This document shows, piece after piece, positions 1-64,000 of a stretch of 64,000 nt of DNA. The stretch covers positions 3,782,001 to 3,846,000 of the forward strand of contig JAQQWL010000005.1 in NCBI GenBank assembly GCA_038363925.1. Direction: 5' to 3'. Positions within the stretch are counted from its first letter, which is position 1. Each line of letters begins with the position of its first letter. The stretch is from Apiospora phragmitis. Taxonomy: Eukaryota; Ascomycota; Sordariomycetes; Amphisphaeriales; Apiosporaceae. A model generated the notes under the pieces. That model had not been told where the DNA came from. It saw only the letters and a program-made list of their open reading frames with translations, and ran no database searches. The translations under genes were made by a program, and so were the position numbers.

Positions 1-1547
1 GGGCCAATCCACCAGGGGGATCTAGCAGCACGGCACGTCTCTCCACCATCCACGACCAAGAAACGCATGAGACCGACAAGACAGTGACGGGCAGAGTCTC
101 GAAAAAGCACTCATGAGTCGGCCGTGACCCGGTTCTTGGGAGGAGCCTCCAGACTCTCTCGTGGGCCATGGGCAGCTGCCATCTACCGTAAGCAAGGAGC
201 GGAGCAGCAAGAGGATGGAGAGATTACGGACATAGGAGCCATCTCCCCTCCCCTCCCCTCCCCTGCCCCAGGTGGGGGTTGGTTACTGTTTCCACTACGC
301 TCGATGATACCGGATCCCTAGGTGGGATACGGTGGCATTTGCATCATATGACATGTCTAAATTGTACATAGCTGCTGACTGTAAATACAGGTTTCCACGA
401 GGATGGTGATAACGACAGGATGTATGTATGGACTAACACAGGGTCCAGGTATGGACCCCAAGATGCAGTTGGCAGGTAGTGCTTTTTCGCAAGCCCTCCA
501 GATCATACCGGTCTGCGATTTCTTTCTTCTTATGTCGTACGACCAGACAGCTCAGGACGGGCCCTGACGGGAATCCTTGCCAGGGCTACCTGACCTATCT
601 ACCTTCCTTTGTTCTTCTTGCTCTTCGTACCCTAGCGCTGACACCCATGCCCCTCCAATCTTTATGTTGTTCCGAGCTTGTTGGAATGCCGGTTTTGACT
701 CAGAATGCGTAGGTATGAGATGAGATGCAAGATTCGCTGCTCTGCTATAGGGCATGGGGAAGAAGAGTAGTTTGGGCCTACTCCAGTACTGTAGATTCAG
801 ACGCTGACAAGCAGAAGCTGCCACTAAGAGACGGCGGGCGGCCTTGGCGAGCCCGCTCAATTTGAGGTGCATGTAATGTACATACATCCATCCAAGCCAA
901 CACCCGCCTACACTTAGACATGCGGGACTGACTTGACAGATCAAGCGAGGAACCCGGAAAGAAGGCAAGCAGGCAGGCAGGGTAGCAAGATAGGTTCCTA
1001 TCATTTATTAGATGCAGCAGGTACCGCGACATTTGCCCACCAAAGCTGCTACTTCTTTCAACATGGAACCCACCCCGAATAAATACTTTACTTCCAATTG
1101 GTAGTGTGGCAGCAGGAAGCGCGCCGTCCTTCGTTTTAACTTCTCCAAGTCATTTCTATTCTGTTTCCAGTTGCTACTTAAAGTGATATTTCCACTCTTC
1201 TTTTCTCCTTCCCCCCAGTCCGTCCAGTCTCCCCCGGATGCATCCATCCTGATAACGAGTCGACTTGATCGATTACTACCCATTATCTTGTACTCCTCGC
1301 TACGCACCCAGGCTTGAGGTGGCCATACAACAACAGCCTTGCCACTTTCCAGCCGTTACACTCGCGCTGTCAAGGTCGATCGGCGCTCCGTCGGGCTCCT
1401 CTCCACTCGGCTCGCCAACCGCACATCCGGCCTCCTCTGCCAATCTTCGGAGCTGCTAATCGGCTTTCTGGAATCCCGCCCTGCCTGAACTCTTCCTGGA
1501 CTTGTTTTCCCTCCTCGGGCACAACAACAAAGTCTTAGGGTTATTCA
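1..1547. other. intergenic / 5' leader region
   Basis: No gene is recognisable on either strand. Open frames here are short, overlap each other and show no domain. Part of the right side is probably the promoter and 5' leader of the Zn2Cys6 gene that starts at 1548. There is a pyrimidine-rich stretch around 241-266. Confidence 0.5.
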
Positions 1548-3379
1548 ATGGCGCCCAATTCCGACTCCGAGCCGCACAAGAGGAAACGCAATGACGATGA
1601 CGCTGGCCAAGGTGCCCACTCCGATCGCATCCCACAACCTCCGCCGCCTCAGCTAGGTACGTCCGTGTGTGTCTGGGTGCGCGCGCGTCTACCTGCGTGC
1701 CTACTACCCGCCTGACTAAACCCCGCCATCATGAGCCTTTTAAATCAATTGGCCTGTCCGAGCAGCCACGGCGTGTCGCTAAGCCACCTGCACCCGCAAT
1801 CGCACCTACTGACTCACTTGACTTGTTCAAAGGCAATGCGGCGCAAATCAGTTATATCTCGCGGGCGAATGCTACGCCCCTCCAGCTGATCCATGGTGAC
1901 GGGGACACCTTCTCCGATGTCTTAACCCTCATAAGCGAATACGAAGGTCCGTAGTACTGCTGCTTGCATGGATCCTGCTCATCCGCTCTATGGTAGCATT
2001 ATTGACTCTCTGCTCAGGTGTACTCACTCGACATGAGAGTCTCGCATCCAATCTCGGGGCCAAGCTCACGGGGCCACGCATACTCAAGGCAATGGAAGGT
2101 GTTTTCGAAGGAACAATCACAACCAGCCCTCCGCAAACTGCATTTACCCCGGACCCTGTCACGTGGCTGGACATAGTCGAGTTCGCCAAAGCGAGTCCCT
2201 CGGAGTTCGTATTGACGCCGTCGCCCGCAGGGCACCGGACCTGCCACTTCCACCTCAAGGGCGTTTCCGTCGAGATTTCCGAGGATGACTGGCGTCTGAT
2301 AATGACGGGTGCTTTGGACAGGCTCAGACTGGTGCCGACCCAGCCCCTTGAGGAAGATGAGAATGTGGAATTCGTCACCCTTGAGATCCTGGAGCAGCGT
2401 CTGCAGATGCTGACCAGAAAGGCCGACGAGGTGGCCCGCCGCGCTCGGCAGCTTAACTACCAACTGAGTGGACGCAAGGCCGCCATCAAGAGCAGACGCT
2501 CGCCACAGACCTCGGCTACAGGCTTCCAGGCGGTGAACCACATCGCTCGCCCTGCCACTGCACCGGCACCCGGTTATGACCTCAACGCGGACCTGTTGCA
2601 ACAATACCTTGCTATGGCCCACAACCAGTCAAATAATCCTAATCAGTTGAATAACCATCGGGTGTCGTCTGTCGGCTCTATCCCGCCTACACCAATGCCT
2701 TTGGCCACTCCTTCGACCACACCTCGGATCTCTGCACCCCAGCCTCCACCCATGAGTAGCAGCCGGCCATCCCCTGGCTATCATTCGGAACCGATTACTC
2801 GCGATGTTGATGAGGAACATAGAGCACTTGTTACGGCCAGGATTGATAAGCTGGGACGAGGGGGACCGCATCAATCCGCCTTGCGATCGATGCCGACGCC
2901 TAAAGACGCCATGCCTCAAGAACCAGACAGCTTGCCAGGGCTGCACCAAAAAGCATGCGAGATGTGTGTGGAAGGGCATAACAGAGGACGAGGTTGCACG
3001 GCTCAAGGGGGAACAGAGCAATAGCATCGATGAAAGCGACGAAAGCCGGGGGGATTCAGCTCCTACATTCTCCAATCACAGTCAAGCACACGAGACTTCT
3101 ACCGAGCACGGCGAAGAGGCTGCGGGCCTGAAATATGCAAATCGCATTGCGATAGGCCGCCATGTCGACGATATATGGAGGAAAGGTCCCCGAGACCCGC
3201 GTCTTCTGTCCATGGATCTGGACATTGATCCCCAGGACACGGCAACACCAATGCCAACGGTGGAAACGTCTCATGCGGCAGGGTCCAGTAAACACGTGAT
3301 GCTGAGCCACATGGCATCTGCCGCTTCGGCAGCGGCGGATGCTGCGGCCGCATCTCGTGGCGCGCCGCACGGCTCCTAG
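1548..3379 (+). CDS. protein with C-terminal Zn2Cys6-type zinc cluster (frameshifted)
   Basis: Three exons fit: 1548-1656, 1833-1946 and 2018-3379, with GT..AG introns of 176 and 71 nt; the coding length is 527 residues once one base is discounted. The N-terminus carries a basic K-R-K-R stretch, a likely nuclear signal. A middle part with predicted helices (around residues 50-220) is followed by a low-complexity Pro/Ser/Thr region. Near the C-terminal third there is a C-x2-C-x6-C-x6-C-x2-C-x6-C array starting C-D-R-C-R-R-L, which matches the Zn2Cys6 cluster of fungal transcription factors; here it is not N-terminal as in GAL4-type regulators. The frame changes at the G run 2860-2864, where one G too many separates the upstream part from the zinc cluster. 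This is most likely a sequencing error because both sides join smoothly. The target genes cannot be inferred. A regulatory DNA-binding role is a family inference only. Confidence 0.75.
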
Positions 3380-5206
3380 TCGGGGCCGCGCAGCTTTTTG
3401 CAGTTTCGATGTGTGTAGAAGCAATCGTTGCTGAAGGCATGCTTACCCCAGTAGGTGGCGCGCTGGATGGGAGCGATGATGGAGTACAGTGGTATTATAT
3501 TCAGTGGGCTTCGGGGATACTGATGTGTACTTAGTCATGATCAAACGTGTTAAGGACGAGCGTAAGAAAGGGGCTGTAGTACCCTGGTAGCGATTATTGA
3601 AGTATATTCTCTAATGATGCTTGGCCCCTGTTTCGGTTATCCCGTTATCAATTATTCATTTGTCCCGTTGCTAGCTATCCTGTTGTTAATCATCAACCCA
3701 CCTCATCATCCATGGCGTGTCACTTCGACAGTAGCACTTGAAGTAAGTGAACTTTCCGACGCGCATCCATAAGTACTGCACACCTGGAACCGGACCACCT
3801 GCGTGATCTTGGGGTCATCTAAAATAGCATGTATTAAAGACAGAATACTCAGGTTACCTTACCTGGACTCGCGACAAGAACTCTCTCTCAAGTCTAACAT
3901 GATGGCTCCCGGGCCACCCGCTCGTTGACAGCTTTCTCGTAGAACATGGTACACTGGGATGGATGGATGGATGGCATGTGACGGGGCCAGTGAAGGGATA
4001 TGAAAGATTCATATGTTCTTTGTGGCCATCGAGACCTTGCCGTGCATGGTGTGTCGGTTATGTCTATGAAAGACCCCTTTTGGGTTTTCGCATATACGCG
4101 CGCCCGGTTCATTGGCAACCGGCATGTCCCGTTTCGTGTGAGGAAATCAATACATTGCAGGACGATTGTGGCAATGAGTGCTTGTTCCCTGTTGGCTGGG
4201 TACGCCCATAACTTGAGAAGGCATCTCCCGGGTATCGTCGTTCACCATACACGGGAGATGCTTCATGTCGTCCGTCAACTGACTGCCGGGCACATCTTTC
4301 CCCGACGTTGGAGGCGTTCGTGAGACTCTGCATGCCCAGCAGGTTGGGCAGACTGGGCATATACATCGGCATGACCAGGTTCTGCGAACATAGGTCCCGG
4401 CCAGGCGGCGTTTGATCACAGCACAGCAAGTCACGCGGTCGTATGGTATGGCACAGTAGTGAAGAAAGGTACAAAAAATTTAGTCTACAGAGAAGGGGAA
4501 AAGTTCGGTAGGCCATTCGTAATAATTTTTACTTAGCTGTGTAGTCTATAATCATCGTTAAGCTTATGGCTTCTGTAGGTCCAAAAGCCAAAAGCTCGTT
4601 CATTCCTCTTCTGCGTCGCTCGACCCACACAGAGCGTGACGACACAACTCTAGTGGGGGGTGAGAGAAACCGACTTCTCGTCAGATGGTTGTCATAGGGT
4701 TGGCTACTATTCCTTCTTGCTTTCCTTGTAATTCTTGGACTCTTTGATCCTGTCCTTGTCATGGGTGATCCCATCACCTTGACAATATGTGCAGACAACT
4801 TCCTCGGGTGCCCCCAACAGATCCAAAGCTGTCCAAAAAGTAGCTCCTCACCCGTGTGTCTTGTTCCTCCCCATTTCTTGTGAACGCTGAGAGGTTCTAT
4901 TCGCCTCCATTCGTCCCCAGGTGACTCGCTTTCGTCACATGATCCGCTGTGCCGAGGAAGTCTCCCATGTTCTCCCTCGGCCTTGGTCTCCCGAGGAGAT
5001 CATGTAGTCAGTCTCCTGACGTCTATACAAAAAACAGGCTTCGCTCCCGTCTCCGGTAACAGTGCATCCCCAAGTTAAGAGACGGAGGGACAAAATCCAG
5101 GGCGCTTCCCTCCAAATAAATATTGCGTGTCGTTGAAAGCTGATTGTGGAGCACTCATGCATCGTCCCAGAAGCCCCTGGCCGTTTTGACCTCGTCGTGG
5201 AGCGTG
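3380..5206. other. intergenic, convergent
   Basis: This 1.8-kb stretch lies between the convergent zinc-cluster gene and PAN3. It holds only short overlapping open frames with no recognisable domain, plus a short GGAT-type run near 3957-3973. The two ends are probably 3' untranslated sequence of the neighbours. Confidence 0.5.
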
Positions 5207-8020
5207 CTAATATCCGCGAGGCGGCTGCTTGCTGTGACTCGGTTTGAGCAACTCGTTGAATGCACTGGCTACTTGCTTCTTGAGTTCCCTGTAAGTGACA
5301 ACGAATGCCGTCTGATGGTCGCGGCTGGTCAAGTAAACCCGCTCTTCGCTCCCGGCATCCAACTTGTTGAGGCAGCTGAGAATGTGGGCCATGTCCACGA
5401 CAGGATTGCCACTGGCGTCGACCTGGTGGAAGACGTAGTCGCGGAACAGCTTGAGCTGGTACCGCTCACCATTCTCAGACCAAGAAGGGTCGTTCTCAAA
5501 TTCGGGACGCTCGTTGATCGCGCCCAATTTCATCATCAGCCTGGCGACCCTGCCATTCTCCAGTTCGCGGTATAGGTTGGAGTTGGTCTCATCGCTGGCG
5601 TGCAAACATGAATCGAAACTGTCCAGGATGCGGTCACTAATCCCGCGAGCCAACTCATGGACCGTCTTCTGGGTAGCTTGTTCAGGGGTCTGCGGGGTAG
5701 TGAGAAGCCAGATAACGCGGTCGCGAAGCTCTTGGCTGTACATCCCACCAAACTGGACCATGGACGCCTGCAAGTTATGTAGGGTTGCTGTGTTGGTGCC
5801 GATGCTGAGGATCATCCTCCCGAGCTGCACAAAGTCCTCGAGTTGGAGATCCAAGATGGGCTTAGCTGTCTCGTGTTCCAGTACATCCTGTATTGCGCAC
5901 GCGCTCAGTCGGATGCGATTCCTGTCCGTCAGGATGACCTTGCTCAGGTCGATGCATCGCGCAGCCAGATTTTCCGAATGGATCGCCTTCAGTGCATTAC
6001 ACATCTGGCAAATGTAACTCCAAAGAACGCTCTCGGGGACAGGCGGTGGTCGCGCATACCGACCCTGGTTATTGGTGTTGAAGTGATGCTCTGCCAGTGT
6101 TTTGGAAAGCGGATGATAGTTGTGGATAAAGATTAACGACATGTCGTTGAAGTCTCTTGACGTGAAGCACTCGATGACGGAAACGACGTTGCCACAGTTG
6201 ATTCGCTTCCACCGAGCAATGACGCTGACAGACTCCTTGGTAATCGAGCGTACACCCTGTAGCCGCCTGAGGCAATAGATGTTGCCGTTCTTCTTGGAAT
6301 CGGCTTTGTACAGCCATGTCAAGTAGTCGCCGAAGATGCTCTTGCCGCCCCGCACGCTGTCAAGGGGTACGAGGGAGTGGTAGTGGGCGACGCTGGGCAG
6401 CTGCGAGCCGGGTAAAACCTGTCGAGTAGCCTCGGACTTCTTCTGCATTTCCTCACGGATGTCTTCGCGCAAGAAGAAATCATGTGCTTGGCGCTGATAG
6501 TTACTCAGATCCGACCTGTAAGGTCCAACTGGCGCATATAGATGGTATTGTAAGGGTTGGATAGGAGCCGCATAAGCCCCTTGTGCCGGATAGAACGAGG
6601 TGCTGCCCCCAGCCATCCCAGTAGGATCTTCCGCATAAGGGTTGAACTGCGCTGTCGGGAATGGTCTGGTTCATTCCCGACAGGGAGAAAGGATCATAAA
6701 CATTCGAAGAGTCAGTTGCCGTTCCATTGGTGGCGGTAGCAGTATTCAGATCGTAGTTCTGTGACTGTGGTGTAAATTCCCTGATCGCAGCAGGGTTGAA
6801 GATGGGACCCTCGGCATCTTGCGTGAGAGTTGAAGGGGTGGCTTTTCTACTTATCAGCAATCCCATCCTGTTGCTAGGCGATTCAGAATCAGACATACAG
6901 CTATTGCCCACCGCCTTGGGCGTGAAAGGGGCTGCATTGGCGGCCTGCGAGGAGAAGGTGAACTTCTTGGCTCCGGGCTGCAGTTGCGTGGGTGTGAAAG
7001 AGGGTGAGTCGACATTGAGCGACTTTTTAGCACTGTTGGCCTCATTAGTAATCGGGTGAAGAGTATCATTGCGAAACCTCCAAGAGACAGATTGTTCCAG
7101 TGCAGGTCTACGATCGACAGTAGGCGGAACTTTGGCTATTTCCAAATCCCGAATGAGCTGGAAAAATGAAGGGTCTAGAAGCGCCCTTGACTGCGTAAAA
7201 ACAGCTTGCGAAGGCTTGCGAGGAGGAAGGGTTGGAGGCCCAGCTGGGAGAGACGGGGATCGTTTCGGGGGCTCAGGTTTCTCCACGGCTGAAGTATCAC
7301 AGTTGGAAGCATCCTGTCCTCTGGACCTGACCCAGCGCCTTCTTGGAGGGGCAATGGGAGCTCGGCCCAATGAGGGAAACTCCATCTTATCGGCGAGTTG
7401 AAAAGAGGGAGGAGACGGTTGGGAAGATAGACATATAGCCGAGTCCTTGTCGCTGCTCTCTTCTCCGGACATCTTGATATGGGTATGCTTTTGTTCTGCA
7501 CAAGAAGAAATGGACAAGGTCGATGAAGGGCAAAGGAATGGATGCTCAATATAACAGTTTTTGAAGTGGACAATGCAAAGTAACGGAGATAGCTATGCTC
7601 TCGCGTCGTCGTGGACCTTCTGCGCAACCTGGAACAACCACAGGCATTTAAAAGCGGGACAGCAGTTGCTTACCTGTCTTGGGAATTCAAGGTGCCCTTA
7701 TTCTGGTCGTGGTTGAAAGCACAGCCTTGGTCTTCATAGCGGCAGTGGCCATATATAAGGATGTTTCGACACAGGGTGTCTTTGCTGTCTAGGCAGGGGC
7801 GAACAAAGGCAAGTCAGCAAGCAAGCTTCGAGTTGGCAAGGGAAAAGACAGGATCAAGATCGATGCCAGTCTACGGCGAGAGCAACTCGGCAGCACCACC
7901 AAATGGCATGAACGATGCTTCTCTCCCGGTTACTGCTCCAGACTAACCGCGGGTCTTTGGACGTGGGGAAGCCATTTGTCTCCCTCGCTGGTCGGCGGGG
8001 GTAAAGCGCGATGTCGCCAT
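5207..8020 (-). CDS. PAN3: PAN3, regulatory subunit of the PAN2-PAN3 deadenylase (one frameshift)
   Basis: PAN3 recruits the PAN2 nuclease to poly(A)-bound PABP and starts mRNA deadenylation in the cytoplasm. The exons fit as 8020-7948, 7788-7674 and 7032-5207 (about 670 residues). Exon 2 encodes a CCCH zinc finger (L-C-R-N-I-L-I-Y-G-H-C-R-Y-E-D-Q-G-C-A-F, then N-H). The start of exon 3 encodes the PAM2 motif S-L-N-V-D-S-P-S-F-T-P that binds the PABP MLLE domain. A pseudokinase follows (from V-P-L-D-S-V-R-G-G), with the family's H-P-L-S-K-T-L-A-E-H segment, and then the C-terminal coiled coil and knob. Intron phases agree across both introns. One surplus base in the GGG at 6657-6659 breaks the frame between the N-terminal linker and the pseudokinase; total length becomes divisible by three without it. 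It is divergent from the UBX gene. Identification is firm; the start follows the intron phases. Confidence 0.93.
7033..7673 (-). other. unusually long PAN3 intron 2 holding an in-frame open reading frame
   Basis: Joining the zinc-finger exon (ending 7674) to the PAM2 exon (starting 7032) removes 641 nt, long for this genome where other introns are 60-180 nt. The donor is GTAAGC, and a TTACTAAT branch point lies just before the AACAG acceptor. From about 7517 to the acceptor the intron is open in the same frame as exon 3. An ATG at 7472 would start a proline- and serine-rich protein that runs straight into the PAM2 motif. This could be an alternative first exon giving an isoform without the zinc finger, or chance openness in GC-rich DNA. 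Confidence 0.55.
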
Positions 8021-9448
8021 TTGTTGTGTTAAATTCGAGATGGAGTCTGTAGTGGCATGCTTCGCGCGACAGTGCAGCCGTCGGGAGGAAGTCGTGACTC
8101 GACAGAGACGGCGATTCTAGATTGCCCAATCAAATTTGCTGCCCCTGCTTGGATTGTTCGCAATTAGCACCCAAGCTTGGCCTGTACTAGGAGGGATCGT
8201 GAACTTGGGGGAAGAGAAGGAAGCAAGGGCAGAGGGCAGGACAAAAGCCGATGCGCAACTCCCACTATGCAGTGGAGTTTGTCTTGGATAGAAGCAAGAG
8301 CCAGGCCTGGTATACGCATGGCTGAAAGCACGAGTCTTGGGAGATGGAGGGGCTTCCTTTCCGACCCAAGTGCAGCAAAACAACAGAAAGGTGCCGGCGG
8401 AGGGTTTCAGGAGAGGGACTTTTGACTTACTCAACCAACCTCTCAAAGGGCTCCCATTCTCTTCCAGCTACGGGCGAACCCTCGCCCATGGAAATCTTAC
8501 AGAGGAAGCGATGTTTCGGGAGTACAGTGGGCGGTGGTTCGTGCAAGGCTCGGAGGGAGAATGGAGGCAGACGCGGCGGGAGAGGGAGGAGGGCGAGGTT
8601 GACGATAAGATCATAGGAGACGTGTAGCAAGCAAGCTTTAGTCGTCGTTAGTGGGATGTGGTGGTATGCGAGGTATCAATGCGACCGCCGCCCGCCTTGC
8701 CAAGGAGCATTGAGTCGAGTGGGAGTACAAAGCAAGGACGGCGAGTCACACGCAGCCTTGACCATATTGGAACTTCCAGCGAACCGTAGCTAAGGTACCT
8801 TTTTACTGTGGGGGTGCACTGGCTGCTTTAGCGCTTGCGTTGGATGTTGGATCCTCAGGCGGACCAAGGTTTATTTAATATTCGCAACGTTCAATGTTCC
8901 TCTACCAGGTATGCATCGAACTGCAAGTGCAAGTGGTCAATGTTGAACGAAGGACGAATATGACAATTGAGCTATTATTACTAAGACGGTCTACACGTAC
9001 AAGAGAAGCAGATAGATAGACTGACAGAATGGAAGCGTTTCTCTATTAATAACTGCCTACCACCTACGGTTCTCCCAGGGCCAGGTACATGTGCACCTAA
9101 ATTTAACATTGACACGGCTCCTTCCAGCGAGCCCCACGGACGTCATCCTTCACTTCCACCGACCCCGAGGCAGTCGAATGCAATGCAGGCCTCAAAGGTG
9201 CTCCTGTCCTCCCGAGCTAGTGTCGACATGTAATAAACAACAGTACGAGGCCACCTTGCTTCTATTTTATTTATTTTTGCTTCGTGCCAACGCCATTAGA
9301 CCCAACGGCTCCAATACAAAACTGTCCCATCTCCCGCCCACTCGTCACAAAGAATCTCTGGCCAAAACTGTCGGCTTCCTCGACGTTGGCTCGCTCCATG
9401 GAAACTCCCGCCACTATTTCCTATCAGCAGCAACGATAGCCCTCCAAA
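8021..9448. other. divergent intergenic region PAN3 / UBX gene
   Basis: This is a 1.4-kb divergent promoter region. Open frames at 8177-8627 overlap in several frames and show no domain. The part close to 9448 is probably the 5' leader of the UBX gene. No regulatory motif was recognised with confidence. Confidence 0.5.
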
Positions 9449-11136
9449 ATGGCCACCGACGACACCATCGACATAGCCCAGCTGACCCCGGACCAACAAG
9501 CGGCCCTCGAGCAATACACGGCCGTCACAGCACAAGAAGTTACAGACGCCGTGCCGCTTTTGGAGAGATCACAATGGAATGTCCAGGTACGTAGGCTTCC
9601 TTGTGGTGCATGTCGCATACAAACAAACGTACAGCACAGCACGACTGACTGTAGGCCTTTCAGATAGCAATAGCCAAGTTCTTCGACGGCGAGGGCCCCG
9701 ACCCTCTAGCCGAGGCCATCGCCGCCCAGGACTCCATACCGCCGCCCACCGCCGCCCGCCATGAGAACCTGCAAGAGTCGCTCCTAGCCGCCTCGTCGCC
9801 CTTCCAGCCCGCCCGCCCCAACCGGCCAGACCCCGCGCCCCGGATCGTGCCGCAGCCCGAGTCCACCCACCGGCCGCCCTTCCTGCTCTCGCTGCTGCTG
9901 ACCCCCTTCACCCTCGGCCTGCGCGCCGTCTCGACCTTCTTCCGCACCTTCGCCTACATCCTGGCCTTCCTGCCCGCCCAGGTCCGGCCCCGCGCCCTCA
10001 CCGCGAGCGTCACGGGCGGCTGGAAGGGCACCATGGGCCGCCGCATGCTGCTGCCCCGCGACACGGCCGCGCGCTTCAAGCGCGAGTTCGAGGAGGAGTA
10101 CGGCACGCCCGAGGGCGCCACCGGCCTGCCCTTTGTCGAGTCCGGCTTCGCCCAGGCCCTGGACGCGGCCAAGAAGGACCTCAAGTTCCTGCTGATTGTC
10201 CTCATGTCGCCCGAGCACGACGATACCGAGTCCTTCACCCGGGACACGCTCCTGGCACCCGAAGTCAAGGACTTCATCAACGAGCCCTCTAACAACATTC
10301 TCCTCTGGGGCGGCAACGTGCTGGACTCGGAGACCTACCAAGTGGCCGCCGAGTACAATGCGACCAAGTTCCCCTTCTCGTGTCTTGTATGCCTGACGCC
10401 CAAGGAAGGCAGCACGCGGATGAGCATCGTGAAGCGCCTCGTCGGCCCCGTGTCGTCCTCGACGTACCTCGCCGAGATCCAGACCGCCATCAACAAGTAC
10501 AGCCCCGACCTCGCGTCCGCCCGCGCCGAGCGGACGGCGCAGGAGTTTGCGCGGAACATGCGCGCCGAGCAGGACAGCGCCTACGAGCGCAGCCTGGCCC
10601 GCGACCGCGAGCGGGCCCGCCAAAAGAAGGAGGCCGAGGCCGCCGCGCGCGACGCCGAGAAGCGCGCCCTGGAGCAGGCGGCGGCGGCGGAGCGGTGGGC
10701 GGCCCTGCGGGAGCAGTGGCGCAAGTGGCGGGCTACGACGATCGCGCCGGAGCCCGACGCCGCCGCCAAGGACGCCGTCCGGTTGGCGCTCAAGATGCCT
10801 GAGGCTTCGGGCGGAGGCCGGGTGGTGCGGCGGTTCGCGGCGGCTACGACGGTGGAGGAGCTGTACGCTTTTGTCGAGTGCTACGATTTATTACAGACTA
10901 CTGCGGAGCAAGAAGGGGAGGATTCGCTTAATGAGAAGGACATGGGCGAGAAGCCGAGTGAGGAGGATTATGAGCACGAGTACGCCTTCCGTATTGCCGG
11001 TCTGATGCCTCGCATCGTGTACGAACCCAAAGACACCGCGACACTCGGGGAGCGGATTGGTCGGGGCGGCAATCTGATTGTAGAAGATTTAGTACTGGAG
11101 GTGGACGACGAGGACGAGGTTGATGATGATAACTAG
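9449..11136 (+). CDS. UBA-UAS-UBX protein, FAF2/Ubx2-like ER-associated degradation factor
   Basis: Proteins of this family sit in the ER or lipid-droplet membrane through a hairpin and recruit the Cdc48/p97 ATPase to ubiquitinated ERAD clients. Exons are 9449-9586 and 9664-11136 (77-nt intron), giving an uninterrupted 536-residue protein. Exon 1 encodes the UBA domain (around residues 5-48, L-T-P-D-Q-Q-A-A-L-E-Q-Y). A hydrophobic hairpin lies near residues 117-152 (P-P-F-L-L-S-L-L-L-T-P-F). The thioredoxin-like UAS domain is around 200-330. A long charged coiled coil rich in R, E, K and A follows, and the UBX domain is at the C-terminus, which ends in an acidic tail. Third-position GC is very high compared with neighbours. 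Unlike several nearby genes it has no frameshift. Confidence in the family is high; the exact yeast orthologue (Ubx2 versus Ucp10-type) is less certain. Confidence 0.9.
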
Positions 11137-11640
11137 GAGCATGACCCCCCAGGTTATATTATAGTATTACAGTGCCCCTGCGGTATGGATTGAACCTCTC
11201 GCAGGATCAATTGATTGGGCTGTGTTATACAAGTTCCGGGCAAGTTGTCTACTTAATCATCTGAACTTACCCGTCAGGATACCTTTCACATACGTAACGC
11301 AGAACACGCTGGAGCGCAACAATCAAGCAGGGGTATCACGGAATGCGCTCCACGCTCTACCACGAGACGGGTGGGTGAGGCGTATGAAGAGAACTGCATT
11401 GTAGTATGAGCATTTTGATATCGTAAAGCAAAGTTTCTTTGGGCTGTTTCATTACCTTCTGCTGTTCCGCCTGGTCCCAACCTCTCCCATAGTACTGTCT
11501 TAGGCTCTCTGTGACCTTTCGCCTTTCCGGCGACCCTAGCCTATCGAGCATTGCAGGGACTCGGGCTTTCTTGGTCTTGACCATCCTTCATTTCGATCGT
11601 ACAAATTCCATGATGGCTTCCCTCGCCAGCTTCCCTAATT
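11137..11640. other. convergent intergenic region
   Basis: These 504 bases lie between the stop codons of the UBX gene and SF3A1. They hold only short open frames and are probably 3' untranslated sequence of both genes. A GGTTCAATCC-like string near 11,187 resembles a tRNA B box, but no tRNA can be folded around it. Confidence 0.5.
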
Positions 11641-13292
11641 TCACTGGCCATCCTTGTTGGCAAACTTTTGGTGTATCCTCGCAATCTGTTCGTCCACGTT
11701 CACGCTCTGCATGTGCGACAGATGTGCCTGATGCGCCTGGTTCCTGACGCCGTCCGGGTTACCGTCGTAGCTGTTCAGCGCCGTCCTCTTCCTGCGGGCC
11801 AACTCTTCTTCTGTGGTGGGCTGGCCTGTCACCGGGTCAAACAGGTCGGTCCGTTGACTGACAAAACGCTTGAGATGGTTGGCCGCGTCGGCCGACGCGA
11901 GGTTGGCACCGGAATACCGGGACTCCGCCTTGGCCTTCTGCTCCTTCCACCGGGGATCCAGCAGCTCGATTCGCATGTGTTCCTCGAGCTCGTTGGCGGG
12001 GATCTGCTGCTTGCAAATCTGGCAGAGCGCCATGTGCGTGCCTTGCTTGTTCGCCGCGCGAACGGCGGCCGGGGGACGTAGTTCTCCTTGATCTTCATAG
12101 GCGCTCCGCCCTTGGCCTCCACTTGCGCTTGATGCATCCTGGCGCGAGCCTCTTCTCTCTCGCGGATCCGCCGCGCCTCGTCGTCTTCTTGCATCCCGTT
12201 CGGCCTTGTGGGCGGTGCCATGCCATAAGCAGCCTGCGCCGACGGTTGCATTGGCTGTGCGGGATATTGGGGCTGGACGCTGGACGCCGGCTGCTGGGCT
12301 GGATAGGCGGGGTGTTGAGGGAGGTTGAAGGTCTGCTGGGGCCCAGATGAGTAGCCATTGAAGCTTGCACTGTCTTCTTCGGATGGGAACCCTTCTTCGA
12401 TGCGCAGGCTGGCATTCACGGATACCCGGGCCTTCTGTTCGAGGGAGGCAAATTGCAGGTCGTTCAGGGAGGTGGGCGGCGGAAGCTCGGCTTGGTCGTC
12501 AGCCTCGGTGAAGACAATCGTTTCCACGACGACGAAGTTATGCCAGTCGATGGAGGCGTAGGACATGCGCTCCTTTTCGGCATCCTCCTCCTTCTTCTGC
12601 TTCTCCTCCTCTTGGTATGAGAGCCACTCGGCTCGTTGCCTTGCTCGCGCCAGAATATGATATTTGTCGTCGATATTGCGCTGCAACTCGGCAACGCGTT
12701 CTTGTTGGACTCTGCCGCCCTCGCCATCGATGCCGCCAGCGCGAAGTAGCATGGAGTACTGATCGATCAGGTGTTGGAAGAAATTGTGCAGACTGTGGTT
12801 GGGTCGCAGGAAATCGAATTGGTAGTTGCCAGCCTCACGCTGCGAGAGGGCCGTCATGAACTGCCTCCCGTTCTTGGCCACAAACAGGGCCGTGAGTTTG
12901 ACGACTTCGAGATCCTGGGCACTGATGTTGGGCATGCGAGCGGAGAACTGGAAGTCGGGCGGTTTAGGAGGGCCGACGGGTTTCTGTTCGACGGGGGCAG
13001 CGGCCTCGGCGGCACGTCCTGCGGCGACAGCCGTGCCCCTCCCTTCCTTGATCTCGCTGAGGCGCCATAGGTAATAAGGGTTGTAGGGGTCGGTAGGGTT
13101 CAGGAAGCTGAACTTGGGGTTGGTCTTCTCCTTCTCGCGAATGCGCTCCTCGAATGGCAGGCCATTTCGGGCGACGAAGCCAGCCGTCTTCTCTAGGATG
13201 GTTCTGAATTCCTTGGGGGGAAGGACGATGCCCTGAGGCGGCTTGATATCATCCAGGACAGCAGCTGCATCTCCGTTAGCCGTCGCGGCCAT
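11641..13292 (-). CDS. SF3A1: SF3A1 / Prp21, SURP-domain subunit of the U2 snRNP SF3a complex (one frameshift)
   Basis: SF3a is needed to form the mature 17S U2 snRNP and the prespliceosome. The single exon encodes about 550 residues. SURP1 lies around residues 26-80 (F-R-T-I-L-E-K-T-A-G-F-V-A-R-N-G) and SURP2 around 120-180 (V-K-L-T-A-L-F-V-A-K-N-G-R-Q-F). A charged helix follows, with the sequence I-D-W-H-N-F-V-V-V-E-T-I typical of the SF3a60-binding part. A Gln/Pro-rich linker precedes the C-terminal C-Q-I-C-K-Q-Q-I-P and L-L-D-P-R-W-K-E-Q-K block. The frame breaks at 12069-12070, where one base of a short C run (+ strand) is missing; adding one base gives a length divisible by three. A real null would probably be lethal, because the family is essential in yeasts, so a sequencing error is likely. 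It is divergent from the PMT gene. The yeast-type C-terminus without a ubiquitin-like domain is normal for fungi. Confidence 0.93.
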
Positions 13293-14498
13293 CGTGACGT
13301 ATGCAAAGTGATCGAGACCCTTTCAGTGCCAAATGTTTTTTGAGCGCGGCAATCCTATTACTACAGAGTGCGAATGCGTGTTGGATTCGTGAGTGTTGTC
13401 TCGTGCTCTGTTGCTGCGAAGTCGACGTTGCAATGGCCGTCGCGTAACTCGATCTGTAGGTAAAGCATGCAAGGTAAAAGAGGCAGGCAAGTAGCCTTTC
13501 AAAGCTCCAGTTGCATCAAACCAATCAGCCGACAAGGTTAGATCCGTACGGTCTTGCTAGCGGGAAATTTTCCAGGCGCATGAGAGAGGACGGGATGCTG
13601 CCATGCTGGGATAAGTCGGTCCAAAGTTGATCCGACACCGCTGGAGCTTTGAATGTTTAACAGCGGACAGTGGAGCTGCTCTGTGCATTAGGGGATTAGG
13701 TAATCCGCGACACGAGCCAGCTCAAGCCACAGCCACAGCACCAGGCGACCATCCAGCAAGAGGTACTTGTCCAGACCCGACCCACTTAGCTGAGGTACAA
13801 GACCGCTGGGGACGTGACTTAGCTACCCCTGCACCTTTCTTTTCCCCCGAGCGAATGAGGCCAGCTGTTGCTTGGGGGTACATACATCTTGGATGGGAGA
13901 GTCCCAAGATAGCAGCACGCGCTAAAGGGCGAGCAGAGCTGATCGCCAATTGGGAACTCTGGCCCGTGAATCCAATCAATTCCACCCCCCTTTCCCTGTG
14001 CGTCTAGGCTTGTCATCCGAATTGGCCTGCCCGCTAGTCTGGAAATCCATTGGGCCTTACCTGGCTTCATGGCGAACAATCCCTCCTGCAATGCTAGAAT
14101 ACCCCCCCAAGCACAAGGGCTGCTGAGTTGGTTTTCCATTTTCTCCCCTGTCGAGAAATCCTCCTTCTTCATTCTCGCAGGATTGTTTCTCTATTCTATG
14201 TCGTCCTTGTAATGAGCACATCTGCTTCTTGACCTTCGTTCATTTGATTCTCTTGAGTCGTCCTTTTTCTTTTTCTCTATTCATTTGAACAGCCCTGTCC
14301 GCCACGCATGCGATACGAGGTCGTAGTCGTTCTCCGGGCACAGCTCCTATTTTAGCGGACCCTCGCAGCTCGACCGACACAGCGCGTAGCCCCAGAAAAA
14401 GAAGCCACGCATCCTTCTTCGAATCCCTCTTCGACCTTTTCCACATCGTCGCTTCGACACAACTGGGATCGGCATAGTATCCCATATCGAACCTCAAC
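13293..14498. other. divergent promoter region SF3A1 / PMT
   Basis: This 1.2-kb stretch lies between two divergently transcribed housekeeping genes. Pyrimidine-rich segments near 14,150-14,280 suggest the promoter and 5' leader of the mannosyltransferase gene. No open frame with a recognisable domain is present. Confidence 0.5.
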
Positions 14499-17400
14499 AT
14501 GGCGAAAGCCAACACAGCAAAGCCCAAGGGCGGCTCTTACACGGCCGTCCCCCAGGGCAAGCTCCAGGCTGTGAAGAAACACGACGACTACACTTCGGAA
14601 GGTGTCGACGATAATGACGTTTTCCTGCTGCCCATCTCCGACTACCAGGTCATGACGGTCGTGACCATTCTCGGTGCCATTGTGCGACTGTTCCGCATCT
14701 ACCAGCCCACCAGCGTCGTCTTCGACGAGGTGCAGTAAGTCTCTTCTGGGTGGCTTCCCTTCTTGTGCTGGCTCTGCGGACGACTAACCATACCTCTGCA
14801 CCCAACAGTTTCGGTGGTTTCGCTTCCAAGTATATCAAGGGCCGCTTCTTCATGGACGTACATCCCCCTTGGCAAAGATGCTGATCGCCCTCTTCGGTTG
14901 GCTTGCCGGTTTCAACGGAGACTTCGATTTCAAGGACATTGGCAAGGATTACCTCGAGCCCGGTGTCCCTTACGTAGCCATGAGAATGTTCCCTGCTATC
15001 TGCGGTATCCTACTGGTCCCCACCATGTTCTTGACTCTCAAGGCCGTCGGCTGCCGTACGGCCACGGCTGCCTTGGGTTCCTCCTTGATCATCTTCGAGA
15101 ACGGTCTCCTACCCAGGCCCGACTGATCCTGCTTGATTCGCCCCTGGTCATTGCTACCGCTTTTACGGCCCTGGCATTCTCATCCTTCACAAACCAGCAG
15201 GAGCAGGGCCCTTCCAAGGCCTTCAGCGCAGCCTGGTGGTTCTGGCTTGTCATGACTGGCCTGGGTTTGGGTATGACCGTCAGCATCAAGTGGGTGGGTC
15301 TGTTCACGATCGCTTGGGTTGGGTCTTTGACCCTGGTCCAGCTCTGGGTACTCCTGGGCGACACCAAAACCGTGACGATGCGAATCTTTGCCAAGCATTT
15401 CATGGCCCGCACTTTCTGCCTCGTCATCATCCCGGTCACCTTCTACATGGCCATGTTTGCCATCCACTTCTTGTGCTTGACCAACCCTGGTGAGGGAGAC
15501 GGTTTCATGAGCTCCGAATTCCAAGCAACACTGAACAACAAGGGCATGCAAGATGTTCCTGTCGACGTCGCCTTTGGTAGTCGGTTGTCCATCCGTCATG
15601 TCAACACCCAGGGCGGATATCTGCATTCTCATCCCCTCATGTACCCCACTGGCAGTCAGCAACAGCAAATCACTCTGTATCCCCACAAGGATGAGAACAA
15701 TGTTTGGCTTATGGAGAACCAAACCCAGCCTTTGGACAGCAAGGGTGAGGCCATCAACGGCACAGCTGCTTGGGATAACCTGCCGGAAATGCCGTACATC
15801 AAGGACGGCGATGTCATCCGAATGTACCATCTGCAGACTCACAGACGCCTTCACTCGCACGACGTCCGACCCCCGGTTTCCGAGGCGGAGTGGCAGAATG
15901 AGGTTTCCGCCTATGGCTACGAAGGCTTTGCCGGCGATGCCAACGACCTGTTCCGAGTCGAGATTGTCAAGAAGCAGTCGTCCGGCGCCATTGCCAAGGA
16001 GAGACTTCGCACGATCCAGACCAAGTTCAGACTTGTCCATGTCATGACTGGCTGTGTGTTGTTCTCGCACAAGGTCAAGCTTCCTGATTGGGCATCGGAG
16101 CAACAGGAAGTCACGTGCGCCAAGGGTGGTACCCTGCCCAACAGCGTCTGGTATGTTGAGTATAACGAGCATCCTCAGCTTGGTGCCGATGCTGAGAAGG
16201 TCAACTACGAACACCCTGGTTTCTTTGGCAAGTTCTGGGAGCTTCAGAGAGTCATGTGGAAGACGAATGCTGGCCTGGTCGAATCGCATGCTTGGGATTC
16301 CCGACCCCCTTCGTGGCCCATTCTTCGCCGCGGTATCAACTTCTGGGGCAAGGACCACCGCCAAATCTACCTCATTGGCAACCCAGTGATCTGGTATACC
16401 AGTACCCTTGCCGTCGTGATCTATGCCATTTTCAAGGGCATTGCTGTGCTCCGATGGCAGCGTAGCTGCAACGACTACAGCAATGCGACCTTCAAGCGAT
16501 TTGACTACGAGATTGGTACGGCCGTCCTGGGCTGGGCCTTCCACTACTTCCCCTTCTACCTGATGCAGCGACAGCTTTTCCTGCATCATTACTTTCCCGC
16601 GTTGTACTTCGCTGTCATGGCTTTCTGCCAGATCTACGACTTCGCCACTGCCCGGTTTGCCATTCCAGGTGTTCGCGAGAACCCTATCATCAACAAGGCT
16701 GGCGCTGTTGCTTTGTTGGCCATCAGCGCGGTCGTTTTTGCCCTGCTGTCGCCTCTTGCCTACGGTAATGCCTGGACCAAGGGCGAATGCAACCGTGTAA
16801 AGCTATTCGGCACGTGGGATTGGGACTGCAATACTTTCCTTGATAGCGTAAGTGTTCCTCCCCATGGCCTACCCGTGAGGGGATGAGGTTGAAGCACGAA
16901 GTCGAGACGAGTGAGTTTCACACGGTGGAAGTGGCTTCATTTTGAAAGTATCTTGGCTGGAGTTGGCCACATTGTTGGACATATGTAGACTAATGGGAAT
17001 TTCTAATAGTACGATGCCTATGACCAGCTTGCCCAGGCTCGTGTCAACACCGCTCAAACGTCGCAGCCCGTTATAGAGAATCAGGCCCCTCCCCCGCCAC
17101 CGGTCCAACAGCAGCAGAATCCCCCAAACGGGGAGAGGGCGCTCCGGGAATCTCCGGGGCGCCCAAGTTCGAGCCGCAAGGCCAGAAAGTAATCGGCCGC
17201 GAAGAGAAGATCGAGTACAGGGATCAAGATGGAAATTTGCTGGACGCCGAGCAGGTGAAGGCCCTCGAAGGGAAGGTCGAATTCAAAACGCGATACGAGA
17301 CGCGGACGCGCGTCGTCGACGCCGCGGGCAACGAGTTTGAATCCCCTCCCGAGATGGCCGACCAGGGCGTTGCACCGCCGCACCCTGACGTCGAGGGCGC

Positions 17401-17545
17401 CGAGAGCAGCACCAAGCAGATCAAGCAAGATGAGCCCATCCCGGCTGAAGAGGTTGTCAAGAGCAAGGACGGCGAGAAGGAGGCCGAAAAGGAGAAGCCC
17501 AAGCCAGCAAGCGAGGGTAACGAAGCCACGGCTGCTAGCTCCTAA
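14499..17545 (+). CDS. dolichyl-phosphate-mannose protein O-mannosyltransferase, PMT1-type (three frameshifts)
   Basis: PMTs transfer mannose from dolichol-phosphate-mannose to Ser/Thr of secretory proteins in the ER lumen. Exons are 14499-14734, 14809-16847 and 17010-17545 (introns 74 and 162 nt, both with CTAAY branch points). The N-terminal part holds the catalytic D-E (V-V-F-D-E-V) and the D-V-H-P-P motif. Multiple membrane segments follow. The MIR domain includes G-G-Y-L-H-S-H-P and Q-Q-Q-I-T-L-Y-P-H-K-D. A second membrane block ends with F-H-Y-F-P-F-Y-L-M-Q-R-Q. A long charged cytosolic tail is encoded by the last exon. The total of about 937 residues with this tail fits the PMT1 (PmtB) subfamily better than PMT2 or PMT4; this assignment is inferred from length. 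Three single-base losses break the frame at about 14864-14870, 15110-15114 and 17130-17133. With them counted, the coding length is divisible by three, so sequencing error is the best explanation. Confidence 0.9.
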
Positions 17546-18279
17546 GCAAGATAGCGTCATGCTGACAAAATCTGGGGAGGGAGTGTGGCTTCCATATTCC
17601 GTATGTATGAGTATTAGCTATGGGCACTTTTGATCAATTCATCTTAATCAGCATTATGGGACCAAGCTGGAAGGAGGAGAGACATGCTTAGAAAAGCCAG
17701 TCTAGCCCTTTGGGCATACTACCAATGATGGGAACGTATGCTGCTACTCCTTAATTTCCTTAATGAAAAGTTCTTGTCCTAAAACTGTGCAGTTACTTGA
17801 GTGCCTAAATGCGGGGGGCAGTCTGAGGCAGCAAACCCACACTGTACCCTGGATGGAAGTGAGCCCGGTTACAAGCATCACTTACGTGGTACTAAGCTCA
17901 GACACGGTTTGTGAAGTCCAGATATCATATATCGTGTGGTGACTATTTTGGCTTTTAGTGGTACAGCTATACTCAGTGATCCATGTGCTTGCTCCAGGCC
18001 CCGGACACGACACGTGCAAGCCTTGACGGGTCTTCCAACTCATCCACGTTAGAATAACCACGAATACTCCTTGATGGCCCCGGGCCTACGGAAGATTCGT
18101 ATGCTTATGAGGACAGTCGCAGCTCCCATGGCGTCATAGGTCAAGTTTCGTACCGTAGAGACGACTGGTCCGCTAGCTTGTCTAGTTCCAAGCCTTTCTG
18201 GTCTCAAGGACAGAAGATAACGTCATGTCTAGGTAGACAGTTCCCCCTCCCTTCCATAGCTTTCCCTTAGTCGGCTTCT
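17546..18279. other. convergent intergenic region
   Basis: These 734 bases lie between the PMT stop and the stop of the PY-motif gene. No open frame, RNA gene or repeat is recognisable. Confidence 0.5.
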
Positions 18280-18933
18280 TCACCGCCGATCGATCTTGGC
18301 CATGACCTGCCCCCGCACGTAAGGCGGCGGGACCTCGCCGACGCCGCCGACCATGAGCTCCTCGCGCGTCTCGACCTGGGCGTAGTCGGGCAGCGCGTTG
18401 TCCGGGCTGGCCTCGTTCCAGGTCCCCAACAGGTCCTCGGGCGGCAGGATTTGCAAGGTTTCGGCCAGCTGCGCGAACCGGGCCGAGTACTCGCGCAGCA
18501 CGTCCTCGCCCTCGGCCAGCCACTCGGTCAGCTGGTCCCGCCGCTGCTGCACCTCCTCGCGCGTCGACGTCGAGCCGTACGCCGTCACCGAGTTGGGGCC
18601 GCCCGTGTAGGGCGGGACGTCTGAGGCTGAGTAGGCGGGGAGCTCGGGGTCAGCGGCACTGGTGGCGCCTTGCTGGTTTTGTGGTTGCTGTGGTTGATCT
18701 GCTGATGAGGAGGAAGAGGGTGGCGGTGGGCCGTAGGGGTCTGCGGGGGTGCGGCTCATGTGGCCGTACCGCTGCAGCCAGAGGTTGTGCTCGCGTAGGG
18801 CGGCGCGCAGCTGGTCCAGCTCGGAGGCGAGGCTGGGGATCAGGCGGCGCAGGTCGTTGTAGGCGGAGCGCGACTCGGACTGGTCATCGGCGCTTTCGCC
18901 GCCGGACGGGGCGTTGGACGGACCTGACGCCAT
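18280..18933 (-). CDS. small proline-rich protein with PY motifs, function unknown
   Basis: A single uninterrupted frame encodes about 217 residues from the ATG at 18933. An in-frame ATG at 19038 would add 35 residues, but the segment between them looks like leader sequence. I do not recognise a named family. An N-terminal helix (S-L-A-S-E-L-D-Q-L-R-A-A-L-R) precedes a Pro/Ser/Gln-rich low-complexity stretch. Then come L-P-A-Y, V-P-P-Y and, near the end, V-P-P-P-Y. A second helical part (R-R-D-Q-L-T-E-W-L-A-E-G) lies between them. There is no signal peptide or membrane segment. Motifs of the [LP]PxY type bind WW domains of Nedd4/Rsp5 ubiquitin ligases, so an adaptor or substrate role is possible but unproven. 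Codon GC is high, like the genes around it. Confidence 0.7.
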   Translation of the reverse strand: MASGPSNAPSGGESADDQSESRSAYNDLRRLIPSLASELDQLRAALREHNLWLQRYGHMSRTPADPYGPPPPSSSSSADQPQQPQNQQGATSAADPELPAYSASDVPPYTGGPNSVTAYGSTSTREEVQQRRDQLTEWLAEGEDVLREYSARFAQLAETLQILPPEDLLGTWNEASPDNALPDYAQVETREELMVGGVGEVPPPYVRGQVMAKIDRR

Positions 18934-19471
18934 CTTGCTGTTTTCCCCTCTTCCAATTTTGGGTGTTTGCTCTCTCTTCCCGGGTCGCAACCGATGGGCA
19001 AGTGTATCTGCAGAAGCTCTCGGCTTGAATAGAATCAATAATCAGTAAGTAAGTATTGTCGATGTTGGGTAGGAATCGAGTTTGAGATGGACCAGTCGGT
19101 ACCTAAGAATCCAGATAATCAAACATCACGTGGAAATCCATATCAGTAAGCTTGTCAATCAATCAGTCAGTCAGTGGGGCCAGCCAAGTGCCTAACCTAC
19201 CGACGACACCCAATGCTACGCCCGCCATCGCAATTGCATATGCACACAACTGGATATGGTCGAGGGACGCATGCATTATATATAAAAAGGGGTAGCAGCA
19301 TTGATGTCATGTGTATCTATCTATTCTATTACATTACTTATTTTCTTGTAAATAACACGTTCATTCATCTCCGTGCCCAGCCTGTCTCTGGCAACAAGAC
19401 ATGTGGCTTCGCTCGTCATGCAGATAGACCCAAGCACTTGACTGAACCACATCACACTTTTTTCTCTCCTT
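18934..19471. other. intergenic region
   Basis: These 538 bases lie upstream of the PY-motif gene and downstream of the transporter. There is a short TCAG-rich run (about 19,155-19,172) and an AT-rich patch around 19,275-19,350 that is probably transporter 3' untranslated sequence. No gene is visible. Confidence 0.5.
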
Positions 19472-21497
19472 TTAAAATACGTTACCCCTCGCCCTCTTCT
19501 CGCCAGACTCGAGTTTCTTGACGTTGATGTTCTTCCAGATAAGCACAGCCGCAATCAGCAGAGGAATGAGCGAGGCGCCCACAATCACCATAAGCCGCAT
19601 CACCACGCCGTACGCCTCGATGACCGCGTCGCGGATCGGGTTCCCGATGGGCTCCGCCATCTGGAGCGTGATGTCCCCGTAGATCGACGCCGCCTGGTCC
19701 TTGGCGTAGTCGGGCAGGAACTCGGCCAGCTTGCTCGGCAGGATGTTGGTCCAGATGCCGCCCGCGATGGCGTAGCCGATGCTGGAGCCGACGGCGCCGA
19801 ACAGGCCGTAGATGGCGATGGCGACGGCCACGTTCTGGTGGCCCACGGACGCCATGAGGGCGAGCTGCGACATCGTCGTGAGCATGCCCGTCGAGAAGCC
19901 GACCAGGACTTGGCACATGGTGAGGTACCCCACGTCGGCCCCGGCACTCGGAAGTGGATGATCAGGGCAGTGCCGAGCACGTAGATGGGAATCGCCGCCA
20001 TCGCCGGCCACTTTACATGGCCGTTGTACCGGATGAAACTACGGCAAAGTATTAGTATGACCCGACGGTGCTGTGCGTATTGACCTTTATTCAACTTACA
20101 GTGCGATAAAGGGGCCGGTGAAGTAGGATGTGAGCGAGTACGCATTGAGCACGTAGTTGGAGATGCTGATGCTCAGGCCGTTGACAACCTGGAGGTAGGA
20201 GCCGTAGTAGGCGTCCCAGACACTTCGAACGAAAGCAAGTCAGTACACATACAGCCAACACCGCATGGCGAGGTTAACTTACAAGGTTGTCAAGAAGACG
20301 AAGAAGTACGTCATGGCTGCACCGAGCACGGTTCGATTCTTGAGGAGCTCGAAAGGGAAGAACTGGACGGGTGCGAAGTATTTCTCCCAGACCAAGAAAG
20401 CAACGAGGGACACCACGCCCATGACAATCATGACGATGATGCTGGCACTCTCCCAAGAGTGGGTGGCGGACGATACGAGACTGAACGGGAGGGTGATCAG
20501 GGTGAAGCCCGCCGTGATGAGAATCGCACCAAGCACTGGGGTTACGTTAGCATCCTGGCATCGTACGGCAACCTGCATCACGAGCGATGCTGGTGCACCA
20601 GCTCGCTCCCAAGGAGGGGCGAACTTACCGTCAAAGTCGATGATGTAGAACTTTGCCGATTCCAATCGCGAGCGACCGGATTTGGGGCGGATCAGGCCGA
20701 GCTTCTTCGCCTTGCGCTCGTGAAACCACAAGACGCCGACCACAGGCGCAGAAAAGACGAGCAAGATGATGAGAAACGCGGCGAACGCCCATCGGAAGTT
20801 GGCCCTGTAGTAGAAGAGCTCGGCGATGACGGGGCCGGCGAAGGTGGTGCAGAGGTTGGGCGTCGAGTTGATGGTGAAGATGATCATGCGGTTCCGCAGT
20901 GACGTGATGTCGGCGACGAAGACCTCGATGATGAAGCCGAGGGCCACGTTGCCGACCCAGTAGAAGACCTGGGCGGCCGCGTACGTCTCGACGTTCTGGC
21001 AGGTCGCCTTCATGACCATGCCGACGGTGATGAGCAGGAGCGCGCCGACGAAGCCCTCCATGCGGCCCCGGATGTCGATGATCTTGCCGATGCTGAGCGT
21101 CACGACGCCGCCGATGATGCGGGCCGCGATGCTGATGACGGCCAGGAGGCCGTGTTCGTCGAACGAGCTCGTGATGTAGGGGCTCAGGGCGCCCTCGACG
21201 GAGCCGAGCATGGCGGCCACGAAGCTGACGAGCCATAACCTATGGAGAGAGAAAGGGGGAGATTTCAGTCAGTGCAATGTTCAAAGAGGGATACCGATTG
21301 ATCTCGGAAACTCGTGACGGGTTAAGCTCACAGAACGAAGGTTGACCACAAGGCCTTCTTGGACCAGACAGCCGTGATCGCTTCGACACGCTTCACACCC
21401 TGGGCATGGGTCGAGCTATTGTCTGGCTCAGATTTCGCATCGGCGCCCACGTGCACCTCGTGGGCGGGGTTTTGTCGTCGGCGGCGCGCTTTTCCAT
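19472..21497 (-). CDS. MFS siderophore-iron transporter, SIT1/MirB type (two frameshifts)
   Basis: Members of this 14-helix major facilitator family take up ferric siderophores at the plasma membrane or vesicles. Five exons fit in phase: 21497-21332, 21239-20629, 20535-20283, 20222-20100 and 20038-19472 (introns 60-93 nt), giving about 573 residues. A hydrophilic N-terminus precedes the first helix (A-L-W-S-T-F-V-L-L-W-L-V-S-F). The family hallmarks are visible: G-S-V-E-G-A-L-S-P-Y-I-T-S-S-F, the loop W-D-A-Y-Y-G-S-Y-L-Q-V-V-N, and G-H-Q-N-V-A-V-A-I-A. One base is missing in the run 21466-21469 and one near 19945-19950; with both counted the length is divisible by three. Iron regulation is suggested by three ATCAGATAA sites upstream. 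The ligand cannot be told from sequence. No siderophore synthetase lies nearby. Confidence 0.88.
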
Positions 21498-22035
21498 GTC
21501 GTACGGCTCCGGTGAGAAAAACACCAGGAGGGGAGGCCATTGTGGTGGTGAGTCCAAGTTGCTGGAGAAGGCAGGCGATGTTTGGGGTAAGGACAGGGCG
21601 TAGTAAGGATCAAGAAGAGAAGACAAGAACAGGCAAATCATGGACGCGCAGAAACCCGGCCTCTATATATATATGTGCTTCATGCAGAGTAGGGGGCCAA
21701 GCCCATCCACCCGAGGTCGGCCAAGACGTCGAAGGGGAGAGGAGGGAAGACGGGAATCCCAAAGGCTCTGGTCTGGAGCCCATAAGCAGCCCATCCATAC
21801 TCATGCATCCATGATGACTCCCTTGTGCAGATTCTTCCCCTCCTACCAGGCTAATCTTCTTGCCGCAGCTGACGAGGGTGGTCGGGACCCGTCCGTATCG
21901 GGTAACCCAGTCCAGGCAAATTCGCAAGGGATGAAGAGTTTTGGGGCTCCAATACGCCGAGGCCAGGGCCCACCAAGGACAGCCAGTCCTGCTCCAGGTC
22001 GTCCCGGTTGGAGATGGCCATCGAATGAGCTGATT

Positions 22036-22054
22036 TTATCTGATGATCAGATAA
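22036..22054. promoter_or_regulatory. palindromic double GATA site for an SreA-type iron repressor
   Basis: The 19 bases TTATCTGATGATCAGATAA form a perfect palindrome around a central G. Each half is ATCAGATAA, the core bound by fungal iron repressors of the SreA/SRE/Urbs1 family (ATCWGATAA). The site lies about 540 bases upstream of the siderophore transporter start, which fits repression under iron-replete conditions. Binding is inferred from the motif and its context. Confidence 0.7.
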
Positions 22055-22228
22055 GATGGCAGCGGGGATGGTGCATGGACTAACCCTGCTAGTTCGTGCA
22101 GGGATGGGCATGAATAGTGCGGTTCGCGACCAGGAGGCTTTTGATTTAGGGCTCCATCCTACGGGACCGACCGGGACCGACCGGGAAGACTGGTTTTCGT
22201 CCCCCTGGGTTCACACTAGATGCATAGT

Positions 22229-22231
<3 letters not shown>

Positions 22232-22283
<52 letters not shown>
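22232..22283. repeat. CT dinucleotide microsatellite
   Basis: About 25 CT units occur with one TT interruption near 22,269. Such tracts are prone to length change. It lies between the two GATA clusters upstream of the transporter. Confidence 0.95.
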
Positions 22284-22423
22284 GGAAACAGCAAGGTAAG
22301 ATGCCATATGCTGCCCAAGGGAGCGACCTAGCTTGGCGACTGTGTAGGTAATAGGGCCGGATCTGGTTTCCGGAAGTGTCCAGTAGCGTTGCCGTCACCG
22401 GCCTTGGCGGGCACGAGCTTCGG

Positions 22424-22432
22424 ATCAGATAA
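22424..22432 (+). promoter_or_regulatory. single ATCAGATAA GATA site
   Basis: This third exact ATCAGATAA lies about 930 bases upstream of the transporter start and about 370 bases from the palindromic pair. Three exact copies of a 9-base iron-repressor site within 400 bases are unlikely by chance. Confidence 0.6.
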
Positions 22433-22849
22433 CTCAATTGAGATCTTATCGATCATAGCGTCTCTCTCTCGTAGGTAGGGGCCACTTTCCCGAGGCTGAA
22501 CAGGGCTTGGGGAAAAGAGATACACTAACGATGGATTACTGTTCCCATCTGTCGTCCAATATTGTACATATCCCTCCCTTCCATGCAGCTTTTGCCACAG
22601 GTCCTCGGTTAAGCTGGCTTGGGTAATGTGAAAGCCCTTCCTCTCCAAACAGTGCCATGATGGATTTGAGTATTTCCTTTATTCGACAGTATAGCACTCG
22701 TTTTGCAACAAAATCCCCCTGTTCAAACACTCTATACCATATTAACCATCAACCGTGGCCCCTTCGCGCTTCATACACTCGTCGGGACAGCTTTCTCGCC
22801 TCCCAATATGATCACAGTCCACAGTAAACAATGAGCCTGTTATGGTGAA

Positions 22850-24110
22850 TAGTGAGTAGAGAATAATGCTGCCTGCGAACGTTGTCATCGACCCTTACTG
22901 TGGGAGCTTCTTTCTGTGCTGATATGACGTCGTCGCACTGCTGGAGAGCAACCTTCGATAGGCCCTTGTGGAGGGCCAGGGCAGCTTCGAAGTTCCTGGT
23001 GAGGACGATGCTGGTGTGTGTGTGACGTGACTCGTGTCGTGTCGTGTCTTCGGCATTTTCAGTCTGATCTCGAGGGCTCAGTCGACACACTCCGACACAG
23101 TTTCGTCGTCGCCCGCCGCCATGTAACTCGCATAGTACCCGATTGAAAATATGGAGGACCCTCTCGCTTAGAATCTTGGCGGGTTGATATCGACCTTGAA
23201 CCTCGTACGCCAGAGCCAGATTAGGCCTTTGTTGTCAGCGTCCGCGGGTTCTTATCCCATAACATTTGGGCTAGAGCATCTCGACAGTGGTTAAATGAAG
23301 ATTCAGCCTTCACATATTTACCCCGGTACTCATACATTAGAACAAGGTCATGCTCCGAATGAAGAGTGTTTAGGTGTGTGTCTCACCAAGGACACTTCTC
23401 ACCTTTGCAAGCACACTTTGCAGAACCTCCTCAGCAGCCTCCCAGGCGCCATTGCATGCATGTTATATTACATGCTCCATAGGCGCTGTTCCGCCTTCAA
23501 GGTGTGCATGTCTTCTCGGGCCACTAGAGAAACCCACCTGTCGAAACCCAGCTTGAAGTGATACGCCAATTCAGAAGCCGACTCTAATCAGGGTCAACAT
23601 TTTTGATGCCCAGAAGGGCTGCATGGAACTAATGGGCAAGCTTGGCTGCCTCGTCTAGCTTTCCCGAGGCTCTGAGGAAGAATGATAGCTGGTAAGTGCG
23701 TGCAATATACTAGATGGCGTTTGGGTCCGTTTATGAGCAGGCGAACTTCAAATGTCTCCAGCCGATCGGGTTCAGGAAGTTTGTTGAGACTGGATGATTA
23801 CCAGCCAAGAGCCCTCGTCCTCCGTAGTCTTTAGAATATCTGGCGTCGGGGAAGTAAGGCTCAATGTATGCTCCAAACTTGACATCGTACCTTATCATGC
23901 AGGAAGAAATCCTCTCCCACTGCCTTTAGCTGTGATTTCTTGTTGCGAAGGTATAGCCTTGATGTATCACTGGCTTCGTCGAGTGCGTCAACCATGATGC
24001 ATGTAGGGTTTGTTTCTGTCTGAAGTAGTTGAAGGAATACCCTAGCCCGTTCAGTCTCGGTTCCTTGCTGTTGGATACGAGCACTCTCGATGAACTCGCT
24101 GTACACATCC
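22850..24110 (-). pseudogene. relic of a NACHT/TPR NOD-like receptor gene
   Basis: Reading the minus strand from 24,106 downward, a segment T-C-I-M-V-D-A-L-D-E-A (about 23,965-24,000) resembles the Walker B region of fungal NACHT domains. Further downstream, in several frames and broken by stops, come typical TPR pieces: G-K-L-D-E-A-A-K-L-A (about 23,635-23,665), W-E-A-A-E-E-V-L-Q-S-V-L-A-K-V (about 23,410-23,460), N-L-A-L-A-Y-E-V-Q-G-R-Y (about 23,180-23,220), and N-F-E-A-A-L-A-L-H-K-G-L (about 22,960-23,000). The order NACHT then TPR repeats matches fungal NLR proteins, known for non-self recognition. The distances between blocks are too short and the frames too broken for an active gene. 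It shows no strong RIP signature, so it probably decayed by deletion and drift. Confidence 0.7.
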
Positions 24111-24599
24111 CTTTCTTGAGTCCAGTAACACGTGCCAGCATTAGTTTGATATAATATAGATATTTGGGTTATGAAAATACCACCCTGTTTGTATCCTGGT
24201 CGTGGAATAGCTGATTATCTATTTTGGAGTACAATGTAGAGGTCATAACCAGCGCTGTGTTTATTTAGAGAATTATTAATGGCCCCGAAAACTTCAAAAT
24301 CCCACGCATAATATCACTTGCATTCTCTCGTGTTTAACAAAAGCTAAAAGAGTGTGTGGGCATCTATCTGTACGCTGCCAAAAGAGCTACCATATAAACC
24401 GAGTGAGATCTTCTTGGCTCTCGGGAAGGGAAGGAGAAAGTACGACCGCAGTCAACCATAACTTGCCCCAATGTGCTCTTCTGCCGTCAACCTGCCACTT
24501 TCCCTGCACTGCCACTGTTGCCTGCGTTGCAGTGTTGATCAACTGATGAATCTTCCCGCTACCATGCACAGGTCCCACTCATACAGAGAGAGTTAATAC
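24111..24599. other. intergenic region
   Basis: No gene is visible. The right side is probably the 3' untranslated part of the repeat-peptide precursor that ends at 24600. The left side may hold further unrecognisable NLR remains. Confidence 0.5.
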
Positions 24600-24992
24600 T
24601 CAATACTTAGCATATCCCCGCTCGGCGGCGTCCTGATCCTGCTCCAAGCCGGTGCGCTTGGCGTAACCTCTCTCGGCAGCGTCCTGGTCCTGTTCGGAGA
24701 CAGCACGCTTAGCGTAGCCTCTCTCGGCGGCATCCTGATCCTGTTCCAAAACAGCACGTTTGGCGTAGCCTCTCTCGCAGAAACCTGGTCCTGGTCCAGC
24801 CCGGTGCGGACAACAAGAGGCGCAGCCGCATCTGTTGATGGTTGTTCAGCTTGAACTTTCGGTGCAGTACTATCGCGGCAATGGGGGGATTTGCTGGAAC
24901 TACTAACCGTGGATAGCGCCATTTGCCATCAACGGCATCGCAAGCGCGCTGGCTAGAAAGTGAAGGAGTACGACAACATTGCGGCCGAGCAT
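24600..24992 (-). CDS. secreted multi-repeat peptide precursor with Kex2 sites, dikaritin (UstA)-like
   Basis: Exons fit as 24992-24908 and 24831-24600, with a 76-nt intron (donor GTTAGT, branch CTGAA, acceptor CAACAG); the product is about 105 residues. An 18-residue signal peptide (M-L-G-R-N-V-V-V-L-L-H-F-L-A-S-A-L-A) leads to a short linker and four repeats. Each repeat has an acidic spacer of the type E-Q-D-Q-D-A-A and then E-R-G-Y-A-K-R. The K-R pairs are ideal Kex2 sites; the last copy ends G-Y-A-K-Y and stops. Tyr is the only aromatic residue in the repeats. This layout (signal peptide, repeated cores, dibasic sites, UstYa genes beside it) is that of fungal dikaritin-type RiPP precursors such as UstA. 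One base is missing at 24776/24777 between the first spacer and the first G-Y-A-K-R. The product and its activity are unknown. A Kex2-processed secreted repeat protein without modification is the alternative. Confidence 0.8.
24603..24830 (-). repeat. 51-bp tandem repeats encoding the candidate core peptides
   Basis: The E-R-G-Y-A-K-[R/Y] codons recur at 24756-24776, 24705-24725, 24654-24674 and 24603-24623, exactly 51 bases (17 codons) apart. The spacers start A-V-L, A-V-S or T-G-L and continue with E/D-Q-D-Q. Codon third positions differ between copies, so the protein repeat is conserved more than the DNA. Confidence 0.92.
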
Positions 24993-26372
24993 TTTGGTGG
25001 AATGTGAGGTTTTGTCTGGGTGGCTGGGTTTGATGTCTAGTATAAATGGGTTCAAGGTAGTAGTAAGAGATATGGATTGAATCGTGTCTTTGCTAGATGT
25101 GCCGAAGAAACGGTGTAGTGACGGAACTATCGCCTCCCTTTTATACATACACACACCAGGCACTCGAAGGAGCCGCCTCTGCCCCTTCTCCCAGAACCTT
25201 TGATGTTTCCGAGCATCATGATGATTCGCTTTGGACCTACCTACCCCCTCCTGGGTCCAAGGTTATCTTCCACATCGTGTACCACAGGGAGGCCGGCGGT
25301 GTCGCCAACGAAGGATCTACATTCGCGAGCAGCATGGCTGATACCATATCGTATCACGGGACAACGAACGTGCATATGCAGTCCGGAGTCGTGTAGGAGC
25401 TGGAGAGGCATCGCGACTACTATGGTCACCCCTACCCCTTTACTACCCCTTTACCCCTCTGGCATGCTGGTGACAGGTGTAACCGAGATACAAAGAGCGT
25501 TATCAGAAAGTGAGGTTGACTCGTTTGTCTCACAGATCCCAGACGCGTCGACATGGTCACCCCTCAGTCTGTATACCCTGTTTGCGCGGCCTATCCGGTT
25601 GGCAGATATCCGATATCCTCAGGCGAAAAAGGGGCACAGTCAATACTTTGGTCTACTAAGATCCACCCACGCCTCGATGAATCTCGCGCCCACTTACATC
25701 CCGTCCAATGGGATCCCCATGCGTATGGCTGCGGCGCAGTAGATACACTTGGAGTCACCAAAAAGGCTTGATGCCATCAAGCAATCATGCAGGAGAAAAC
25801 CGCTGTCCCTACCCGAATTGGCAGGTATGTAAATGCTGGCATATCTTCAAGGCGCCGATCTAGTCTGTTATGGTCGAGGCTCTCAATCCTTCGCAATCCT
25901 TCAGCCCTCTAGCAACAACAAACGTCATGCCACACTGTGTTATACGGCGCAGAATGCGGTTTTCCCCTTATCGAGCGGCATATATTGCGTAGGAGGCTGC
26001 AGTAAAGACCGACGCTTATGCGGCAACACGTCTCAGGTGCGCCACCATCCATGCACGTTCAAATCCATTGAGTATCTCGACAGTCATACGCATATCAAAG
26101 TGAGCACTTTGGGAACGTTGAAGATGCACTGGTCTTGCATCTCTGTTTCATCTGATTGGATAGACTGGGGTACTCAGGCACTCGGCCAAGACATGCATAC
26201 TTGAGAAACCGTTAGATTGCCCGGCTCTGCAGCCGCCTATGATGATTCGTTGTCTGGTCTCCCTTCTCCCCCAGTCACGGTCTATCTCGGAGCGTATTGT
26301 TACTGACACATGTGAGGTACGTCCCATCGTCCCGAGGGACCAAGCTTTTCATCACACTCTTGGATGGGGGGT
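24993..26372. other. intergenic region upstream of the peptide precursor
   Basis: These 1.38 kb separate the precursor from the co-oriented UstYa-like gene. They contain the precursor promoter (an in-frame upstream ATG at 25163 exists but would bury the signal peptide). An open frame at 25,200-25,742 on the plus strand shows no domain and a biased composition, so it is not called. No further RiPP gene is recognised. Confidence 0.5.
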
Positions 26373-27382
26373 CTATCTCAGTCGTCTAGATGAGTAATTA
26401 TGCCCCTGAACCACTGGCCCGTGGTTCTCCTCCATCCAAGACCGGATCGCCTCTGGGTCCTTGCACTGGTGCGGAACCCCCCAGCCGTCCACCTCGTCCC
26501 CGCTGACCCCCTCGCGGTGCCTCGCCCACTCGATGGTCAGATCGGCGGAGCACAGAATGCTCTGGACCAAGTATGCGAAGCAGTGCTGGGGGTGGCGATC
26601 TCGCAGCATGTGTTGTACCGCCTCCTCCCTGACGGCATCAGTCCAGCTTGGCTCCGACATGTCGGCGATCAGCTTCCAGAAGTGGGCACGAACTAGGCCC
26701 TAATCAAGGTGGCACAGTATTTTACTTGGTCAGTCTTTTCGCTTGCAGAGGAGCGGTGGCAACGGCAAACACATGGCTTGCCGGATGCGGTGGAGGGGGG
26801 TGGGCTCTCACAAGACAGTGCAACTGATGGTACATCGCTACCGAATACCGGTCGACGCCAGACTCGGTGGGAATCCCTCTCAGCAGCCTGTATACCTCTG
26901 GGCTCGATACGTTGACGAAACCACGGCCTATGGGCACGAGGGCGTCCCAAAATCGCTGGTTTTCCTCGCTGGGGGCTTCCATCAACGCCGGCTTGGCTTG
27001 GAAGACTATGTTCGTGGTTGGTACTAATCCGGGCAGATTAGCAATGCTCTTTCATAGAGAAAACTTTCATAGAGAAAACTTGGAATGACATTGTAGTTCA
27101 ATAGTGGAACTTACTCTCAGGAGCAAATTGGGGAAACGGCTCTTCCAGGTTGCCAGAGGCGTGAGCAGCCCCTGATACACTCGCATAAGTCGCAATGAGA
27201 TATGTAACAAGGCATCCAGCAGCGAAACTGATCAAAGGTAGCCAAGGAGGCTCTTGGATGGTGTGCTTTGTATAGTCGATGGTGTTGATATCATCCCCAG
27301 GAACCTGGAGGTAAGACGACTCGGGCATCTTGGACCGTAGGAATGGCACTTTACTGAGAAATCTCACCTTGAAGCACTTCAT
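26373..27382 (-). CDS. UstYa-like (DUF3328) oxidase A
   Basis: UstYa-family proteins are membrane-anchored oxidases that cyclise or cross-link core peptides in dikaritin biosynthesis. Exons are 27382-27115, 27023-26812 and 26699-26373 (introns 91 and 112 nt), with no frameshift; this gives 268 residues, or 250 if the second ATG (27328) is used. One membrane segment lies after a short cytosolic N-terminus (W-L-P-L-I-S-F-A-A-G-C-L-V-T-Y-L). The lumenal part carries the two signature motifs: H-Q-L-H-C (split by an intron just after the following Leu) and H-P-Q-H-C, followed by C-S-A-D-L-T and a late H-Q-C. These His/Cys motifs are thought to form the metal site. It is transcribed toward the precursor gene and is divergent from the second UstYa gene across 735 bases. 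Confidence 0.9.
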
Positions 27383-28117
27383 TTGGAGAAGGAAGAATTT
27401 GCTATGTAAAAGAAGCGACGAGGATATTCATCAGCACTCCTCGTTCGCCGTGGAAGTTCACTAATACCTCGGTCTCTCTCCAAGCGAAGGGGAATGACAC
27501 AGATAACGTCACTAGCTAGAAGCACTGTTACAACATCCGAGGTTCATTGCCGATTGTAACATTTCTTCCAATCTCGGATGCGTCACTGTACCCTGCTGAT
27601 AACAGGACTTGATCACTACAAGCACGCGAAGGATCAGTCTCTCTTGATCGACCAACATCATATTAGAGGAAGACGGGGCGGCTTATGACAGCCCATCCGG
27701 TTGGTGAAACACCAAGATTCTAGGAGCGCAGCATATAGGCGGTTGCATGGGTAAGTACTCACGATAACGGTGGAGCGCACATCATTAAAGACACACCTGA
27801 TTCCGCAGGGGCGTGTTGTATAGGATTCACTTCCGACTAATGTATCTCTTATGGACGGACTGCATACCGCCAATATCATCATGAACGTCATTCTGCGATT
27901 TCCTGTGCATTACCCCGCCTCCTTCGTGGATGGCGAGTTTCCTTCTATCCCCATCGACTGTATCTGCTGGACCATCTGTCCGTATGTCTCTGCCTTCTTT
28001 CTCCCTTCTGAACCCTCTGCTCTATCCCTATGCCTGTTCTCTTCAACGCTATCTCCCAACCCTTCACATTTCAGACTGCACCTGACGCGGATCAATTTTC
28101 AACAACAAGCCTACAAG
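27383..28117. promoter_or_regulatory. divergent promoter shared by the two UstYa-like genes
   Basis: The 735 bases between the two divergent starts probably drive both oxidases together. A CGG-N8-CCG inverted triplet lies at 27856-27869; Zn2Cys6 regulators often bind such pairs, but the site is short and could be chance. Pyrimidine-rich sequence at about 27,980-28,080 is likely the leader of the plus-strand gene. No cluster-specific regulator gene is present in the window. Confidence 0.5.
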
Positions 28118-29220
28118 ATGGCAAGAAAACACGACATGGACCCAGCATATCGCAGCTCACAGGACGACAGCTGGTCGTCCGACGAGCCGTTGATGCCAGA
28201 CTCTGAGAAAGCAGAGGAGTTAATTGCAGGAACACGAAAAACCACCCAAAGGAGACTGCTCTGGCCCTGGATCTTCCATGCCCTCCTTTTCATGTCCTAC
28301 AGCGTCGCGTATCTTGTGGCCTTCGATTACCGAACCGCAGACAAGATGTTTCACTCTGTAGCATACTGTGAGTCGGCTCGCCCGTAATGAGCGGTTAAAG
28401 CACACATTTGGCACCACGTCTTTATTGACAGCATGACTTAGCTCCGGCCAACGGCGCCCTCCGATACCGCAAGGTCTCCTACAACGGCGCGCTGCATCAA
28501 GCCAGCCCGTACCGTGGGGACCCGCGGCCGGAACTTGACCAGGCGTGGGCAGACCTCATCACCCACAACAACGTCCGTCTCAGCAAGGAGGAGCTTCATA
28601 TGATGAACAGGACTGCGCTGGAGCTTTACGACAAGTCCGGTTACTACGGGCAGCTGAGTGCGTTTCATCATCTGCACTGCTTAGTGAGTCTCATGAAACA
28701 ATATAATACCCACTTAACCTAGTGCACAGAGGCGTATATACGGCAATAACGGAAACTAAACATGGAACAGAAATACATCTGTCAAGTTCTTCACCCCGAA
28801 TACTACGATACCGACACCGCTGATCGGGACGAACACGTTGGTCAGTACTGCCATATAGCTAATATCCAACCCCCCTTTCTCGTCTTATTTTGGTTCTTGC
28901 CCCTCATGGGTACGTGAGGGACCACATCCCCAGCTTACGACACGCTAACATCCGCTCCCCGGCAAGACCATTGCATTGACGACATCCGTCAAGCACTCAT
29001 GTGCCACGCCGACACGTCCATCGTCACCTTTGACTGGAAATCGCCGGACTGGCGCGCCCCGTGGCCCAACTTCAGCATCGACCACACCTGCGCCGACTGG
29101 GACGCCCTCGACCGCTGGGCCGCGGCGCGCTCCTTCTCGTTGTTCGACCAACATTCCGTCGTGCATCCGCAACTTGATAAACCCTTTCTGTCTCTCCCCT
29201 TCCTAGATCTGTTGAATTAG
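28118..29220 (+). CDS. UstYa-like (DUF3328) oxidase B
   Basis: Exons are 28118-28367, 28442-28683, 28771-28840 and 28967-29220. All introns are GT..AG and in phase, and the length of 271 residues needs no correction. A charged cytosolic N-terminus is followed by one membrane segment (W-I-F-H-A-L-L-F-M-S-Y-S-V-A-Y-L-V). The family block S-P-A-N-G-A-L-R-Y follows, then S-P-Y-R-G-D-P-R-P-E-L-D-Q-A-W. Next comes the first signature H-H-L-H-C and the second H-V-D-H-C (its codons split by the third intron), with L-M-C-H-A-D after it and a conserved late W-x3-H-x-C region (F-S-I-D-H-T-C-A-D-W). The C-terminus F-D-Q-H-S-V-V-H-P is typical. It probably acts with oxidase A on the repeat peptide; ustiloxin-type clusters also use two such proteins. 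It is the best-preserved gene of the cluster. Confidence 0.93.
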
Positions 29221-29679
29221 CCGCGAGATAATGATCCTCCATCCCGTGTCGAAAAGAGAAACACAGCAACTGACTAGCTACTCGTTGTTCTTAGGCCTTG
29301 CATTTCCTGTGGTGGACGGTGCCGTTGAGATGATCTCCCACGGTCCCGACATGCATATTGTATGGCCCAGGGAGTAGCGTATCATCACCGCCGCATCCCG
29401 GCAATTAGCGTTTGTGTGACTTATAAGCATGACTTGGGAAATTAAAGGTGTTGATGTTATGATAGTAGCAAATGCATTTTCAGTCTCGTCAAGTGTTTCT
29501 GTACGCCACTCTTCGCTCTCTGCTATGCAGCACATTGGTCATGCCCGGTAAGAGCATCACCCAATTAGCGTCACAGTCGTAGAATGAACGACTGGAGTTT
29601 ATCGCCGGCGCCATGGGTGCTCGCAACTTACCTTGTAAAGTAGGACCCCATCTCACTGACCCGCCCGCCTTGCTAGAGT
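29221..29679. other. intergenic region with possible gene remains
   Basis: This stretch lies between oxidase B and the truncated unknown gene. On the plus strand a short open piece ends M-H-I-V-W-P-R-E at about 29,377, and a minus-strand open frame covers 29,278-29,535. Neither shows a domain. Upstream exons of the truncated gene may have been lost here. Confidence 0.4.
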
Positions 29680-30206
29680 GCTAGGCAGCGAGAGGGAACT
29701 ATCCACTTCGTCTGGGACCGCCCGGGCATCCTGTTCGTCGACCGCGAGGCCCTCGACGCCGGCCCCGCGCTCCTCTGTGCGCTCGAGAACAACGGCGCCG
29801 TGAGCCTCCGTCGCCGCGTCTGGCCGTTCACGTTGACGGACAAATGGGGGGGCCCTACGCGCAGAACGCCAAGGCGCTCCTGGAGGATACCCAATTCATC
29901 TCTAGGCTCGGAGTGAAGAAGTAAGTTGTTGTGCATGGGTCCGCCTCGATGATAATACCCGAGCAAAGCGCTGAACGTGGCCGGAACAGGACGAATATGG
30001 AGAAGGGGATCCTCGACTTCTTGGACGAGTTTGGACGCTATGTGGGAGGATCGCCTGACATGTGGCTGGACCTTATCGAGAGGTTCGCGCCCGGGTACCT
30101 AGATCTCGAGGAAGAAAGCAACGGCATGGCCTACGGGTACGATCACTCTAGGTTTTGGACAAAGGAACAGCTAGAGCAGCTTCCCCTAGAAGGTAATAAC
30201 GAGTAA
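29680..30206 (+). pseudogene. truncated, frameshifted gene of unknown function at the AT-rich boundary
   Basis: Two exons are visible: about 29,680-29,920 and 29,990-30,206 (intron with GTAAGT donor and AACAG acceptor, in phase). The first encodes I-H-F-V-W-D-R-P-G-I-L-F-V-D, then A-L-L-C-A-L-E-N-N-G-A, and, after a one-base loss around the G run 29,845-29,854, A-L-L-E-D-T-Q-F-I. The second encodes L-D-F-L-D-E-F-G-R-Y and ends E-G-N-N-E with the stop at 30204-30206. No start codon or upstream exon fits. I do not recognise the family. The composition is that of a real gene and differs sharply from the RIPed DNA starting a few bases later. It may be a former cluster member or an unrelated gene cut by transposon-driven rearrangement. 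Confidence 0.5.
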
Positions 30207-30299
30207 TAATTAAATTTATACTTAAAAATACGAATAAACTAAAGGTAAGAGTAATGAAATAATATAATAAATTTTCTTTCTTAAGTTTATTAAAAAAAG

Positions 30300-32065
30300 A
30301 AATTATTATTATATTTTAAATAAAGTAAATTAAAATATTTAAATTAAGATGGTCGGTATTTAAAAAGAGAAGTAAATGTTTCTAGCTTTTTAAACGTTTT
30401 AAAATAACTTAAAATTAAGTTTTTAACGTATAGTTCTAATATATAAAGTCCCTTATATAACCCTTTATAACCGACGGCTTAGTTTTTTTATAAAACGCGA
30501 AATCTCTACGGAATCTTAAAAGTTAACGGATTTAAAAAAAGGGCGATTATAAGATATATAATTAACTTAAATTCGCGATCGTTTCCTCCTCAGTTTAGCG
30601 GTATAAAAGATATAGCGAATCGATTATTTCATTAGTGTACCGTAGAACGCGTCGGCGTTAACTAAGTTTCGAACTTTATATAATAATAACTAGACCTCCG
30701 AACGCGTTTTAATTAAAAAATCGATTATTAAAAAGTTTTTTATAAAAATCCCGATATATATTACGTATAATTTGTTTTTATACGGAATATAATTTATAAC
30801 ATAAGATTTAAAAAGAGAATATTTATAACTTTAACGAGACCAGCTTTTTTATAAGTTAAATCTCGTCTGAAATAATCGTTATAACCTCTAATTAAAACGA
30901 GAAACCTAAGGTATTTTAATAAAAAAACCGGGAATAAGTTATAATTATTTAAGGCGTCGAATTATATAATTACGCTATCCCTTCGTATATTATATTTCTC
31001 GGGAAAATATACCTCTTTTTTAATATAAAAATAGCTTATTATTAAAGAATTAAGTAATCGTAATTATTAAAAATAATTAAATTACGAATAAAAAAAGCGA
31101 GGACTAAATTCAATATTTTAATAAATATATAAAATCTTATATAAAAACTATTTATTATTTATTAGTTTTTAATAGCTATAAGAATTATTATTTAATAATT
31201 TTCGAGCTTTATTATAAAACGAATTCGGTTATTATACTTTATATATTTTCTTATTCGTTATATAAGCTTTAATTTTTTAATATCGGCTGTTTTTATATGT
31301 TAAAAAGGTTATATAAAAAAGAAATCAAGGGTTTTATACGGGCGTATTTTATTTATATTTTAAAGGAGGACTTTTTACCAGCGTTTTTAAAAGCGTTCTA
31401 AGCGATTTTTACCGTTTTAAATATTTAAAGAGGTTTTTAAAAAGTAGGACTTATACCGTATAACCCGGAATATATTATTTTATAATTAAATATAAAATTA
31501 TATATATTAACGTTTTTAGCGACCATTTTAACTTATTTATATTTTAAAAATTAAAAACCTTAAATAATTTAATTAAAGCTTAATTTTAAACCGAATATAT
31601 TAAAAATCGAATGATATAATATTAAAATAACTTTTTAATATTAAATTTAATTAAATTATAAAAGGTATAACATAGGTTATATACTGGCTCGTTTTATTAA
31701 AAGGTGAAGTAATCGTATTATAAAAAGCGAATAAAATGTTTAGCCGGCGCCGCCGTAAGAAAAAGAAACGGCTATAAGATAAAAAATTATTTTATATATA
31801 AATTAAAATAGATTTATAATTTTAAAAAGATATTAATAAATAGTTATAAAATAAATCGCGTTAAAAAATAATTATATAAGGATGTTTAAAACGCGCTTAT
31901 AGCGTTATAAAATTTACGGAGAGCCCGGTTATAATATTTACACTTATTAAAATAATATAAAAGTATTTAAAAATAAGGATTTTAATTAATTTTAAAATAT
32001 TAAATACGTTATAATAAAATTTATTTATATTTACTTATATTAGGTTTTAAGAAATATTTAATTTA
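30300..32065 (+). mobile_element. Fot1/pogo-like DNA transposon, left arm of an inverted pair
   Basis: Read on the plus strand, this heavily RIPed arm matches the reverse complement of 32,930-34,735 along nearly its whole length. For example, segments around 30,590 and 34,440, 31,330 and 33,700, and 31,740 and 33,280 match. About 31,310-31,390 still reads like a transposase (K-E-I-K-G-F-I-R-A-Y, then K-E-D-F-L-P-A-F). These are features of the DDE_1 (pogo/Fot1) family just after the catalytic core. Its length of about 1.8 kb is normal for that family. Ends are approximate. Confidence 0.75.
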
Positions 32066-32145
32066 TTTCTATACTTAATTTATTTCTATACTTAATTTAT
32101 TTCTATACTTAATTTATTTCTATATTTAATTTATTTATAAAGTAT
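32057..32145. repeat. 17-bp tandem repeat
   Basis: The unit ACTTAATTTATTTCTAT recurs about four to five times at the inner edge of the left pogo arm. It probably arose by slippage in AT-rich DNA. Confidence 0.85.
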
Positions 32146-32905
32146 ACTATAGTTTATTATTAAGTTAATTATATTATTAAATTAATTACTTTTTTGTATT
32201 TTATTACTTTTATATAAAATAATTTAACCTTAACGCTTTAAATTAATTAAGATTACTCTTTATTTAATTCGTTATTTAATTTTATATTCTTTTTATATAT
32301 TTATATATTATAACTTATTTTATTATAAATATTATAGCGCCTTTTATTAGTCACTCTTTATTTTAATAAACCCTTTATTTTATCTTTATTAATTATTAAA
32401 CGCTTTTTTTTAAGCTTCTCGTTTTATAACTCTTAAAATTTTTATATAATAAGGGCTTTTTTAAATTAAACGCGCGATTTTTTCATTCTTTAACGTTTAA
32501 AAAGTATTAAATAAATTTTTTATAAAGGTTATTTTATATATTATTATATATATACCTTTTATTATTTAATTAATAATATTTATAATTAATATCGAGGAGT
32601 GTTTTTTTAATAAAAATAAAATATTTAATGATATATTAAAGATTAAATAAAATTTAAAGGCTATAAGTATTAGTTATTCTTAAGTATAAAAGGTTAAATA
32701 TAAGCGTTTAAAAACGTATATTTAATTTATTAATTATTTTATTTAAGTAATAAAGTATTAAACTAAATGTATTCTATTTAAATATAATATTTGTTTATAA
32801 CTATAATAGAATACGCGGTTTTAAAAGTAATAAAGAATTTTAACTTTATAATATAATTTATTCACGCTTTAATAAATAACTCGATTTCTGTTAAAATAAA
32901 CACGT
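32140..32905 (-). mobile_element. second Fot1/pogo family (family 2), copy 1, interrupted
   Basis: This piece aligns with 36,720-37,460, 48,100-48,800 and the reverse complement of 50,700-51,560. Its 3' part resumes at about 34,880-34,932 and again at 35,616-35,850. Between these pieces sit the right arm of the inverted pogo pair, a 130-bp mini-LTR and a 683-bp solo LTR. The original family-2 element was therefore split at least twice by later insertions. Confidence 0.65.
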
Positions 32906-32929
32906 TTTAATAACGAATAGAATATTATA

Positions 32930-34735
32930 ACGTACCTTATAAATAAGTTAAACACTTCTTAAAACCTAATATAATTAAGTATAAATTAATTCTATTATAA
33001 TATATTCAATATTTTAAAATTAATCGGAATCTTTATCTTTAAATATTTCTATATTATTTTAATAAGTACGAGTATTATACCCGGGCTCTCCGTAGATTTT
33101 ATAGCGTTATAAGCGCGTCTTAAACGTTTTCGTATAATTACTCTTTTAACGCGATTCGTTTTATAACTATTTATTAACGTTTTTTATAAAACTATAAGTT
33201 TTTTTTAATTTATATACGAAATAATTTTCTATTTTATAGCCGGTTTTTTTTCGTACAGCGGCGCCGGCTAAGTATTTAATTCGCCTCTCTTAATACGGTT
33301 ACCTTACCTTTTAATAAAGCGAGCCGGTATATAATTTACGTTATATTTTTAATAATTTAATTAAGCTTAATTAAAATTAAATATTAAAGAGTTATTTTAA
33401 TATCGTGCGATTCGATTTTTAACGTACTCGGTTTAAAATTAAGCTTTAACTAAGTTATTTAAAGTTTTTAATTCTTAAGGTATAAATAGGCCGAAAGAGG
33501 TCGCCGGAAGCGTCGGCGTACATAGCTTTATATTTAATTACGAAATAATATATTCCGGGCCGTACGGTATAAGTCCTGCCCCTCGGAAACCTCCCTGGAT
33601 ATTTAAAACGGTGAAAGTCGCCTGGAACGCATCCGAAGAACGCTGGTAAGAAGTCCTCCTTTAAGATATGGGTGAGATGCGCCCGTATAAGACCCTTAAT
33701 TTCTTTCCCGTACAACCTTTTCAACGTACGAAAACAGCCGATATTAAAAGGTTAGAGCTTATGCGACAAATAGGAAAAGCATATAAAGTATAATAATGGA
33801 GTTCTTTTTATAATAAAGCTCGAAAGCTATCGAGTAGTAGCTCTTATAGCCGTTAAGGACTAATAAACGATAAATACTTTTTATATAAGACTTCGTATAT
33901 TTATCGAAGTATTAAATTTAATCCTCGCTTTTCTCGTTTATAGTTTAGCCGTTTTTAATAATTACGATTACTTAATCCTTTAGTAATAAATTATTTTTAT
34001 ATTAAAAAAAGAGGTACGTATTCCCTGTAAATATAATATATAAAAAGATAGCGTAACCGTATAATCCGACGCCCTAGATAATTATAACCTATTCCTAGTT
34101 CCTTTATTAAACTACCCTAGGCTTCCCGTATCGATCGGAGGTTTATAACGACTATTTCGAACGAGATTTAACTTATAAAAAAGCCGGTCTTATTAAAGTT
34201 ATAAATATTCTCTTTTTAAATCTTATATTTATTAATTATATTCTATATAAGGGTAAATTATATACGATACGCGTCGGAATGTTTATAAAGGACTTTTTAA
34301 TAATTAATTCTTCGATTAAAACGCGTCCGGAGGTCTAATTATCGTTATACGAAATTCGAAGCTTAATTAACGCCGACGCGTCCCGCGTCCCGTTAACGGA
34401 GTAATCGATTCGCTATATCTTTTATACCGCTAAACTAAGGAGGAAACGATCGCGAATTTAAATTAATTATATATCTTATAATCGCCCCTTTTTTAGATCC
34501 GTTAATTTCTAAGATTTCGTAGAGATTTCGCGTTTTATAGAGAGATTAAGCCATTAATTACAGAGGGTTATATAAAGGACTTTATATATTAAAGCTACAC
34601 GCTAGAGACTTAATTTTAAGTTATTTTAAAGCGCTTAAAAAGCTAGAAGTATTTGCTTCTCTTCTTAAGTACCGATAATATTATATTATAATAGAAATTA
34701 AATATAAAGGTTATTTAAATAAAATATAGCGAAAG
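32930..34735 (-). mobile_element. Fot1/pogo-like DNA transposon, right arm of the inverted pair
   Basis: This copy is inverted relative to 30,300-32,065 and less damaged. On the minus strand 33,455-33,724 is still open: it begins K-R-L-Y-G-K-E-I-K-G-L-I-R-A-H and K-E-D-F-L-P-A-F, which matches the region after the DDE core in pogo/Fot1 transposases. It then drifts out of frame; the neighbouring frame continues with G-G-F-R-G-A-G-L. The two copies lie tail to tail with about 0.9 kb between them, so the pair could fold into a long hairpin. The inner end near 32,945 resembles the empty site of the mini-LTR at 34,739. Confidence 0.75.
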
Positions 34736-34738
34736 TGT

Positions 34739-34868
34739 TGTTACGATCGGCGGGTTAGTCCCCCGCGGGGTAGCACTTAAGGCGTAGAATTGGACAGAAA
34801 TGACCCGAAGAGTCATTTCCGAAGCTTTTGCTTTGTGGCGCAGTGGTTAGTCCACACACACTGTAACA
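34739..34868. mobile_element. 130-bp mini solo-LTR-like insertion, not RIPed, perfect 5-bp target duplication
   Basis: The element starts TGTTAC and ends GTAACA (TG..CA with 6-bp inverted ends) and is flanked on both sides by AGTGT. The related pogo sequence near 32,935-32,965 (minus strand) reads through the site without the insert. Its base composition is normal, unlike the RIPed DNA around it. It contains TGGCGCAGTGG at about 34,834-34,844, a good RNA polymerase III A box, but no B box. The features fit a solo LTR of a very small (TRIM-like) retroelement; a tRNA-derived short element is the alternative. Confidence 0.75.
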
Positions 34869-34932
34869 AGTGTTTAATTTATAAGGTACCTTATTTAAAA
34901 ACTAAAATAAATAAAAAAAGTAAAGAGGTATA

Positions 34933-35615
34933 TATATATAATAAATATTATCCAGGTTTAAAAAAACCTAGTTAAATATACTTAGGTTTATATTAATAAT
35001 ACGAGAGAGTATTTAAACGTGCGATAAAAGAGACGCCTTATTAATATAATAGGTAATAGTATTTTAAATCGTAAAGTAATAATAAAGGTGGTTAAGTAAA
35101 GGTATTTATATAATAGAGTCATTAAGGCTACTTACTTTACTAATGGGTTAAATTAATATTTAAACTAATTACTAAAATAGAGAGTGTTTATATAAAATAT
35201 ATAGGGAATGTCCGTCGTTATATATCCCGTTTCTCCTTTACTAATTCCATAGATCTAGCGGATCTGCCCAGATCCCTTAGATCCTTCTTTGTCCTAGATC
35301 TACGGATCTCTCCCAGATCTCTAGATCCATCACGTGACCTGAGTTGGTCATCCATTTCTGGCTGTTTAGTTCTAGCCATCTAGACCTGGCTATCTAGTTC
35401 GTACTAGTCGCCTGGTACTGTTGTAGTTGTTCTGTCCTATGTTCTTTCCCTAATGACCGTCATCGTGTTCCTAGCGAGTGGGTCCGTCATCGTTGGTAGG
35501 TCGTAAGCGTTAACTGAGTGGAGCTGGTTTATGCTGGGTCTCGTACATGTTCCGGGGCATTATAAAGCCGTGCTAGAAGTGGGTTTAGGTCGCATGGTTA
35601 AGCTAGGTTATTATA
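34933..35615. mobile_element. solo gypsy LTR, 683 bp
   Basis: The sequence aligns with both LTRs of the gypsy element at 37,921-45,694, including a shared TTTATATTAATAATACGAG string. The flanks GTATA (34,928-34,932) and GTATG (35,616-35,620) are the target duplication, one copy changed by mutation. It sits inside a family-2 pogo copy. Its first half is RIPed, while about 35,230-35,615 has nearly normal composition. Confidence 0.75.
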
Positions 35616-36170
35616 GTATGTTAAGCGTAATAATGTCGTATTATAATATTCCTCGAATTTAATCGAAATATAGCTTTTTTAACCGTTTAAAATTAAAAAC
35701 TAATAAAGTCTTTTTATTTACGCTTTAATATATTTATTAAAGTATTAAATTTAATTTAAACTCGTTTTATTATTAGTTTAATTATTAAAAGATAATTTAA
35801 TTACTTAATCGCTTAATATAAGTTTAGCTTAAAAATGCCTTTATTATTAAAGAATTATAAAAAATATAGAATAAAAAAGTAAAAGGGAAGCCTGTAATAA
35901 TTTATAAAGGTAAAAATAAAAGTTTATTAAAATAAAAGGCGACTAATAAAAGGCGCTATAATATTTACGGCGAGATAAGTTATAATACGTAAATATATTA
36001 AAAAGATATAAAATTAAATAACGAGTTATATAAAGAGAAATTTTAATTAATTTAAAGTATTAAAATTAAGTTAAATTATATAAAAAAAATTTAAAAATTT
36101 AATCGACTTAATATTATGTTTTATATAATAATAAACTATATTATATAAAATTAATAATATTAAATTAGTT
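35616..36170. mobile_element. rearranged family-2 pogo fragments
   Basis: The part 35,616-35,850 continues the family-2 copy that the solo LTR split (compare 37,520-37,690). From about 35,860 the sequence is the opposite end of the same family in inverted orientation (compare 51,290-51,590) and ends near an AATAATAAACTA terminal sequence. It is a chimera of two copies. Confidence 0.55.
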
Positions 36171-36330
36171 ATTTTAATAATAAATTAAAATTACTTATAA
36201 ATAAAATAAGGTTAATTTAAACTAAGTTTTATATAAATAACTTTTAATATCTTTTATTATTAAAGTATGTTATTATATATAGATTTTAATATATTAATAA
36301 AAGTTTTATTAATAAATTAATTATAATTAA

Positions 36331-36660
36331 TATTAACGTGATTTATTATTATTTCGCCCGTATTATTATTTCGTTTACTTTTATTACTTTTTAATGCTTT
36401 TAAATTTTAACGCGTAATAACTTTATAATTATAATGTTTAATACTTTTTAAAAAGATCGTATTAATTAAATTCCTAGTAATAGAAGAAGCGCGGTTAAAA
36501 TATATGACGTTTTAAGATTTATTTTATATAATCGATTACGCGATACCGTACTTTAATATAAATACCGATATTTATAATTTAAATTAAACGAAATTAAAAA
36601 AGAGGTGCTTTATAATTATATAATCGATTTAAATATTAAAGGAATACGTTTAAATATAAT
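36331..36660 (+). mobile_element. deleted family-2 pogo fragment
   Basis: This short piece begins near an AACGTGATTTATTATTA terminal sequence and matches the 5' part of the complete copy at 49,964 (for example the A-rich string before GAGGTGCTTTATAATTATAT). It ends directly at the terminal repeat of the next copy. Confidence 0.5.
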
Positions 36661-37920
36661 TAACGTGGTTTATTACTAAGTTAATTATATTATTAAGTCG
36701 GCCACTTTTTTATATTTTACCACTATTATATAAATTAATTTAACCTTAATATTTTAAATTAATTAAAATTACTCTCTATTTAATTCGTTATTTAATTTAA
36801 TATCCTTTTTATATATTCGCGTATTTTAACTTATTTCGCCGTAAATACTATAGCGCCTTCTACTAGTCGCCCTCCGTTTCGACGAACCTCTCCTTCCGTA
36901 TTTATTAGTCGCTAAACGCTTCTTTTTTACCTTCCCATCTTATAGCTTTTAAGATTCTTATATAATAAGGGCTCTTCTAAGCTAAACGCGCGATTTTTTA
37001 ACTTTTTAACGTTTAAAAAGTATTATATTCACTTTTTATAAAATATATATTTAATCCTTTATAAGGGTTATTTTATATATTATTATATATATATTTTCCG
37101 TTATTTAATTTATAATATTTAAAATTAATATTAAGGAGTTTTTTTTAATAAATAAAAACTTTATTTTTAATAAAAATAAAGTGTTTAATTATTTATTAAA
37201 GGTTAAATAACGTTTAAAAATTAAAAGTATTAGCCGTCTTTAAACGCGACGAGTTAAGTATAAATATTTAAAAACGTATATTTAATTTATTAATTATTTC
37301 GTTTAAGTAGTAAACTATTAAGCTAAATATATTAAATCTAGATTAAATATTATTTTCTATAAAGATAATAAAATACGCGGCCTTAAAAATAATAAAGAGT
37401 TTTAATTTTATAATATACTTTATTAACGCTTTAATAAATAGCACGATTATATTTAAAGGTTAAAATAAATAAATAAAAGTAAAGAAGTATATTAAATGTA
37501 GTAATACCGTTATTTTTATAATATTCTTTAAATTCGGCCGAAATATAGCTTTCGTAACCGTTTAAAATTTAAAAGTAATAAAAGCCTTTTATGTGCGTTT
37601 TAATATACTTATTAAAATACCGAATCTAGTTTAAGCTCGTTTCGTTATTAGTTTAGTCGTTAGAAGTCGGTTTAATTATTTAATCGCTTAATAGGTTATA
37701 TTCGCAAGACTAGTTTACGAAGTAATCTTAGTTTTAATCGATTAAGAACGGCGGAATATATTAGCTTTACGAATTAATTTATTTAATAACCGTTAATTAT
37801 TTCTAATTATTAAACTAGACTCATTTCGCTTTTTTATAACGATCGGCGCGTATTATAACGAGTATTAACCCGAATTCACTTATTATAAAGCTAGTTTTAT
37901 TAAAATTCTATATATCTTCG

Positions 37921-38605
37921 TGTAACGAACGCTATCTAGGTTCTAAAAGAAACCTAGTAAGACGTACTGGGGTTTATATTAATAATACGAGAGAGTATCC
38001 GAACATGTAATAGAAGTCGCTTTTATCGCTATAATAGGTAATAGTTTATAAGAATAAAAGTAATTAAAATACGCGAGTTTAAAGGTGTTTATAATAGTTT
38101 CGTTAAAGTTATTTATTTTATTAATAAGTTAAGATTAATATTTAAATTAATTATTAAAATAAAAAGTATTTATATAAAATATATAAAGAATATCTGTCGT
38201 TATATATCTAATCTCTTCCTTTATTAATCCGTTAAAGCGTTTATTAGCTTACGATAATCCCGTTATTAGCTTATAATAATCTATCCCTTAAATCACGGTA
38301 ATCTATTTTAGCGGCTTACTTAGGGGCGCCGTGATCTCGTTGCTCCTAGCTTACTCGTTAAAGTAGTGATCTAGTCGCTCCTCGTCCCGTAGCTCCTTCT
38401 TAGTTATTTTTCCGGGTCGGGTCTATTTTTTCGCTATTTAAAATATCTTCGTAATTATATTCGCGCGTTTTTATAATATAGGAAAGTTTATATTAATATA
38501 GTTAATAGTATGGTTAATAATTATAATATTATAGCTTAATCGGGGTATAATAATTCCGTTCTGACGAGTAAATTTTTGGCCGCATAATTAGGTTGGGTTA
38601 TAATA
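37921..38605. repeat. left (3') LTR of the gypsy element
   Basis: It begins TGTAACGAACG and ends at TATAATA, aligned with the TGTAACA end of the right LTR. Heavy C-to-T and G-to-A changes are seen relative to the right copy. Confidence 0.85.
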
Positions 38606-38749
38606 CTATCCTCCTTTTTCTAACCGCTTTATTTTTAAAATATTAATTTTATAAGTATCCTAATTACTTATATTATTAAGTTATAGTAGGTTTTTTTTTA
38701 TTTTTTTATTATAATATTTATTTATTATAACTAGTTATATTGAAAAATC

Positions 38750-39200
38750 TCGGTCTAAAAAAACTATCGCGCGTTTAGCTTTTACCGCTAATATGGAATC
38801 TACGGGTAACTTAATTAGTATACCTTGTACTCGTTATTTTCGCTAGAACCTAGCTTGTTATATAAGCGAGAAGTTGTTTCGTTATTCGAAGTATATTTAG
38901 GTTAGCCGTTTTTATAATAATACCTTTATTACGTCGGCTTTAACGAAGCTAGCTATTTAATAAAAAAAGCTAGAGGCGGAAAAGTTAGATATAAAGGAGA
39001 CCTTATTCCTTTTATAAACGTAATTATCTACCGCTTTAGGTTGTTTAACCCGTTTTTATTATATAAAGAAGGTCGTAATAAAAAAACGTTCGAAGGCGTT
39101 TCGTTAAAAAATATAAAAGCTAAATAAAAAAATAGTATTTCTTTTTTAATTATTAATTAAAAAACTTCGTTTTTAATAACCTATATTTTTTAAGTATTTC
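38750..39200 (+). pseudogene. antisense accessory ORF remnant between pol and the 3' LTR of the gypsy element
   Basis: On the strand opposite to pol, the plus strand reads a broken protein with R-Y-F-R..N-L-A-C-Y-I-S-E-K and later K-K-L-E-A-E-K-L-D. This looks like a small Cys-rich cluster followed by a charged coiled coil. The same arrangement, antisense to pol and downstream of it, is seen at about 51,990-52,330 and (inverted) at about 46,980-47,216 and 56,250-56,700. Such ORFs occur in fungal gypsy elements, but their role is unknown to me. Confidence 0.55.
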
Positions 39201-42200
39201 TAAAAATATTAATTAGTCGTTTTTTTAATTTAATAGGTTTCCTTAAGCCTAAGCTGTTAGTCCTCGCGGGAAAACTCTTTTTTAAACTTTTGGAGTTTCT
39301 CCGCAGCGTTCGCTAAATGTTTCTTAAACTTTTAGGTATTATTTTCTAACGGGTAGCCTTTTTATTAAATGAAGTATTAAAAGCTCTATTTTTTTTTATT
39401 AATAATTCCGTCGACTTCGTATTCGTATTAATTTATTTCGACTTTTAATTATATATCGATTAGGGTTTCTTCGGCCGCTGGTTCGAGTAATAAAATATAA
39501 AATATAGGGTATACTCGTATTATTTTAAGTAATAATAATCGGTAATTAGTTTTTAAAATAACTTTTACGATTTTAAATGGTCCTATTCTTTTAAAATCTA
39601 ATTTATCGCTTAGTCGTTTTATTTTAATATTTTGTTATAAGAGGTAAACTTTTTTTCTTTTTTTAAAGGTTGGTCCTTTTAACCTTATTTAGTCGGCGTA
39701 TCCCTTTATTTGTTATTAAAGGAAGGTAAGGTTTTATTATAGCGTAATTTAGAGTTTTTTTAGTTTCTCGACTTAAATGGTCGCGATTAATACTAGCTCC
39801 CCTTCTTTTAGTTTTTTAGTAATTTTTAAATTATATTTATAATTTATTCGAAATAGTAATATACGTATAATTTCGTTATCCGCGTTATTATAAACGAATT
39901 AAGTTATTAATAATAATTATATTTAATTATTTTATTTGTAATTAATATAATAATATAAATACTATTTTAAAGTTTAGTTTATCCGCTCGATTTATTTATC
40001 CGTTTAAAAGTGGTAAGCCGTAAATAGTTTATATTTAACTCTAAATTATGCTATACGTAATTTTTAGAATTTAGCGGTAAATAGTTTATCTTTATCGGAG
40101 ATAATTATTTCGAATAATCCGTACTGGTTAACGATTATTCGGAAGAACGTATACGCTAGGTCGTTAGTATCGCTAGATTCTTTATATAGTAGGAAGTAGG
40201 TGTACTTCGTAAGTTTATCCGTGATAATTAGGATGCTATCGTAATCGACCTTGGTTAGGGGTTTTTTTGATAGGGGTAGCTTGATAATGAAGTTAAGTGC
40301 GATGGTTTTCTATACTTTATCTAGCGGTAAGATCGGCTGTAATTCTCCGTATAGTCGGTATCGGGCGGCTTTGGCTTTGTTGTAGAGGTTGTATTTGCCG
40401 ATCACTTTAGTTACGATTATTTTGAAGTTTTTATAATCGAATTACTTAGTAATCCTTTTCCAGGTTTTAAATATCCTTTAATGTCCGTGTACAAGGTGCT
40501 TATAGAATTCTTTAATAAAGTCCTCGCGATATTACTCGGGGATATGAATCTTGTTTCGGTAGAAAGCGAGACCGTCGCGGTTTTCGAGGTGATCCCTAAG
40601 ATAGTTTACGGGGTTGGGGGTTTGGTTAAATTACCGAAACTTAATAACTTATTCGTTATTATGCTAGATATGGTTCGTAACATTTAGTTGTTTTAAGGGT
40701 ACGAGGTTGCCGTTTTGGTTGTAGGCGAGAATTGTTCGCGTTTCGGGCGGAACCTCTTCTTAGTGGTCCGGTCGTCGGTTTAGCGTATCGACGCGACTAT
40801 TCTCGCTACCATTCTAATAAATAATGGTAAGGTTAAATCTTAAAAGGAATTCAGACCATCGTACTTATTATTTATTCAGCTCTTTAATAATAATAAACGT
40901 TATAAGGTTTTTATAATTAGTATAGACTTTAATTAGCTTTATTATTTTATTAAAATAATATCTTTATTTTTTATAAGTTTTAATAATAATTATTAGTTTT
41001 TTATTATAGATTTAATAGTTAAGCTCTAGTTTATTAAGTTTTTTTAAAAAGAATACAATAAGGTGCGACTTTTTATTATCGTTTCGTTAGTTTAATTATC
41101 TTCCGATCGCATAGTTTAATACATCGGTTTCGACTTTAAAGGGTTTAAACGGATTTATTACGCGAAATACTAGTTCGTTAAAGATTCGTTCTTTAATATT
41201 ATAGAAGGCCTTATCTTCCTTTTCTATCTATTAGAATAGTTCGTTTTTTTTTATTAAGTTCGTTAGGGGTATCGCTATCCTGCTAAATCCAGGGATAAAA
41301 ATCCGGTAATAATTAACTAATCCTAAGAAGGATCTAACTTCTATAACGCTTATAAGCGTAGGCTACTCCTTAACTATTAAAATTTTTAAAGGTTCTATTC
41401 AAATTTCGCCTAGGGATATTACGTATCTTACAAAAGTAACGGATCGTTAATAGAATTCGCTTTTTTTTTAAATTAACCAGTAGGTTAACGTCTTATAACT
41501 TCTAAAGTATTAATTTTATATATTTTCGGTATTATTCGTTATTCTTGAAATAAATAAGGGTATCGTTAAGGTATATTATAACGAATTTATCGAAGTATTT
41601 TTATAAAATATAATTAATTATAAACTAAAAATTAATTAATATGTTAATTAAGTTAAACGGCATAGCTTAATATTCGAAATAGCCGTACTTAGTTCGGAAC
41701 GCGGTTTTTTATTTTTCTCTTTTTTTAATTTAAATTAAGTTATATATATTAAGGAGGTCGAGTATTATAAAGATTTTAACGTGTAATAGTTTATTCCGTA
41801 AATCGCTGATTAAAAGTAAAAGGTACCGGTTTTTAATAATAATTTCGTTAAGCTTTTAATAATTGATATATATACGCTATTTAGGTTTCCCGTCCTTACT
41901 CTTTTTTAGGACGAAAAGGATAGGGAAGCCTACTAGTGATATAAATAATTAAATAATTCTTTTCTCGAGATTTTCCGTGATATATTTCTTTAAGGCTTAT
42001 TTATATTCCTAATTAAGTTTATATATAAGTATAAATAAGGGTTCCTTTTTATTTTTAAAAAGTATTTTATAATCTTATTATATATAAAGCGGTAAGCCTA
42101 TTTTTAGTTTCTTATTAAAAAGTGCTTCGAATTATCGGTACTCTTTTAATATAGTCGTTATAACGTTCGGCTTAGGCTTTTTAGTAATAATATATACCTT

Positions 42201-45008
42201 AAAGATTTTAAGTTTATTAGGGGGGCGTTTTTTAAACCGCTATTTATTAATTAAACCTTTTCTTAATATATCTTATTAAAGTTGGCCTATTTTTTAGTTA
42301 ATTTTAAGATTGTTTACCCGTAACTAGGGTATCTTTAAAATTATATCGTATCCTGCGACGTCCGTAATATTACATATGATTCGTTTATAGCGTCTTCCGA
42401 TATTAATTAGAAGGTTCGCGACTTCTTTTTATACTTCTTTATCGTTATAGGTTATAAATCCTTTATCGACGGTTTTAAATCGGTATAAAGCGTTTTTTTC
42501 TTATTATTCGAATTTAAGGTAATTAATAATTCGTAGTAAAATATAGTTTCTTTACGCTCTGCTATCGAGTAGCGCTTTAATATAAACTCTTTTTACGCCT
42601 AATATTAATATAATATATTTATAAATAGCTCGATTATCCGTTATTTAGTATAAGGACCTATTTTGGTCCGCTTATTATCGTTTTTTTTTATAATAGGCGG
42701 TATTTATTTCTTAAACGCTGCGTTTATAGGTTATTAATAATATCTTACGATCGATCTTTATATCGTCGCCGTTATTCCTTTCGTTCTTTATAAAGTACCT
42801 TTTAGTATATTAATAGAGGTATTTTTATACTCCTCCTTACGTAAAGTGCTATTTTTAATATTTAAGATTCGGGTTTTTCTAATAATTCGAAAGTTTATTA
42901 AGTTCGCGGTAATTTATAAGCGTTTTATAAGTTTTTTAATATAATAAAGGGGTTCTTTTATTAAGTATATACCTATACGTTTTAAAAGTATTAGGTACTT
43001 TTTTTAAACGTTTATAAGCTCGCGATTTTTTTTAGGTATATTTAAGGTATTAGTTTTCGAAGTACTCCTTTTAATTTCGTCTTTTTAGGTAATATTGTTA
43101 TAGCTACCGTGGGTCTTTTTATATTAGTAAGTACGCGCGTCGTTCGTTCGGGATCGACGTTCGAATTTTTTCGATAATATAATCCGGGTGTGGTTACGTA
43201 ATAGGTCGCTTACCAATCCTTCGGGGAAACTATTCGTATTCGAGTTTCTCCGCGAAGTATTCCGTGTAAACGTTGTATATATACGAAATTTATAAAAGCG
43301 TGAAGTATTTTTCGTATATAGGGGAGATTCGTAAGTTATTTTTTATTACGTAATTACCGTAAATTCTTTAATTAAAACCGGCCGTAATAAATACTTAGCG
43401 TAGGTATTTCGAGTCGGGGTAAGGAATATTAAGGATAATTAATTACCCGTCGGTCTTAAGGTTTTTAAATTTAGCGATCTCGTTTACTAGCTCGTTTATT
43501 AGTATATTTATTAGACGTTCGTGGTTTATTAATTACTTTAATTAGCTTATAGTGTTATTTATCGAATTACTATTTTTGTTATAAAAGAGGGGTTATTCCT
43601 TTCGTATTATTGTAACGCTTCGGTTATAATCCTCCTTACCCTCCAGGGCTTTAGGGAATTATCCGGTACTTTCCTTATTTACTAAATAAAAGGTACACCT
43701 ATTATCGTAGCAGGCTATTTAAAATAAGCTGCCGTATTTAATAGTAACGCTATTATTTTTAATAGCTACGTTAGGGGTGGCCTTTACTTTAATAGCGTTA
43801 ACATGTCGTCCCTTTAGGACTCGTTAGAAGTCCTTTTTTAATGCTCGATATTTTCGAGCGTAATATCCTAGTTTCTAATAGTTATAATAGGTGCTACGTA
43901 GCTTCTTATCCTACTTATTATGTTTAATAGCGTCGAGGTTTATAGGTCCACTATAATAGCTATACGCCGTAATATTTTTAGGCGGTATATAGTTATATTA
44001 ACGTGATTGCCCCGTATTAGCTTAAGTTCGATTAGTTTACCGCTAAGGTCCGCCTTATTTTTTACGGCGTCGCTTATATATACGGGTATCGATTTTAATA
44101 ATAAATTCTATATATAAAAAGAAGTTATTAGGGGCGTTAAGCCGGCTAAGTTTATTCTTAACGTTATCCTTTAATCCTTAATAGTATATTATAATTTTCG
44201 TAACTTCGGTATAGTTTAATCGGGTTATAATACGCCGGAACTCGGTTATATAAGAGGCGGCTAATCCTTTTTATTTAAAGGTCTCAAGTTCCTTTTCCGC
44301 CTATCGCTTTTCGTCGGGGTCCTAAAAAAGTGACTTAAAGGCCTGTTTGAAGCCGTCGTAGCTTTCGAAAATATGTTATGCCTCCGTGCGGCATAGCTTA
44401 ACTTGCCAGTCGTTTTCTACGAGTTCGTCTAAGTAAGGTTCGAACTAAGCGAGTGCCTTACCTTTGAAAAACGAGGCGGCGTGGATAACTCGCTGGGTAG
44501 CGTTTTAGAACGTTTTTTATAAAACTGTTAATAAGCTTTAATTTAAATAAAGAAACCTCGGAAGTTTTTACTTATCCCGTTAAAAAGGGTTAGCGTATTA
44601 ATTCTTATACCCTTTTTTAATATAATAAAGGTTTAAATAATATTAATAACTATACGAAAAAAACGCACCTTTTCGCGTAACTTATTAATATTATAAAGTA
44701 TTTATTTTAAGGTACCCTTAGTTAAGAGCTCGTTACGCTCTTTTTTAAGTTTAACGTAATAATATTAATAATTAACGCTTTTTTATTCGAGTTTTTTAAT
44801 TTATTTAGCTAGCGCTTATTATATAGGTTCGTTATTATTATCGTTACTATTAATATCTATAACAGGGTTTCGTTAAAAGGTGCTAAAAGTGGCGATAAAA
44901 GTCTTTCCTTATCGGACGGTATTACTAAGGCTAAGTATAGACATAGTTCTTATAGTACTATTACTTAAAGGTTTAAGTAATAACTCGTAAAAATAAAAGT
45001 AATTAAAA

Positions 45009-45694
45009 TATAACGAACGTTATCTAAGTTTTAAAAGAAACCTAATAAGATATACTAAGGTTTATATTAATAATATAAGAAAGTATCCGAACGTATAATA
45101 AAAGTCGCTTTTATTACTATAATAAGTAATAACTTATAAAAACGAAAGTAATTAAAGTACGCGGGCTTAAAAGTATTTATAATAGTTTCGTTAAAACTAT
45201 TTATTTTACTAATAAATTAAGATTAATATTTAAATTAATTATTAAAATAAAAAATATTTATATAAAATATATAAAGAACGTCCGTCGTTATATATCTAAT
45301 CTCCTCCCTTACTAATCCATTAAAGCGTCCGCTAGCTTACGGTAATCCCGTTATTAGCTCATAGTGATCCATCCTTTGGATCACGGTAATCCATTCTAGC
45401 GGCTTATTTAAGGGCGCCGTAATCCCGTTACTCCTAGCTTACTCGCTAAAGCGGTAGTCTAGTCGCTTTTTCGTCCCGTAGCTCCTTCTTAACTGCTTTC
45501 CCGGGTCGGGTCTATCCTTTCGTTATTTAAAATATCCTCGTAATTATATTTGCGCGTTTTTATAATATAAGAAAGTTTATATTAATATAGCTAGTAGTGC
45601 GGTCGGTAGTTATAACGTCGTAGCCTGGTTGGGGTATAATAGTTCCGTTCCGGCGGGTAGGGTCTTAGCCGCATGGTTAGGTCGGGTTGTAACA
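45009..45694. repeat. right (5') LTR of the gypsy element
   Basis: It begins TATAACGAACG and ends GGTTGTAACA, directly followed by CTTCG. It keeps normal composition in its last 300 bases. Confidence 0.85.
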
Positions 45695-46169
45695 CTTCGT
45701 TTAAAACACTATATTTAATCTTAATATTCGCGGTTTGGGTCTTAAAGTCCGGGTTACGATTAATAAAACGTTTAACCCAGTACTTAGGGACGCGGTCGCC
45801 GCCGCGTAATTTTAAAAAGAGATTAATTATATCTCTTATAATACTAATATTAAGAGGTATTTAAATTAATTATATAATTACGAAACACGTCTTTTTTATT
45901 TAGATTTAATTTATATTACAAATATCGGATTTCATTTCGAGGTTTATTACCGCGGAGTCGGTCGCTTAAAATAGCTCGGAAGACGTCGTACACTTTCGTA
46001 GCAGCTCTTTAACTAATTCGATTCGGACCTTCTCGCGTCGCTTAAATTATTAAAACAATACGATCTTTTTTCGATTAAATCTATATTATGGTTATAAAGA
46101 TATTACGTATTAAAATTTAATTATATAAACTAAAAACAAGAGTAGCCGACTTAATAATAAACCACGTTA

Positions 46170-47345
46170 ATTATAATAGCGTTTTATAATTATAAATAAA
46201 CTTATAAAATATAATTACTTTTTATTATATAAAAAGTCTAGCGATATTAAAAACTTAGCTTATATATTCTTTTATATTATTATTAATTAATACGAGGAAT
46301 AAAAATATTTATTTTTTATTAAGATAAACTATTAATAACCCTTTAAAGGGTCAGCTAATATTAATTACGGCTATATAAATCGAGAAATCAAAAAAATTAT
46401 AAATAACTTTATAATAAAACCTTACTTTTCTTAAAGAATTAAATAAAAAATATAGCGATTAAATAAAATAAAAAAAAACTAATTTTTAAAAATAAAAGTT
46501 TAGCTTTTATAATAAAATATTAAAATTTAATAGTTAAATAATAAATTAAACTTAAAAAAGATTAAATTATTTAAAATTATAAAAGTTATTTTAAAAACTA
46601 ATTACCGATTATTCTTATTTAAAATAATACGAATTTACTTTATATTTTATTATTTAAATAAATTTTTAAAAATACGAAAATTAATATATAATTATAAATT
46701 AAAATAAATTAATATAAGTATAACATTAATAAAGTTATTAATAAAATAAAATAAGTATAAAATAAGTATAAAATTAAGAAAATAAGTATAAAATTAAAAA
46801 ATAATTATTAATAAAATAAAATAAAGCTTTTAATACCTCTTTTAATAAAAGAGCTATTTATTAAAAAATATTATTAAGAAACTCCGGACGATTAGAATAA
46901 AATAAGCTTAAACTTAACTAATAAAAACGGCTTTAACGAGACGTTGAGGTAGACCTCGTTTTAATTAAAAGAGAAGTCCGACGAAAAAATGAAAGGAGCC
47001 TTCGAGACCGGCTTAGCCGCCGCCTCTCGACGAGCCTCCTCCGCCTCCTCGCGTTCGACGCGCTCTAGTTCTTCTATTAAAGAAATCCCACGTCGGATCG
47101 CGCGTATTATTTTATTAAATTATAGTTTCTTCTACTTTCGAAATAAACGATCCTTTATAACAGCCCGCTTTAGCTCCTCTTTCGCCGCGTTTAAATCCCT
47201 TTTTAATCTCGAATAATTATTACTTATAACTTTTAATTAAATAGTTAAAAAGTTTTATACTTTATATATTATACCTTAATTAATTATATTTAATATATAT
47301 ATTATAAACTTATTATAAAATAAAATTTAATTAAAGTTAAAAGTG
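46170..47345 (+). mobile_element. gypsy fragment, pol tail plus antisense ORF
   Basis: The part 46,520-46,700 resembles the end of pol in the plus orientation (compare the reverse complement of 39,400-39,640). On the minus strand 47,216-46,980 is a low-RIP island coding a highly charged helix (L-I-E-E-L-E-R-V-E-R-E). The plus-strand open frame 46,989-47,216 is only its Ser/Arg-rich shadow. The fragment ends near another pogo-type terminal sequence (AATAATAAACCACGT, about 47,370). Confidence 0.55.
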
Positions 47346-47389
47346 ATTAAAGTAAACTATTTAATAATAAACCACGTTAATATTTTTTT

Positions 47390-48064
47390 AAAAGTTAATA
47401 TTTTATAGATTCTTATTTAAAATATTCTAAATTATAAAATATAATTATTTAATATAAAATTAAAAGATATTAATTATTATATAAGTATTTAAATATTAAA
47501 GGTTAAAATTAATAAGTTTATAAAGCTTTTAACTTTTTTAATTATTATTAATTATAAATTATTAAACTATTTATTAAATAAGATTAGTTAATATTCTTTT
47601 ATAATTATTTATAAATTAATAAAGAAAATATATTAATTAATAATTTATTATAAAAAGCTAATAATTTAAAAATAAATAAAACGCTTTATATTTTTTTAAG
47701 CTTATTATTTTTATTATTATATTATTAAATTAATTAAATAATAAAGACTTTTAATTTTACTTTATTAAAAATCTTATTAGTTATTTAAGACCTTAAATAA
47801 TAGTTATCTTTTTATATAAAAACTTTATTTATTTTAATTTAAAGATATATAAATAAAAAACTTAAAAACTTAATAAAATATTTATAATACTTTAAACACG
47901 TTTTATAATAATTAATAAAACTATTTTATAAATTTATATAACTTATTTTAAAATATTTATTACTTATTAAAATATAATAAAGTTAAGTAATTAATAAAAA
48001 TAAAATATTAATAAGTAAAAATTAATAAAGTTAAGTAATTAATAAAAATAAAATATTAATAAAT
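47390..48064. other. unclassified AT-rich sequence
   Basis: No element is recognised. A unit of about 50 bases (AAAGTTAAGTAATTAATAAA and following) occurs twice in tandem at about 47,985-48,080. Confidence 0.5.
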
Positions 48065-49790
48065 AAAAATTAATAAAGTATTTTACTTTTATTATATTTT
48101 AATACTTTTATATAAAATAATTTCATTATAACCTTTAAATTAATTAAAATTACTCGATATTTAATTCGCTACTTAATTTTATATCCTTTTCGTATAATTT
48201 TATATCATAACTCATTTCACCGTAAATATCGTACTATCTTTTATAAATCGCCCTTTATTTTTACCTTTATTAATTATTAAACTCTTTTTTTACTTTCTTT
48301 TATATTTTTTAATAATAGTGCTCTTTTAAATTAAACTCTCGACTATTTCACATTTCGGCGCTTTAAAAAAAGCTAAATGAAGCTTTTTAAAAATATATTT
48401 TCGACTATATATAAAAGCTGTGTTATTTATACTTTTTATTATTTAATTTATAATATTTAAAATTTATATCAAAAAACCGTTTTTTATAAATAAAAACTTT
48501 ACTTTTATTTAATTAAGTATATAATTATTTATTAAATAATAAATAATATTTAAAGGTTATAAGTATTAATTATATTTAAACGTAATAAACTAAGTATAAA
48601 CGTTTAAAAATATATATTTAACTTACTAATCACTTTATTTAAATAATAAAATATTAGATTAAATATATTAAATTTAAACCTAATATTAATGTTTATAAAA
48701 ATAATAAAGTATATAGCTTAAAAAATAATAAAAAATCTTTATATTATAATATAATTTATTATTAATTTAATAAATAACTTAATTTATTTTAAATATACGT
48801 ATTTTAATAGTAAATAAAGTTCTATATTTAGTAATTAAAATAAAATAAATAAATAAAGAGGTATATAAAATATATTATTATCATTATTTTTATAACATAT
48901 TTTTAATTACGTTAAAATATAGCTTTTATAACTGTTAAAGATTAAAAAGCGATAATAATTTTTCGTTTATAATTTTATATATTTATTAAAGTATTTAATT
49001 TAATTTAAGCTTATATCATTATTAACTAAGCTATTAAAAGTCGGTTTAATTACTTAGTTGCTTAATAAATTATATTTTTAAGCTTAGTTTATTAAGAATT
49101 ATTAATTTTAAACGATTATAAACGTCGAGAGATATTAATATTTAAAATTAATATATTTAATAACTATTAATTATTCTTAATTATTAAGTTAAACTAATTT
49201 CGTTTTTTATATTAATAGGCGAGTATTAGAACGAGTATTAACTTCGTCGTATTTATTATAAAGCTAGGTTTATTAAAATTATATATATTTTTATTAAGAA
49301 TATAGTATTTCGCCTTAATATTTATAATTAGGTTAAATCTTTATAAAAAGCCTTTTAATAATTATATTAATAGTTTATTTTAATTTAAAATCCGGATTAT
49401 TAATAAATCGCTTAATTTAATATTTATTAACGCGTTTATCGCCCCTCGATTTAAAAAAGAGTTTAATTATATTTTTTATACTAGTAATATTATATAGTAT
49501 TTTATAAATATTTAAATTATATATTTATAAAGCAGCTCTTTTTTATTTAAGTTTAATTTATATTATAAATATTAAATTTAGCGTCGTAAAACTCCGCCGT
49601 AAATTACGTAATATAAAGTAGTTTTAAAAACGTCGTATATTCTTTTAATAACTCTTTCTATTATTAAATTTAATTAGTTTCGTATCGTTTAAATTATTAA
49701 TATAATTTTATTTTAAAATAAGTTAAGTATTATGGTTATTAAGTTACTACGCCTTAAAATTTACTTAATATTAAAAATAATTAAAAATAA
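48065..49790 (-). mobile_element. family-2 Fot1/pogo-like element, copy 3
   Basis: It aligns end to end with the split copy at 36,663-46,167, reading across the site where the gypsy element is inserted there (compare 49,280-49,330). It therefore shows the empty site. The terminal repeats are badly decayed. The coding strand is minus. Confidence 0.7.
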
Positions 49791-49875
49791 ACTATTTAAT
49801 AATATAAACTATTTAATAATATAAACTATTTAATAATATAAACTATTTAATAATATAAACTATTTAATAATTATA
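49785..49875. repeat. 17-bp tandem repeat from a pogo terminus
   Basis: The unit AAACTATTTAATAATAT occurs about five times at the right end of copy 3. It resembles part of the pogo terminal sequence and was probably amplified by slippage. Confidence 0.9.
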
Positions 49876-49963
49876 GACTTTTTATAATAAATTATATAAA
49901 ATATTAAGCTATTTAGTTTTTTTTAAATTATTTTAAAATATAATTACTATAAACTTAAAAATA

Positions 49964-51577
49964 ACGTAGTTTACTACTAAGTCGGCTATATTACTAAATC
50001 GGCCACTCGTTTTTTTAATTTACGTAATTAAACTTTAATAAGTAATATCTTTATAACTATACTACCGATTTAATAGAAAAAAGATGGTATCGTTTTAATA
50101 ATTTAAGCTACGCGAAAAGGTTCGAATCGAATTAGCTAAAGACCTATAACGAAAGTGTACGATATCCCTCGAACTATTCTAAGCGACCGATTCCTCGATA
50201 CTAAACCTCGACGCGAAATCCGATATTCATAATATAAATTAAATTTAATTAAAAAAAGAGGTGCTTTATAATTATATAATTATTCTCTTTATAAGATCGC
50301 GCGGCGGCGACCGTATTAATAAGTATTAAATTAAACGCTTTATTAATTATAACCTAGAGTTTAAAACTTAAATAAATCGTTAATACGATTATTAAAAGGC
50401 TTTTTATAAAAATATAAGTATTATTTCCGGCTAATTCGCCTTAATCGTGAATATTAAAATTAAATACGATATTTTAAATAAAATATATAAAGTTTTAACG
50501 AAACCGGTTTTATAATAAATATAATAGGGTTAATACTCGCCGTAATAAGCGCTAACTATTATAAAAAAGCGAAAGCAGTTTAGCTTTATAATCGGGAATA
50601 ATTAACGGCTATTAAATATATTAATTTATGAAGCTAATATATTTCGCCGTTTTTTATTAATTAAAATTAATATTACCCCGTAAATTAATTTCGTAAATAC
50701 GACCTACTAGGCGATTAAGTAATTAAATCGACTTTTAACGGATAGACCGATAGCGAAATAAGCTTAAACTAAATTCGATACTTCAATAAATATATTAAAG
50801 CGCGGACGAAAGGCCCCTATCGCTTCATAATCTTAAACGGTTATAAAAGCTATATTTCGGCCGAATTCGAGAAATATTATAAAAATATAATATTAAGTTT
50901 AAATTTAATATATCTAGTTTAATACTTTATTATTTCAACGAAATAATTAATAAATTAAATATACGTTTTTAAACACTTATACCTAGTTCGTCGCGTTCGA
51001 AAACGGCTAGTATTTATAGCTTTTAAATATTATTTAACCCTTAATAAACGATTAAATATTTATTATTATTTAAAATAAAGTTTTTACTTATTTAAAAAGC
51101 TCTTTAATATTAATTTTAAATATTATAAACTAAATAATAATAAATATATATTTAATAATATATAAAATAACCCTTATAAAGGATTAAATATATACTTTAT
51201 TAAAAGTTAATTTAATATTCTTTAAACGTTAAAAAAATTAAAAAATCGCGCGTTTAATTTAGAAAAGCTCTTACTATATAAAAATTTCAAAAGTTATAAG
51301 ACGAGAAGCTAAAAAGGAAGCGTTTAGCGATTAATAAATACGGAACAAGTATTCCGTCGAAGCGGAAGGCGACTAGTAGAAGGCGCTATAGTATTTACGG
51401 CGAAATAATTTATAATACGCGAATATATAAAAAGAATATAAAATTAAGTAGCGAATTAAATAGAGAGTAATTTTAATTAATTTAAATCGGTAAGGTTAAA
51501 TTAATTTATATAGAAGTAATAAAATATAAAAAAAGTGGCCGATTTAATAATATATTAGACTTAGTAATAAACTATTC
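49964..51577 (+). mobile_element. family-2 Fot1/pogo-like element, complete copy
   Basis: This 1.61-kb copy is flanked by TA and bounded by inverted repeats of about 50 bp (left ACGTAGTTTACTACTAAGT; right the inverted, partly mutated match ending near 51,577). On the plus strand about 50,750-50,880 reads T-D-S-E-I-G-L-N-W-I-R-Y-F-N-K-Y-T-K-A and then I-I-L-N-G-Y-K-S-Y. This is the RIP-altered catalytic block of DDE_1 (pogo/Fot1) transposases, in which L-D-G-H-x-S-H is usual. Stops are frequent, so it is inactive. Confidence 0.82.
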
Positions 51578-51739
51578 TATATAGTAATTATAAATATTTA
51601 TTATAGTTTTTAATTATTATAAAAATATAATAATATAATAAGGTTTTATTATTATAAGTAATTTTATTAATATAAATAAGTCTATTAATATAAAGAGATT
51701 TATTAATATAAATAAATTATAAGGTTTAAGTTTATATTA

Positions 51740-54640
51740 ATCTTTATAAACTTTATAAAATATTATCGTGCCGTTATATAATAACGTTTTAGTTATTTAA
51801 TTAAAGTAAGTTATAATATTATCTTTTTTTCTTTATAGCTTTATTTTTAAAATAATTAATTCTTATAAGTGTTTTAAGTTTTATTATTTCGTCGAGGTTT
51901 TTAATAAGTTCCCTTCTCTTTTTCTTATTTTATTTTATTATAATATATATTTATTATATGAAGTGGAATTAAAAAGTCTTATAAAACTCGCGAACGTTTT
52001 TTTTAAAAATATATTATTTTTAACGGTCGTACCGCGGACATGCTTTATTCTTATTTTATAATAAAAAGGGTTATAAGATCGCGGATTATTTTGCTTATTA
52101 CGAGGAGTGTGTAAGCCACGGTCGTCTTTAAGATGGCTTATTTATAGCGTCTTTTTAGAAAAGGTTTTTACGTAATAATATAAAGTAGATAAAAACGAGG
52201 AGGAGGCGAGTGAAAGGTTTTTATACGTATATTTAAAATTAACGAAGTTATAGTTTTAATTAATAGAGGCTATTAATATCTTTCGCGGATTTTTAAGATT
52301 TATTATAAAAAAGCGGGGCTTAAATTTATTTAAACGTGGTATATAAATATTAAATTAAGATAATATTATTTTATTAGCTTTAAATAATTACTAGTTATAT
52401 TTTATAAATAACCTCGGTTATATAAAAGTTTTTATTATTATTAATTAAACGTTTTTTAATTTATTTAATGTTTAAAATATTAATAAATTAATCTTTTTTA
52501 AAAGCACTTTTATTTAAAGAGTGTTTTAAAAAAGCGTTAAAAGTTTAAATATTCTTTAAGTATTATTTTCTAATAAGTACCCTCTCTTTTTATTAAATAA
52601 GGTATTAAAAGCTTTAGTTTATTTTTTAATTATTAATAATATTTTCGACTTTATATTAACTTATTTTAATTTTTAATTATATATTAATTAAAATATACTT
52701 AACCTTTAAGTTAAATAATATAATATAAAGTATATTTATATTATTTTAAATAATAATAATTAATAGTTAGTTTTTAAAATAATTTTTATAATTTCAAATA
52801 ATTTAATCTTTTTAAAACTTTAGATTTTCGCTTAGTCGTTTAATTTTAATATTTCGTTATAAAAGGTAATTATTTTTTTCCTTTTTTAAGTTTAATCTCT
52901 TTAACTTTTTTTAGTCGGCTTATCTTTTCCCCGTTTTTTATAGAAAATAAAGTTTTATTATAAAGGAATTTAAAGTTCCTTTAATCTTCTAATTCATATA
53001 ATCGCGATTAATATTAATATTTTTTTTAAAAGTTTTTTTTAATAATTTTTAAATTATACTTATAATTTATTTAAAAGATTAAAATACGCGTAGTTTTATT
53101 CTTAATTTTATTATAAATAATAATAAAACTTAATTATTTTACTTATAATTTATAATAAGATAAATTTTATTTTAAATCTTAATTTATCGGCTTAATTAAT
53201 TTAATTATTTAAAAGTAATAAGCCGTAAATAATTTATATTTAACGCCGAAATACGCTATAAACGATTTTTAAATTTTAGTAGGAAATAGTTTATTTTAAT
53301 TTTAAATAATCTATTTTAATAGCTTATATTAATTAGCGGTAGTATAAATAAATATATAAGGTAAGTTATTAGTATTATTAAAGTTTTATATAGTAAAAAG
53401 TAAGTAAATTTTATTAGTTTATTTATAATTATTAAAATATTATTATAGTTAATTTTAATTAAAGTTTTTTTTTATATTAAAATAGTATTTAAATATAATA
53501 TAATTAGTTATAACTTATTAATTAATTAACATATAAATAAAAATAAAAATATTTTTACTTTATATATATTATAATTTTTTACTCTTTCTTTATATAAAAT
53601 AAGTTATTTATATTAAAAACTTTAATTACTAGAGTATTTTTAATATATAATAATTTATCTTATAAGTTATTAATTAAAAATAAAAAGTATAAGTTTTTAA
53701 TAATAATTTCGTTAAGCATTTAATAATTAATATATATATACTACTAAAGTTTCTCGTTTTTATACGTATTTTATTTATAAAAATTTTTAATATTAATTAA
53801 AAACTTCGCGACTTTTTTTTATATTTCTTTATTTCTATAAGTTATAAATCTTTTATAAACGGTTTTAAATTAATATTAGTTGTTTTTTTAAATTTAAAAA
53901 AGTTAATATTTTATAATTAAATATAGTTTCTTTATATTTCGCTATTAAATAACGCTTTAATATAAACTCTCTTTATATATATTATTAAAATAATATATTT
54001 ATAACTACCTTACTTATTTATTATTTAATATAAAGACTTTTATAAATTCTCTTAATATTATCCCTTTATATTTAATAATAATCGTTTCTCGATTAATATT
54101 TCTTTAAATAAATAATAACCTCTTACGATTAATTAATCATATTATATTATCGTTATTTTTCCCTTTATTTTAATAATATACTTAATACTTATTTTAAAAA
54201 AAGAAAACTTAAATATTATAATTATATATATTACGATTTTTAAAGAAAGTTAAAAAAGTTTACGCTTTTAAATTATTATATTATTTTTAATAAAACTTAA
54301 TTTAATACTTAATATAAAATAATATATAATATTTTATATAAGTAAAGTTTTAATTATAAGTATTATAAATATAATTTATATTTTAAAGCTTAAATTATAT
54401 AATAAAATAACGAAACTAAATAAGCTATTATTTTTATAATAAGTTTTCTTTTATTTTTATTATTAAACTTATTAAATTTATCTTTTAATCCTTTATTATT
54501 TTATTAACTCTTTTTAATTTAAAATGTATAATATTTATTTTATAACTTTTTTTATTAAATTTATCTTAAAATTAATTATACTTACTTTTATTATTATAAA
54601 TATATCGAAATTACTTAACTTTAATAATATAATAAAAGTA
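51740..54640 (-). mobile_element. gypsy fragment (minus orientation)
   Basis: It corresponds to about 38,560-40,300 of the complete element and to scattered later parts: antisense ORF region (about 51,990-52,330), pol end with chromodomain-like tail (about 52,560-52,900) and integrase-side sequence. LTRs are not recognisable. Part of 51,990-52,230 is less RIPed. Confidence 0.6.
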
Positions 54641-57060
54641 TAAAAAGAAAGTTTTAAATTAACGAGATTAATTTCAATAGTATTTAAATTTTAAAGATAT
54701 GTTTATATAAATTTATTAGTATTATCAGCTTTAAAGGTTTTTATTAAAAGGGAATATCGAAATACTTTATTAAAAAATTAAATAATACATATTTAATTAT
54801 TATAATTCTATATAATATAAATATAACGTTATTAAATGAAATAAATATATTAAAGAATTTAAGTTAAAACTAATTATAAAGAAATAATAAAATAAATGTA
54901 AAGCTATTAAATTAAAGGTTAAAACAGTTATTAATCTATCAAATTATTATTAATACTTTAAATACCGTTATAAAAAATAAGGATTTATATTATATATAAA
55001 TATTTCGAGTATTAAACTATATCGTTTAATTTAATTAACGTATTAACTAGTTTTTAAATTATAATTAACTATATTTTATACGACTATTTTAATAAGTTTA
55101 TTATAATATACCTTAATAATATTTTATTTTATTTTAAAAATAAAGAGTAGTATAACGATTACGTAAAGCTAATACTTTTAAAATTATAAGACACTAATTT
55201 ATTAAATAAAATAAAAAGAACGAAGTTTATAAATTATGATTATATTTATAAGATATATAATATATTTCGGATAAATTTTAATTAGCCCTTTAAAAATCTT
55301 AATAATTAAAGGGTAGCTTACGCTTATAAACGCTAGAAAAGTTAAATTTTTTTAAAATTAATTAATTATTATTAGATTTTTATACTTAAAATTAATAAAA
55401 TAGCGATATTTTAAATAAATAAATAAAAAAGCGGAAACCTTTTATAATATAAAGGGGCGAATTTTCAATAAATTAATACTTTATATAATAACCTTTATAA
55501 AACCTTTTAAAATTAAACTTAACGTATTAAACTATATAATTAAAAGGTAATAAAATTAATAAAATAACGTCGAAAAGTTATACCCGTTTTATTTTTTATT
55601 TAAAAGTTAAATAAATTAAAGTTTTATTACTAAATTAATAATAAAAAATTAATAGCTATTATTAAAGCTTATAAGAGTTCAAGATATTATTTTAATAAAA
55701 TAATAAAACTAATAAAGGTTTATAATTTACTTTTTATAATAAAACATTTAAATTAAATAATGAAGCAAAAACTAGATTTTAAAAAATTTGAATTATTTAG
55801 AAACTAACTATTAATTATTATTATTTAAAATAATATAAGTATACTTTATATTTTTTATTTTATTATTTAAATTAAGAGTTAAAAATACCTCGATTAATAT
55901 ATTTTTAATATTTAAATAAATTAATATAAATATAAAATCTAAAAATTATTTATAAACGAACAATAAATCGAGGCTTTTAATACTTTATTTAATAAAAATA
56001 ATACGTATTAAAAAAATAATACTTAAGAATTTAAAAAAATATTTAAAGAATATTATAGAAGAGCTTTAAAAATTTAAATAAACGCGCTTTTAAGAAAAAC
56101 TACCACACTAGGGTTTTAAAAAATAATTAAGTTAAAAAATAATTAATTAATATTATTAAGGATTTTTATATAATTAAAGTTGTTTATAAAATATAACTTA
56201 TAATTATTTAAAGCTAATAAGATTTTATTCTTTTAATTTAATTTATTTATATTATATTTAAATAACTCGTAGCCTCGCCCTTTTATTTTACGATAAATCT
56301 TTTATATTTATAAAAGACGCTTAATAGCTTTTAATAATTAAAACTATAACTTCGTTAATCTTAATTAGAAAAATAAAAGCTTTTTACTCGCTTTTTTTTT
56401 ATTTTTATCAAGCTTATATTACTATATAAAAACCTCTTTTTTAAAAAACGTTACGAGTAAGTCATTATAGAAATAATTACAGCTTATATACTTTTAGTAA
56501 TAAAAATAATAACCCGCGATTTTATAACTCTATTTATTTTTAATATAACGAAATAAAATATATCGGCGAAATAACCGTTAAAAATAATATATTTTTAAAG
56601 AAAAAGATCTTCGCAAGCTTTACGAAACTTTTTAATTCGACTTAATATAATAAATATATATTATAATAAAAATAAAACCGAAAGAATTTATTAAGAATTT
56701 ACCGAAATAATAGAATTAAAAACTCTTATAAGAATTAATTATTTTAAAAATAAAGCTATAAAAAAAATATAAAATCTTATAACTTAGCTTAATTATATAA
56801 CTAAACTTTATTATAAAATAATATAATTATATCTTACGGCATTTATAAAAATTAATAAGAATTAAAAAAAACCTTATAGATTAATATTAATAAACTTATT
56901 TATAATAACGGATTTATTTATAATAATTAAAAACTATAATAACTACCTTTAATTAATAACCCACGATTAATTTATAATAATTAATTTATAATAACTAAGA
57001 TATAATAACTAGTATAAGATAATTTATATATAAGATAATTATTATCAGTTAAAAATAAAA
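54640..57060 (+). mobile_element. gypsy fragment (plus orientation)
   Basis: This copy is inverted relative to the previous fragment. On the plus strand about 55,095-55,150 reads I-I-I-Y-L-N-N-I-L, the RIP-altered YxDD region of reverse transcriptase. The pol end lies at about 55,750-55,950. The antisense ORF remnant follows at about 56,250-56,700 on the minus strand. Confidence 0.6.
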
Positions 57061-57099
57061 GTAACGAATTATAATAATTTAAGTAATTTAATAATAAAG

Positions 57100-57842
57100 A
57101 GTTTATAGTTTTTTAAATAATTTAAAACCGTGATTAAAAAAAAAGAATATATATATATATAATTATAAAAACTTTTTATTTTAATAAGTTTATTATATAA
57201 ATATTTTTACTTAATTAATTTTATTATTATATTACGAATTAGTATTATTATTTAATATATTAATAAAGCGTTCTTTTTATTATAAATTTAAATCTTTTTT
57301 TAATATTATTATTATAAACTTAAATATATTTTATTAAATTTATTTTAAAACCTTCATAGCATTTATTATAATAAGGTATATTTAAAATAATTAATTATTC
57401 GTTAGTTTTTTAGTTTTAAAGCTTAATAATTTTATTTATAAAATTTTTATTAATATATTAATAAATCGTTTATAATTCGCTTATTGCTTTTATTAATTTA
57501 TCATATTTTTATTATTATTAAAACTATTATATAATAAAATAAATTCTTTATATATTATTATAACGCTTTAATAAAAATTTTTTAAATTTAAATACTTTTA
57601 AGATTTATTTAATTCCCTCTTTATTTATTAAATATATAATGTACTTATTTTATTATAAACTATTTAAAATAAGTTATTATGATCGGTTATAAAATTACTT
57701 TTTTTAATAATTATTATAAAAGTGTCTTTATTTTAAGTCGTATTAATAGATTATCTTTAAGAGATTTTTTTAAAACCCTTTTTTAAAAGATTATTACTTT
57801 TAAGCGTAACTCCTTTATTTCTAATAATTATAATAAACAATA
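57100..57842 (-). mobile_element. gypsy gag-side fragment
   Basis: The sequence matches the gag side of the complete element (about 43,400-43,900) in the same orientation and ends directly at the LTR starting at 57,843. The LTR may be shared by this fragment and the copy to its right. Confidence 0.45.
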
Positions 57843-58242
57843 TATAATAAACGCTATTTAAGTTTTAAATAAAACCTAATAATATATAGTTAGATTTATA
57901 TTAATAATATAAGAAAGTATTTAAATATACGATAAAAAACGGTTTATTAATATAAGTAGTAATATATAACTCGTTTCTTAATTTAATCGTATCTTATTAA
58001 TATATTCGTATTATTTATTTTATATTAGTTTTAAATATTAAATTAAAATAGTTATATTAATTATTAATATAATTTTATTTTAATAATTATTTAATAATAC
58101 CTAAGGTCTTATTATTATAAATTAGGTAATAAGCGCTAATTAACGGTGTTAATTTAAATTTAAAATTTCATAAGTATTTTAAGTTATTTTAATATCGTTT
58201 TTGAAATAAGTTTTAGCCGTATAATTAAACTAAGCTATACCA
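57843..58242. repeat. gypsy LTR, shortened to about 400 bp
   Basis: It begins TATAATAAACGCTATTTAAG, a RIPed form of the LTR start at 37,921, keeps the TTTATATTAATAATA string, and ends near CTATACCA before a TTATCTTTTTTCC tract like the polypurine complement at 38,606. It is about 285 bp shorter than the other LTRs. Confidence 0.6.
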
Positions 58243-61200
58243 TTATCTTTTTTCCTTTATTTATTTTATTTTTAAATAAAAGTTATAAATATTTAAAATT
58301 CACCGTTATATTAAGTTTTATAGATTTTTATTATACTTTTTTATAATATATACTTATTATAATATTTAATTATATTAAAAATCGTTATATATTAAAATAT
58401 ATTAAAATTAAATATTATAATATTATATTTAGTTTAATTACTTAACGGTTCGTTACTATACTTATTTATTCTTATTATAAATTTTAAAATTAAAAGATTT
58501 ATTTAAAGATTTTATTAAACTTTATTAATTATAAAATATATTTAAAAGAATTAATTACGTTATAATATATAAAAGCTTTTCGTAGTTTAATTAAAAATTA
58601 TTAATTATAATTAATTTCGCTTTAAAAGCGATTTAAATGTTATTAAAAAAGAATTAATATAATTAGTTATAAAAGTCTAGCTTTTTTATAAATAAAAGAA
58701 ATTATAATTTATAAAATAATATATATAATTCGTCGCAGTATATCTTTTATTAAAAAATTAAAGCGTATCGAGTATATAAAGGCGAAGAAAAAGGCTTATT
58801 ACGAGGCGGCTATCGAATTAATTTCGAAAGTTACTTATATATTATTTATTAACTTCGTGTTTAATTAAAATAAACTACTCCTAAATATTCTATTACAGCC
58901 GTTATTATTAGCGGATTTTATTTTTACTCATAAACTTTTAAAATTCTTAACTAGCATTTATTAAAAACTAAAGTTTATAAGTATTATTCTTTAATAAATA
59001 CCCTTTTTATTAAACGACGTATTAAAAGCTTCGCTTTTTTATATATCTATTAATAATGTTTTAAATTTCATACTTATATTAATTAAGGTATTCTTAGCCG
59101 CTAATTTAAGTAATAAAGTATAAAGTATAAGCTACATTTATATTATTTCTATTAATAATAATCGATAATTAATTTTTAAAATAATCTTTAAGATTTTAAA
59201 TAATTAGATTTTTTAAAAGTTCATTTTTTCGCTTATTTATTTAATCTTAATATTTTATTATAAGCGGGAAACGTTTTATTCTTTTTTAAAATTAATCATT
59301 TAAATTTTATTTAATTAATATATTTCTTTATTCGGCTTTTTAAAAAAGAAGGTTTTAATTTATATAGTTACGATTAGTACTAAATCTATTTTTAAAGGGT
59401 TTTTAATAAATTTCGTGTTATAGTTATAATTTATTTAAAGTAATTAAATACGCGGAGCTTCGTTATTTATATTATTATCGAGTTTTTAAGAATTAATAAA
59501 AAATAATTTATTATAATTAAAATAAATCTTTATTAATAGCTTATATTAATTTATAGTAATATAAAGAAATATATAATTTAAGTTATTAATATTATTAAAT
59601 TCTTTATATAATAAAAAGTGGATATATTTTATAAATTTATTTAAAATCGTTAAAATATTATTATAAATAACTTTAATTAAGGTTTTTTTAATAAAGGTAA
59701 CTTAATAATGAAGTTAAGTATAAATATTTTAACGCTTTATTTAATAATAAAATTAATAATAATTCTTTATATAATTAATATTTAATAACTTAAGCGTTAT
59801 TATAAAGGTTATACTTATTAAATACTTTAATTATAATTTCTTTAAAGTTTTAATAATTAAATTACTTAATAATTCGTTTTCAAGTTTTAATATATACTTA
59901 AGTATTTATTTATAAAGTGTTCGTAAAAATTTCTAATAAATTGTTTCTAATATTATTTAAAAATATAGATTTTATTATAATAATAAATAAGGCCGTTTAT
60001 TTTTTATAAATAATAATAAAGTAAAAATTTTAAAAGGAATTTAAACTATTATAATTATTATTTTTTTAATTTTTTAATAGTAATAAATATTATAAGGATT
60101 TTATAATCGATATAAGTTTTTATTAGTTTTATTAATTTATTAAAATAAAGTTTTTATTTTTTATAAGCTTTAATATAATTAAATTTTAAAAAAGAATATA
60201 ATAATATACGATTTCTTTTTTATTATCTCGTTAATTTAAGTACCTTTTAATCGTATAATTTAATAGGTCGGTTTTAATTTTAAGAAGTTTTATAAAGTTT
60301 ATTATAAAAAGTATTAATTCGTTAAAATTTTACTCTTTTATATTATAAAAGGTTTCCGCTTTTTTTATTTCTTAAAATAGTTTATTATTTTTTATCAAGT
60401 TTATTAAACGTATCGTTATTTTATTAAATCTAAGGATAAGAATATAAGAATAATTAATTAATTTTAAAATTGTTTAATTCTTATAATATTTAAAATAAGT
60501 AAACATATTTTAATAATATATTATAATAATATTAATAAAGTTTAATAATAAAATCGGTTATAATTCGTATATATAACTAATATATAATAACTTTAACTTT
60601 ATTATAAAAGTTTTATTAGTTAATTATTTTAATTCTTATTAATTTAAAGTTCTTATAATTAAATTATTTAATAATTCGTTTTTAAGTTTTAAATATACTT
60701 TAATATTTATATACGACGTGTTTATAGAATTCTTTAATAAACTCGTTACGATATTATTTAAGGATATAAATCTTATCGTGATAATAAATAAAGCTATTCT
60801 TTTCGTATAGGCGGTTTCGTGGTTAGTTTATAAAGTCGAGGCCGTTATTTATTTTTCGAAATTTTAAATCTATCCCTCGTAGAATTATATTTAATAAGTA
60901 GCTTAAATATATTAGTATAATACGTCGACGCAAGTATTTTTACTACTTTTTTAATAGATTATAATAAAGTGAAAATTTAAAATGAATTTAAATTATTATA
61001 CTTATTATTTACTTAATTCTTTAATAATAAGAAGTATTATAAGGTTTTTCTAATCGATATAAACTTTTATTAATTTTATTATTTTATTAATATAAAGTTT
61101 TTATTTTTTATATGCTTTAATAATAAATACTAAATATTATATATTTAATAATTAAGCTTTAAATTTAAAAAGAAAATTACGATTTAGTATAATTCTTTTA

Positions 61201-63500
61201 TTATCGTTTTATAAATTTAATTACCGTTTAATTATATAGTTTAATACGTTGATTTTAATTTTTAAAAGTGTTAATAAAGTTTATTATATAAATTATTAAT
61301 TCGTTAAAGATTCGCTCCTTTATATTTTAAAAGGTTTTTATTTCTTTTTTTATCAAGTTTATTAAAAATATTATTATTTTATTAAATTTAAGAACTAAAT
61401 CTAGTAATAATTATTTAATTTTAAAAAAGATTTACCCTTTATAGCGCTTATAAACATGAGCTATTTTTTAATTATTAAAACTCTTAAACGTTATATTTAA
61501 GTCTCTTTAAAGAGTATTAAGTATTTTATAAATATAATTAAGCGTTAATAAAATCCGCTTTTTAAATTAATTAATAAGTTAATATTTTATAACTTTTTAT
61601 ATATTAATTTTACGTACTTTTTATATTACTCTTTATATTCGAAGTAAATTAAAATATTATCGAGGTATTTATAAAACTTATATTTAATTATAATTAAAAT
61701 TTAATTAACGCGTTAATTTAATTAAAAGATATAGTTTAAGATTTAAAATATTTATATTTAATATAAAACGCGGTTTTTTATTTTTTTAGTTTTTTTTAAT
61801 AAGGATTAAAGTATATATATTAAAAAAGTTAAATAAAGAAATAATTTAATATATAATAATTTATTATATAAATTATTAATTAATAATAAAAAGTATTAGT
61901 TTTAATTAATAATTTTATTACGTTTTAAATAATTAATATATATAAGTTATTTAAGTTTTTTATCTTTACTTTCTTTAAATTAAAAGAAAATAAAAAAGCT
62001 TATTAATAATATAAAAGGTTATATAATACTTTTTTTAAAGTTCTCCGTAATATATTTTTTAAAGTTTATTTATATTCTTAATTAAGTTTATAAATCGATA
62101 TAAAAAGAGGTATCCTTTTCTTAAAGGTATTTCGTAATTTTATTATATAGAAAGCGGTAGGCTAATTATTAATTCTATATTAAAAAAAGCTTTAAATTAT
62201 TAATACTTTTTTAATATAAACCTTATAACGTTCGATTTAAGTCTTTTAATAATAGTATATATTTTAATTATTTTCTTTTTAAACGGTTATTTATTAATCT
62301 AAATATTTTAAAAATTATATTATATTTTATAACTTTTATAACATTATACATATTTTATTTTTAAGGTTTTTTTATATCGATTAAAAAATATATACTTATA
62401 TTTCTTTATTTTTAAAGGTTATATATCTTTTATTAACGGTTTTAAACTAATATAAGGCGATTTTATCTATTTACTTAAGCTCGAGGGAATTAATAATTTA
62501 TAATAAGATATAGTTTCTTTATATTTTATTATTAAATAACGCTTTAATATAAACTTCTTTTATATCTATTATTAATATTATATATTTTTTAATATTTTAG
62601 TTATTTATTATTTAATATAAAGATTATTAAAGTTCGCTTTATATTAATTTTTTATATTTAGCGGCGTTTAATTTTTAATTAATCTTTTTTTTTAAATATG
62701 TAATAAACCTTTACGATTAAATATCGTATCGCTATTTTTTCTATTTTTCTTAATAGGGTATTATTTACTACGCCGGCGGAAGTATTTTTATACTTTTTCT
62801 CGTATAAAACATTAATTTTAATATTTAAAATTCGAATTTATTAAATAGTTAAAAGTTTTATTAAGTTTATTTAAGTTTATAACTACGTTATAAGTTTTTA
62901 ATTATAATAAATGAGGTTTTTATTAAGTATATACTTATACGTTTTAAAAGTATTACGTGCTTGTTTTTAAACGTTTATAAGCTCGCGGTGTTTTTAAGCG
63001 TATTTAAGGTATTAATTTTTAAAATACTCCTTTTAATCTCGTCTTTTTAAATAATAATATTATAGTTACTATAGATAGTTCTATATTAATATATATTCTC
63101 GTCGTTTATTAAAAATAAACGTTTAAATTTTTTAAAAATATAATTCAAGTATAAGTATATAATAAGTTATTTATTAATTTATTAAAGAAACTGTTCGTTT
63201 TTAAGCCTTTTTATAAGGTATTTAATATAAACGTTATAAATATATAATATTTATAATAAAGTAGAATATGTATCGTTTATAAGCGAGAAACGAAAGTTAT
63301 CACTTACGGCGTAGTTTTTATTAATCCTTTAATCGAGTTTTATTATAATACGTATTTAGTATATATATTATATAAGGGATATTAAAAACGATTAATTATT
63401 TATCGATTTTTAAGTTTTAAAGCTTCACGGTTTTATTTATAAGTTTATTTATTAAATAAATTTAAAAGGATTAACCTTTAAAAAAGTAAAAAAAGTTTAT
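58243..63500 (-). mobile_element. long gypsy copy (minus orientation), no right LTR seen
   Basis: It aligns with about 38,606-43,500 of the complete element in the same orientation. On the minus strand near 61,650-61,670 the frame reads Y-L-D-N-I-L-I-Y-F, the reverse transcriptase active-site region. Internal partial duplication is visible: integrase-side sequence appears at both about 59,880-60,260 and 60,650-61,300. Many stops are present. Confidence 0.65.
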
Positions 63501-63519
63501 TTCTTATAAGGAAATATTA

Positions 63520-64000
63520 AAACTAAATAATTAAGCGAAAAACTAGATTTTAAGAAAATAGATTATTTAAAATCGTAAGAATTATTTTAAAAGTTAATTA
63601 TTAATTATTATTACTTAAAATAATACGAATAAGCTATAATCATATTTTATTATTTAAATTAACGATAAAAAATACCGCGATTAATATATAATTAAAAAAC
63701 GTTACTTAAAAACTTTAATAATTTAAAGAATAAGATTAAAATCGGCTAAAAACGTCGGCTTTAATATAATATTCGAATATACTTCGTTTTAATCGAATAC
63801 GAATTTAAAAAATAATATAGGAGTAATTATTAGAATTAGTTCGATAACTGTTTTATAACGTAACTTCTTCCCTAGCTTGTTTACGTTTTAAACGTTTTAA
63901 TTTTTTAACGAAGGAAATATCGTAACGAACCGCCCGTATTATTTTTTAAACTATAGCTTTTTTAATATACGGAGTCGTTAAACCTTTACATTTATTTTTA
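63520..64000 (+). mobile_element. gypsy fragment, pol tail plus antisense ORF, cut by the window end
   Basis: It repeats the arrangement at 46,500-47,216: a plus-strand pol tail (about 63,530-63,700) followed by the antisense charged-helix ORF region (about 63,760-64,000). It continues beyond the window. Confidence 0.5.

What the first reader, a model, noticed from the sequence alone, without database searches (positions are those of the whole stretch)
24600..29220. Compact, apparently undescribed dikaritin-type RiPP cluster
A secreted repeat precursor with dibasic cleavage sites lies beside two UstYa/DUF3328 genes, each with a membrane anchor and two HxxHC motifs. Established dikaritin pathways (ustiloxin, phomopsin, asperipin) share exactly this combination. 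The repeated core here (E-R-G-Y-A) does not resemble the cores I know from those pathways, so the product is probably new. The oxidase genes are intact, in contrast to the many broken genes around, which suggests the pathway may be alive.
Basis: partly seen in the sequence, partly recalled or inferred. Interest (0 to 1): 0.92.

Follow-up and report, generated by a model that had tools for sequence, protein, structure and literature searches.

The report
Fungal cyclic-peptide locus, possibly eroding
A three-gene locus in the fungus Apiospora phragmitis looks like one more member of a known class that makes small cross-linked peptides, with a repeat unit not found elsewhere here, but its precursor gene carries a break in its first repeat that splicing may or may not bypass.

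Summary
Units 2-4 differ mostly by synonymous changes in the claimed frame (pN/pS 0.12), so it was selected. Corrections: (1) the first repeat is one base shorter than the others; with the best-looking donor and acceptor, leader and repeats fall in different frames. Other splice pairs, one of them NCBI's, join them in frame. (2) The second oxidase is not cleanly intact: 7 of 16 aligned relatives carry a last exon that survives here (29295-29377), but no canonical donor stands where they join it. (3) No tyrosinase was found nearby. Filing: new member of a known kind, a dikaritin-type Kex2-repeat + UstYa locus; 1,758 such repeat genes with DUF3328 neighbours were predicted in 1,461 fungal genomes. 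The core is apparently new. Whether the pathway is alive is undecided; RNA-seq would settle it.

The parts
24600..24992 (-). precursor (Kex2-type repeat protein) gene, ATG 24992, stop 24600-24602; NCBI PG994_005178, 89 aa
24939..24992 (-). signal-peptide-like N terminus with an A-L-A motif (hydropathy only; SignalP not run)
24785..24907 (-). intron of the NCBI model (ends inside repeat 1); alternatives 24907-24832 (out of frame with the repeats), 24907-24791 and 24933-24832 (both in frame)
24756..24805 (-). repeat unit 1, 50 bases, one shorter than the others: its two halves lie in different frames
24705..24755 (-). repeat unit 2, AVLEQDQDAAERGYA-KR
24654..24704 (-). repeat unit 3, AVSEQDQDAAERGYA-KR
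24603..24653 (-). repeat unit 4, TGLEQDQDAAERGYA-KY then stop
25140..25145 (-). TATAAA about 150 bases upstream of the precursor ATG
26373..27328 (-). gene A, UstYa family oxidase; exons 27328-27115, 27023-26812, 26699-26373; 250 aa; PG994_005179
27329..28117 (.). 789-base divergent intergenic region between the two oxidase genes
28118..29220 (+). gene B, UstYa family oxidase; exons 28118-28367, 28442-28683, 28771-28840, 28967-29220; 271 aa; PG994_005180
29295..29377 (+). preserved counterpart of a last exon seen in 7 of 16 aligned gene B relatives; joining to 28967-29220 uncertain

Best explanation
This is a dikaritin-type (ustiloxin-type) RiPP locus. The small gene encodes a secreted precursor whose repeats are cut by the Golgi protease Kex2 after KR, giving acidic 15-residue peptides ending in E-R-G-Y-A; two membrane-anchored UstYa oxidases then oxidise each peptide, most likely at the Tyr, by analogy with characterised UstY enzymes. 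Shown here: gene content, domains, motifs, past selection on the repeat frame. Inferred: secretion, Kex2 cutting, cross-linking, product. As assembled, leader and repeats are in one frame only under some splice pairs, so the locus is in early decay, bypassed by splicing, or mis-assembled at one base.
For: UstYa hits 2e-26 and 1.2e-51. HxxHC His and Cys kept in 12 of 12 and 13 of 13 non-gap rows of the gene A family (13 of its 19 matches aligned, own record included; P0104, which does not show the first motif, was among the six left out) and in 38 of 38 and 38-39 of 38-39 non-gap rows of the gene B family (39 of its 89 matches aligned). Repeat frame pN/pS 0.12 over the three pairs of units 2-4, against 4.66 and 1.85 in the other frames. 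NCBI's model also gives a repeat protein with this leader. Best matches to genes A and B carry neighbouring locus tags in A. hydei (PG997_000222/223) and, with one tag between, in Chlorociboria aeruginascens (B7494_g1867/g1865). DUF3328 genes peak next to Kex2 repeat genes and Tyr is enriched in such repeats, 65.6% against 38.2% (PMC7329392, section 7 read).
Against: Break in unit 1. The NCBI acceptor at 24785 comes after eight AGs in its intron (some too near the donor to count), among them the canonical-looking CAACAG at 24832; the in-frame pair 24933-24832 has a poor donor, GTTGAT. Gene B's last exon lacks a canonical donor where relatives splice, and its intron 3 runs GTCAGT...AAG. The annotated gene B proteins of A. 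hydei (P0006) and Chlorociboria (P0018) lack the first HxxHC stretch, by misannotation or real loss. No precursor homologue was found in any other Apiospora (limited to 45-142 aa and shared 5-residue words). No tyrosinase match lies between C5:3638033 and C5:4124555. No expression data.
Confidence: 0.75

Rival explanations
1. The locus is a dying dikaritin cluster: once functional, it now makes no usable precursor and gene B is losing its 3' end, next to a RIP-mutated AT-rich block.
For: Unit 1 break; gene B last exon not canonically joined; weak relics to the left and a block with composite RIP index above 1 from 30201 on; no precursor homologue found for relatives that keep the oxidases (limited).
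Against: Repeats 2-4 show no stops or further breaks; precursor and genes A and B show no RIP signature (index -0.33 to -0.65); gene A is clean; in-frame splice models exist.
Confidence: 0.3
2. Splicing bypasses the break: an acceptor inside unit 1, or an earlier donor, puts leader and all four ERGYA motifs in one frame, and the pathway works.
For: 24907-24791, 24907-24785 and 24933-24832 each give leader plus four ERGYA motifs in one frame; the second is NCBI's model.
Against: The first two introns contain DNA homologous to the start of the other repeats and pass over a canonical-looking acceptor; the third has a poor donor. NCBI's model may be only a gene-finder's choice of frame.
Confidence: 0.3
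3. The repeat protein yields linear secreted peptides (pheromone-like or other) and the UstYa genes serve something else.
For: 78% of Kex2 repeat proteins have no DUF3328 neighbour (PMC7329392, section 7 read), and DUF3328 enzymes also act in non-RiPP pathways (PMC12048977, passages).
Against: Direct adjacency to two UstYa genes; Tyr in every unit; with three exceptions, mating-factor and pheromone repeat proteins had no DUF3328 neighbours (PMC7329392, abstract and passages).
Confidence: 0.12

Closest known systems
Ustiloxin B cluster (ustA, ustYa, ustYb, ustQ ...)
   Same: Signal peptide plus KR-delimited repeats with an acidic stretch before a Tyr-containing core; two UstYa homologues
   Different: Ustiloxin has 16 repeats of YAIG, a tyrosinase, methyltransferase and further enzymes (PMC6514808, passages); here four repeats ending RGYA, Tyr one residue from KR, and none of those enzymes found beside it
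Asperipin-2a cluster (aprA, aprY, aprT, aprR)
   Same: Compact, no tyrosinase among its four genes, UstYa homologue as cyclase
   Different: One UstYa gene, core FYYTGY, transporter and reductase in the cluster (PMC6514808, passages); here two UstYa genes, one Tyr per unit, and an MFS gene 3.3 kb from the precursor not shown to belong
Epichloecyclin precursor GigA
   Same: Signal sequence and four KR-delimited repeats, Tyr as the cyclised residue (PMC6514808, passages)
   Different: Sequences not compared here; whether epichloecyclins are dikaritins was left open by that review
KEP + DUF3328 loci (Umemura 2020)
   Same: Nearly meets the definition (PMC7329392, section 13 read): leader, tandem units of >=8 residues between dibasic sites, DUF3328 gene next door
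   Different: Only units 2 and 3 are flanked by KR on both sides; type not matched to a listed one

Membership tests
UstYa/DUF3328 oxidases (genes A and B) | PF11807 domain over the curated cut-off | tested here: met
   93.7 and 176.1 bits against 25
UstYa/DUF3328 oxidases (genes A and B) | two HxxHC motifs | tested here: met
   Residues 137/178 and 159/186; for gene B the second depends on an AAG acceptor supported by relatives
UstYa/DUF3328 oxidases (genes A and B) | dicopper oxidase activity | not testable with these tools
   Stated for the family in PMC12186524 (passages)
dikaritin | precursor with signal peptide and repeated cores between Kex2 sites | tested here: inconclusive
   Repeats, KR sites and leader present; joined in one frame by some splice pairs and not by the best-looking one
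dikaritin | DUF3328 genes near the precursor (class-defining) | tested here: met
   Two, next to it
dikaritin | tyrosinase in the cluster (older definition, later relaxed; PMC12048977) | tested here: not met
   No PF00264 match between C5:3638033 and C5:4124555, in a list that is a lower bound; the four asperipin genes include none either (PMC6514808)
dikaritin | methyltransferase, peptidase or transporter in the cluster (older definition) | tested here: inconclusive
   Pfam run on 8 open frames besides A and B within 22815-30203 found none; an MFS/TRI12 match at 20282-21268 may or may not belong
dikaritin | cross-linked peptide product | not testable with these tools
   needs LC-MS and deletions
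Ascomycete alpha-pheromone precursor | pheromone domain or pheromone-like repeats | tested here: not met
   No Pfam pheromone family among matches at E<=1 for the repeat frame; two DUF3328 neighbours, rare for that group

The most novel reading that the evidence does not exclude
A tyrosinase-free two-oxidase dikaritin type, its oxidase pair kept from Apiospora to Chlorociboria, acts on a core ending Arg-Gly-Tyr-Ala with the Tyr one residue from the Kex2 site, so it would make a cross-link different from those of ustiloxin, phomopsin and asperipin; in A. phragmitis the broken precursor is kept working by splicing around its own first repeat.
Probability: 0.2. Interest if true: 0.6.

Novelty: new member of a known kind. 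Interest (0 to 1): 0.38.

Why it matters
PMC10512285 (2022, passages) counts five reported dikaritins although 1,758 Kex2 repeat genes with DUF3328 neighbours had been predicted (PMC7329392), so a compact locus with a clear core is a tractable lead on what UstYa enzymes can cross-link. This one has two oxidases and no tyrosinase found nearby, which would make the chemistry easy to assign if the precursor is expressed. The precursor break also makes a testable case of RiPP decay or splice rescue.

Full report
Source. The genome holding the window has 52.67 Mb in 19 contigs and the window is C5:3782001-3846000. So the window is very probably that assembly. Apiospora phragmitis belongs to Apiosporaceae, Amphisphaeriales.

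Precursor. On the minus strand an ATG at 24992 opens MLGRNVVVLLHFLASALAMP..., with a hydrophobic stretch (mean hydropathy 2.46 over 13 residues) and a TATAAA about 150 bases upstream. Downstream lie four tandem units: unit 1 of 50 bases (24805-24756) and units 2-4 of 51 bases (24755-24603). Units 2-4 read AV(L/S)EQDQDAAERGYA-KR twice and TGLEQDQDAAERGYA-KY-stop. Summed over the three pairs of units 2, 3 and 4 in that frame there are 26 synonymous changes over 33.3 sites and 11 nonsynonymous over 119.7 (pN/pS 0.12), against 4.66 and 1.85 in the other two frames. That is good evidence that the frame was translated and selected; the three pairs come from one array and are not independent.

The break. 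The intron with donor GTTAGT at 24907 and acceptor CAACAG at 24832 continues in frame as DAAAPLVVRTGLDQDQ, whose TGLDQDQ matches the start of unit 4 (TGLEQDQ), then leaves the repeat frame inside unit 1 because unit 1 is one base shorter. Other splice pairs put leader and repeats in one frame: 24907-24785, which is the 89-residue NCBI protein, 24907-24791, and 24933-24832, whose donor GTTGAT is poor and which reads the first half of unit 1 in a foreign frame. Each gives four ERGYA motifs; pairs ending further into the array give fewer or cut the first. Eight AGs precede 24785 within the NCBI intron, some too near the donor to count. The sequence alone does not say which pair is used, nor whether the short unit is an assembly error. 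I propose no repair.

Oxidases. Gene A (27328-26373, minus, three exons, 250 aa) and gene B (28118-29220, plus, four exons, 271 aa) hit Pfam UstYa at 2e-26 and 1.2e-51. Their family profiles are homologous (hhalign probability 98.7). Both carry two HxxHC motifs and a hydrophobic stretch near the N terminus. The motif His and Cys residues are kept in all non-gap rows of the family alignments used: 13 of the 19 gene A matches, P0104 without the first motif being among those left out, and 39 of the 89 gene B matches; own records are included, and one row of each alignment has a gap at the first motif. Gene A is clean, and my model adds six residues that NCBI's lacks and that relatives such as P0093 and P0095 support. 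Gene B has weaknesses. Intron 3 runs GTCAGT...AAG, the acceptor needed for HVDHC, which relatives show, whereas NCBI's model uses a CAG and loses the motif. Seven of the 16 relatives aligned (P0003, P0004, P0005, P0007, P0012, P0017, P0018) continue after HPxLG or its like with a last exon; the other nine end differently or earlier. Its counterpart GLAFPVVDGAVEMISHGPDMHIVWPRE is preserved at 29295-29377. No canonical donor stands at the matching place, so the reading ends with a short unrelated tail at 29220. The tail lies outside the stretch matched by the Pfam domain (residues 44-241).

Wider setting. The genome has 31 UstYa matches, three of them in this locus; I grouped the other 28 into 18 regions. 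A scan for KR-delimited repeats hit the window array and 2 of the 18 regions: L034, where a second repeat protein is read, and L048, a weak chance-like pair; 16 of 18 had none. Precursor and genes A and B show no RIP signature (index -0.41, -0.65, -0.33), while 30201-64000 is strongly RIP-like (index 1.06-1.14). No tyrosinase match lies between C5:3638033 and C5:4124555 (63 matches listed, a lower bound).

Relatives. Gene B has 89 matches and gene A 19, own records included. Locus tags put the best matches side by side in A. hydei and one tag apart in Chlorociboria; the annotated gene B proteins of both lack the first HxxHC stretch, so those models are incomplete or the genes damaged. The repeat protein matched only its own record among 640 candidates at E<=10; that search covers 45-142 residue proteins sharing 5-residue words, so absence elsewhere is not shown.

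Literature. KEPs with DUF3328 neighbours number 1,758 of 7,878, and 2,560 KEPs have no homologue (PMC7329392: abstract, sections 7 and 13 and passages). Definitions of dikaritins and the role of HxxHC come from PMC12048977 (passages); ustiloxin, asperipin and epichloecyclin from PMC6514808 (passages); the count of five reported dikaritins from PMC10512285 (passages); dicopper chemistry of UstY from PMC12186524 (passages). PMC10999098 (passages) describes A. arundinis with two predicted RiPP clusters and has no occurrence of 'phragmitis'. No listing about this locus was found; the five papers that name the species were seen as listings only, and most subscription journals are not held.

Judgement. 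The gene set works like a dikaritin pathway and meets the class-defining test of DUF3328 genes near a Kex2 repeat gene, with the precursor's continuity unresolved. It does not meet the older list that includes a tyrosinase. The core is apparently new, but diverse cores are the rule in this class (PMC7329392). Whether it is active is open.

Noticed in passing
L034 (G000:C11:3908200-3918199) 942-2063, minus: A second Kex2-type repeat protein with EPHHKGAKGG...KR and acidic ...AEFDKR repeats, about 2.7 kb from a UstYa match (C11:3912954); resembles the di-histidine types of PMC7329392
   Followed up: partly
L043 (G000:C7:918000-927999): Two UstYa matches (C7:920618, 925634) flank a tyrosinase match (C7:922192, 8.7e-12); no KR-repeat precursor was detected there
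   Followed up: no
22815-24214: Possible remnants of an NLR-like gene, minus strand (NPHP3_N 6.2e-5 and TPR_10 0.0081, both just under or under the Pfam cut-off)
   Followed up: no
30201-64000: AT-rich block (GC 0.17-0.27) with composite RIP index above 1, starting about 1 kb after gene B
   Followed up: partly
29677-30203: Open pieces in different frames, no Pfam match at E<=1; perhaps a remnant of an unidentified gene
   Followed up: no
20282-21268: MFS transporter frame (TRI12 4.4e-11, MFS_1 3.7e-9), same strand as the precursor and 3.3 kb from it, perhaps continuing to 19475 (no Pfam match there); could be an exporter or unrelated
   Followed up: partly
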